This document shows, piece after piece, positions 1 through 46,233 of a stretch of DNA of 46,233 bases. The notes under the pieces were generated by a model. It saw only the letters and a program-made list of their open reading frames with translations. It ran no database searches and had not been told where the DNA came from. The stretch covers positions 1 to 46,233 of the forward strand of contig DASTYK010000173.1 in assembly GCA_035764935.1 (NCBI GenBank), written 5' to 3'. The position numbers and the translations under genes are program-made. Position 1 is the stretch's first letter. Each line of letters starts with the position of its first letter. The DNA comes from Longimicrobiales bacterium (GTDB lineage: Bacteria; Gemmatimonadota; Gemmatimonadetes; Longimicrobiales; RSA9).

Positions 1-49
1 CGCGCGGTGGCCGGCGGCGCGCCAGGCAGCGAAGCGGGAGTCGAGCGTA

Positions 50-1495
50 TCAGACGAAGTAGTCGGCAACCCGGATACCATACTTCTCGGGATCAGTCGT
101 TTTGATGATCGTACGCACGGGCTCACCCGTCACCGCATGCACCTCGCTCAGGTCGGCGGTCACGGGCTCGGCGAGGCGCATGCCCCAGGCGTTCGTGATG
201 ATGCGCACGATCGGCTTGTGAACCTGATCGGGATCCGGGTTGCGCGCAACGACGACGGCCAGCTCGTTGGTGTCCAGGATGACGGCGGTGCCCGGCGGGA
301 ACACGCCGGTCACGTTGATGAGCGCCTTGACGAGCAGCGGATCGAAGCCGCGCTGCTTCGACTCGCGCATCTCGCGCAGCACCTCGTCGGGCGGCCAGGG
401 CTGCGACTGGTAGCTGCGCTTGGACGTCGCGGCGTCGAAGCCGTCGGCCGTGGCCACGATTCGGCTGAAGAGCGTCGGCTCACGGGGTCGCCGGTTCCGC
501 GGGTAGCCGGTCAGGTCGAGCTTCATGTGGTGCTCGTAGGCCTGCAGCATCGCGCGGTACGGCATCTCGGAGAGGCCGCGCATGGTGAACAGTGCGAGCA
601 GCCCCTCGACGGGATGCCGCTGCATCTGGTTCCACTCCTCCTCGTTCAGCTTGGCCGGCTTGTTCACGATCTCCGGGTCGATGCGCATCTTGCCGATGTC
701 GTGGAACAGCGCGCCCAGGCCGAGCTCGTAGAGCTGGACCTTGCTGAGGCCGAGCTTCTGCCCGATCACGACGCTGAAGATGCACACGTTCACGGAGTGC
801 GTGAACGTGTACTGGTCGTAGTCGCGCAGGGTGGTCATGCCGATGATCGACGTCTCGTTGTTGAGCACCTGGTCGACGATCGACTGCACCGCGCGCTTTA
901 CCCTGCGGAGGTTGACCGCGCGCCCCATGCGCATGTCGGTGAGCACGTCCTTGGCGACCTGGACCGACTGGAAGTACGTCGCCTTGGCCGCCTGTTTTGC
1001 GTCCTCGTCGAGGATCTGCTCGTAGGCCCCGCGCGTGGGCTCGACCGCGATGTGCTGCGTGGGCGTCTGCCGGAAGCGGTCCTCGAACTGTGCGTACGCC
1101 TCCTCCGCCCTGGACGGCCCCTCCCGCAGCAGCAGCGAGAGAAAGAGCGCCAGGTCCCGGGGCGTGACCCCCTGCTGGATCTCGATCTGCCCGATACCGT
1201 GCCGGCGCAGCATGCCGGCGAACTGCGCGAAGGACGCGTAGTCCGAGAGGTCGAGACGAAGCCGTGCGTCGTTGAGGAACATGAAGTCGCCGACGAGTCG
1301 CAGCTCGACGACGCCCTCACGCTCCAGCACCCGGTCGACGATCTTCATGCCCTCGCCGACCGTGTTCTGCACGGTGGCATTCTCGAGCGGGTAGATGCGG
1401 AGCGCCTGTGTCGCCGCGTAGAGCGCAGTGACCAGTGCGCGGCCGAGCGGCTGGAGGACGGTCTCGCTCTGGACGAGCGGCTGCCCCGCGCTCAC
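50..1495 (-). CDS. HD-GYP domain protein (probable cyclic-di-GMP phosphodiesterase) with extra N-terminal domain
   Basis: This 481-residue protein carries an HD-GYP domain, a family that hydrolyses cyclic-di-GMP. HDIGK lies at about residues 265-269, followed by RHPVEG, then EHH and DLTGYP near 318-332, and VATADGFDAATS. The usual signature is HHExxDGxGYP; here the Glu after HH is Met and the first Gly is Leu, so activity is likely but not certain. Residues about 18-123 form a separate domain that resembles the N-terminus of the HEAT-repeat protein encoded just upstream. No membrane segment is seen. The GTG start at 1495 was chosen because it overlaps the upstream gene's TGA (GTGA), implying translational coupling, and because the protein before it in this frame is low-complexity Arg/Ala. 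It is the last gene of the minus-strand trpC-trpF-trpB run in this window. Confidence 0.85.
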   Translation of the reverse strand: MSAGQPLVQSETVLQPLGRALVTALYAATQALRIYPLENATVQNTVGEGMKIVDRVLEREGVVELRLVGDFMFLNDARLRLDLSDYASFAQFAGMLRRHGIGQIEIQQGVTPRDLALFLSLLLREGPSRAEEAYAQFEDRFRQTPTQHIAVEPTRGAYEQILDEDAKQAAKATYFQSVQVAKDVLTDMRMGRAVNLRRVKRAVQSIVDQVLNNETSIIGMTTLRDYDQYTFTHSVNVCIFSVVIGQKLGLSKVQLYELGLGALFHDIGKMRIDPEIVNKPAKLNEEEWNQMQRHPVEGLLALFTMRGLSEMPYRAMLQAYEHHMKLDLTGYPRNRRPREPTLFSRIVATADGFDAATSKRSYQSQPWPPDEVLREMRESKQRGFDPLLVKALINVTGVFPPGTAVILDTNELAVVVARNPDPDQVHKPIVRIITNAWGMRLAEPVTADLSEVHAVTGEPVRTIIKTTDPEKYGIRVADYFV

Positions 1496-3372
1496 GATGC
1501 GCCTCCCTGCTCGCGCCGCAGCGCCTTCAGCACGGCGTTGCGGACGATCGGCTGCGGGTCGCTGGCCGCCTGCTCGAGTGCCGTGCGCGCAGCCGGTGCG
1601 TTGATCTTGCCGAGTGCGAGCGCGGCGCACGCACGCAGCTCCGGCGTCGTACGCGAGAACAGCTTCTTGCCGTTCAGCATGCGGTCGAGCATGTCGATGT
1701 TGTCGGCGGTCGCGACTGCACCGAATGCCTCGAAGAACGCCATCTTCTCCGTGAGATCCGCGTCGCGGACGAGCTTGCCGTCGAGCGCCTTTTCCAGGCG
1801 CTGCCGTGCGGGGGCATAACGGAGGCTGCCGAGGCCGCGCAGCGCCGCGAGGCGAACCTCGCGGTCCTCGTCGTCGATGGTGTTCTGCAAGGCGTCGAGC
1901 GCCGCTGCATTGCGGATGCGGATCAGCGCGTCCACGGCCGTCCGACGCGCGGGTGCGCTCCCGCGCTCGACCAGTGCGACGATGCCCGGTACGGCATCGC
2001 CGATGCCGATACGGCCCGCGAGACGCGCGGCGCCGGCGGCAACGGACTCCTCGGTGGCCGCCAGCAGCCGCACGACTTCCGGCTGGTGATCGCGCGCGAG
2101 CGTTTCGACAGCCGCCTGCAGCCGCGCCTGCAGTGCCGGCGTGGTTGTCGTCTCGACGGCGTGCAGCAGCAGTGGCAGCGCGCGGGGCCCGAGGTGGGCG
2201 AGGAAGGCGCCGAGCTCGCCGGGATCGGGCTGGATGGAGGCTTCCTCGATCGAGCGCAGCAGCTGGCCGACGACGGCCGGCTCGCTCACTTCGCCAAACA
2301 GGCGATCCGCCTCGCGCTGCACCGCCTCATTGAGCCCTCCGGCGGCTGTGACGGCCCGGAGCTCCGTGATGAGGTAGGTCGCCGAGCGAAGGTCGCCGCG
2401 GCTCAGGAACGCCGGCAGCATCTGGCGCAGGATGCGCAGGATCTCCTCCTGCCACTCGGGAACCTGGTCCTCGAGCCGGTCGAACAGCGCGTTCAGCACG
2501 TCCCGCTTGGTATCGCGCGTCCACTCGCGCTCCACTTCCCGCTGCAGGACCTGCATCTCGTCGGGCTCGAGGAAGTACAGCGTCTCCTGGAAATCCTCAC
2601 GCGTGATCGATGATGCGACCGGCGGCATGCCCGCCTGCACCATCGGCGACTGCTCCTCCACCGGACCGCCCGTCGCGAGCTCCTGCTGGATGGTCGCCGG
2701 ATCGATGCGAAGTGTCTCGTCGTCTGCAGCTACCACCGGGGGCGGCGCCTGCGGGACGTCGAGGCCCTCTGCAAGCGCATCCACGTAGCTGTACTGGAAG
2801 CAGGTGAACTCCTCCTCCCACAGCAGGGTGACCATGTCGTCATCGCCCTGCTGGTCGGCGGCCCGCGCGCGATGCACCACGGAAAGGAAGCGGTCCACCT
2901 CGTCCTGGAAGCCGTCGAGGAACGTGAGCTGGCGGACGCCGTCCTTGAAGAACAGGAAGGCCAGGTTGTCGCGGCCGCTGCCCGTCTCGATCAGGTGCCC
3001 GTACCAGCGCAGGCCGTTTTCTTCGACGTTGACCGTGACGCTGGCCCCGAGAGAGAAGACATGCGCCGCAATGTCGTGCAGCGTGCGCCGGAAGTTCTGG
3101 TAGACCGGGTTGTTGTCCTGGTACAGCCGCCGGGCCCGGACAGTCTTGTCGAGCGCGCCGAACAGCTCGATGACCTCGGCCTCGGGGATGGGCGAGATGC
3201 GCTTGGACTCGAGGTCCGACGGACCGTCGGATCCGGCAGCCTGCACGGAAGCGTCAGCAGCGCCGGTGGCAGGCGCGACCGCGGGGCTTTGCTGCGACGC
3301 ACCGGGGGCAGCGTCGGGCGTCCCCTCGACGCTTGCGCCCGTCCTCAGCGGTCCGTCGGCAGCGCTTCCCAT
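1492..3372 (-). CDS. HEAT-repeat protein with an N-terminal domain like that of the HD-GYP neighbour
   Basis: This 626-residue protein starts with about 60 residues rich in Ala, Gly, Ser and Pro. A globular domain follows at about residues 66-170, then a middle region, and then alpha-helical HEAT-type repeats that fill the C-terminal half (for example VPGIVALVERGSAPARRTAV and VRLAALRGLGSL). HEAT repeats are protein-interaction scaffolds; no catalytic motif is visible. It has no signal peptide, so it is probably cytoplasmic. The ATG at 3372 lies 13 nt after the trpB stop and was preferred to an upstream ATG inside trpB. Its stop overlaps the HD-GYP start. The overlap and the shared N-terminal domain suggest that the two proteins work as a pair, possibly in cyclic-di-GMP signalling; that role is inferred. 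The link to trp genes may only be co-transcription. Confidence 0.8.
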   Translation of the reverse strand: MGSAADGPLRTGASVEGTPDAAPGASQQSPAVAPATGAADASVQAAGSDGPSDLESKRISPIPEAEVIELFGALDKTVRARRLYQDNNPVYQNFRRTLHDIAAHVFSLGASVTVNVEENGLRWYGHLIETGSGRDNLAFLFFKDGVRQLTFLDGFQDEVDRFLSVVHRARAADQQGDDDMVTLLWEEEFTCFQYSYVDALAEGLDVPQAPPPVVAADDETLRIDPATIQQELATGGPVEEQSPMVQAGMPPVASSITREDFQETLYFLEPDEMQVLQREVEREWTRDTKRDVLNALFDRLEDQVPEWQEEILRILRQMLPAFLSRGDLRSATYLITELRAVTAAGGLNEAVQREADRLFGEVSEPAVVGQLLRSIEEASIQPDPGELGAFLAHLGPRALPLLLHAVETTTTPALQARLQAAVETLARDHQPEVVRLLAATEESVAAGAARLAGRIGIGDAVPGIVALVERGSAPARRTAVDALIRIRNAAALDALQNTIDDEDREVRLAALRGLGSLRYAPARQRLEKALDGKLVRDADLTEKMAFFEAFGAVATADNIDMLDRMLNGKKLFSRTTPELRACAALALGKINAPAARTALEQAASDPQPIVRNAVLKALRREQGGAS

Positions 3373-3385
3373 GCGTTCAGCGAGT

Positions 3386-4582
3386 TCAGTTGACTGGGTC
3401 GTCGTCGAATGCGGCGACCTGCTCCACGTCCTTGTCGCCACGGCCACTCAGGCAGATCACGGCCGGACCCGCCGCGCGCCACTGACGCGCCTCCCGCAGG
3501 TAGTACGCGACGGCATGCGCGCTCTCGAGCGCGGGGATGATGCCCTCCAGGCGTGCGAGCCGGTGGAACGCATCCAGTGCCTCCGCATCCGTCACGCTCA
3601 CGTAGCGTGCGCGGCCGCTGTCCTTCAGCCAGGAATGCTCCGGTCCCACGCCGGGGTAGTCGAGGCCTGCGGAGATGGAGTGCGCCGGCGCGACCTGACC
3701 GCCTGCATCCTGCAGCAGGTAGCTGAGCGAGCCGTGCAGCACGCCGGGTGATCCGGCGGCCAGCGACGCGGAATGCCGACCGGTGTCGATGCCCGCACCG
3801 GCCGCTTCCACTCCGATGAGCTCGACGTCGCTGTCCGCCACGAACGAATGAAAGATGCCCATCGCATTCGATCCGCCACCGACGCAGGCGATCACGGCAG
3901 CGGGCAGGCAGCCTTCGCGTTCCTGCACCTGCTGCCGGGCCTCCCGGCCGATCACGGACTGCAGGTCGCGCACGAGACGAGGGTAGGGATCCGGGCCTAC
4001 GACCGACCCGATAATGTAGTGCGTGCCCTCGACCGAGGCCACCCAGTCGCGCAGCGCCTCGTTGGTCGCATCCTTCAGGGTGCGCGTGCCGCTGTGCACC
4101 TCGCGCACTTCTGCGCCCAGCAGCTTCATGCGGAACACGTTCAGCGCCTGGCGCCGCGCGTCCTCCGCGCCCATGTAGACAACGCACTCCAGCCCGAAGA
4201 GCGCGCACACGGTCGCGGTCGCCACCCCATGCTGCCCCGCGCCGGTCTCCGCGATGATCCGGTGCTTGCCCATCCGGCGCGCGAGCAGGACCTGGCCCAG
4301 CGTGTTGTTGATCTTGTGCGCGCCGGTGTGGTTCAGGTCCTCTCGCTTGAGGTAGACGGTACCGCCCCCGGCGGCTTCCTCCAGGCGACGCGCACGATAC
4401 AGCGGCGTCGGCCTGCCCACGTAATCCCGCAGCAGCTCGTCCAGCTCCGCCCAGAACGACGCATCCGCGCGGGCCTCGCTCCACGCGGTGTCGAGCTCGT
4501 CCAGCGCTGCCATCAGTGTCTCCGGCACATAACGGCCGCCGAACTGGCCGAAACGCCCGGGCCGCACCTTGATCGTGCTCAT
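3386..4582 (-). CDS. trpB: tryptophan synthase beta subunit
   Basis: TrpB condenses indole with L-serine to give L-tryptophan, using pyridoxal phosphate. The 398-residue length is normal. The PLP lysine is K90 in the motif [11 protein letters not shown], the catalytic glutamate lies in [10 protein letters not shown] at about 112, and the phosphate-binding loop is GGGSNAMG. The N-terminus ([13 protein letters not shown]) is canonical. The start ATG shares one base with the trpF stop (TGATG), so translation is coupled. The partner trpA, usually adjacent, is absent: the next genes encode a HEAT protein and an HD-GYP protein. TrpA must therefore lie elsewhere or be missing; with indole supplied, TrpB can work alone. 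Confidence 0.97.
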
Positions 4583-5241
4583 CAGGTCGCTGCTTCCTTC
4601 CGCTGCATGCGCGCCGCTGCCACGAACGCGCGAATCTTCTCCTCGGACTTCTCACCCGGTCCCGTCTCGACACCGCTGCTCACGTCGACCACGTCCGGTG
4701 CCAGCACTTCGATCGCGCGCGCGACGTTCTCGGCGCTCAGCCCGCCAGCGACGACCAGCGTGACGTGCTCCGGTACCAGCGCACGGACGTCGTGCAGTGC
4801 TTCCCATTCGAACGCAGTGCCGGTACCCCCCGCAGCGTGCGGCGACCATCCGTCCAGCAGGAGCCCGTCCACATGCGACGTCCACGCCGCGACCGCCTCG
4901 CGCGCTCCGCGTGCATCCCGCACGCGCACCGACTTCCAGATCGACGCATCCGTGCGTGAGCGCAACATGCCGACGTCCGCGATCGTTTCGCGGCCGTGCA
5001 GCTGGAGCGCCCCCAGGCGCAGCCGCTCTGCACATGCGACGATGCGGTCGAGGGGCTCGTCCACGAATACACCGACCGCGCGCGCAGCTCCGCGCTCCGC
5101 CAGCACGGCGCGCGCACGCGCCTCGTCCAGTGCGCGCGGCCCGTGCGCGCTCAGGATGACGCCGACGTACGACGCCCCCGCGGCAACAGCCGCTGCCGCA
5201 TCTTCGGGCCGGCACAGGCCGCACACCTTCACACTGGTCAT
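4582..5241 (-). CDS. trpF: phosphoribosylanthranilate isomerase
   Basis: TrpF isomerises N-(5'-phosphoribosyl)anthranilate to the carboxyphenylamino-deoxyribulose phosphate that TrpC then uses. It is a single (beta/alpha)8 barrel of 219 residues, normal for the family. The catalytic pair is visible: Cys7 in VKVCGLC and Asp130 in LLLDGWS. The C-terminal phosphate-binding loops [11 protein letters not shown] and [15 protein letters not shown] are also present. The gene follows trpC after 46 nt, and its TGA overlaps the trpB ATG by one base. Adjacent cysteine-rich or fused forms (TrpCF) were considered, but the two enzymes are separate here. Confidence 0.95.
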
Positions 5242-5287
5242 TGCCCCGGATACACTCCGTCAGAGCCCGTCGGCTTTCGCAACGGAA

Positions 5288-6100
5288 TCACCGACGCGCT
5301 CCCCGGTCCCGCGGGCAGGCCGTGAATGCGCGCAGTGCGCCAGCGGGATCCGGCGCGCGCATCAGCGTTTCGCCCATCAGGACCGCGTCCACCCCCGCAC
5401 GCCCGAGCCGCTCCACGTCCGCAGGACTGCCGATGCCGCTTTCGCCGACGAGCACGACGTCCGCGGGTACCCGTGCCGCCAGGCGCTCAGAAACCGCCAG
5501 GTCCGTGCGGAACACCGAAAGGTCGCGGTTGTTGACGCCCACGATGCGCGCGCCTGCGCCGAGTGCCCGCTCCAGCTCCGCCTCGTCGTGTACTTCGACG
5601 AGCGCCGCCACCCCCGCGTCACCTGCGGTGGCCAGGAGATCACCAAGCAGCGCGTCATCCAGGATGCGTACGATCAGCAGCACCGCGTCGGCACCTGCCG
5701 CGCGCGCTTCCCAGATCTGCGCCGCGGCAACCACGAAATCCTTGCGCAGCACCGGCACGTCGACCGCGGCCCGGATCGCGCCCAGGTCGTCCAGCGAGCC
5801 GCCGAACCACTCCCTGTCCGTCAGCACGCTGATCGCGGCGGCGCCGGACACGGCATAGCCGCGGCCTGTCAAGGCGGCGTCGGCGTCTTCGCGGATCCAG
5901 CCGGCCGAAGGGGAGCGCCGCTTGAACTCTGCGATCACGCGCACCACACCGGCGTCCCGCAGGGCGCCGCCGAAATCCCGCGCCGGCGGCGCATCTGCCG
6001 CTATGGCCTGCACTTCGGCGAGTCGCAGCCGCGCCGCGGCGCCACGCTTGGCCGCCACGATGTCATCGAGCACGGAGACGACTCTTGCGCTTCGGTTCAC
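5288..6100 (-). CDS. trpC: indole-3-glycerol phosphate synthase
   Basis: TrpC closes the indole ring to form indole-3-glycerol phosphate. Catalytic landmarks of the barrel are present: EFKRRSPSAG with E58/K60, the lysine of VLRKDFVV near 120, VGVNNRDLSVF, and the phosphate loop GESGIG. The GTG at 6100 was chosen (270 aa) because a GGAAGG sequence lies about 8 nt upstream. A second in-frame GTG at 6073 would give 261 aa and matches the usual family N-terminus (LDDIVAAKR), so the true start could be either. It heads a trpC-trpF-trpB run and is divergent from lexA, with only 58 nt between the starts. Confidence 0.93.
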   Translation of the reverse strand: MNRSARVVSVLDDIVAAKRGAAARLRLAEVQAIAADAPPARDFGGALRDAGVVRVIAEFKRRSPSAGWIREDADAALTGRGYAVSGAAAISVLTDREWFGGSLDDLGAIRAAVDVPVLRKDFVVAAAQIWEARAAGADAVLLIVRILDDALLGDLLATAGDAGVAALVEVHDEAELERALGAGARIVGVNNRDLSVFRTDLAVSERLAARVPADVVLVGESGIGSPADVERLGRAGVDAVLMGETLMRAPDPAGALRAFTACPRDRGARR

Positions 6101-6158
6101 CTTCGGGTACCTTCCTTCGGTAGATGTTCGGCCCAACCGCACTGCCCAGAGGCTTGCC

Positions 6159-6767
6159 ATGCCGCTGACGAAGCGCCAGAAGGAGATCCTGGATTTTCTC
6201 GAGGAGTTCCACGGCGAGAACGGCTACTCACCGAGCTTCGAGGAAATCGCGCAGCACTTCGGGTACACCTCGCTCGCGACGGTGCACGAGCACCTCGAGA
6301 ATCTGCGCCAGAAGGGCTACATCCGGAAGTCCTACAACGCGAGCCGTTCGATCGAGCTGGTGCCCGCCACCGTTTCGGCGGCGGCGGTCGAGCTGCCCCT
6401 GTTCGGCAGCGTTGCGGCGGGTGAGCCGATCGAGGCGATCAACGACACCGAGACGATCGCGGTTCCGGAGGACATGCTGAGCCGGCGCGGCGAGCACTAT
6501 GTGCTGCGCGTGCGCGGAGACTCGATGATCGAGGAGCAGATCCGCGACGGCGACTACGTCGTCGTCAATTCGCGCAACACCGCGGAGAATGGCGACATGG
6601 TCGTCGCGCTGGTCCAGGGCGAGGCGGCGACAGTGAAGCGGTTCTACCGGGAGCGCGACGGTCGCATCCGCCTGCAGCCGGCGAACGAGCGGATGAAGCC
6701 CATGTACTTCCCGTCGCACAGCGTGATGGTACAGGGAATCGTGGTCGGCGTGATCCGGCGCTACTGA
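6159..6767 (+). CDS. lexA: LexA SOS-response repressor
   Basis: LexA represses DNA-repair genes and cleaves itself when stimulated by RecA filaments. The 202-residue protein has an N-terminal winged-helix DNA-binding domain (TKRQKEILDFLEEF, then the recognition helix around YTSLATVHEHLENL). The self-cleavage site is Ala87-Gly88 (SVAAGEP), with catalytic Ser122 (RGDSM) and Lys160 (ATVKRF), matching the canonical spacing. The ATG at 6159 has AGAGG about 6 nt upstream. The gene sits in reverse orientation between trpD and trpC, splitting an otherwise collinear trp cluster. The 58-nt spacer with trpC would be the place for an autoregulatory operator, but no operator could be assigned by eye. Confidence 0.97.
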   Translation: MPLTKRQKEILDFLEEFHGENGYSPSFEEIAQHFGYTSLATVHEHLENLRQKGYIRKSYNASRSIELVPATVSAAAVELPLFGSVAAGEPIEAINDTETIAVPEDMLSRRGEHYVLRVRGDSMIEEQIRDGDYVVVNSRNTAENGDMVVALVQGEAATVKRFYRERDGRIRLQPANERMKPMYFPSHSVMVQGIVVGVIRRY

Positions 6768-6791
6768 TGTCGCCGGAACGGAACGGTCGCT

Positions 6792-6814
6792 GGCCGGGAC
6801 CCCGGGTCCCGGCC
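6792..6814. terminator. GC-rich hairpin after lexA
   Basis: A perfect 10-bp stem (GGCCGGGACC pairing with GGTCCCGGCC) with a 3-nt loop begins 25 nt after the lexA stop. No run of T follows, so it is only a weak candidate terminator. It may instead be an RNA-stability hairpin in front of the small gene that begins 22 nt later. Confidence 0.45.
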
Positions 6815-6835
6815 GACACAACGCGAGGAGCGAAG

Positions 6836-6967
6836 ATGTCCCAGTCGAGGCGTGGATTCGTGGTAGGCCGCTGCAGCAGGAAGAACACGACGTACGTGGT
6901 GCTGACGCTTTCGGCGGGCCCGATCCTCGGCCCGTGGACGCTGAAGGCGGTGGTGTCGAGCAACTGA
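6836..6967 (+). CDS. probable 43-residue small protein downstream of lexA
   Basis: I do not recognise this protein. The ATG at 6836 has a strong ribosome-binding sequence, GAGGAG, 5 nt upstream. Codon use is what one expects of a real gene here: 39 of 43 codons end in G or C. The product begins MSQSRRGFVVGRC and has a basic N-terminal half, a short hydrophobic stretch (TTYVVLTLSAGPILGPW) and two lysines near the C-terminus. It could be a small membrane-associated or nucleic-acid-binding protein; nothing decides this. It follows lexA by 68 nt on the same strand, so it may be co-transcribed and SOS-regulated. It faces trpD, which ends 49 nt away on the other strand. An ATG at 6767, overlapping the lexA stop, would give a 66-residue form but lacks the same support. 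Confidence 0.5.
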   Translation: MSQSRRGFVVGRCSRKNTTYVVLTLSAGPILGPWTLKAVVSSN

Positions 6968-7015
6968 GATGGACGGAGGTGCCGCGGCATTTCCCCGATG
7001 CCCGGATGCTCCTCC

Positions 7016-8068
7016 TCACACCTCGTGCGTCGCCAGGCGCAAGCGCTCCAGCGTGGCGAACGCCGTACCCTCCTCGATTGCGGCAGCTGCTGTCGCGACG
7101 CCCTCCTCCAGGGTTGCCGCGCGGCCGGCGACGTAGATAGCGGCACCCGCGTTCAGCTCCACTGCCGCGCGGGCGGCGCCGCGGGTTCTCCCTGCGAAGA
7201 TGTCGTGGATGATGCGCGCATTGTCGGCGGGGTCGCCGCCGGCGAGCTCGTCTGCCGTCAGCCCGCTCCAGCCGTACTCCGCGGGATCGATGCGAAGCGG
7301 GCGCAGCTCACCCCCTGCGACCTCCACGCCTGACGTGATGCCGAGCGGGCTGATCTCATCCAGCCCGGGCTCGCCGTGCACTACCAGCGCATGGTCGTGG
7401 CCCAGCTCGTTCAGTGCGCCCGCGATCAGCTCGATCAGGCGTGGATCCGCAACGCCGACGACCTGCCGGTGCGCGCCTGCCGGGTTCGCCAGCGGGCCGA
7501 GCACGTTCATGATGGTGGGCATTGCGAGCTCGCGGCGCACGGGTCCGACGTGTCGCATTGCGGGATGGAGCAGCGGCGCGAACATGAACACGATGCCGGT
7601 CGCGTCGAGCACCGCGCCCATCTGTTCCGGGGACAGCTCGATGCGGACACCGAGTGCCTCCAGCACGTCGGCGCTGCCGCAGCGGGAGCTGAACGAACGG
7701 TTGCCGTGCTTCGCGATGCGAACGCCGGCCGCGGCCGCGACGACCGCGGCGGCGGTCGAGATGTTGAAGGTGGTGACGGAGCCGCCACCCGTACCGCAGG
7801 TATCGACGACGTCGTCGCCGTCCGAGACCGGCACGGGTACCATCACGCGTCGCAGCGCGCGCACGCCCCCGGCGATTTCGGAGGACGACTCCCCGCGCAC
7901 GCGCATCCCCATGAGCAGCGCACTGACCTGCACGGGCGACGCGCGCCCTTCCATGATCTCGGCAAAGGCGGCTTCGGCGTCGTCTGCCTGGAGACGCTCG
8001 CCGCGACCCACGCGCACGATCAGCTCACGCAGTGCGGGCCCCCCGGCGGCTTCATTCTCGCTCGTCAT
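7016..8068 (-). CDS. trpD: anthranilate phosphoribosyltransferase
   Basis: TrpD joins anthranilate to PRPP, the second step of tryptophan synthesis. The 350-residue length is normal. The PRPP-binding signature DTCGTGGGSVTTFNIST is complete, followed by KHGNRSFSSRCGSADVLEALG, which binds anthranilate and magnesium. The ATG at 8068 has AGGAGAA about 5 nt upstream. The gene is transcribed in the same direction as trpC, trpF and trpB but is separated from trpC by lexA and the small gene on the opposite strand. It is divergent from tdh, with 170 nt between the two starts. Confidence 0.95.
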   Translation of the reverse strand: MTSENEAAGGPALRELIVRVGRGERLQADDAEAAFAEIMEGRASPVQVSALLMGMRVRGESSSEIAGGVRALRRVMVPVPVSDGDDVVDTCGTGGGSVTTFNISTAAAVVAAAAGVRIAKHGNRSFSSRCGSADVLEALGVRIELSPEQMGAVLDATGIVFMFAPLLHPAMRHVGPVRRELAMPTIMNVLGPLANPAGAHRQVVGVADPRLIELIAGALNELGHDHALVVHGEPGLDEISPLGITSGVEVAGGELRPLRIDPAEYGWSGLTADELAGGDPADNARIIHDIFAGRTRGAARAAVELNAGAAIYVAGRAATLEEGVATAAAAIEEGTAFATLERLRLATHEV

Positions 8069-8164
8069 CGATTCTCCTGCAGGGCGCCGGACGTGAGCGG
8101 CGCCGCGTGTTTCCGGCGTAACGCGTACGCCCTGACCGCCTCGCTGGCAAGTGCGCGCACGTGC

Positions 8165-8192
8165 TTGCGCGTGCGCCGGGTGCGCTTATGCT
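8165..8192 (+). promoter_or_regulatory. candidate sigma-70-type promoter for tdh-kbl
   Basis: TTGCGC (8165-8170) and TATGCT (8187-8192) are separated by 16 nt. Transcription would start near 8199, leaving a leader of about 40 nt before tdh. This is a by-eye call in a region with few AT-rich hexamers. Confidence 0.45.
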
Positions 8193-8238
8193 ACCCGCGG
8201 CCGCGCGCGAAGCAGCGGCATCCACACGGGCGGAACCG

Positions 8239-9198
8239 ATGAAGAGGATCCTTGTTACAGGGGCGGCGGGCCAGGTCGGCACGGAGCTGGTCGCGGCACT
8301 GCGCGAACGCTTCGGCGCGGACGAGGTGCTGGCCACGGACATCCGCCAGCCTGCGACCGAAGGGAACGGCCCGTTCCGGACGCTGGACGCGATGGATGCC
8401 GCCGCACTGTCGGCCGCGATCGACGCGCACCGGGCGGACACGGTCTACCACCTCGCCGCGATCCTTTCGGCCAACGCCGAGCGCAACCCGCAGCTCGCGT
8501 GGGATGTCAACATGCAGACGCTGGTGCATGTTCTCGAGGCCGCGCGCGAGCGAGGGCTGGCGGTGTTCGTGCCGAGCTCCATCGCCGCGTTCGGCCCCGA
8601 TACACCGGCCGACCCGACGCCACAGGACACGATCCAGCGACCGACATCGATGTACGGAGTGACCAAGGTCGCGGGAGAGCTGCTCTGCGACTATTACGCG
8701 CAGCGCTACGACATCGACGTGCGCGGCCTGCGCTACCCGGGGCTGATCTCCTACACCGCGCCACCCGGCGGCGGCACGACGGATTACGCCGTGGAGATCT
8801 TCCACCAGGCGCTGCTCCACGGCCGCTACACGTGTTTTCTCGGTCCGGACACGCAGCTCGACATGATGTACATGCCGGACGCTGTGCGGGCGTCGATCGA
8901 CGTGATGCTCGCCGACCGCTCGTCGCTGCGACACCGCAATGCGTTCAATGTCTCGGCGATGCAGGTCACGCCGGCGGTACTCGCGGACGCGATACGCGAG
9001 CACATCCCGGGGTTCCAGGTCGATTACGACGTCGATCCGGTGCGCCAGGCGATCGCGGACTCCTGGCCGCGCCGACTCGATGATTCCGCCGCGCGCGAGG
9101 AGTGGGGCTGGCAGCACCAGTACGACCTGCCGCGCATGGTCACAGACATGATCACCCGGCTGCGCGAGCGACTCGGCTCCAGCGCAGCAGCGGGCTGA
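8239..9198 (+). CDS. tdh: SDR-family L-threonine 3-dehydrogenase (NAD-dependent epimerase/dehydratase fold)
   Basis: The 319-residue protein has a Rossmann fold of the extended short-chain dehydrogenase family: the GxxGxxG loop is GAAGQVG (residues 8-14), and the catalytic Ser sits in VPSSIAAFGP near 113, with Tyr139 and Lys143 (YGVTK). Sequences of this shape (LRYPGLISYTAPPGGGTTDYAVEI) are typical of the SDR-type threonine dehydrogenase found in Bacteroidota and relatives, unrelated to the zinc enzyme of E. coli. It would oxidise L-threonine to 2-amino-3-ketobutyrate. The next gene, 33 nt on, is the ligase that uses this unstable product, which supports the call over a UDP-glucose epimerase. 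ATG 8239 was chosen because the glycine loop begins seven residues later. Confidence 0.88.
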   Translation: MKRILVTGAAGQVGTELVAALRERFGADEVLATDIRQPATEGNGPFRTLDAMDAAALSAAIDAHRADTVYHLAAILSANAERNPQLAWDVNMQTLVHVLEAARERGLAVFVPSSIAAFGPDTPADPTPQDTIQRPTSMYGVTKVAGELLCDYYAQRYDIDVRGLRYPGLISYTAPPGGGTTDYAVEIFHQALLHGRYTCFLGPDTQLDMMYMPDAVRASIDVMLADRSSLRHRNAFNVSAMQVTPAVLADAIREHIPGFQVDYDVDPVRQAIADSWPRRLDDSAAREEWGWQHQYDLPRMVTDMITRLRERLGSSAAAG

Positions 9199-9231
9199 AC
9201 GAATCGACGGTTGACCTTCACGGAGCACAGC

Positions 9232-10455
9232 ATGCCTCTCGATCGCCTGGATGACGTACTCGCAGCACATGTCGCGAAGCTGGACGAGGCCGGCACCGCC
9301 AAGGGCGCCGAGACCGTGGTGGTCGAAGTGCTCCCATCATCCGGTGAGCGCGGACCGCGCTTCCGGCTCGAGGGAGAGGGCCAGCGCGAGTTCATCCGGA
9401 TGAACTCCAACTCCTACCTCGGACTGTCGCTGGTCCCCGAGATCATGAGCGCCGAAGAGGAAGCAACCGCACGCTGGGGCGCGGGCCCGGGCGCGGTGCG
9501 CTTCATCAGCGGCACCTACGAGCCGCATGTCGCGCTCGAGCGGCGGCTCGCCGCGTTCCACGGCCGCGAGGCCGCGATGATCTTCAGCTCCGCCTACGCC
9601 ACGGTGCTCAGCACGATCGTGCCGCTCACCACCGACCAGACGGTTCTCATCAGCGACGAGCTGAACCACAACTGCATCATCAACGCGATGCGCCTGGCCA
9701 GGCCGGCGGACAAGTTCGTGTACCGCCACAACGACGTGGCCGACCTGGAGCGCGCGCTCGAGGAGGCCAGCGGCAAGGGGCAGCGTGCGATCGTCGTCAC
9801 GGACGGCATCTTCTCGATGCGCGGTGATCACGCGCCGCTCGCGGAAATCGCCGAACTGTGCAGCCGCTACGACGACCGCTTCGCGGAGAACGTCGTGCTG
9901 GTCGTCGACGACTCCCATGGCGTGGGCGCCTTTGGCCGCACCGGCCGCGGCACGGAGGAGTACACGGGCGCCCACTGTGACGTCCTGGTCGGCACACTCG
10001 GCAAGGCGTTCGGCGTGAACGGCGGCTACGTCACGGCCGACGCTGCGGTCATCCGTTTCCTGCGCGAGACCAGCCCCATGTACATCTATTCGAATCCGAT
10101 CACCGTCGGCGAAGCCGCCGCCGCGCTGCGCGCCGTCGAGCTGCTCGACAGCGACGCCGGGCGCGCGCGACTGGATCGCCTCCGCTCGCTCACCCGCCGC
10201 TTCGAGCAGGGGCTCCTGGACGCCGGCTTCGAGACGATTCCGGGCGAGCACCCGGTCGTTCCCCTGATGGTCCGCGACACCGCGCGCACCCGCGCGCTCA
10301 TCGCCCACCTCCGCGCCAACGGCGTCCTCGCCACGGGACTCGCCTACCCCGTCGTGCCGCGCGGCGACGAGGAGATCCGGTTCCAGGTGAACGCGGATCA
10401 TACGGAAGGGGACATCGATGAGGTGCTGGCGGTTTTGCGGGCGTTTACGGCATGA
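9232..10455 (+). CDS. kbl: 2-amino-3-ketobutyrate CoA ligase (glycine C-acetyltransferase)
   Basis: This PLP enzyme of the alpha-oxoamine synthase family splits 2-amino-3-ketobutyrate with CoA into glycine and acetyl-CoA. The PLP lysine is K258 in GTLGKAFGVNGG. The cofactor-ring residues are in DDSHGVGAFGRTG (about 226-238), and DELNHNCIINAMRL is typical of the family. Length is 407 aa, against about 400 for E. coli Kbl. ATG 9232 has GGAG 6 nt upstream and was preferred to an earlier ATG at 9211. Placement after the threonine dehydrogenase makes a two-step threonine degradation pathway and argues against BioF or serine palmitoyltransferase. The gene ends 4 nt before a long inverted-repeat element. 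Confidence 0.92.
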   Translation: MPLDRLDDVLAAHVAKLDEAGTAKGAETVVVEVLPSSGERGPRFRLEGEGQREFIRMNSNSYLGLSLVPEIMSAEEEATARWGAGPGAVRFISGTYEPHVALERRLAAFHGREAAMIFSSAYATVLSTIVPLTTDQTVLISDELNHNCIINAMRLARPADKFVYRHNDVADLERALEEASGKGQRAIVVTDGIFSMRGDHAPLAEIAELCSRYDDRFAENVVLVVDDSHGVGAFGRTGRGTEEYTGAHCDVLVGTLGKAFGVNGGYVTADAAVIRFLRETSPMYIYSNPITVGEAAAALRAVELLDSDAGRARLDRLRSLTRRFEQGLLDAGFETIPGEHPVVPLMVRDTARTRALIAHLRANGVLATGLAYPVVPRGDEEIRFQVNADHTEGDIDEVLAVLRAFTA

Positions 10456-10459
10456 ACGG

Positions 10460-10649
10460 CGGGTTATGGGCGGTGGGGGTCGGGAGACGCGCTTCGCTGC
10501 GCTCGCGCTTGGGTGGTGGACACTTCGGGACGTCTTGACACCGGGCGCTCGGCGGTGGGTGCCGGGCGGCCCACCCAGGGTCCGCCGCCCGGTGTCGTGA
10601 CGTCCCGAAGTGTCCACCACCCACGCCTGCCCCCGACGCCCATAACCCG
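10460..10649. repeat. long inverted-repeat element without a gene (family shared with 21745-22312)
   Basis: Two arms face each other. The outer 13 bp (10460-10472 and 10637-10649) pair perfectly. The inner arms (10511-10547 and 10586-10622) are 37 bp long and pair perfectly except for 2 central mismatches. They contain the core GGGTGGTGGACACTTCGGGA. The 38-nt interior (10548-10585) has its own smaller GC hairpin. The left arm holds about 24 extra bases between outer and inner blocks. The same outer and core motifs recur as inverted arms around the four-helix-bundle gene at 21.8-22.2 kb. The element starts 4 nt after the kbl stop and ends 20 nt before the truA promoter. It may act as a terminator. 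No target-site duplication was found. Confidence 0.8.
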
Positions 10650-10669
10650 AATTTCTTTACCACACCGAG

Positions 10670-10697
10670 TTGACAGCCCCTCGCGCGCGCGTAGAAT
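10670..10697 (+). promoter_or_regulatory. strong sigma-70-like promoter of the truA-fsa-htrA-pur operon
   Basis: TTGACA (10670-10675) matches the -35 consensus exactly. After 16 nt comes TAGAAT (10692-10697), five of six matches to the -10 consensus. The expected transcription start is about 7 nt on, at 10704, which is the GTG start codon of truA, so the transcript would be leaderless. Confidence 0.7.
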
Positions 10698-10703
10698 TCC
10701 GCC

Positions 10704-11502
10704 GTGACTCCAACGACAGCGGAGCAGGACGACCGGCGGCGGGTGAAGCTGACGCTCCACTACGACGGGGCGGGCTTTTTCGGATGGCAGACGCAGCCGG
10801 ACACGCGCACCGTGCAGGGAGAGCTGGAAGCGGCGCTGGAGCGGCTGACGCAGACGCGCGGCAGCGTGATCGCGGCGGGCCGGACGGACCGCGGGGTGCA
10901 CGCGACCGGCCAGGTGGTCGGGGTGGCGGTGCCGCGGCGGTGGGAGCCGGCGGAGCTGCGGCGTGCGTTGAACGCGGTGCTGCCGCCGGACGTGTGGGTT
11001 GCCAGGGCGGAAGCGGTTCCGTGGAGCTTTCACGCGCGCTACGATGCGATCGGCCGCGCGTACGTGTACCGGGTCGGCGTGGACGGGGTGGCGCGCTCGC
11101 CCTTTCTCCGGCGCTGGTGCTGGCCGCTCGGCCGGGCACTGGCGCCGGCTGCATTGGAGGCGGCGGCGTCGCGCTTCCCTGGCGAGCACTCGTTCCGTGC
11201 CTTCGCAAAGTCGGGCCAGCCGGAACGTGGCGAGATGTGCACGGTACACCGTGCCGGGTGGCGGCCGTGGCGCTCGCTCGGATGGGAGCTGCACGTAACG
11301 GCGAACCGGTTCCTGCACCACATGGTGCGCTACATGGTGGGCACCATGGTGGACGTGGGACTGGGGCGACGTCCGGTCGAGGACATCGACCGGCTGCTGG
11401 CCAACGAGCCGGGGGCGGAGACCAGTGTTCCCGCACCGCCGGAAGGGCTGTATCTGAGCCGCGTCATCTACGAACGCGACGAACTGGAGAGCGAGACGGC
11501 AG

Positions 11503-11519
<17 letters not shown>
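10704..11519 (+). CDS. truA: tRNA pseudouridine(38-40) synthase
   Basis: TruA converts uridines 38-40 of the tRNA anticodon arm to pseudouridine. The catalytic aspartate is D62 in the signature [13 protein letters not shown], and the N-terminal strand [14 protein letters not shown] and the motif [13 protein letters not shown] are canonical. Length is 271 aa. The start is GTG at 10704, which has no ribosome-binding sequence and coincides with the predicted transcription start. An in-frame GTG at 10743 is an alternative that would skip 13 non-conserved residues. It is the first gene of the operon and overlaps fsa by 17 nt. Confidence 0.95.
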
Positions 11520-12183
<664 letters not shown>

Positions 12184-12184
12184 G

Positions 12185-13645
12185 GTGCGCAGGCTCGCCT
12201 GGATCGCGCTGCTGCTGTTCGCGGCACCGCCGGCGGTGCTCGCGTTCTACGCGCGCACGGATGCAGAACGTCCGGCGGCGATTGCGGAAGCGCTGCGCGA
12301 GGCCGCGCCTGCGGCCAACGCGCAGGCGGTCGCGGACGCGCAGCAGACGGTCGCCGAGGAGCGTCGCAACGCCATCGTGCGCGCGGCGCAGCGGGCGGCG
12401 CCGTCGGTGGTGAGCGTGAACACGGTGCGCCGCCAGCGCGTGCGTCCACGCTCCATCTGGGAGCAGTTCTTCATTGGCCCCGGCGTTTCGCGCGAGGTAC
12501 CCGGGCTCGGCTCGGGCTTCATCATCGATGCGAGCGGGCTGATTCTCACCAACGAGCATGTCGTACGCGGCGCGGACGAGGTGGTGGTCACGCTGAGCGA
12601 CGGCACGGACCTTCCCGCAGAGATCGTCGGTGCGGACGAGGCGACGGACCTGGCGCTGCTGCGGGTTACGGCGCCGGCAGGACGTCGCCTGCCGGTGGCG
12701 CCGCTCGGGACGTCCAGTGATCTGGTGATCGGCGAATGGGCGGTCGCGATCGGCAACCCGTTCGGCTTCCTGCTTTCGAACGTGGAGCCGACCGTGACGG
12801 CCGGCGTGATCAGCGGCGTCGGCCGCAACATCATTCCGGACGCGACGGGCCAGGAGCGCGGCTTCTACCTCGACATGATCCAGACGGACGCGTCGATCAA
12901 CCCGGGCAACTCCGGCGGCCCGCTGCTGAACGCGCTGGGCGACGTGATCGGCGTGAACAGCTCGATCATCTCGGGCAGCGGCGGCAGCGTGGGCCTCGGC
13001 TTCGCGATCCCGATCGACCGCGCACGCCGCGTGGCGGCGGACCTGCTCGAGCATGGTGAAGTGCGGCGTGCCTGGGTGGGTGTGACGCTGGAGACGGGTG
13101 ACACCGACCGCTTCGGCCGCTCGCGCGACGTCCGCATCGCCAGCGTCGCGCCGGGCTCCCCGGCGGAGCGCGCGGGGCTGCGGCCCGGCGACACGATCAT
13201 CCGTGCGAACGGCCGCCGTGTCGCGACGCCGCTCGACTGGGAGGCGCGCCTGCTCGACTCCAGCGTGGCCCAGCCGCTGCAGCTCGTGACGCGGCGTGGC
13301 GGCAGCGAGCGGCAGATCACGGTGACGCCCACGGCACTGCCCTCGCTCACCGCGGAGCGGGTGCGGGCGCTGAGCGATCTCCAGCTCGTGACGGTGACGC
13401 CCGCGATCCGGGCGGAGCGCAACCTCGCGAGCGAGCAGGGCGCGCTGATCGTGGAACTGTCCGACGTCGCCCGTTCCGTGGGTCTCGCACAGGGCGACGT
13501 CATCGTGCAGATCAACCGCGTGCCGGTCGGCAGCGCCGAGGACGCGGCGGCGCTCCTCCGTCGCCTTGCCGGCGGAGCGGCACGTGTCATCATCGAGCGG
13601 CGCGGGCAGTACGGCTCCGTCTCGTTCACCATCGGCCAGGAGTGA
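12185..13645 (+). CDS. HtrA/DegQ-type periplasmic serine protease with two PDZ domains
   Basis: The protein (486 aa) begins with a signal or anchor segment ([18 protein letters not shown]). The trypsin-like domain has the full triad: His125 in LTNEHVVRG, Asp155 in EATDLALLR and Ser243 in [12 protein letters not shown] first PDZ domain starts at about residue 292 ([12 protein letters not shown]) and a second, more divergent one lies in the last 90 residues ([31 protein letters not shown]). HtrA proteins degrade or refold misfolded envelope proteins. GTG 12185, 1 nt after the fsa stop, was chosen because an AGGGG precedes it and it gives a compact signal sequence; ATG 12155 inside fsa is possible. 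Its TGA overlaps a possible GTG of purB. Confidence 0.92.
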
Positions 13646-13647
13646 CG

Positions 13648-15120
13648 TTGAGCGCAGATCCCGACGCCGGCTACGCGGCCCCCGAGCCGCCCGCCGGCGC
13701 CACGTACCGCAATCCTCTTGTGGAGCGGTACGCGTCGCAGGAAATGACGCGGATCTTTTCGGACGAGTACAAGTTCGGCATGTGGCGCCGGCTGTGGCTG
13801 GCGCTCGCGGAATCCGAGAAGGAGCTGGGGCTCGAGATCAGCGACGAGGCACTCGCCGCGATGCGCGCGAACCTCGACACGCTGGATCTGGCGCGCGCCG
13901 CCGAGCTGGAGAAGAAGCTGCGACACGACGTGATGGCGCACGTCCACCACTTCGGTGAGGTCGCTCCGGCGGCGAAGCCGTACATCCACCTGGGCGCGAC
14001 CAGCGCCTTCGTCACCGACAACACGGAACTGCTGCAGCACCGCGAGGCGCTGCTGCTGGTGCGGCAGCGGCTGATCGCCGCGATCGGCGCGCTGGCCGGC
14101 TTTGCGCGCGAGTACCGCGACCTGCCGACACTCGGCTACACGCACTTCCAGCCGGCGCAGCCCACGACGGTGGGCAAGCGCGCCTGCCTCTGGCTGCAGG
14201 ACTTCGTGCTCGATGTCGAGGAGATCGAGCACCGGCTGGACACGCTGCGCTTCCGCGGCGTGCGCGGCACGACCGGCACCGAGGCGAGCTTCCTGGAGCT
14301 GTTCGACGGCGACGGCGCGAAGATCGACGAGCTCAACCGTCGCATTGCGGCGAAGCTCGGCTTCGACCGGCTGTACGGCGTCACCGGCCAGACATACACG
14401 CGCAAGAGCGATTACGCCTTCCTTTCGACGCTCGCAGGGCTCGCCACCTCCGCGTCCAAGTACGCGCACGACCTGCGGCTGCTGCAGCACCTCAAGGAGA
14501 TCGAGGAGCCGTACGAGAAGCACCAGATCGGGTCCAGCGCGATGGCGTACAAGCGCAACCCGATGCGCACCGAGCGGATCACCGCGCTGGCGCGCCACGT
14601 GATCGCGCTCACGATCGATCCGGCGTTCACGGCGGCGACGCAGTGGCTCGAGCGCACGCTCGACGACTCGGCGAACCGCCGCATCGCGATCCCGGAATCG
14701 TATATCGCCACGGACGCGATCCTGCTGCTGGTGCACAACGTGTCCGCAGGGCTGGTCGTGCGGCCGGGCGTGATCCGGAAGCACCTGATGGAGGAGCTGC
14801 CGTTCATGGCGACGGAGCCGATCCTGATGCGTGCCGTCAAGGCCGGCGGCGACCGGCAGGAGCTGCACGAGCGGATCCGGCAGCACAGCGTCGCGGCGGC
14901 GAACCGGGTCAAGGACGACGGCGCCCCGAACGATCTGATCGAGCGGATCGCGTCGGACTCCGCGTTCGGCCTGAGCCGTGCAGCAATCGAGGAGACGCTC
15001 GACCCGGCGCGTCACACGGGCCGCGCCGCGGAACAGGTGGACCATTTCCTGGAGACGCACGTCGCGCCGGTGCTCGCGCGCTACGCGGCGGATGCGTCCG
15101 TACCGGAGCTGCGTGCATGA
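13648..15120 (+). CDS. purB: adenylosuccinate lyase
   Basis: PurB removes fumarate from SAICAR and from adenylosuccinate, so it acts twice in purine synthesis. The fumarase-superfamily signature [16 protein letters not shown] is intact, with [18 protein letters not shown] and [17 protein letters not shown] providing other active-site segments. Length is about 490 aa, in the range of the longer, eukaryote-like PurB group. TTG 13648 was chosen because AGGAG ends 5 nt upstream; a GTG at 13642 that overlaps the htrA stop (GTGA) would add two residues. The stop overlaps the purC start by 4 nt. Confidence 0.95.
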
Positions 15121-16082
15121 GTAACGGAACCGCGGTGGATCGAACCGAGCTTCCCTTCCCTCTCCTGGCGCGGGGCAAGGTCCGCGACGTCTATGACGTC
15201 GGGGACGACCGCCTGCTGCTGGTCGCGACCGACCGGATCAGCGCGTTCGACGTCGTGATGGAGGAGCCGATCCCGCACAAGGGCGCGGTGCTCACGCAGA
15301 TCACGGCGTGGTGGCTCGCCCGCCTGGGCGACCTCACGCCCAACCACCTGATCACCGCCGACCCGGACGAGATCCAGAAGGCGCTGCCCAAGCTGAAGGC
15401 GACGCGCCAGGTCTGGGAGCGCAGAAGCATGCTCGTGCACAAGGCGAAGGTGGTGCCGATCGAGTGCGTGGTTCGCGGCTACATCTCCGGCTCGGCGTGG
15501 AAGGAGTACCGGTCACACGGAACGCTGGCCGGCGAGCGGCTGCCGGAGGGACTGACGGAGAGCGCGCGGCTGGATCCGCCGATCTTCTCGCCCGCCACCA
15601 AGGCCGCGGTGGGTGAGCACGACGAGAACATCACGTTCGACGACATGAAGCGTCGCATCGGCGACGAGCTGGCGAACGAGCTGCGCGAGCGCAGCCTGGC
15701 GATCTACGAGCGAGGCCGCGAGGTCGCCGAGCTGGCGGGCATCATCGTCCCCGACACCAAGTTCGAGTTCGGCACATTGCCGGACGGGACGCTCGTCATC
15801 ATCGACGAGGTGCTGACGCCGGACAGCTCGCGCTTCTGGCCGCGCGAGAGCTACCAGCCCGGGCGCGGCCAGCCGTCGCTCGACAAGCAGCCGGTCCGCG
15901 ACTACCTCGACGAGCTGGTCGAGGAGGGCGGCTGGGACAAGAAGGCGCCGCCGCCCGCGCTGCCCGGCCACGTGATCGATGCGACGTCGGAGCGCTACCG
16001 CGCGCTCTTCCGCCGGCTGACCGGCTTCACGCTGGACGAGTTCCCCATGCACGATCCCGGCGCGGAGCCGGTACCGGAGTAA
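15117..16082 (+). CDS. purC: phosphoribosylaminoimidazole-succinocarboxamide synthase (SAICAR synthase)
   Basis: PurC ligates aspartate to CAIR using ATP. The start is well defined by an ATGA overlap with purB. Landmarks are [25 protein letters not shown] at the N-terminus (ATP-binding region), [16 protein letters not shown], and VPDTKFEFG followed by [15 protein letters not shown]. The 321-residue length is longer than the roughly 240 of E. coli PurC and matches the longer form found in many other bacteria and in yeast. Its substrate-pathway neighbour purB lies directly upstream and pssA begins 5 nt downstream. Confidence 0.96.
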
Positions 16083-16087
16083 GCGAC

Positions 16088-16960
16088 ATGCGCCGGCCAC
16101 GGCTGCAGCAGGGCGTCATCATCGTACCGAGCGCCCTCACACTGGGGAACCTGTTCTTCGGTGTGTGGGCGATCGTGTCCGCGGCATCCGGCGATTTCAT
16201 GCGGGCCGGGTGGCTGATCGTCTTCGCCGGAATCTTCGACACCCTGGACGGCCGGATCGCGCGCGCGACGCAGACCGGCAGCCGCTTCGGCGAGGAACTG
16301 GACTCGCTGGTCGATGCGATCAGCTTCGGCGTCGCGCCGGCGCTGATCATGTACCACCTGTTCCTTGCGCAGACGGACAGCTGGGGCTGGGTCGCGGTGT
16401 TCTTCTACGTCACTGCCGCAGTGATCCGTCTCGCCCGCTTCAACGTGGAGCAGGCCGGCCACGCCAAGGTCGCCTTCCACGGGCTGCCCTCGCCCTCGGC
16501 GGGCATGACGCTGGCCACGTTCTACCCGTTCAGCCAGACAGACTTTTTCCAGACGTACCTGTCGCACTGGCGCTGGCCCGAGCTGATGATCGGGCTGATG
16601 CTCGTCATCGCGTTCCTGATGATGAGCCACGTGCTGTACCCGGTGGTTCCCAAGATCGGGATCCGCACACGCAAGCACATCGTGAACGGGCTCTTCCTCG
16701 GGACCATGATCGTGCTTGCGATCACGATACCCCGCCTCTTCTTCTTCCCCGCGCTGATCGGATACCTGGCCTACGGGGTACTGAAGTCGACGCTGCTCGG
16801 GTTCCTCGAGCGTCTGCCGGAGCGTGACCCGATGGACGACGAGGAGGAAGAGGCCGACGAGGCGGGCGCGGAGCTCCGCGACATCGATTACGCCGAGCTG
16901 TCTCACGTTGAACCATTGCAGCCGCGCCGCTTCCGGCGGCCCGGCCGGGGGGGACATTGA
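16088..16960 (+). CDS. pssA: CDP-diacylglycerol-serine O-phosphatidyltransferase
   Basis: This integral membrane enzyme makes phosphatidylserine, the precursor of phosphatidylethanolamine. The CDP-alcohol phosphatidyltransferase motif DG-x2-AR-x8-G-x3-D-x3-D is complete at about residues 54-76 ([20 protein letters not shown] and onward). Several hydrophobic segments follow, including [26 protein letters not shown] and [19 protein letters not shown] synthases share the motif, but the N-terminal [16 protein letters not shown] and the [11 protein letters not shown] segment are typical of PssA. The C-terminus is an acidic tail ([11 protein letters not shown]). It sits in the middle of the purine operon; a lipid gene here is a matter of co-expression rather than pathway. 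Confidence 0.93.
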
Positions 16961-17213
16961 ACGCATATCAGGTCGAGGTCCGTATCACGCCGCGCGCCGG
17001 CCTGCTGGATCCGGAAGGCAACGCAGTGCAGCACGCACTGACCTCGCTCGAATTCGACGGCGTGGAGGACGTGCGCGTGGGTCGGCTGATCCGGCTGCGC
17101 GTCCAGGCGGATTCCGAAACGGCTGCACGCGACGCCGCCGACGCGATGTGCCGGCGCCTGCTCGCCAACCCGGTGACCGAGGATTACGAGATCGCGCTCG
17201 CGGGAGGCCGGTG

Positions 17214-17214
<1 letters not shown>
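16957..17214 (+). CDS. purS: phosphoribosylformylglycinamidine synthase subunit PurS
   Basis: PurS is the small structural subunit that lets PurQ and PurL form the FGAM synthase complex, channelling ammonia. The 85-residue product begins [20 protein letters not shown], the usual PurS pattern, and contains [11 protein letters not shown] and the C-terminal [15 protein letters not shown]. The start is TTG at 16957, which overlaps the pssA stop (TTGA); a run of G lies upstream. The stop overlaps the purQ ATG (TGATG). Confidence 0.95.
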
Positions 17215-17917
<703 letters not shown>

Positions 17918-17918
<1 letters not shown>

Positions 17919-17998
17919 TGGTTTCGCAGATACGCGCAGAAGTTCACGCGCGGACGTCGCATGACCTGAAGTGTGTGCAGGAGGGCTGTCTTGGCTGA
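17918..17998 (+). other. possible 26-residue micro-ORF between purQ and purL
   Basis: An ATG at 17918 overlaps the purQ stop (TGATG) and has AGGAG 7 nt upstream, inside purQ. The frame runs 26 codons ([18 protein letters not shown] and onward) and ends at 17998, 8 nt past the purL TTG start. The arrangement suits ribosome hand-over from purQ to purL. Codon use is not gene-like (17 of 26 codons end in G or C, low for this genome), so any function would be in coupling rather than as a protein. Confidence 0.3.
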
Positions 17999-20273
17999 GA
18001 CGATGACACAGGGACCCGCACCGCGCCCCGGTGATCCGGAGATCACGCCCGAGCTGTTCACGGAGCATGGACTCTCGGATCACGAGCGCGGGCTGATCCT
18101 CGATATTCTCGGTCGCGAGCCCACGCACACGGAGCTGGGAGTCTTCAGTGCGCTCTGGTCGGAGCACTGCGGCTACAAGAACTCCAGGCCGCTGCTGCGC
18201 ACGCTGCCCACGGAGGCACCCTGGGTGCTCCAGGGCCCGGGCGAGAACGCCGGCGTGATCGACATCGGCGACGACCATGCGATCGCGTTCAAGATCGAGT
18301 CGCACAATCATCCGTCGGCGATCGAGCCGTACCAGGGCGCTGCGACCGGCGTCGGCGGCATCCTGCGCGACGTGTTCACGATGGGCGCACGCCCCGTTGC
18401 GGTGCTCGACTCGCTGCGCTTCGGCTCGCTCGCCAACCCGCGCGTGCGCTGGCTGTTCGCCGGCGTCGTCAAGGGCATCGGCGACTACGGCAACTGCGTC
18501 GGCATCCCCAACATCGGCGGCGAGGTCTACTTCGACGAGGCATACGAAGGCAACCCGCTCGTCAATGCCATGGCCATCGGCCACATGCGCAGGGATGAGC
18601 TGATCCGCGCGTATGCAGAAGGCAAGGGGAACCCGATCATCGCGGTGGGCGCGCGCACCGGCCGCGACGGCATCCACGGCGCGACGTTCGCCTCCGAGGA
18701 GCTGTCCGATGAGGACGAGGCCAAGCGCCCGCAGGTGCAGGTCGGCGACCCGTTCACGGAGAAGCTGCTGCTCGAGGCGTCACTCGAGCTGATCCGCAGC
18801 GGCCACATCGTCGGCATCCAGGACATGGGCGCCGCGGGTCTCGCCTCGTCGTCGACGGAGATGGCCGCGCGCGCTGGCACCGGCGTGGATCTCGACGTCG
18901 CGCTCGTTCCCGTGCGCGAGGCGAACATGACGCCGTACGAGATCCTGCTGTCGGAGTCGCAGGAGCGCATGCTCGTCGTCGCGAAGCAGGGACGCGAGGA
19001 CGAGGTGAAGAAGATCCTCGAGAAGTGGGAGCTGGAGGCCGCGGTGATCGGTCATGTCACGGATGACGGCCTTTACCGCGTGCGTGAGAACGGCGTCGTC
19101 GTGTGCGAGATCCCCGGCTATCCGCTGGTCACCGGCTGTCCGACGTACACGCGCGAAGGTGTCGAGTCGAAGGACGTGCAGGAGCTGCGCGCCTGGACGC
19201 CGTCCGCCGAGCACCTGGAGCCGGCCGCGGATCACCCGACCAAGGTGCTGCTGCGGCTGCTCGCGTCGCCGACGATCGCCTCCAAGACATGGGTGCACCG
19301 GCAGTACGACTCGACGGTGCGCACCAACACCGTGATCGGCCCGGGCGGCGACGCCGGCGTGATCCGCATCCGCGGCACACAGAAGGGCGTCGCGGCAAGC
19401 GTCGACTGCAACGGCCGCTACGTGTACCTGAACCCGCGCCGCGGCGCGATGATCGCCGTCGCGGAAGCCGCTCGCAACGTCGCCTGCACGGGCGCAGTAC
19501 CAAAGGCGATCACGAACAACCTGAACTTCGGGAATCCGCTCAAGCCCGAGGTGTACTACCAGATGCAGCAGGCCGTCGCGGGCATGGGCGAGGCGTGTCG
19601 GGCGTTCGAGACGCCGGTGACCGGCGGCAACGTGTCGCTCTACAACGAGAACCCGACCGGTGCGATCTACCCGACGCCGGTCGTCGGCATGATCGGCGTG
19701 CTCGAGGACATCGAAAAGCACGTGCGCATGGCGTTCCAGGACGACGGCGACGCGATCGTGCTGCTGGGCGACAACACCGACGAGCTGGGCGGCAGCGAGT
19801 ACCTGAAGGTCGTGCACGGTCTCGTCGCGGGCGACGCGCCGCGTGTCGATCTCGAACGCGAGCGCGCGTTGCAGCAAACGCTCGTCGCGCTGGCGGACGC
19901 CCGCCTCGCGAAGAGCGCGCACGACTGTGCGGAAGGCGGGCTGGCGGTCGCCATCGCGGAATCGGCGATCGCGGGCGGTCTCGGCGTCGATGTGGACCTC
20001 GAGGCAGCCGGAGCGAACGCGCTCCACCCTGCCCCGCTGTTCTTCGGCGAGGGACAGGGGCGCGCGATCGTATCGTGTGCGGCTGGCGAGCTGGAGCGCG
20101 TGCTGCAGGTGGCGCGTGACCACGGCGTGCCGGCAGTCCAGCTCGGTCGCGTCACGGGCGACGGGTTCCGGATGCGTGCCGGCGACATCGCCATCGACGC
20201 GCCCCTCGCCAGCCTGGCCGAGGTGTACGAGACCGCGATCCCGCGGCTCATGCAGCGCGCGGCGCACGACTGA
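17991..20273 (+). CDS. purL: phosphoribosylformylglycinamidine synthase subunit PurL (small type)
   Basis: PurL uses ATP and PurQ-derived ammonia to convert FGAR to FGAM. At 760 aa it is the small form that needs PurS and PurQ, both encoded just upstream. The catalytic and metal-binding segment [20 protein letters not shown] is intact, as are [14 protein letters not shown] and [20 protein letters not shown] second half repeats the AIR-synthase-like fold ([35 protein letters not shown]). The TTG at 17991 was chosen because AGGAGG ends 6 nt before it; ATG 18003 and GTG 17973 are the alternatives. Confidence 0.96.
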
Positions 20274-20356
20274 ACTGAGCGCACGGCAGCGGCCGTGCAG
20301 ACCTGATGTTGCGCGGCCGACGCAGGCCGTTCACTCGATATGGAGCAGGACACGCC

Positions 20357-21739
20357 ATGTGTGGGATCGTCGGCATCACCGGCACTGAGCGCGCAGCAGA
20401 GCTCGCGTTCCTCGGGCTCTACGGGCTGCAGCACCGCGGCCAGGAAGCCGCGGGCATCTCCGCGGTGGACGCCGACGGACGCACCCGGTTGCACAAGGCC
20501 GAAGGGCTCGTCGTCGAGGCATTCGACGACGAGCGGCTGAGCGACCTGCCCGGCCGCACCGCGCTCGGTCACGTGCGCTACTCGACGGCGGGCGGCGTCG
20601 GGCTGGTGAATGCTCAACCCATCGTGGTGCGTTACCACCAGGGTGACCTCGGGCTCGTCCACAACGGCAACATCACCAATGCGCAGATGCTCCGTGAGGA
20701 GCTGGTCCGCGAAGGTGCGCTCTTCCAGTCGACGGTGGACTCGGAAGTGCTCGTGCACCTGATCGCACGCTCACGCGAACCAACCGTGGAACTGCAGCTG
20801 GCGGACGCTCTGTCGCGGCTGGCAGGTGCGTTCTCGGTGCTCGTGACGGTGGGCGAGACGCTGTATGCAGCGCGCGACCCGTGGGGCTACCGGCCCCTGA
20901 TCATGGGGCGGCTGCCGGACGGCGGTGTTGCCGTCGCGAGCGAGACGTGTGCGCTCGACCTGATCGGCGCCCGCAACCATTGCACCCTCGGCCCGGGCGA
21001 GGTCGTGCGGATCGAAGGCGACGAGATCACGTACCTGCCACGCCTGGAAGGTGCGGAGCGCCAGGCACCGTGCATCTTCGAGCTGGTCTACTTCGCGCGA
21101 CCGGACTCGCGCATCTGGGACGTGAGCGTGGACCGCGCCCGCCGCGCGTTCGGGCGCCAGCTTGCAAAGGAGCATCCGGTCGACGCCGACTGCGTCTTCA
21201 GCGTCCCCGACTCCTCCAACTCCGCCGCGCTCGGCTACGCCGAGCAGAGCGGTATCCCGCTGGAGCTCGGCCTGATCCGCAACCACTACGTCGGCCGCAC
21301 GTTCATCCACCCATCGCAGACGGGCCGCGACTTCAAGGTCCGCATCAAGTACAACGCGGTCCGCGAGGTAATCGAGGGCAAGCGCGTCATCGTCGTCGAC
21401 GACTCGCTCGTCCGCGGCACGACCAGCCGCGGCCTGATCAGCATGATCCGCGAGGCCGGCGCCACGGAAGTGCATTTCCGCGTCGCCAGCCCCCCCGTGA
21501 TCTCCCCCTGCTACTACGGCATCGACATGCCGACCAAGGACGAGCTGATCGGCGCGAACCACACGATTGAAGAAATCCGCGAGCACCTCAACGTGGACAC
21601 CCTCGGATACCTGTCACTGGACGGGATGCACGGAGCCGTCGCGGAGCGCGGGCCGTTCTGTGATGCGTGTTTTTCGGGGAACTACGTGGCGCCGCTGGTG
21701 GATTTGAAGATGGGGCGGCCTGTTTCTTCGCACTGCTGA
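20357..21739 (+). CDS. purF: amidophosphoribosyltransferase, Fe-S (Bacillus) type
   Basis: PurF makes phosphoribosylamine from PRPP and glutamine, the first step of purine synthesis. Translation starts at ATG 20357 (AGGA about 7 nt upstream), so Cys2 directly follows Met and becomes the glutaminase nucleophile (MCGIVGITG) after Met removal. The PRPP motif is VIVVDDSLVRGTTSRG. Four cysteines (in APCIFEL, SPCYYGID and the pair FCDAC) occupy the positions of the 4Fe-4S ligands of Bacillus subtilis PurF, implying an oxygen-sensitive cluster. The B. subtilis enzyme has a short propeptide that is absent here. Length is 460 aa. It is the last gene of the operon; a repeat element begins 5 nt after its stop. 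Confidence 0.97.
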   Translation: MCGIVGITGTERAAELAFLGLYGLQHRGQEAAGISAVDADGRTRLHKAEGLVVEAFDDERLSDLPGRTALGHVRYSTAGGVGLVNAQPIVVRYHQGDLGLVHNGNITNAQMLREELVREGALFQSTVDSEVLVHLIARSREPTVELQLADALSRLAGAFSVLVTVGETLYAARDPWGYRPLIMGRLPDGGVAVASETCALDLIGARNHCTLGPGEVVRIEGDEITYLPRLEGAERQAPCIFELVYFARPDSRIWDVSVDRARRAFGRQLAKEHPVDADCVFSVPDSSNSAALGYAEQSGIPLELGLIRNHYVGRTFIHPSQTGRDFKVRIKYNAVREVIEGKRVIVVDDSLVRGTTSRGLISMIREAGATEVHFRVASPPVISPCYYGIDMPTKDELIGANHTIEEIREHLNVDTLGYLSLDGMHGAVAERGPFCDACFSGNYVAPLVDLKMGRPVSSHC

Positions 21740-21744
21740 TACCT

Positions 21745-22312
21745 GCGGGTTTTGGGCGGTGGGAGATGCGAGTTGGGTGGTGGGCACTTCGGGACTCGAC
21801 GGCGGGTGGTGGGCGGTGGGTATCGCCCTCAGCCGCTGCGAGCACGCTCCTCGAGGGTCAGGATCGCCTTTGTCAGCATGGACATGAGCATTCCTCCCAG
21901 ATCCCAGGCGCGGCGGATCCTCTCGTCGGTGACGACCCTCTTCAGAACCAGGCGGCGTAACACGGCACGCGCCTCATTGGCTTCCTTCCTGGCGATTTCG
22001 TAGCAACCGATCTTCACTCGTGGCCGGTATGCACCAGCGCCTTCCGCGATGTTGAACAGTACCGATTCCGCTGATCGCTCGAGATGATTGGCGGAGTTCG
22101 ATGCCGTGAAGCGCACTTGCTCCACGATCCCATCGACCTCCGCCACATACTGCTCTGCGGCCTGCCACATGCGCATCTTCTCGTATTGCATGACGGCAGG
22201 ATGAACCCAGTGACGGGGCGTCGGAATAGCGCGGCGGGTCGCCCGCCGCCCGCAGTCGAGTCCCGAATTGTCCACCACCCACCTCGCATCCCCCCACCGC
22301 CCAGAACCCGCC
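21745..22312. mobile_element. inverted-repeat element carrying a four-helix-bundle (S23-family) gene
   Basis: The left arm (21745-21800) and right arm (22255-22312) are inverted copies of one sequence of about 56-58 bp. It consists of an outer block GCGGGTT-T/C-TGGGCGGTGGG, then GATGCGAG, then the core beginning GGGTGGTGG and ending TTCGGGACTCGAC. The 26-bp core matches at 24 positions. Further G-rich sequence continues inward on both sides. Between the arms is a single 120-residue gene on the minus strand. The outer block and core also form the gene-less element at 10460-10649. No transposase is present and no target duplication was found, so the mode of spread is unknown. The element begins 5 nt after the purF stop and lies 80 nt upstream of ppdK. 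Confidence 0.7.
21829..22191 (-). CDS. four-helix-bundle protein, 23S rRNA intervening-sequence (S23/IVP) family
   Basis: The 120-residue protein starts MQYEKMRMWQAAEQYV and contains the family hallmark SAESVLFNIAEGAGAYRP followed by YEIARKEANEARAVLRRLV. Known members form four-helix bundles, assemble as pentamers, are distantly related to the Avd accessory protein of diversity-generating retroelements, and were first found encoded in intervening sequences of 23S rRNA genes. Their biochemical role is not established. The gene is antiparallel to its neighbours purF and ppdK and lies wholly between the inverted arms at 21745-21800 and 22255-22312. No clear ribosome-binding sequence precedes ATG 22191. 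The longer open frame upstream of that ATG runs into repeat sequence and is not credible. Confidence 0.88.
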   Translation of the reverse strand: MQYEKMRMWQAAEQYVAEVDGIVEQVRFTASNSANHLERSAESVLFNIAEGAGAYRPRVKIGCYEIARKEANEARAVLRRLVLKRVVTDERIRRAWDLGGMLMSMLTKAILTLEERARSG

Positions 22313-22392
22313 GTTACAGGAAAAGCGGCCTGATTGTTGAAACGCCTTCTCTCCATTCGCCACTCAGCCAACTCATTCGGAGGCCCGCACAG

Positions 22393-25119
22393 ATGCCCGG
22401 GAAGTACGTGTTCTACTTCGGCAACGGCTTCGCGGAAGGATCGAAGGACGACAAGCAGGCACTCGGCGGCAAGGGCGCCAACCTCGCCGAGATGACGCGC
22501 ATCGGTGTGCCGGTGCCGCCGGGGTTCACGATCAACACGGATGCCTGCCGCGTCTACCTGCGTGAGGAGCGGTATCCGCCGGACCTGGAGCAGGAGGTCG
22601 CGGCTGCGCTCCAGCGGGTCGAACAGGATACCGGCAAGCGGTTCGGGGCGCTGGAGAATCCGCTGCTGCTGTCCGTCCGGAGCGGTGCGGCCATCTCGAT
22701 GCCGGGCATGATGGACACGATCCTGAACCTCGGGCTGAACGACCACACCGTGGAGGCGCTTGCCAGCGCCTCGAACGACGCGCGCTTCGCGTGGGACTCC
22801 TACCGTCGGTTCGTGCAGATGTACAGCGATGTGGTGCTGGGCGTGCCCGGCTCGGAGTTCGAGGAGCAGCTCGAGGTGGTGAAGCACGAGCGTGGCGTTG
22901 TCGAGGACACGGAGCTGAGTGCCGATGACCTGCGGGGCCTCGTCGGGAAGTTCAAGGCGCATGTGCGCGACCGCATCGGGATGTCCTTCCCTGATGATCC
23001 GCAGATCCAGCTATGGGGTGCGATCGAGGCCGTGTTCCGCTCCTGGAACGTCGAACGCGCGATCGCCTACCGTCGCGTGCACGGCATTCCCGACTACCTC
23101 GGCACGGCGGTGAACGTCCAGTCGATGGTGTACGGCAACCTCGGCGACGATTCGGGGACCGGTGTCGCGTTTACGCGAAATCCGTCAACTGGTGAGCGCA
23201 GGTTCTTCGGCGAGTTCCTGGTGAACGCGCAGGGAGAAGACGTGGTTGCGGGGATCCGCACGCCGCTGTCGATCGAGGAAATGGAGCACAGGCTGCCGGG
23301 GGCGTACCGGCAGCTGCTGGAGGTGCAGGACCGGCTGGAGCAGCACTACCGCGAAATGCAGGACCTCGAGTTCACGGTGGAGCGCGGAACCCTCTATCTG
23401 TTGCAGACGCGCACCGGCAAGCGGACCGCATCGGCGGCGATCCGCATTGCAGTCGAGATGGTCGCAGAAGGGCTGATCGACCAGCGGGAGGCTGTGCTGC
23501 GCGTCGATCCCGCGCAGCTCGACCAGCTGCTCCATCCGCGCCTGGACCCGGATGCGGAGGTGACAGTGCTGGCGAGCGGTCTGCCGGCGTCGCCCGGGGC
23601 GGCGACGGGCGTCGTCGTATTCCACCCGGACCACGCGGTGGAGCTCGCGGCGGAGGGGCAGCCGGTCATCCTGGTGCGCAACGAGACCTCCCCGGACGAC
23701 TTCCACGGCATGGTCGCCGCCAGGGCGGTGGTCACGGCGCGGGGCGGCATGACGTCGCACGCCGCGGTCGTCGCACGTGGGATGGGCAAGACGTGCGTTG
23801 TCGGTGCTTCGGAGCTGCACGTGCGCGGCGGCGAGTGCCGGGCGAGCGGCCACACGCTGCGCGAGGGCGACTGGATCACGGTCGACGGCACGGCAGGCCG
23901 GGTGCTGCTGGGCAAGCTGCCGACGGTCGATCCGGAGCCCGACGAGAACTTCAAACTGCTCATGAGCTGGGCGGATTCCTTCCGGCGCCTTGCGGTTCGT
24001 ACGAATGCGGACACACCGCATGACGCCGAGAAAGCGCGCGAGTTCGGTGCCGAAGGCATCGGCCTCTGTCGCACGGAGCACATGTTCTTCGATGGCGAGC
24101 GCATCCAGGCCGTGCGCGAGATGATCCTGGCCGAAACGCCGCAGGGGCGGACGAACGCGCTCGCCAGGATTCTGCCCATGCAGCGCGACGACTTCGTCGG
24201 CATCTTCCGCGCAATGGACGGACTGCCGGTCACGATCCGCCTCATCGATCCGCCATTGCACGAGTTCTTGCCGCACGACGAAGACGAGGTGCAGCAGTTT
24301 GCCGCTGCTGCGGGCATCACGATCGACGTCGTGCGGCGGCTGATCGACCGGTACACCGAGCAGAATCCGATGCTGGGGTTCCGCGGTGTGCGACTGAGCG
24401 TCGCGTACCCGGAGATCATCGAGATGCAGGTGCGCGCGATCTTCGAGGCAGCGACCCGGGTTACCAGGGATGGCGGCGACGTCCGGCCGGAGGTGATGGT
24501 CCCGCTCGTTGCGGATGTGAAGGAGCTCGCGCGGCTGCGCAGCGCGATCGAGCAGATCGCCGAGCAGGTGCTCGGGGAGGCCGGCGTCGAGCTGCCGTAC
24601 CTGGTCGGCACGATGATCGAGCTGCCGCGCGCCTGCCTGCTCGCGGGCGACATCGCCAAGGAGGCAGACTTCTTCTCCTTCGGTACCAACGATCTCACGC
24701 AGACGACGTTCGGCATCTCGCGCGACGACGCGGCGAACTTCCTCCCGCAATACCTGGAAGCGGGCCTCTTCAAGGACGATCCGTTCCAGGTGCTGGACCG
24801 CGAGGGCGTCGGACAGCTCGTGCAGATGGCGACGTGGGAGGGACGCCAGCGACGCCGTGACCTCAAGGTCGGCATCTGCGGCGAGCACGGCGGCGAGCCG
24901 AGCTCGGTCGAGTTCTGCCATGAGACCGGACTCGATTACGTCTCGTGCTCCCCCTTCCGTGTGCCGATTGCACGCCTCGCCGCGGCGCACGCCGCGCTGC
25001 GGACCGACGGCTTCCTCACCGACAAGGCACAGGTTCGTGTAGAGCGCGCCGAGTCGGGCGCTGCAGCGCAGACGCTGGCCGCACGGCAGCGACCGGAGGT
25101 GGGGATCAGCGGGGATTGA
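22393..25119 (+). CDS. ppdK: pyruvate, phosphate dikinase
   Basis: PPDK interconverts pyruvate, ATP and phosphate with phosphoenolpyruvate, AMP and pyrophosphate, feeding gluconeogenesis or, in reverse, glycolysis. The 908-residue protein has the three expected domains: an N-terminal ATP-grasp region (LGGKGANLAEM, SVRSGAAISMPGMMDTILNL), the swivelling phosphohistidine domain with His456 in GGMTSHAAVVARGMGKTCV, and the C-terminal PEP/pyruvate barrel (GFRGVRLSVAYPEI, FSFGTNDLTQTTFGISRDD, GICGEHGGEP). His456 matches the known catalytic position (455 in Clostridium symbiosum). ATG 22393 has GGAGG 9 nt upstream. The gene is the first after the repeat element and its 3' end is part of a short direct repeat. 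Confidence 0.97.
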   Translation: MPGKYVFYFGNGFAEGSKDDKQALGGKGANLAEMTRIGVPVPPGFTINTDACRVYLREERYPPDLEQEVAAALQRVEQDTGKRFGALENPLLLSVRSGAAISMPGMMDTILNLGLNDHTVEALASASNDARFAWDSYRRFVQMYSDVVLGVPGSEFEEQLEVVKHERGVVEDTELSADDLRGLVGKFKAHVRDRIGMSFPDDPQIQLWGAIEAVFRSWNVERAIAYRRVHGIPDYLGTAVNVQSMVYGNLGDDSGTGVAFTRNPSTGERRFFGEFLVNAQGEDVVAGIRTPLSIEEMEHRLPGAYRQLLEVQDRLEQHYREMQDLEFTVERGTLYLLQTRTGKRTASAAIRIAVEMVAEGLIDQREAVLRVDPAQLDQLLHPRLDPDAEVTVLASGLPASPGAATGVVVFHPDHAVELAAEGQPVILVRNETSPDDFHGMVAARAVVTARGGMTSHAAVVARGMGKTCVVGASELHVRGGECRASGHTLREGDWITVDGTAGRVLLGKLPTVDPEPDENFKLLMSWADSFRRLAVRTNADTPHDAEKAREFGAEGIGLCRTEHMFFDGERIQAVREMILAETPQGRTNALARILPMQRDDFVGIFRAMDGLPVTIRLIDPPLHEFLPHDEDEVQQFAAAAGITIDVVRRLIDRYTEQNPMLGFRGVRLSVAYPEIIEMQVRAIFEAATRVTRDGGDVRPEVMVPLVADVKELARLRSAIEQIAEQVLGEAGVELPYLVGTMIELPRACLLAGDIAKEADFFSFGTNDLTQTTFGISRDDAANFLPQYLEAGLFKDDPFQVLDREGVGQLVQMATWEGRQRRRDLKVGICGEHGGEPSSVEFCHETGLDYVSCSPFRVPIARLAAAHAALRTDGFLTDKAQVRVERAESGAAAQTLAARQRPEVGISGD

Positions 25120-25190
25120 CGCCGAGGGTGCGCAGTGGGGCTCGCAGCCCACGGCGCCACTCAGCGGGGATTGACGCCGAGAGCGCGCAG
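25106..25190 (+). repeat. 30-bp direct repeat at the 3' end of ppdK
   Basis: Bases 25106-25135 and 25161-25190 are identical at 28 of 30 positions, with a 55-nt period. Each copy begins TCAGCGGGGATTGACGCCGA. The first copy contains the ppdK stop codon (25117-25119), so the last codons and stop of ppdK are duplicated in the intergenic region. This may reflect a local duplication or a small dispersed repeat. Confidence 0.75.
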
Positions 25191-25232
25191 CCGACGGGCC
25201 CGTACCCCCTTTCCTGCCCACTCGCCGGCCGA

Positions 25233-25261
25233 TTGCCCCGCCCTGCGCCCCCGCATAGATT
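25233..25261 (+). promoter_or_regulatory. candidate promoter of the nucleotidase gene, apparently leaderless
   Basis: TTGCCC (25233-25238), a 17-nt spacer and TAGATT (25256-25261) make a plausible sigma-70-type promoter. The ATG at 25268 lies 6 nt after the -10 box and no ribosome-binding sequence precedes it, so transcription would begin at or next to the start codon. Confidence 0.5.
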
Positions 25262-25267
25262 CTTTCC

Positions 25268-28200
25268 ATGGAAGCACAGACCCGACGACTCAGCTTGAAA
25301 CGAGCGGCCCTTTTGCGGCCGCTCGTGTGCATTCTGCCCCTGGTCGCCGCGCTCGCCGCCGCCTGCGCACCGGCCACCACGACGACGGCCGGGCCTCCCG
25401 CCATCCCGCCGTCCGCCGTACGGGACACCCTCGTGCTGCTCGGCACGACCGACGTACACAACCGACTGTACCCGTACGATTACTACGCGCGTGAGCCGAT
25501 CGACTACTCGCTCGGGCACCTCAAGCCGCTGATCGACAGCGTGCGCGCAGCGCACCCCGGCGACACGTACCTCTTCGATTCCGGTGACCTGCTGCAGGGC
25601 AACCCGCTCGGGTTCCTGTATGCACGCCGCTTCGCCGATCAGCCGAACCCGGTCATCCGGGCGATGAACCTGCTCGGCTATGACGCGGCCGCGCTCGGCA
25701 ACCACGAGTACAACTACGGGCTCGCGCACCTCGACACGGCGCTCGCGCAGGCGGACTTCCCGTTCGTCTCGGCGAACATCTTCCGCGCCGGCACGAGGGA
25801 GCATGCGTACGCACCGTACGTGCTGCTGCCGCACGCGACCAACGCGGGCGACACCCTGCTGATCGGCGTGACGGGCAATACGCCGCCGGGGGTGCACGTG
25901 TGGGATCGTGCGAACGTAGAGGGCATCCTCGAGTTCAGGGACGTCGTCTCGTCCGTGGCTCCTGTCGTGGCGAGGATGCGCGCCGAGGGCGCAGACGTGG
26001 TCGTCGTGCTCTCGCACGGCGGCCTCGAGGGGACGTCGTACGACACGGTGACGACTGGGCTGCCGCCGGAGAACGCAGCCGCGCGGCTGGCGCACGAGGT
26101 GCCGGAGATCGACGTCATCTTCCTCGGTCACACGCATCGCGAGATGGCCGACACCACGATCAACGGTGTGCTGCTCACGCAGGCGCGCAACTGGGCGCGG
26201 TCGCTCGCCGCCGTGACGGTGGAGGTTGCGCAGCGCGCGCAGAACGAGTGGGCGGTAGTACGCGGCGACGGCGCGGTCCTGCGGCCGCGCGCGGAGCAGG
26301 TCGACCGCAGCTTCCTCGACTCGCTGCGCTGGGAGCACGAGCGCACGGTCGCGTACGTCAACGAGACGATCGGCCGCGCGACGGAGCGCATGGATGCGCG
26401 TACCGCACGCACGCAGGATACGCCCATTCTCGATTTCATCAACGAGGTGCAGCGTGCACGCGGCAACGCACAGCTCTCGTCCACCGCGGCGTTCCGGCTG
26501 GACGCGGCACTGCCGGAGGGCGAGATCACCATTGCCGACGTCGCGGCGCTCTATCCGTACGACAACACCCTCAAGGTGATCCGTGTCACGGGCGCGCAGC
26601 TCCGTGCGTACCTCGAAAAGTCCGCCGAATACTACGACGGCTTCCCTGCCCCCGACGGCACGGTCACGAATTTCGACGTGCCCGGCTACAACTTCGATGT
26701 CGTGAGTGGTGTCGACTACGTTATCGACGTCTCGCGACCCAACGGACAGCGCATCACGACCCTCACGTTCGAGGGGCGCCCCGTTCGCGACGACGACACG
26801 TTCACGCTCGCGCTCAACAACTACCGCCAGAGTGGTGGCGGCGGTTACGGCATGATCGCGGATGCACCGGTGATCTACGACCGGCAGGAGGATATCCGTG
26901 ACCTGCTGATCGAGGAGGTGCGACGCCGGGGTATCATCCGACCGGAAGACTTCTTCGTGGAGAGCTGGCAGCTCGTGCCCGAGGGCGCTGCAGCCGCGGC
27001 TCGACAGGAGCAGGCGGAATCCGAGGCGGGCGCGCCGGCAGAGTCGCCCGGCGCAGCCACTGCGCAGCCCGGCAAGCGGCTGCGCGTGCTGGCGACCAAC
27101 GACTTCCACGGCCGCCTGGAACCGGAGCACCCTTCATGGGTCGACCGCGCGCCACTGGGCGGCGCGGCCGTCCTGGCAAGCTACTTCACGCATGAGCGCG
27201 CGGGCTTCCGCGGCCCCGTGATCCTGCTCGATGGCGGCGACGTCATGCAGGGCACACCGGTGTCCAACCTGACGGAAGGTCGCAGCACGGTCGACTACTA
27301 CAACCGCGTGCGCTACGGCGGTGCTGCTCTCGGCAACCACGAGTTCGACTGGACCGTCGACGTCCTGAAGCAGCGCATCGAGCAGGCCGAGTTCCCCTGG
27401 ATGTCGGCCAACCTGTTCGACGCCGGGACCGATACTGCGCCATCGTGGGTTCAGCCGACGGCGATCGTCGATGTCGATGGTGTGCGCGTCGGCCTGATCG
27501 GGCTGTCGACCGAGGAGACGCCGGACGCGACGCGCGGCAGCAATGTCGCAGGGCTGGAGTTCCGCGACGGCGCCGCCGCGATGGACCGCGAGGTGCCGCG
27601 GCTGCGCGCGCAGGGCGCGGACTTCGTCATCGTGGTTGCACATGCCGGCGCGGTCTGCGAGACCGAGACCGGCGGCTGCAGCGACGAGATCATCGACTGG
27701 GCTCGTCGCACCGCGCAGCGACCCGACCTGATCGTGGCCGGGCACACGCACCGCGTCGCGCGCACCGTCGAGAACGGCATACCGATCATCGAGACGGGCT
27801 CCTACGGCACACGATACGGCGTGGTCGACCTCGAGCGAGTGAGCGACGACAGCGTCGATGTCTGGATCCGCGGCACGCCGGCGACGTGGCACTGGCGCGT
27901 CGAGCCGGACAGCAGCGTCGGTGCGCTGGTCGAGCGCTACGCCTCCGAGATCCGGCCACGCGTCGAGCGACAGATCGCGACCCTGGCCGAGCCGCTCGAG
28001 AGGCGCCCGCCGGAGTACGCGCTCGGTCGACTCATTGCCGACGCACAGCGTGCGGCCGGCAACGCCCAGCTTGCGCTCATGAACAACGGCGGCATCCGCG
28101 CTGCCATCGATGCCGGCCCGCTGACCTGGGGCGAAGCGTACAACACGCACCCGTTCGACAACGAGGTCGTGGTCATCCGACTGACCGGGGCGCAGGTGCG

Positions 28201-28582
28201 CGCCGCGCTCGAGCACGCGCTCGCAAGCGGCCGCCCGGGCGTGCACATCAGCGGCCTGACCGTGCACTACTCGCCCGACGCACCGCGCGGCCAGCGCGTG
28301 CAGCGCGTGACTCTGGACGACGGCTCTCCGCTCCGCGACGACGCCATCTACACGATGGCCGTGAACGACTTCCTGGCCGAAGGCGGCGACGGCTACACGA
28401 TGTTTGCGGAAGCGCAGGCGCACTCGCCCACCGGAATCAGCGACCTGGACGCATTCATCACGTACGTCCAGGGGCTGCCGCAGCCGGTCCATGCACCGGC
28501 GCAGCCGCGCTTCGTGCCGGTACAAACCCAGGGCACCAGCAACGGCGCGGGCAGCGCGGACCTCGAGAGATCCCGCGGCTGA
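25268..28582 (+). CDS. double-headed secreted nucleotidase (YfkN-like: 2',3'-cyclic phosphodiesterase/3'-nucleotidase plus 5'-nucleotidase)
   Basis: This 1104-residue protein is a tandem of two complete metallophosphatase-plus-substrate-binding modules. The first (about 55-590) has TTDVHNRLYPYD, DSGDLLQGNP, GNHEYNYG and GHTHREM and resembles CpdB-type 2',3'-cyclic phosphodiesterase/3'-nucleotidase. The second (about 605 to the end) has ATNDFHGRLEPE, DGGDVMQGTPVSN, GNHEFDW and GHTHRVA, typical of UshA-type 5'-nucleotidase, with NNGGIRAAI in its C-terminal domain. Bacillus subtilis YfkN has the same order. A hydrophobic signal ends in LAAAC (Cys33), so it may be a lipoprotein, though the lipobox is not ideal. 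It would release nucleosides and phosphate outside the cytoplasm. Adenosine deaminase follows 30 nt downstream, which fits a purine salvage role. Confidence 0.9.
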   Translation: MEAQTRRLSLKRAALLRPLVCILPLVAALAAACAPATTTTAGPPAIPPSAVRDTLVLLGTTDVHNRLYPYDYYAREPIDYSLGHLKPLIDSVRAAHPGDTYLFDSGDLLQGNPLGFLYARRFADQPNPVIRAMNLLGYDAAALGNHEYNYGLAHLDTALAQADFPFVSANIFRAGTREHAYAPYVLLPHATNAGDTLLIGVTGNTPPGVHVWDRANVEGILEFRDVVSSVAPVVARMRAEGADVVVVLSHGGLEGTSYDTVTTGLPPENAAARLAHEVPEIDVIFLGHTHREMADTTINGVLLTQARNWARSLAAVTVEVAQRAQNEWAVVRGDGAVLRPRAEQVDRSFLDSLRWEHERTVAYVNETIGRATERMDARTARTQDTPILDFINEVQRARGNAQLSSTAAFRLDAALPEGEITIADVAALYPYDNTLKVIRVTGAQLRAYLEKSAEYYDGFPAPDGTVTNFDVPGYNFDVVSGVDYVIDVSRPNGQRITTLTFEGRPVRDDDTFTLALNNYRQSGGGGYGMIADAPVIYDRQEDIRDLLIEEVRRRGIIRPEDFFVESWQLVPEGAAAAARQEQAESEAGAPAESPGAATAQPGKRLRVLATNDFHGRLEPEHPSWVDRAPLGGAAVLASYFTHERAGFRGPVILLDGGDVMQGTPVSNLTEGRSTVDYYNRVRYGGAALGNHEFDWTVDVLKQRIEQAEFPWMSANLFDAGTDTAPSWVQPTAIVDVDGVRVGLIGLSTEETPDATRGSNVAGLEFRDGAAAMDREVPRLRAQGADFVIVVAHAGAVCETETGGCSDEIIDWARRTAQRPDLIVAGHTHRVARTVENGIPIIETGSYGTRYGVVDLERVSDDSVDVWIRGTPATWHWRVEPDSSVGALVERYASEIRPRVERQIATLAEPLERRPPEYALGRLIADAQRAAGNAQLALMNNGGIRAAIDAGPLTWGEAYNTHPFDNEVVVIRLTGAQVRAALEHALASGRPGVHISGLTVHYSPDAPRGQRVQRVTLDDGSPLRDDAIYTMAVNDFLAEGGDGYTMFAEAQAHSPTGISDLDAFITYVQGLPQPVHAPAQPRFVPVQTQGTSNGAGSADLERSRG

Positions 28583-28612
28583 TCGTCCGCGGCACAATGC
28601 ACTGATAACTGA

Positions 28613-29671
28613 ATGGATCGCATGAAGGTTACACGTGAACTGATCCGGCAGCTGCCAAAGACCGATCTGCACCTGCACCTGGACGGCAGCCTGCGTCCGT
28701 CCACGATGATCGAGCTTGCCCGCGAGTACGGCATCCACCTGCCGAAGTCCGACCCGCAGGATCTCGGCGCGTACATGCACGTCACCGACGCGCGCAATCT
28801 CGTCGATTACCTCGCACGCTTCGACATCACCGTGTCGCTGATGCAGACCGCCGAGTCACTGGAGCGAATCGCGTACGAGCTGATCGAGGACTGCGCCGCG
28901 GAGAATCTGCGCTATATCGAGGTGCGGTTCGCCCCCTGGCTGAACACCAAGGCCGGGCTCTCGGAGGAGGAAGTGCTGGAGGCAGTGCTGAACGGCCTCC
29001 GTCGCGGCGAGAAGGACTTCGGCACGCGCAGCGGCGTGATCGTTTGCTCCCTGCGCCACCGTCCCGCTAACGAATCCCTGCATTCGGCACAGGTCGCCGT
29101 CACGTTCAAGGACCGGGGGGTCGTTGCCTACGACCTCGCGGGGCCGGAGCACGGCCATCCGCCGACGCAGCACCAGCTCGCGTTCGACTACGCCGCGACC
29201 AACAACCTCGCGATCACGATTCACGCCGGTGAGGCGTACGGGCCGGCATCGATTCGCGAAGCGCTGCACCGCTGTCACGCGCGCCGGCTGGGGCACGGCA
29301 CGCGGCTGCACGAGGACCCCGACCTCATGAATTTCGTCAACGACTTCCGGATCCCGATCGAAATCTGCCTGACGTCCAACGTGCAGACGCGCGTGACGCC
29401 GGACTTCGCGGAGCATCCGGTGCGCCTCTACTACGACCAGGGACTGGTCGTCACGCTGTGCACGGACAACCGGCTGATGAGCGCCACGACCGTGAGCGAC
29501 GAGTACTGGCGCGCGCACGAGCACCTCGGCTTCGATGCCCAGGAGCTGGGGGAAATCGCGCTGATGGGCTTCGAGAGCGCGTTCCTGCCGCACGCCGAGA
29601 AGGTGGCCCTGATCGAGGCGGTCAGCGCGGAGATCGAAGGGGTGATCGGCGGGGAGATGGTGGTAGCGTAG
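28613..29671 (+). CDS. add: adenosine deaminase
   Basis: Adenosine deaminase hydrolyses adenosine to inosine and ammonia with a catalytic zinc. The metal ligands are visible: His20 and His22 in TDLHLHLDG, His in ITIHAGE near residue 204, and the Asp of CTDNRLMSATT. HAGEAYGPASI supplies the catalytic Glu and RRLGHGTRL the catalytic His. Length is 352 aa, normal. The TDNR form, in place of TDDP, is common in bacterial members. ATG 28622 (MKVTREL) is an equally possible start; neither has a clear ribosome-binding sequence. The gene follows the secreted nucleotidase on the same strand, suggesting joint use in adenosine salvage. AMP deaminase and adenine deaminase were judged less likely. Confidence 0.92.
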   Translation: MDRMKVTRELIRQLPKTDLHLHLDGSLRPSTMIELAREYGIHLPKSDPQDLGAYMHVTDARNLVDYLARFDITVSLMQTAESLERIAYELIEDCAAENLRYIEVRFAPWLNTKAGLSEEEVLEAVLNGLRRGEKDFGTRSGVIVCSLRHRPANESLHSAQVAVTFKDRGVVAYDLAGPEHGHPPTQHQLAFDYAATNNLAITIHAGEAYGPASIREALHRCHARRLGHGTRLHEDPDLMNFVNDFRIPIEICLTSNVQTRVTPDFAEHPVRLYYDQGLVVTLCTDNRLMSATTVSDEYWRAHEHLGFDAQELGEIALMGFESAFLPHAEKVALIEAVSAEIEGVIGGEMVVA

Positions 29672-29776
29672 GCGGGCCGATCTGGTGCCGTGCGGCGCGT
29701 CCGGGTGGCACGCTGCGACACCCGACGATGGAAGCCGACAGGACCGTGTTCATGACGGGACAGCTGTTGAACGAGC

Positions 29777-29805
29777 AAGGGCGCGGGTCAATGACCCGCG
29801 CCCTT
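29777..29805 (+). terminator. strong hairpin terminator after adenosine deaminase
   Basis: A perfect 14-bp stem (AAGGGCGCGGGTCA with its complement) closes on a 1-nt centre, so the terminal loop will open slightly in practice. It is followed by GGTTCTACC rather than a pure T-tract. It lies 105 nt after the add stop, between convergent genes, and could work in both directions. Confidence 0.7.
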
Positions 29806-29853
29806 GGTTCTACCTGCCCATCCGCCAGCAGCCGGTGCCGCTCGAACGGGTAC

Positions 29854-29876
29854 GGCCCGGGGCGAAGCCCCGGGCC
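29854..29876 (-). terminator. hairpin terminator of the TonB-dependent receptor gene
   Basis: GGCCCGGGGC pairs perfectly with GCCCCGGGCC across a GAA loop, 6 nt beyond the receptor's stop codon. No T-run follows on the minus strand, but the position and stem strength support a terminator or a 3'-end stability hairpin. Confidence 0.6.
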
Positions 29877-29882
29877 CCGTTG

Positions 29883-32800
29883 TCAGAACGAGTAGCGCAA
29901 CCCGAACTGCATGAGCCAGCGGGAGCCGTAGCTGCCGAAGTCCAGGACCCGGCGCTCCCAGTACTCGTCCATGTTCTCGACGCCGACCTCGTCGCCCTCA
30001 CCCCGCTGGCTGATCATGGGGAAACGGTAGACGGGGGTCAGGTCGTCCTCACTGACGAACCGGCGGAAGGTCAGGAGGTCCACCGTGCGGAAGCCGGGGT
30101 TGTAGCGAACGCCCCAGCTCCTGTTCAGCAGGTTCGTGAAGTTGAAGATGTCCAGCGTCGCCTCGATGGAGTTACGCCGGCCGCCGATGTCGGCGAAGAT
30201 CTCCTGCGCGAGCCGGACGTCGACCACGTGCTCGAACGGCGTGCGCTGCGCGTTGCGCTCAGCGTACTGCCCACGGCGGCTGTTCAGGTACTCGTTGTTC
30301 GCGATGAACTCCTCGAATGCCGCTGCCTGCTCGGCCGCCGTGTACGTCACACCGCCGGTCGTCCAGTCCTCGAACGTCAGGTCGCTGCCGTTCTCCGGAA
30401 TGAACGCCAGTGGGGCCGTGCCGGAGCCCTCGCCCGTGAACCCGATGTTGCTGCCGATCTGGAACGAGTATGGCCGCCCCGACTCACCCGTGTAGATCGC
30501 CGAGATCGTCGTGCCGAGGTTGCCCAGGAACTCCTTGCGGTACGTCGCCATCGCCAGAACGCGGTGGCCGATCGACCAGTCGGACCGCGCCAGCTCCAGG
30601 AAGTTGTTGCCGTGCACGTTCTCGTTGAATCGCCACGTCGACTGGATCTGGTCCGACGTCGCGTCGTTCAGCGACTTCGAGTCACCGTACGTGTACGAGA
30701 GGCGCGTGCTCAGGTCCTCACCGAAGAACGTGCGCTGCAGGCTCGCCGTGAGGTCGTACGCGTAGCCCTCGCTGGTCGAGCCGACCTTGTAGATGCCGCC
30801 GCCGTACCGCGGATCGATCAGGGATGCACTCTGGTTGATCGAGTTGAACGTGCTGTTCCACCCGTAGTAGTACACCCGCCGGTTGTCGGGACCGTTCAAC
30901 TGCGCATTCTGCTCGCGCAGGTTGATGTTGGTCACGACGATGTTCGACATGTTCTTGGTGTACTGCGCCTCGAGCGTCCCGAGGAAGCCGTACGGCAGCT
31001 GGGCGTCGAGGCCCAGGCTGGTCCGGAACACCTGCGGATACTTGAAATCCTCGGTGAACAGGTCCAGCTCACCGTTCGGGATCGGGTCGAGGCCGAAGTC
31101 CTCCGCCGTCAGGCCATTCTCCGGATTCGGAACGAACGGGATCGGGTCGCCGTTCTCCAGCAGTGTGCCGCTCACGAAACCTGTGGTCACACCGTTGTTC
31201 GTGTACATCGCGCCCGGGTAGACGAAGGGCACGCGGCCCGTGAAGATCCCGAGCCCGCCGCGGAGCTGCAGCGTCTGGTCACCGGCCAGGTCGTAATTGA
31301 AGCCCAGGCGGGGCGCAATGTAGGGCTGCGCCTTGGGCGTCTCGCCCGGCTGTGCACCCTCCAGGTCGTACCCCTCGGCCACGATGGCTGCGAGCGTCTG
31401 GTCGGCGTCATCGGCGAAGCGCGGCTTCGTCGTGATCTTCGGGATGTCGACGCGAATGCCCGCCGTCAGGCGCAGCCGATCCGTCGCCTGGAACTCGTCC
31501 TGCGCGTAGAAGCCGACCTGGTACGCGTTGAACGCGGCCGATGCGTTCGACTCGTCGCCGATCAGGTCATCGACCAGCGAGAAGCCGCGGTTGAAGGAGA
31601 GCGGTCGCGCCGGTGCGACCGGTCCCAGGTCCTGGCAGTACTGCGATGCTCCTGTGCCAGCGGCGCAGACCGACTGCAGGAAGTCGTCGACACTGCCGTA
31701 CGTGTACGCGCCGAAGTTCTGACGGATGAACAGGTTCATGATGTCGAAGTACTCGAAGCTCGCGCCGAACGTCAGCGTGTGCTCGCCCAGGAACCAGTTC
31801 AGGTTGTTCGTGACGGAGAAGATCGTCTGTTCCAGGATGTTGCCGGTCGAGAATGCCTCGGATCCCAGTGCGATCTCGCCGCTCCCGTCCTCGATCGTCA
31901 CCGCCGGGAACGGATCGCCCGCATAGTCACGGTCGTCGCTCACGACGTTCAGCCCCAACAGCAGGCGGTTGGCGAACTGCGTACCGAAGCGGCTGTTCAG
32001 CTCGAGCGCCGTCGAGTTCGTCGTGTTCGGGAACACCTCCGAGTTGTTCGCGTAGTTGATCTCGTCGATCGTGCTCGCGAACGCGTCGATGTTGTCCGAC
32101 TGCGAGTAGCTGTGGCGCAGCGACATGCGATGATCGTCGTTGATGCTCCAGTCGATCTTCGCCAGCACCTTGTTGTCGTCCAGCGTGCTCGCCTTGGTGC
32201 CGAAGTCGCCCGCGTCGTAACCCGTCTCCTCGAGCACGATCTGACGCAGGTCCTCGATCATGTCGCGCGAGTCGCCCTCGTAGTCCGTCAGCTGGAACGG
32301 CCGCGGGGTCTCGGAGCGGAACAGCTCACCGTTCACGAAGAAGAACAGCTTGTTGCGGACGATCGGACCGCCCAGGCGGAAGCCGATCCGGTCGTTCGAG
32401 AACTCCGGCAGCTCGAGACGGGGGTTGTCCTCACCGAACAGGTAGTCCGGGCCCGGTGACTCACCCGCGAACGTCGCACTCCGCGTCTGCCAGTACAGCG
32501 AGCCCGTGAACTCGTTCGTCCCCGAGCGCGTGATCGCGTTGATCGCACCGCCCGTGAAGCCGCTCTGCGTCACGTCGAAGGGTGAGATCGCGATCTGCAT
32601 CTGCTCGAGCGCGTCGAAGCTGATCGGCGGCGCGCCCGTCTGGCCACCCGGCGTTCCCTGCGCCGACAGGCCGAACACGTCGTTGTTCACCACGCCGTCG
32701 ATGAACAGGCCGTTGTACTCGGCGTTCTGCCCCGCGATCGAGATCGCGGCACCGTCATCGTCCTCGTTCGACACGAACGCCTGCGGCGTCAGCCGCGCGA

Positions 32801-33299
32801 CATCCACGATCTCGCGGTTCAGCGTCGGTGCCCGCTCGATCGTCGCTGCATCGACCACCGTCCGCACGCCACCCGACACGTCTGTGCCGCGCCGCCCCTC
32901 GACCGCGATCCCCTCCAGCGCGACCGCCTGCGTCGAAAGCGTGATATCCACATTGCGCGTCTCACCCAGCGCGAGGCGCACATCCTCCACTGCATTCGCC
33001 TGATAACCGATGCTCGTCGCCTCGATCCGGTACGGACCGCCCGGACGCAGCGCCGGCATCAGATAACGACCATCTCCACGCGTCAGCGTCTGCACCTGCG
33101 CGCCGGTCGACGTGTTCGTGATAACGACTTCGACGTTGCTCAACGGCGCACCGCTCTCGTCGGTGACTCGGCCCGTCAGCGTCGACGTCGTGACACCCTG
33201 TGCCTCCACGCTCGCCGGCAGCGCAAACAGCGCCGTCGCGACGACCGCAAAGAGCACCCGTAGCCCGCGGTTCATATCCCTGCCTTGGTTGATTTGCAT
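29883..33299 (-). CDS. Oar-like TonB-dependent outer membrane receptor with carboxypeptidase-regulatory-like domain
   Basis: The 1138-residue protein has a signal peptide (RVLFAVVATALFALPASVEA), then a carboxypeptidase-regulatory-like beta-sandwich (about 38-120, STLTGRVTDESGAPLSNVEV). A plug domain follows at about 135-250 (SISIAGQNAEYN region; GFTGGAINAITRSGTNEFTG), and then a large beta-barrel ending in FGLRYSF, a typical outer-membrane insertion signal with terminal Phe. It would import or bind an unknown large or scarce substrate using TonB energy. The Oar subfamily is expanded in Bacteroidota, Acidobacteriota and Gemmatimonadota. ATG 33299 was kept; ATG 33275 (MNRGLRVLF) gives a shorter signal peptide and is also plausible. 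It lies downstream of fbp on the same strand but has its own promoter-like region and hairpin leader. Confidence 0.92.
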   Translation of the reverse strand: MQINQGRDMNRGLRVLFAVVATALFALPASVEAQGVTTSTLTGRVTDESGAPLSNVEVVITNTSTGAQVQTLTRGDGRYLMPALRPGGPYRIEATSIGYQANAVEDVRLALGETRNVDITLSTQAVALEGIAVEGRRGTDVSGGVRTVVDAATIERAPTLNREIVDVARLTPQAFVSNEDDDGAAISIAGQNAEYNGLFIDGVVNNDVFGLSAQGTPGGQTGAPPISFDALEQMQIAISPFDVTQSGFTGGAINAITRSGTNEFTGSLYWQTRSATFAGESPGPDYLFGEDNPRLELPEFSNDRIGFRLGGPIVRNKLFFFVNGELFRSETPRPFQLTDYEGDSRDMIEDLRQIVLEETGYDAGDFGTKASTLDDNKVLAKIDWSINDDHRMSLRHSYSQSDNIDAFASTIDEINYANNSEVFPNTTNSTALELNSRFGTQFANRLLLGLNVVSDDRDYAGDPFPAVTIEDGSGEIALGSEAFSTGNILEQTIFSVTNNLNWFLGEHTLTFGASFEYFDIMNLFIRQNFGAYTYGSVDDFLQSVCAAGTGASQYCQDLGPVAPARPLSFNRGFSLVDDLIGDESNASAAFNAYQVGFYAQDEFQATDRLRLTAGIRVDIPKITTKPRFADDADQTLAAIVAEGYDLEGAQPGETPKAQPYIAPRLGFNYDLAGDQTLQLRGGLGIFTGRVPFVYPGAMYTNNGVTTGFVSGTLLENGDPIPFVPNPENGLTAEDFGLDPIPNGELDLFTEDFKYPQVFRTSLGLDAQLPYGFLGTLEAQYTKNMSNIVVTNINLREQNAQLNGPDNRRVYYYGWNSTFNSINQSASLIDPRYGGGIYKVGSTSEGYAYDLTASLQRTFFGEDLSTRLSYTYGDSKSLNDATSDQIQSTWRFNENVHGNNFLELARSDWSIGHRVLAMATYRKEFLGNLGTTISAIYTGESGRPYSFQIGSNIGFTGEGSGTAPLAFIPENGSDLTFEDWTTGGVTYTAAEQAAAFEEFIANNEYLNSRRGQYAERNAQRTPFEHVVDVRLAQEIFADIGGRRNSIEATLDIFNFTNLLNRSWGVRYNPGFRTVDLLTFRRFVSEDDLTPVYRFPMISQRGEGDEVGVENMDEYWERRVLDFGSYGSRWLMQFGLRYSF

Positions 33300-33327
33300 G
33301 ACCTGGAACCACCCTCCCGGTCGGGGC

Positions 33328-33357
33328 GCAGACAGGATATGCGACCTTCCTGTCTGC
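33328..33357 (-). promoter_or_regulatory. 10-bp inverted repeat in the leader of the TonB receptor mRNA
   Basis: GCAGACAGGA and TCCTGTCTGC form a perfect stem with a 10-nt loop. On the minus strand it lies between the -10 box at 33369-33374 and the start codon, beginning about 5 nt after the expected transcription start. It could be a 5' stabilising hairpin or a binding site for a repressor dimer. Confidence 0.55.
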
Positions 33358-33368
33358 CGGGCGACAAT

Positions 33369-33374
33369 ATTGTA
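33369..33374 (-). promoter_or_regulatory. -10 box (TACAAT) upstream of the TonB receptor
   Basis: TACAAT on the minus strand matches the -10 consensus at five of six positions and overlaps the palindrome ACAATATTGT (33364-33373). No convincing -35 hexamer stands at the right distance, so an activator may be needed. The whole 33300-33629 gap between this gene and fbp holds only this promoter region, the leader hairpin and the hairpin at 33462-33485. Confidence 0.4.
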
Positions 33375-33461
33375 GCGAAGGCGTCACATCGAAAGGCTGA
33401 AATCCGTCCCTGACGGGGGCAGGTTCTCGATACTACAAAGTGGAGGCGCCCCACAGCGAGA

Positions 33462-33485
33462 GCGGCCGGCAGAGCTGCCGGCCGC
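33462..33485. terminator. GC-rich hairpin between fbp and the TonB receptor
   Basis: GCGGCCGGCAG and CTGCCGGCCGC form a perfect 11-bp stem with a 2-nt centre. It lies about 145 nt beyond the fbp stop on the minus strand. No T-run is present, so it is a possible terminator only. Confidence 0.45.
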
Positions 33486-33629
33486 GCGCGCCAAGTTCAA
33501 TGCTACCAGTTACTTGGGATGAAGGGCGGCGCGGCCGCCGCACCGGCACGATTGCGCTGGCGGGCGCGACCGTTCGGGCTTCCTGCAGCTCACACGCCAC
33601 GCGCCCGCCTGCCCCGGAATCCGTGCGAT

Positions 33630-34652
33630 TCAGACCGCAATCGCCGCCTCTGCCCTGACGTAGCGTTCCGCGAGGTCGACATGCTCCCTGGACCCGATGT
33701 AGATGGGCATGCGCTGATGCAGCGACGTCGGCTCCACGTCCAGCACGTCCCCTGTCCCGGTCGACGCCCGACCTCCGGCTGCCTCCATGATCATTGCCAT
33801 GGGCGAGCATTCGTAGAGCAGCCGCAGCTTGCCGTTGGGGTTCTTCCGGTCGGCCGGATACATGTAGATGCCACCGTACAGCAGCGTGCGGTGGACATCG
33901 GCGACCATGGAGCCCACGTAGCGTGACGAGAAGGGCCGGTCGTTCTCACCGTCGAGGCCCTTGAGGTGGTTGATGAAGCGACGCTGCCCCTCGGACCAGT
34001 TGAGGTAGTTCCCCTCGTTGACGCTGTAGATGCGCTGCCCGGGCTCCGGGATCCGCATGTTCGGGTGGCTCAGCAGGAACTCGCCGATCGAGGGATCGAG
34101 GGTGAAGCCATGCACGCCGTGCCCCGTCGTGTAGACCAGCATCGTCGAGGACCCGTATACGACGTATCCTGCCGCGATCTGCTTCCGGCCGGCCTGCAGG
34201 CAGTCGTCGAGGCAGCCGCGCGGGTGATCGGAAACCTTGCGATGGATGGAGAAGATCGTGCCGACGGACACGTTCGCGTCGATGTTGGAGCTGCCGTCCA
34301 GCGGATCGTAGAGAAGCGCATAGTTGCCGGTCGGGAACTTCGACGGGATCTCGAGGACGTCCTCGTTCTCCTCGCTCGCCATGCAGCAGAGGTGGCCGGT
34401 GTGGTCGAGCGCCTTGTAGATAACCTCGTCGGCGTAGACGTCCAGCTTCCTGACGTTCTCGCCGTGAACGTTCTTCGCACCGACCTCGCCCAGGATCTCG
34501 ACCAGGCCGGCCTTGTTCACCTCGCGTGAGATCACCTTTGCGGCGATCGCGATGTCGGAGAGGATCCTGCTGAATGCGCCCGTCGCCTCAGGAAACATCC
34601 GTTCCTGTTCGATGATGTGGCGCTCGATGGTGACGATGCCCTTCGCCGTCAT
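33630..34652 (-). CDS. fbp: class I fructose-1,6-bisphosphatase
   Basis: Fbp removes the 1-phosphate of fructose-1,6-bisphosphate in gluconeogenesis. From ATG 34652 the product is 340 aa, the family length, and that ATG has GGAGG 5 nt upstream. The metal-binding segment YDPLDGSSNIDANVSVG and the active-site signature GKLRLLYECSPMA are intact; SEENEDV and NEGNYLNW are further family segments. The reading frame stays open upstream of this ATG through a 145-residue region with an HExxH motif up to 35087, so a fused 485-residue protein is possible. The well-placed ribosome-binding sequence favours independent initiation of Fbp. Confidence 0.93.
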   Translation of the reverse strand: MTAKGIVTIERHIIEQERMFPEATGAFSRILSDIAIAAKVISREVNKAGLVEILGEVGAKNVHGENVRKLDVYADEVIYKALDHTGHLCCMASEENEDVLEIPSKFPTGNYALLYDPLDGSSNIDANVSVGTIFSIHRKVSDHPRGCLDDCLQAGRKQIAAGYVVYGSSTMLVYTTGHGVHGFTLDPSIGEFLLSHPNMRIPEPGQRIYSVNEGNYLNWSEGQRRFINHLKGLDGENDRPFSSRYVGSMVADVHRTLLYGGIYMYPADRKNPNGKLRLLYECSPMAMIMEAAGGRASTGTGDVLDVEPTSLHQRMPIYIGSREHVDLAERYVRAEAAIAV

Positions 34653-35087
34653 CTCGTCCTCCAGCCGGATGCCTGCGCTCCGGCCTTCTCGAGGGGCGGT
34701 CGACCCGGCATCCGCGCCGTCGCGGTGCCCGGGAACCGGCCGTGGCTCCTGATGTTCGGCTGCGCGTGCGGCGACCTCGTACGGATTGTCGCGGTAACCG
34801 CAGCGCAGGTGCTGCCAGGCGTAGCGCACCGGAAACGTCCAGGGCGCTGCCTTCCACTGCTCGACGTGCGCCAGCTCGTGCCGCAGCAGGCGCGTGGTGA
34901 GCGATGCGTCGTCGTGCAAAACGATCGTCCGTCCGATCGTGACCGCGGCGGCGGGCCGCTTCATGCCCGCGAGTCTGCCGCTCAGTGCCGGCAGCCACCT
35001 GCCTCGCAGGATCACGACGTCCTCCGGGACGCGTCCCGGCAGCGCCAGCGGCCGCCCTGCCATTGCTCGCAACAGCGCGGTGATCAT
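34653..35087 (-). CDS. small HExxH-motif domain, in frame with fbp
   Basis: From ATG 35087, which overlaps the comEC stop (ATGA), the frame encodes about 145 residues before the Fbp start, without a stop codon. The region contains RHELAHVEQW with HExxH at residues 70-74, the zinc motif of many metallopeptidases, followed by PVRYAWQHLRCGYRDNPYEVAARAA. Stand-alone proteins of this kind (a basic N-terminus, HELAHxEQ, then a YxxNxYExxA-like stretch) occur in several bacterial phyla, but a peptidase activity has not been shown to my knowledge. The final 30 residues before Fbp look like a linker. Either this is a fusion to Fbp or a stop codon has been lost by a frameshift or mutation. Confidence 0.55.
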
Positions 35088-37438
35088 CGTTCCGTCTCGA
35101 CGCTCATCCGGCCGTGCGCGTCCGCACGTACCAGGATCGCCCCGCGCTCATCCGTCCGCAGGACCGCGATCCGGTTACGCTGCAGTCGCGCGAGCACATC
35201 CGGTGCCGGGTGCCCGTAGCGGTTCTGCCGGCCGACGGGGATCAATGCGAGAGATGGCTGCACTGCATCCAGCAGCGCTTCCCCCGTCGAGGTCGTGCTG
35301 CCGTGATGGCCCACCTTCAGCACCTGCGCTCGCAATTCCCCCGCGTACTGCCTGGTGATCCACTGCTCCACCGCAACCGGCGCATCGCCAAGTAACAACG
35401 CGTGAAACGTGCCATAACGGAGCAGTATCACGGCGCTATTATCGTTGGCCCGTTCAGGGGGAGCAAGGCGATCGGCCGGAAAGAGCACTTCCATCTCCAC
35501 GCCATCCATCCGGATGCGCGTTCCCGCGCGAGCGGCGATCAGGCGTGTGCCGCGCCTGCGCGCTGCATCCAGCGTCTGCAGGTACATCCCGCGCGGGTCG
35601 GGCTGCACGGGCTCCAGCAGGGCGTGCACGCTGAGTGCCCGCACGGTTGCCGCGGCCCCGCCGATGTGATCGGCATCCGGATGCGTGATCACCAGCACGC
35701 TGAGAGCATCTGCCTGCCTGCGCTTCAGGTACGGCAGGACGCGTGTGACGCCCGCATCATAGCTCCGGCCGCGTGGTCCTGCGTCGATCAGCGCCCAGCG
35801 ACCGCGCGGCGAGCGGATCGCGATGGCATCGCCCTGCCCGACATCGATCACGTGCAGTTCCAGCGTCGGGCCGGAAATGGCCCGCTCGGCCGCGGGACGC
35901 AGCGCGACAACGAGCACGGCTGCGCACGCCGCACTGAGGCCTGGCAGCAGCAACCCGACAGCACGGTGTCGGAAGCGTGCAGCAGTTGCGCAGCCTCCAT
36001 CTGCGTCTCGTGCGGTGCTCGGCAGTGACCCCGCCCGTTCCGCTGCAAACCATGGCTCGACCGTGCGGAACGCTGCGATCGCGGCCCCACCGGCGAGCAG
36101 CAATGCGTACACGCCGGACGTGCTCGTGAAGCCGTGCCCGCCCGGCACCTGCGCGGCGACCAGAGCGATCTGATCGAGCGTGTGCAGGGTCACGGCAGCG
36201 GCGGGAACGAAGAAGGATGCCAGGGCGTTGCTGGCGTAGGACAGCACGAGGGGCAGCGCCGAAGCGGGCACGGCCATTCCGGTGGCGGGGATGCCCGGCA
36301 GTCCGGCAAGGATCCCGATGGGCGCGAGTGTCCCGAAGTGCAGGCCTGCGATCGGCAGCGTCGTGATGCTTGCGGCCGTTCCGGCGGCAAGCGGGCGCGC
36401 GAACCACGGCGGTGTCCGCTGCAGCACGCGCTCGATCGATGGTGCAAACGCGACGATGCCGGCGACGCCCGCGAACGACAGCTGCGCGCCCACGTCCAGG
36501 ACCACGCCGGGTTGCCACGCGACCAGGAACAATCCGGACGCCGCCAGCACACCGCGCGCGTCGGTAGGTCTCTGCAGCGATCGCCCTGCCGAGAAGAGCA
36601 GGAGCTGAACAGCGGCCCGCGCCGCTGGCGGCGGCGAGCCGAGGAATATGACGTACGCGACCACGCCGACGAGTGCCGCCACCCGTGCCGCGCGTGGCGG
36701 CAGCCGCACGGCCTGGCCAAGCACGAGCAGCACGCCCAGGATGAGCACGACGTGCGAGCCGGAGATCGCGAGCAGGTGCACCATGCCGCTGTCGGCGAAA
36801 CGCTGACGCACGTCGCGCGGCAGCGTTTCGGTTCGCGCAAGCAGCAGTGCCTCGACGAGTGGCGCGTCGCCCCCGTAAAGCGTACGCACCCGCGCCTGCG
36901 CATCGAGCTGCGCACGCTCACGCCATGGGCGCACCGCGATCTCGTCCGCCGCTTCGACCGAGCGCGCGCGCACCATCCCGGCGCGCTCCGGCTGCACTAC
37001 ACTGGCATCGGGCCAGCGCAGCCACGTGCCCTCCACGCGAACGCGTGTGTCCCAGTCGTCCAGCGGCACGCGCAGGTCGACGCGGAGCACGACGCCCCGG
37101 CACGTGACGCCTCCGCCGCGCAGCTCGTCCGCGTGCAGCAGCGCCCGGGCACCGCTGTCCGGCAGTGTCGTGAACCGCCCTGTGACGCGGATGGCCGCCG
37201 CGTCCGGGATGCTCAGCCGGCAGTCACCGGCCGCCTCCTGTGCCGAGCCGCTCCCGAGCGCCACGCCCAGCGCGATGTACAGCGCCAGCACGCAACCGCT
37301 CGTGCGCAGCTGCAGCAGGAGCAGGCACGCGATGACGGAACCGACGATAGCGGCGCTGAAGAGCGGGCCCGGGAGAGTGAGGAACTGCGCCAGGGCGGCG
37401 CCCGCCGCGATCCCGAACGCCGCATGCACGATGGGCAT
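35084..37438 (-). CDS. comEC: ComEC/Rec2 family DNA uptake channel protein
   Basis: ComEC carries transforming DNA across the inner membrane in naturally competent bacteria. The 784-residue protein has N-terminal membrane segments and an extracytoplasmic part (about 1-190). A central competence domain with many hydrophobic helices follows; it contains DSGMVHLLAISGSHVVLILG, the most conserved ComEC segment. A C-terminal metallo-beta-lactamase-like domain starts at about 540 (LHVIDVGQGDAIAI, ITHPDADHIGGA, LKVGHHGSTTST). All three parts are complete. The ATG at 37438 opens MPIVHAAFGIAAGAAL, a plausible first helix. The stop overlaps the next start by 4 nt. No other competence gene is in the window. 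Confidence 0.93.
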   Translation of the reverse strand: MPIVHAAFGIAAGAALAQFLTLPGPLFSAAIVGSVIACLLLLQLRTSGCVLALYIALGVALGSGSAQEAAGDCRLSIPDAAAIRVTGRFTTLPDSGARALLHADELRGGGVTCRGVVLRVDLRVPLDDWDTRVRVEGTWLRWPDASVVQPERAGMVRARSVEAADEIAVRPWRERAQLDAQARVRTLYGGDAPLVEALLLARTETLPRDVRQRFADSGMVHLLAISGSHVVLILGVLLVLGQAVRLPPRAARVAALVGVVAYVIFLGSPPPAARAAVQLLLFSAGRSLQRPTDARGVLAASGLFLVAWQPGVVLDVGAQLSFAGVAGIVAFAPSIERVLQRTPPWFARPLAAGTAASITTLPIAGLHFGTLAPIGILAGLPGIPATGMAVPASALPLVLSYASNALASFFVPAAAVTLHTLDQIALVAAQVPGGHGFTSTSGVYALLLAGGAAIAAFRTVEPWFAAERAGSLPSTARDADGGCATAARFRHRAVGLLLPGLSAACAAVLVVALRPAAERAISGPTLELHVIDVGQGDAIAIRSPRGRWALIDAGPRGRSYDAGVTRVLPYLKRRQADALSVLVITHPDADHIGGAAATVRALSVHALLEPVQPDPRGMYLQTLDAARRRGTRLIAARAGTRIRMDGVEMEVLFPADRLAPPERANDNSAVILLRYGTFHALLLGDAPVAVEQWITRQYAGELRAQVLKVGHHGSTTSTGEALLDAVQPSLALIPVGRQNRYGHPAPDVLARLQRNRIAVLRTDERGAILVRADAHGRMSVETER

Positions 37439-37500
37439 GGCCGCTACGAACGGTTCGCGGCCGGGGCTCAGGAATGGCTGGTCGGGCTAGATCTCCGGTC

Positions 37501-37590
37501 TGTCACGGAGGACACAGAGTGCACCGAGTAAACTTCACGGAGGCGGACTGCGTCGTTTTCACGCAGAGCCGCGGAGGAGCAGAGGCGCAG
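37501..37590. repeat. degenerate CACGGAG / ACACAGAG / ACGCAGAG-type short repeats
   Basis: The spacer between comEC and miaB contains CACGGAGGACACAGAG (37504-37519), TTCACGGAGG (37534-37543), and TTTTCACGCAGAGCCGCGGA followed by GGAGCAGAGGCGCAG (37556-37590). Such A/G-rich near-repeats of CACGGAG and CGCAGAG recur in intergenic DNA of several bacterial phyla. No gene is seen in 37439-37611. Confidence 0.5.
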
Positions 37591-37611
37591 TATTCCTGCG
37601 GTAGACAAGAC

Positions 37612-39186
37612 CTATGCGACGGCAGCAGCCTCGAGGAGCCTGCCACGGAAGGTAGCGCCCGTCGTGGACGTGAGGCGCACGCTCAGGTACTTGCCGATCA
37701 GCGAGGCGCCGCCCGGGAACGCGACCACCTTGTTGCGCTCCGTGCGACCGAGCATGTCGCCGGCGCTCTTTGCCGCGCGCTCGACCAGCACCTCCACGGT
37801 GCTGCCGACCTCCTCACGATTGATCTGCGACTGGATGTCGCGGTGCAGCTCGATCAGCCGCTCCAGGCGCGACTGCGCGACGTCGTCCGGAATGAACTGC
37901 GCCTCGGGCAGGCGCGTTGCCGGTGTGCCGTCGCGCAGCGAGTAGCGGTAGAGGTAGGCGTCGTCGAAGCGGACGGTGCGCATCAGGTCGAGCGTGGCCT
38001 CGTACTCGTCATCCGTTTCGCCAGGAAATGCGACGATGATGTCGGTCGAGAGCGCGATGTCGGGCATCGCGGCGCGCACCATCTCGACCTTGGACAGGAA
38101 CTCGTCGACGGTGTAGCGGCGGACCATGCGCTTGAGCACGCGGTCGCTGCCGGACTGCGCGGGGAGGTGCAGCTGCCGGCAGACGTGCGGCTCGGTCGCC
38201 ATGACTTCGACCAGCTCGGGCGTCACGTCGCGCGGGTGCGGCGACATGAAGCGGACACGGCGGATGCCATCCACGCGTGCGACCTCGCGCAGCAGCCGGG
38301 CGAAGCTCCAGTCGCCGTGCACGTACGAGTTGACGGTCTGGCCGAGCAGCGTGACTTCGGTGATGCCCTGCTCTGCCACGTCGCGGACCTCGCGCAGCAC
38401 CATCGCCGGATCGCGATTCTTTTCGGGACCGCGTACGTACGGCACGATGCAGTAGGTGCAGCGATGATCGCAGCCGCGCTGCACCGAAACCCATGCGCTA
38501 ACGCCTGCGGCGCGGCGGATCGGGATGCCCTCGTAGTGCTCGTCCGCGTCGAACGCGAGGACGGCAACGCGGCCGTCGTCCATGTACTCGGTTGCGGCTG
38601 CATCGAGCACCGGCAGTGCACGACGCGCCCGCTGACCGGGCGCTGAGACACCCAGTGTGCCCGTCGGAAGGGGTTCCCCTGTCTCCTCGGCAACCGCGTC
38701 GTCCGACTCCTGCGAGACAGCAACCGCCCGCGCGCCGCGCTCGCTCTCGCTGCCGATCTCCTCGATCACGGTCGCGAGCGAGCGGTACCCGTCGGGACCC
38801 ATAACCAGGTCCACGTACGGCGCCTTCTCGAGGAGCTGCGTTCCGAGCCGCTGCGCCATGCACCCGGTGACACCGATCACGAGGTCGGGCTTTTCGCGCT
38901 TGAGCCGACTCAGCTCACCGACCCGGCCAATGACACGCTGCTCCGCATGCTCGCGGATAGCGCACGTATTCACGAGCACGACGTCGGCGCCCTCGGGCGA
39001 GTGCGTGATCTCGTAGCCGTGCGCGGCGAGCACGCCCTGCATCAGCTCGCCATCCGACTGGTTCATCTGGCAGCCGTACGTCTCGACGTACGCCTTTCGA
39101 GGCGTACGCTGCGGCGCCGATGGCCGATCGACGCCGGTGAGCTCCGGCGTGGACGTCGTCTGCGATGCGGAAGGACGGATGGTCAT
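37612..39186 (-). CDS. miaB: tRNA-2-methylthio-N6-dimethylallyladenosine synthase
   Basis: MiaB adds a methylthio group to isopentenyl-A37 of tRNAs, using two 4Fe-4S clusters and S-adenosylmethionine. The N-terminal cluster ligands are Cys39 (YGCQMN), Cys75 (VNTCAIRE) and Cys109 (VTGCMAQR). The radical-SAM triad is Cys239, Cys243 and Cys246 (GCDHRCTYC), and a TRAM-like domain ends the protein. At 524 aa it is longer than most MiaB proteins, partly because of an Ala/Glu/Gly-rich insertion at about residues 145-215 between the methylthiotransferase and radical-SAM domains. It follows the outer-membrane barrel gene after 27 nt and closes the alr-cdd run. RimO was ruled out by the sequence around the radical-SAM cluster. 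Confidence 0.93.
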   Translation of the reverse strand: MTIRPSASQTTSTPELTGVDRPSAPQRTPRKAYVETYGCQMNQSDGELMQGVLAAHGYEITHSPEGADVVLVNTCAIREHAEQRVIGRVGELSRLKREKPDLVIGVTGCMAQRLGTQLLEKAPYVDLVMGPDGYRSLATVIEEIGSESERGARAVAVSQESDDAVAEETGEPLPTGTLGVSAPGQRARRALPVLDAAATEYMDDGRVAVLAFDADEHYEGIPIRRAAGVSAWVSVQRGCDHRCTYCIVPYVRGPEKNRDPAMVLREVRDVAEQGITEVTLLGQTVNSYVHGDWSFARLLREVARVDGIRRVRFMSPHPRDVTPELVEVMATEPHVCRQLHLPAQSGSDRVLKRMVRRYTVDEFLSKVEMVRAAMPDIALSTDIIVAFPGETDDEYEATLDLMRTVRFDDAYLYRYSLRDGTPATRLPEAQFIPDDVAQSRLERLIELHRDIQSQINREEVGSTVEVLVERAAKSAGDMLGRTERNKVVAFPGGASLIGKYLSVRLTSTTGATFRGRLLEAAAVA

Positions 39187-39213
39187 GCTGCTGCCTGCGC
39201 TCTGGGGATCGTC

Positions 39214-40398
39214 TCAGCGGCCGAACAGCGACAGCGAGATCGTCACGCGCCAGAAGGACTCCTCGAGGCCGCTCTCGATGGTCGGCGACGCAAAGCCCGA
39301 GCGCGATCCGCGCTCCAGCGTGACGTCCGCTGCCGCGTACGGCTCGCGTGCCGCGTCGGCCAGTCGCATGCCGATGCCCCCGCCGACGGTCCACTCGGTC
39401 GCCTTCTCCTCGTCGGCGAGGTGGTAGGGCAGGTTCGCCCAGGAGCCGCCGATGCGGATCGGGAAGGAGCGCGTCGCGTCGGGCCGGCCGCTCCACTCGA
39501 TGCCGCCACCCACGCGCCAGGTCTCGTCTGCCGTCGCGAGCGGCAGCGCCGCGCCGCCGTCCGCCTCCGCCTCGGCCTCGCTCCACTCGGCGCCCAGCGT
39601 AGCGATCAGCTCGGTGCCGAGCAGGCCGCTCGCGCCGAATGCAACGCGCAACGGCGTGGAGAACGAGCGACTCACGGCGTCGCCCTCCTTGCCTTCCGCC
39701 TCGATGTCACCGCCGAAGGTGGCGCTGGCCGCGAGCCGGAGCGCGGGATCCGGATCCCAGCGCGCGCCCACGGCACCGACGACGCCGCTGTAGTCCCACC
39801 GGATCTGCGTGGTGAACGGGTTGTAGATCGCGGAATCGCCGAACGTGCGATCGACCTGTCGCTCCAGTGAGCCCGTGTGCAGTCCGACCGCAGCACCGAC
39901 GGCAAAGTTGCTGGTCAGCATCACCGCCGCGCTGAGCCGCGCGTGCCCGAGACCGCCGTCGGAGCGCACGACGTCGGTCACGCCGACCTCGCTGTCACCG
40001 ATCATGACGGTGTCCTGCATCTCGATCGACCAGAACTGGTCGTACGACGCGCCGTAGCCGAGTCCGAGCACGACGCGTGAGCCGACGGGCAGCACCGCGT
40101 GCATCAGCGGGAAGCGTGAGCCGGTCACGTTGTCGCTCGCGTCGCCGATGCTGATGTCGGTCATGGTCGGCTGCAGTGCCGCGGTCACGCCGCGGCGCGA
40201 GAAGCCGGCGATCTCCGCCGGGTTGACCATGGACATGTTCAGGCCGAACAGGCCGACACCGACGCCGCCGAGGGCGCGTGTGCGCGCATCGACCGGCTGC
40301 ACCGGCAGTCCGAGGCCGCGCGCCGAGAACAGCGACTGTCCGCGCGCGGGTGCGGCGACGAGCAGCGTCGCCACCAGGATCATGAACGCGCGCTTCAT
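39214..40398 (-). CDS. predicted outer membrane beta-barrel protein (PorV/FadL-like)
   Basis: The 394-residue protein has a signal peptide ([20 protein letters not shown]) and then a pattern of alternating hydrophobic strands rich in Gly and aromatic residues, ending VTISLSLFGR. Early residues RALGGVGVGLFGLNMSMVNP followed by AEIAGF resemble the NPA region of FadL- and PorV-type barrels. No exact family could be assigned. Its ATG overlaps the stop of the preceding lipoprotein gene (ATGA), so the two are probably made together. It could form a channel for hydrophobic compounds or a secretion-linked barrel; both are inference. Confidence 0.75.
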   Translation of the reverse strand: MKRAFMILVATLLVAAPARGQSLFSARGLGLPVQPVDARTRALGGVGVGLFGLNMSMVNPAEIAGFSRRGVTAALQPTMTDISIGDASDNVTGSRFPLMHAVLPVGSRVVLGLGYGASYDQFWSIEMQDTVMIGDSEVGVTDVVRSDGGLGHARLSAAVMLTSNFAVGAAVGLHTGSLERQVDRTFGDSAIYNPFTTQIRWDYSGVVGAVGARWDPDPALRLAASATFGGDIEAEGKEGDAVSRSFSTPLRVAFGASGLLGTELIATLGAEWSEAEAEADGGAALPLATADETWRVGGGIEWSGRPDATRSFPIRIGGSWANLPYHLADEEKATEWTVGGGIGMRLADAAREPYAAADVTLERGSRSGFASPTIESGLEESFWRVTISLSLFGR

Positions 40399-41678
40399 TG
40401 GAGCTGAACCTCCTCGGAGACCGTCAGGACCAGTCGCAGGATGGGATTCGGTTCGAGCGGCACGAAACCGATCGTGCCCAGGGTCACGGCCGGCACGAGC
40501 GCGATGCCGACATTGTTCGCGTCGTCCGGCAGCAGCGAGCGAACCGCACCGGTCACCGGCAGACGCACCGGATCGGCGGACGCGACGTCGTCGAACTCGT
40601 CCGGCTGGATCCAGCGATCGGACGGCACTGCGCTCGCCACACTGCCGAGCAGTGAGCGTGAGAACGGAACGCCCGGCGCCTCGAACAGCGGCACGGCGGC
40701 GAGTCGCACCGAGTCCTCGACCACGAACCCTGCTGGCGGCGCAGCGATCTGGTATTCCAGCGTCGCCAGCGTGATCTCCGCATCGCCCAGGCGAATCGTG
40801 CAGCCCGGGCTCGCGGGGCACGGCACCTCCACGTCGCGCAGGTCGGGCGAAAGGCGGATCAGCGTGCGCCACGCGGGAATGCCGCCGACACGGGGGTCGT
40901 CGGAGCGTGGTTCCAGCTCGGGTGTGAAGATGAACGTCCGCCCCGAGCCCACGCCGGTGACCGTCACCACCGTATCCGCCCGCGACGAGCGCGCGTCCGC
41001 TTCCAGTCCGATCGCGTTGATGCGCATGCGCGCACCGGGGGTTTCCGTCACGAGCATGAAGCCGAGGCGGGCGTTGGCGCTGTCGCGCAGCGCCGCGACG
41101 TCCGCGCCAGCCATCTCGATCAGCAGCGTGTCGCCATCCTCGCGCGACCAGGTCGCCTCGCCGACGCGCGCACCGAGCGAGCCGCCGGGTTGCGCCCACG
41201 GCTCCTGCACGCTGCCGCTGTCGATCCGCATGGTCCACGTGGCACTGCGGGCGTCCCATTCCTCGGCGAGGCGGTACACCGCGAAGGACGCTTCGTCGTG
41301 AGAGCCGCGCAGCGTGTCGACGAGCACCACGAGCCGGCCGCCTTCATACGTCGGCAGCGTGTCCGTCGCGCTCGTGTTGCTGGCCGAGTCGATCACGGTG
41401 ATCGAGCGCGGCAGGGGGGCGAAGCGGGACAGTGCGCGTGCGTCCAGCACGCCGTCGAAATCCTCGGCGACATACTGCGCACCCGCCTGGTACGGTCGGT
41501 TGTAGAGCGCGAACGCACTGTCGAGGACCAGGAACTGTTCCGCCCCGAGCACGACCTCGAAGCTGGTGACCGGCTGCCCCGGCAGCAGCTGCTCGCCGAT
41601 CCCGACGGGGGACTCGGTTCCGCACGCGGCGCTGCCCAGCAGCGCGAACGATGCAAGCAATGACAGCGCGCGCTTCAC
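40395..41678 (-). CDS. predicted lipoprotein of unknown function, paired with the outer membrane barrel
   Basis: The 427-residue product begins [20 protein letters not shown], a lipoprotein signal with lipobox SAAC. The mature part is rich in beta strands and has a regular series of segments ([13 protein letters not shown]-like, [19 protein letters not shown]) suggestive of one or two beta-sandwich domains. I do not recognise the family. The GTG start at 41678 overlaps the cdd stop (GTGA), and the stop overlaps the barrel gene's ATG. A surface lipoprotein beside a barrel, translated in sequence, suggests a physical pair in the outer membrane. Confidence 0.75.
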
Positions 41679-42070
41679 GCGTCCCTCCCCGGCAGATGGA
41701 AGCTGCCGGGAAGCAGCGCATCCAGTGTCCACGTCGTCCGCGCGCCCGAATCGGCGACGGCCGTGATCTCGAGCTGCGGAGCGAACTCGCTCAGCACCTG
41801 CCGGCAGGCGCCGCACGGCGATACCGGCCCGGGCGCGTCGCTCACCAGCACCATTGCGCGAAATGCGCGCTCCCCCGCCGTCACCGCCGAGGTGAGCGCC
41901 ACGCGCTCTGCACAGATCGTCATTCCGAAAGATGCGTTCTCCACGTTGCAGCCGGTGTAGACCCGACCGCTCTCAGCCTCGAGGGCGCAGCCGACCCTGA
42001 ACTTCGAGTACGGTGCGTATGCGTTCTCGCGTGCGGCACGTGCCGCGGCAAGGAGCTCGTCTGACTTCAT
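41675..42070 (-). CDS. cdd: cytidine deaminase
   Basis: Cdd deaminates cytidine and deoxycytidine to uridine forms in pyrimidine salvage. The 131-residue length is that of the homotetrameric class. Zinc ligands are Cys53 (TICAERV), Cys86 and Cys89 (SPCGACRQ), and Glu55 is the catalytic base. The substrate segment CNVENASFG is present. The ATG overlaps the alr stop (ATGA) and the stop overlaps the lipoprotein GTG. Confidence 0.96.
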
Positions 42071-43194
42071 GTATAACGTTCGAGCCGCGGCAGTCGGGGA
42101 CGCAGCCCCGTCAGGATCTCGTAACTGATCGTGTCCGCCTGGGCCGCGACATCCTCTATCGGTATCGATTCGCCGCCGTCCGAACCGAGCACGGTTGCGA
42201 CGTCGCCCACCTCCACATCGGACACGGACGAGATGTCTACCACCGTCATGTCCATCGAGGTCCGTCCGATGAACGGCACGCGCTGGCCGCGGATGATCGC
42301 CTCCGACCTTCCGGTCAGGCTGCGCGGCCAGCCGTCACCATACCCGAGCGGCAGCGTCGCCCATCGCTCCCAGCCGCGCGCCGTATGCAGCGAGCCGTAC
42401 CCCACCGTGCTTCCCGGCGGCGCGTCCTTGATGCGCACGACCCGCGCATGCACGCTCACCACCGGTCGCGGCGGCTCGAAGCCACTCACGCCAGGCGCGG
42501 GATTCCCGCCGTACAGATAGATGCCGGGGCGCACCGCGTCCGCGGCGAGCTCCGGCCAGCGCATCACTCCCGCACTGTTGCACACGTGGACCAGCAGGTC
42601 CTCACGCGAAAACGGCAGCTGCGCGAGCGCGTCCTGGAAACGCTGCCATTGCGTCATGCTGGACGTCGGATCAACCGCGTCCGCACTGTGCAGGTGCGTG
42701 TAGACGCCGCGCAGCCGCACACCGGTGCCGAGCGCTGCCTGCAGATGGTCCGCCCACGTGCCGACCTCCCGGAAGTCGAAGCCGGCCCGCCCCATCCCGG
42801 TGTCGATCTCGAGGTGCGCATCGAGATCGCCATGCCGCTGCGCGGCCTCCGCCCAGCGTGCGACGCCGCCCGGGTCCGAAAGCGTTGCCGTGAGCCGCGC
42901 AGCCGCCGCCAGCTCCACGGAGTCCGGCGGCAGCGGCGAGAACACGATGACCGGCCGCTCGATGCCGAGTGCGCGGACCTGCGCACCCTCGTTCGCAGTC
43001 GCAACCCCGTACGCCAGCGGCGCCAGTGGCTCCAGCGCCGTCACCACTCGCTCCGCGCCGACACCGTACGAGTCCGCCTTCACCATCGCGATCACGCCGG
43101 CACCGCCGGCGCGGGCGCGCACCGTCTCGAAATTCGCACGCAGCGCGTCCAGATCCACCTCGACCCACGCGCGCGCACGCTCGTTCGCCGCCAT
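42067..43194 (-). CDS. alr: alanine racemase
   Basis: Alr makes D-alanine for peptidoglycan, using PLP. PLP lysine is K39 in [11 protein letters not shown]. The second catalytic residue, Tyr, is in [13 protein letters not shown], and [13 protein letters not shown] is a conserved segment near the active site. Length is 375 aa. The ATG at 43194 ([18 protein letters not shown]) was chosen because the barrel domain begins ten residues later; a GTG one codon upstream is possible. The longer open frame runs into the mazG promoter. It heads alr-cdd-lipoprotein-barrel-miaB and has its own promoter. Confidence 0.95.
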
Positions 43195-43253
43195 CACCGC
43201 ACCACAGAAAGAAAGCCGGCCGGGACCACCGTCGTCCCGGAGCAAAGCGGGGG

Positions 43254-43283
43254 AACATAGAGTCCGTCGCGGGCCCGCCGCAA
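43254..43283 (-). promoter_or_regulatory. candidate promoter of the alr operon
   Basis: On the minus strand TTGCGG (43278-43283) and TATGTT (43254-43259) are 18 nt apart. Transcription would start near 43247, leaving about 53 nt of leader, which contains a 7-bp hairpin (CCGGGAC and GTCCCGG, 43220-43240). Confidence 0.5.
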
Positions 43284-43313
43284 CCGCCGACGAGAGCGGG
43301 ACTTGCGGCAGAA

Positions 43314-43322
43314 TGTTAGCTT
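43314..43322 (+). promoter_or_regulatory. candidate extended -10 promoter of mazG, apparently leaderless
   Basis: TGTTAGCTT (43314-43322) is an extended -10 element (TGn followed by TAGCTT). The mazG ATG at 43328 comes 5 nt later and has no ribosome-binding sequence. No -35 hexamer is evident. It overlaps no part of the divergent alr promoter at 43254-43283. Confidence 0.4.
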
Positions 43323-43327
43323 GCCCC

Positions 43328-44101
43328 ATGCCTTTCCAACGATCGCTCGATCTCGTCCGGTTCCTGCGCGCCGGCTGCCCCTGGGACGCCGAGCAGACGC
43401 CCACCTCCCTGCTGCCGTACCTCCTGGAAGAGGCGCACGAGGTGGCTGAAGCCGTTTCCAACGGCGACGATTCCCTGCTCGCAAAGGAGCTGGGCGACCT
43501 GCTCATGAACGTCGCCTTCCAGGCCGTGCTGGCCGAGGAGCGCGGTGCATTCACCGCGGAGGACGTCGTCTCCACGCTGGAGGAGAAGATGCGACGTCGC
43601 CACCCCCACCTCTACGGCCTGGGCCCGCAGCAGGACTGGGAAGCGCTCAAGGCGCAGGAACGAGCCGCCGAGGCCGGCGACGGGCCGACCTCCATCCTCG
43701 CGGGGCTCACCAAGGGCCTCGAGCCCCTTTCCCGCGCGCACCGCATACAGGACAGGGTCGCCAGCGTCGGCTTCGACTGGTCGAGCGCGCATGGCGCCTT
43801 CGAGAAGGTCGCCGAAGAGCTCGAGGAAGTGCGCCAGGCACTCGAGGCGGAGCCGTCACCGGCACTGGAAGAGGAGCTGGGCGATCTGCTGTTCGCCGTC
43901 GTGAACCTGACCCGTCTCTCCGGCGTGCACGCGATGCGGGCGCTGCAGCAGGCCAACCGGAAGTTCACGCGTCGCTTCGAGGCGCTGGAGCAGCTCGCCC
44001 GGGAGCGCGGCGTGCAGCTCGGCGCTGCATCGCTCCAGGAGCTGGACGTGCTCTGGGACGACGTGAAGCGGCAGGAGGCACCGGCGCGCGAAGAACAGTG
44101 A
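43328..44101 (+). CDS. mazG: nucleoside triphosphate pyrophosphohydrolase MazG
   Basis: MazG hydrolyses (deoxy)nucleoside triphosphates, including non-canonical ones, to monophosphates. The 257-residue protein has the standard two tandem MazG domains. The first contains RAGCPWDAEQT and the metal site LLEEAHEVAEAV with ELGDLLMNVAFQ. The second contains KVAEELEEVRQAL and EEELGDLLFAVVNLTRL. HRIQDRVASVGFDW lies between. The ATG at 43328 is 5 nt after an extended -10 box. It is divergent from alr. Confidence 0.95.
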   Translation: MPFQRSLDLVRFLRAGCPWDAEQTPTSLLPYLLEEAHEVAEAVSNGDDSLLAKELGDLLMNVAFQAVLAEERGAFTAEDVVSTLEEKMRRRHPHLYGLGPQQDWEALKAQERAAEAGDGPTSILAGLTKGLEPLSRAHRIQDRVASVGFDWSSAHGAFEKVAEELEEVRQALEAEPSPALEEELGDLLFAVVNLTRLSGVHAMRALQQANRKFTRRFEALEQLARERGVQLGAASLQELDVLWDDVKRQEAPAREEQ

Positions 44102-44160
44102 GCCGGCAAAGGGCACGTGTCGTGCAACCACACGGCGCGCAACCCGAAAGAGGAGATCAC

Positions 44161-44562
44161 ATGCGAACACTCCTGGCATCCGCCCTCGTGCTCGTCGTCG
44201 GCTGTGCATCCGGCCAGTGGGGCAGCTCCGTAGACGGAATCCGGCTGCAGGCGCGCGTCAACCCCGCGGATCCCGGTACCATGATCCTGACCCTGGAGAA
44301 CGGCTCGAGCCAGTCGGTGGGTTACAACCTCTGCAGCAGCAGCATCGAACGCATGGACGGCACATCCTGGACGCGCGTCGAGGAGGACCGCGCATGCACC
44401 ATGGAGCTGCGCATGCTCGAGCCCGGCGGCACGGACCAGTTCACCGTTTCGCTTCCCCCCGGCGCCGAGCCCGGTGAGTACCGCTACACGACCAGCGTGA
44501 ACCGCGACGACACCGGCGACGCACTCACCGTGTCGAGCAACACGTTCCGCATCGGCGGCTGA
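44161..44562 (+). CDS. small lipoprotein with an Ig-like beta-sandwich domain
   Basis: The 133-residue product has a lipoprotein signal (MRTLLASALVLVVGCASG, lipobox VVGC). The mature part reads as one immunoglobulin-like sandwich: MILTLENGSSQSVGYNLCSS, then WTRVEEDRACTMELRML, EPGGTDQFTVSLP, and PPGAEPGEYRYTTSV. Such domains occur in many envelope proteins and in BsuPI-like inhibitors; the function is unknown. Two cysteines in the mature part could form a disulfide. ATG 44161 was chosen because GAGGAG lies just upstream and the signal starts there. It follows mazG by 59 nt on the same strand. Confidence 0.8.
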   Translation: MRTLLASALVLVVGCASGQWGSSVDGIRLQARVNPADPGTMILTLENGSSQSVGYNLCSSSIERMDGTSWTRVEEDRACTMELRMLEPGGTDQFTVSLPPGAEPGEYRYTTSVNRDDTGDALTVSSNTFRIGG

Positions 44563-44632
44563 AGCGACTGAAGCGCCCGCGCCCGCAGGTCGCGCGGCGC
44601 CAGGGAGCCAGCGGTTCGCTGATCAACGAAAC

Positions 44633-44662
44633 GGGCCGGCCGCGACACCGTCGCGCCGGCCC
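44633..44662. terminator. bidirectional hairpin between the Ig-like lipoprotein and asnS
   Basis: GGGCCGGC-CGCGAC pairs with GTCGCG-CCGGCCC over a 3-nt loop, with a single-base bulge. It lies between convergent genes, 71 nt after the lipoprotein stop and about 94 nt beyond the asnS stop. There is no T-run, but the stem is very stable. Confidence 0.6.
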
Positions 44663-44713
44663 TGCTCCCTTGGGCGCCCTGCCCCTGCCCCTGCCCGGGC
44701 CACCATTCGCCCC

Positions 44714-44749
44714 GACGGCCCCGACGGCCCCGACGGCCCCGACGGCCCG
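44714..44749. repeat. 9-bp tandem repeat (GACGGCCCC), four copies
   Basis: Four consecutive copies of GACGGCCCC, the last truncated by a base, lie between the terminator hairpin and the asnS stop. Coordinates may be off by one. It resembles a variable-number tandem repeat. Confidence 0.7.
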
Positions 44750-44755
44750 AGTCCC

Positions 44756-46051
<1,296 letters not shown>

Positions 46052-46093
46052 GGGGGCTGCTCTCGCGTTTCTCTCTGTGCGACAGGGACGCGA

Positions 46094-46123
46094 AAGCTAG
46101 AGGCGGGAAGCGACGGACGTCAA
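46094..46123 (-). promoter_or_regulatory. sigma-70-type promoter of asnS
   Basis: On the minus strand TTGACG (46118-46123), an 18-nt spacer and TAGCTT (46094-46099) precede asnS. The leader to the ATG is about 36-42 nt. The rest of 46052-46233 shows no gene. Confidence 0.55.
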
Positions 46124-46233
46124 CGCGAGGTTGGGCTCCGTGTCATGCCGGGTCGCATCGAGAGCCCCCGCGGGCCGGTGTCAGGATCCGGTGTTGACGC
46201 GATACATGACTACGTGGTCGACGCCTAGATCGT

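Follow-up and report, generated by a model that had tools for sequence, protein, structure and literature searches.

What is a single gene for an S23/IVP four-helix-bundle protein doing between long inverted repeats at the junction of two protein genes, and does it have any part in how those repeats spread? The role of the S23 protein and the mobility of the rRNA intervening sequences (IVSs) that carry it have been standing questions for more than 25 years. We addressed them at the purF-ppdK junction of a Longimicrobiales bacterium, in a window (the whole stretch of DNA analyzed) of 46,233 nucleotides from a draft genome that is 96% complete.

An S23 gene within paired arms

The cassette consists of a left arm (positions 21740 to 21820, plus strand), an S23/IVP four-helix-bundle gene (21829 to 22191, minus strand; 120 amino acids, with its ATG at 22191), and a right arm (22240 to 22316, minus strand) that is the same repeat in inverted orientation. 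The left arm, one unit of a dispersed repeat, directly follows the stop codon of a purF-like glutamine amidotransferase gene (20306 to 21739, plus strand; GATase_6/GATase_7 domains) and holds an internal direct repeat (21745 to 21763 and 21802 to 21820). The right arm lies 77 bp from the start of a pyruvate phosphate dikinase (PPDK) gene (22393 to 25119, plus strand; PPDK_N and PEP-utilizers domains). An earlier note on this DNA had described a lone S23 gene, antiparallel to both neighbors and enclosed by inverted arms of 56 to 58 bp; this layout is confirmed, with the amendment that the arms measure about 77 to 80 bp and that those first recognized are parts of them. A repeat search pairs positions 21761 to 21815 with 22240 to 22294 (55 nt, 87% complementary) and 21740 to 21763 with 22293 to 22316 (24 nt, 88%), and a gapped alignment of one arm with the other spans 77 columns at 86% identity. 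The arm pair scores 82 bits, whereas 700 geometry-matched control positions in this and related genomes score at most 31. The predicted RNA fold of the whole unit, arms and S23 gene together, is one long hairpin (z = -9.6) in which the arms are paired end to end. No Rfam family matched between positions 10000 and 23000 of the window, and the S23 gene is the only gene between the arms, such that the cassette itself contains no transposase gene.

The encoded protein is a member of the S23/IVP family, as judged by its score against PF05635 (E value of 9e-13; 48.8 bits, with a curated cutoff of 33.8) and by its fold, and it also matches TIGR02436. Its structure model is a confident four-helix bundle (pLDDT of 96.6), whose nearest relatives in a Foldseek comparison are the S23 structures 2rld and 2gsc, followed by the Avd protein of diversity-generating retroelements (8ub7 and 4dwl; TM scores of 0.71 to 0.78). 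The family assignment in the earlier note is thereby upheld, and the kinship to Avd that it proposed agrees with the Avd-like fold. Among 28 S23 proteins placed in a tree, the window's has the longest branch, at 4.6 changes per site, and it lacks the stretch FYRIARRSATE that is conserved in its relatives; inspection of the sequence ahead of the gene revealed no obvious ribosome-binding site. Given the very long branch and the lack of an obvious ribosome-binding site, this copy may be decaying even if the class as a whole is active; it may instead be specialized.

Four S23 genes in four dispersed repeat families

The genome encodes four S23 genes, all of them enclosed by arms, and the arms belong to four different dispersed families, so that each S23 gene has a repeat family of its own. 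The arms of the other three are 57, 42, and 49 nt long and 88 to 96% complementary, and these arm types are present genome-wide at 8, 34, and 11 places. Both arms of the window's cassette, used together as a query, matched 38 places; about 17 positions outside the cassette carry part or all of the unit of roughly 80 bp, some as single copies and others as inverted pairs that face head to head across a short loop. The dispersal of the arms, on which the earlier note's suggestion of a mobile unit depended, is therefore borne out. One S23-less pair of this family lies in the window itself (10453 to 10652), where a 20-bp core taken from the unit is matched 4 times against 0.01 expected. Inverted pairs with this polarity and without S23 occur in two of the other three families (L246 in one; L247, L248, L249, and L252 in the other), and thus in three of the four families once the window's own is included. 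The left half of the pair at 10453 to 10652 contains an extra small hairpin, cgcgcttcgctgcgctcgcgc; elsewhere in the genome, such hairpins vary between copies.

No Y1 transposase (PF01797, the RAYT type) was matched in the 96% complete genome, although control genomes were positive, and a reverse transcriptase domain (RVT_1) was likewise undetectable. The absence of a transposase claimed in the earlier note thus stands for the interior of the cassette and, genome-wide, for the Y1 type, the only family sought in trans, and a RAYT was rejected as the mover. Its suggestion of a link to reverse transcription is not supported despite the Avd-like fold of the protein: with no RVT_1 detected in the genome, a diversity-generating retroelement was rejected as well.

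Recurrence of arms around S23 genes

With each gene scored by its strongest inverted match up to 250 nt away, 14 of 19 S23 genes from the same order have arms of at least 40 bits, whereas none of 700 control positions do. At a threshold of at least 35 bits, the count rises to 15 of 19, and no geometry-matched control (0 of 700) or intergenic-flanked open reading frame (0 of 37) reaches it. In these relatives, S23 genes are carried together with their flanking arms, in agreement with the earlier note's reading. A broader set of 58 loci was obtained by scanning GTDB genomes for patterns of conserved S23 peptides; being found by peptides rather than arms, it was chosen without bias towards arms. 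Sixteen of these loci reach at least 35 bits (0 of 696 controls do so), in Gemmatimonadota, Myxococcota, Legionellales, Planctomycetes, Bacteroidota, Binatota, and others, and a minority of the S23 genes in this set show clear arms.

Most of the genomes compared were assembled from metagenomes, where repeats cause contigs to break. In one genome, two near-identical S23 cassettes (L062 and L063, on contigs C144 and C366 of G001) each sit at a contig end, as expected of repeated elements that break assemblies; their ends are identical, their proteins are 95% identical, and the changes are mainly silent. Relatives of the same order (L169, L170, L173, L174, L178, and L179) have an S23 cassette with AGTGCCY arms apparently inside an operon, with flanks that, from gene names read by eye, resemble adjoining pyruvate dehydrogenase subunit genes. 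At another locus (L056; G004:C17:1-300), the S23 arm is a telomere-like array, GGGTTAGGGTTGGGGTTAGGG.

Arm sequence and S23 lineage

The arms are mostly built of tandem 6- to 8-mers, with a significant period of 6, 7, 8, or 12 nt in 30 of the 36 arms tested; in the window's own arm, periodicity is borderline (z of 3.0 at lag 7). Arm similarity in 5-mers correlates with S23 protein similarity when arm GC content is controlled for (partial Mantel r = 0.38), within GC-rich arms (r = 0.46), and once near relatives are thinned out (r = 0.27), with 0 of 3,000 permutations reaching the observed value in each case. By this measure, arm sequence tracks the relationships of the S23 proteins, and because joint descent of whole cassettes would also yield such co-variation, it is to be read as linkage, not as binding.

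In the tree of 28 proteins, L053, L055/L060, L029, and L031 form a group (UFboot of 92, SH-aLRT of 93), most members of which have CACG-type arms. Their four loci are the purF-ppdK junction of G009, another locus in G011 and G003, and the lpd-ugd and thiolase-nifU junctions of the genome studied here. The S23 gene of G009 has the same junction and orientation as that of the window, next to a purF-like gene 73% identical to the window's; the two S23 proteins are 33% identical, and their arms are unrelated. The metH junction is similarly occupied by different S23 genes in G000 and G008. Trees in which the S23 proteins common to one junction form a clade were not rejected by the AU test for either junction (p = 0.26 for purF-ppdK and 0.16 for metH), and these pairs may reflect either replacement or fast vertical divergence.

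One junction across ten species

In one genus, ten species were compared at the junction where a lysine-decarboxylase-like gene adjoins a deoxyhypusine synthase gene: six have an S23 gene there, and four lack one. The earlier note had pointed to empty sites in sister strains as a sign of mobility: S23-less versions thus exist for this junction, and none were found for purF-ppdK. The intergenic DNA of S23-less sites differs throughout from that of S23-bearing ones, and the comparison revealed no insertion with clean junctions or target duplication. In one S23-less species (L159 in G043), the short intergenic region has a solo direct array, ACACAGAG x3, where the cassette would be.

The five full-length S23 proteins at this junction are 63 to 74% identical to the first of them, and their dN/dS ratios of 0.11 to 0.28, which are rough because synonymous divergence is high, show that the protein is under purifying selection in these relatives. 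Since the S23 gene points the same way in each of the six species, frequent inversion is unlikely, and we rejected the idea of an inversion switch. The unit of which the arms are made changes from species to species (AGTCCTA, GTGCGTGA, AGTGCTA, or AGTCCTT), and an arm resembles its partner in the same cassette more closely than it resembles partner arms taken from other species: of 720 permutations, 2 (the observed arrangement among them) equal or exceed the observed value, a figure that is only indicative because the arm strings were cut by hand. Applied to a second locus, where variation is low, this test gave a weak result (6 of 120). Concerted change of both arms could stem from gene conversion between them, from selection for the hairpin, or from a spreading process.

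Arrays of the AGTSCTW unit number 14 to 346 in the four genomes with such arms and 0 to 3 in four of the six without, the two exceptions having 88 and 159 arrays and no matching S23 arms; array counts therefore follow S23 arms in 8 of the 10 genomes. Strict dependence of arrays on S23 is rejected, with arrays in 4 of 4 genomes that have matching arms and also in 2 of 6 that do not (Fisher p = 0.07; Mann-Whitney p = 0.035). Counts of the GTGCGTGA pattern showed no clear link to S23, and the reversed motif is unusable as a control, being the same motif in another phase; G017 has 71 GTGCGTGA arrays and no S23 match in its genome.

How might the cassettes spread?

The reading that we favor, to which we give an even chance, is that of a selfish-element-like cassette whose S23 protein recognizes its own arms and aids their spread. 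The two inverted arms, which are repeats of short units specific to one S23 lineage, would form a long hairpin with the S23 gene in its loop; the S23 protein would bind this hairpin, as DNA or RNA, and help both the cassettes and those inverted pairs of the repeat that lack S23 to reach intergenic sites. Cutting and joining would fall to host enzymes, as we infer from the failure to detect a Y1 transposase or reverse transcriptase in the 96% complete draft. Arguing for this reading are the anatomy of the cassette and its recurrence, enriched over controls; the placement of four S23 genes in four dispersed families, three of which have S23-less pairs; protein-arm co-variation; one S23 lineage at four loci; the low dN/dS ratios; and AGTSCTW counts that follow the arms in most genomes of the genus. 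Against it stand the lack of any observed insertion with clean junctions or target duplication, the AGTSCTW arrays in two genomes without matching arms, the GTGCGTGA arrays of S23-less G017, the more than half of S23 genes in the broad set that have no clear arms, and a co-variation that joint descent could explain.

Several of these points would be accommodated if S23 were a passive passenger, with inverted tandem-unit repeats spread by some other process, S23 genes ending up in their loops, and recombination of the arms with each other and with further arrays in the genome keeping them alike. Arrays and inverted pairs do occur without S23, in G017 without any S23 match at all, and gene conversion would be expected to change both arms of one locus in concert; chance capture, though, would be expected neither to place the four S23 genes of one genome in four repeat families nor to make arm type follow S23 lineage across loci and genomes, and we regard this account as rather unlikely. 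Less probable still is an element that acts at the RNA level, in which the arms pair in the transcript and RNase III cuts the stem, the benefit lying in tolerance or control of the host mRNA and inheritance being mainly vertical. This would suit the strong predicted hairpin, the cassettes inside operons (e.g., between pyruvate dehydrogenase genes), the RNase III cleavage known from Coxiella (PMC4990558), and the inheritance of one locus across six species, but the folding of inverted repeats follows from their sequence and is no evidence for processing, and such an element alone would leave the dispersed families and the one S23 lineage at four loci unexplained. We consider it most improbable that an ordinary insertion sequence or MITE system is moved in trans by an undetected transposase: the S23-less pairs are MITE-like, inverted arms are present, and only the Y1 family was sought in a draft genome, yet within one genome the four S23 genes have entirely different arms, mostly made of tandem short units, unlike transposase ends, no inspected cassette has a second gene, and the pattern spans many phyla.

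Relation to known systems

The nearest counterpart of the cassette is the IVS of 23S rRNA genes (Coxiella burnetii and Leptospira), and the earlier note's proposal that this layout has been placed between protein genes is supported by the stem-forming ends and the S23 gene in the loop. The Coxiella IVS has complementary ends around an S23 open reading frame and is excised by RNase III in the stem, and tandem heptamers (GACAGAT) lie beside its 5' arm, comparable to the short tandem units described here (PMC4990558). The window's cassette differs in lying between purF-like and PPDK genes and not in a 23S rRNA helix; genomes here contain many cassettes, each arm type being a dispersed repeat with S23-less pairs; and selection on S23 in relatives is purifying, whereas the open reading frame in Coxiella is thought to be decaying. 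In their dispersal, the repeats resemble REP/REPIN sequences and their RAYT (TnpA-REP) proteins, with short intergenic repeats in inverted pairs and one repeat family per cognate protein gene, itself flanked by repeats. Here, by contrast, the genome has no Y1/RAYT protein, the linked gene encodes S23, which has no known catalytic residues, and the arm units are tandem 6- to 8-mers, whereas REPs are palindromic. Because the cassette lies outside rRNA and a RAYT is absent, it is best read as a variant of the rRNA IVS kind that acts like a REPIN system. TAACTGA repeats of Beggiatoaceae and cyanobacteria are also tandem heptamers at many intergenic sites, but nearly all are direct, not inverted, and S23 is not mentioned in their description (PMC4679880).

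Our search of open-licence papers turned up no account of S23 genes enclosed by dispersed inverted repeats, although one could exist elsewhere, and the separate arm family of each S23 gene, the tandem short units, the arm-protein co-variation, and the spread over many phyla go beyond the earlier note. Mobility of the rRNA IVS has long been suspected (PMC4990558), and a 1993 proposal, as cited there, held it to be a mobile element whose open reading frame is needed for mobility. Several non-rRNA cassettes per genome, each with its own dispersed repeat, make this idea directly testable because cognate and noncognate arms provide a built-in specificity control. Were it confirmed, many of the short tandem-repeat arrays that bacterial genomes contain would also gain an explanation of their origin. 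A wider and more tentative proposal, which we think somewhat less likely to be right than wrong, is that S23 proteins are widespread repeat-dispersal factors, each recognizing its own short-unit hairpin arms without a dedicated transposase, and that the rRNA IVS is merely their best-known landing site. The 23S rRNA IVP domain has also appeared in another setting, a figure legend in PMC10910872 listing it with other proteins newly linked to CRISPR adaptation modules.
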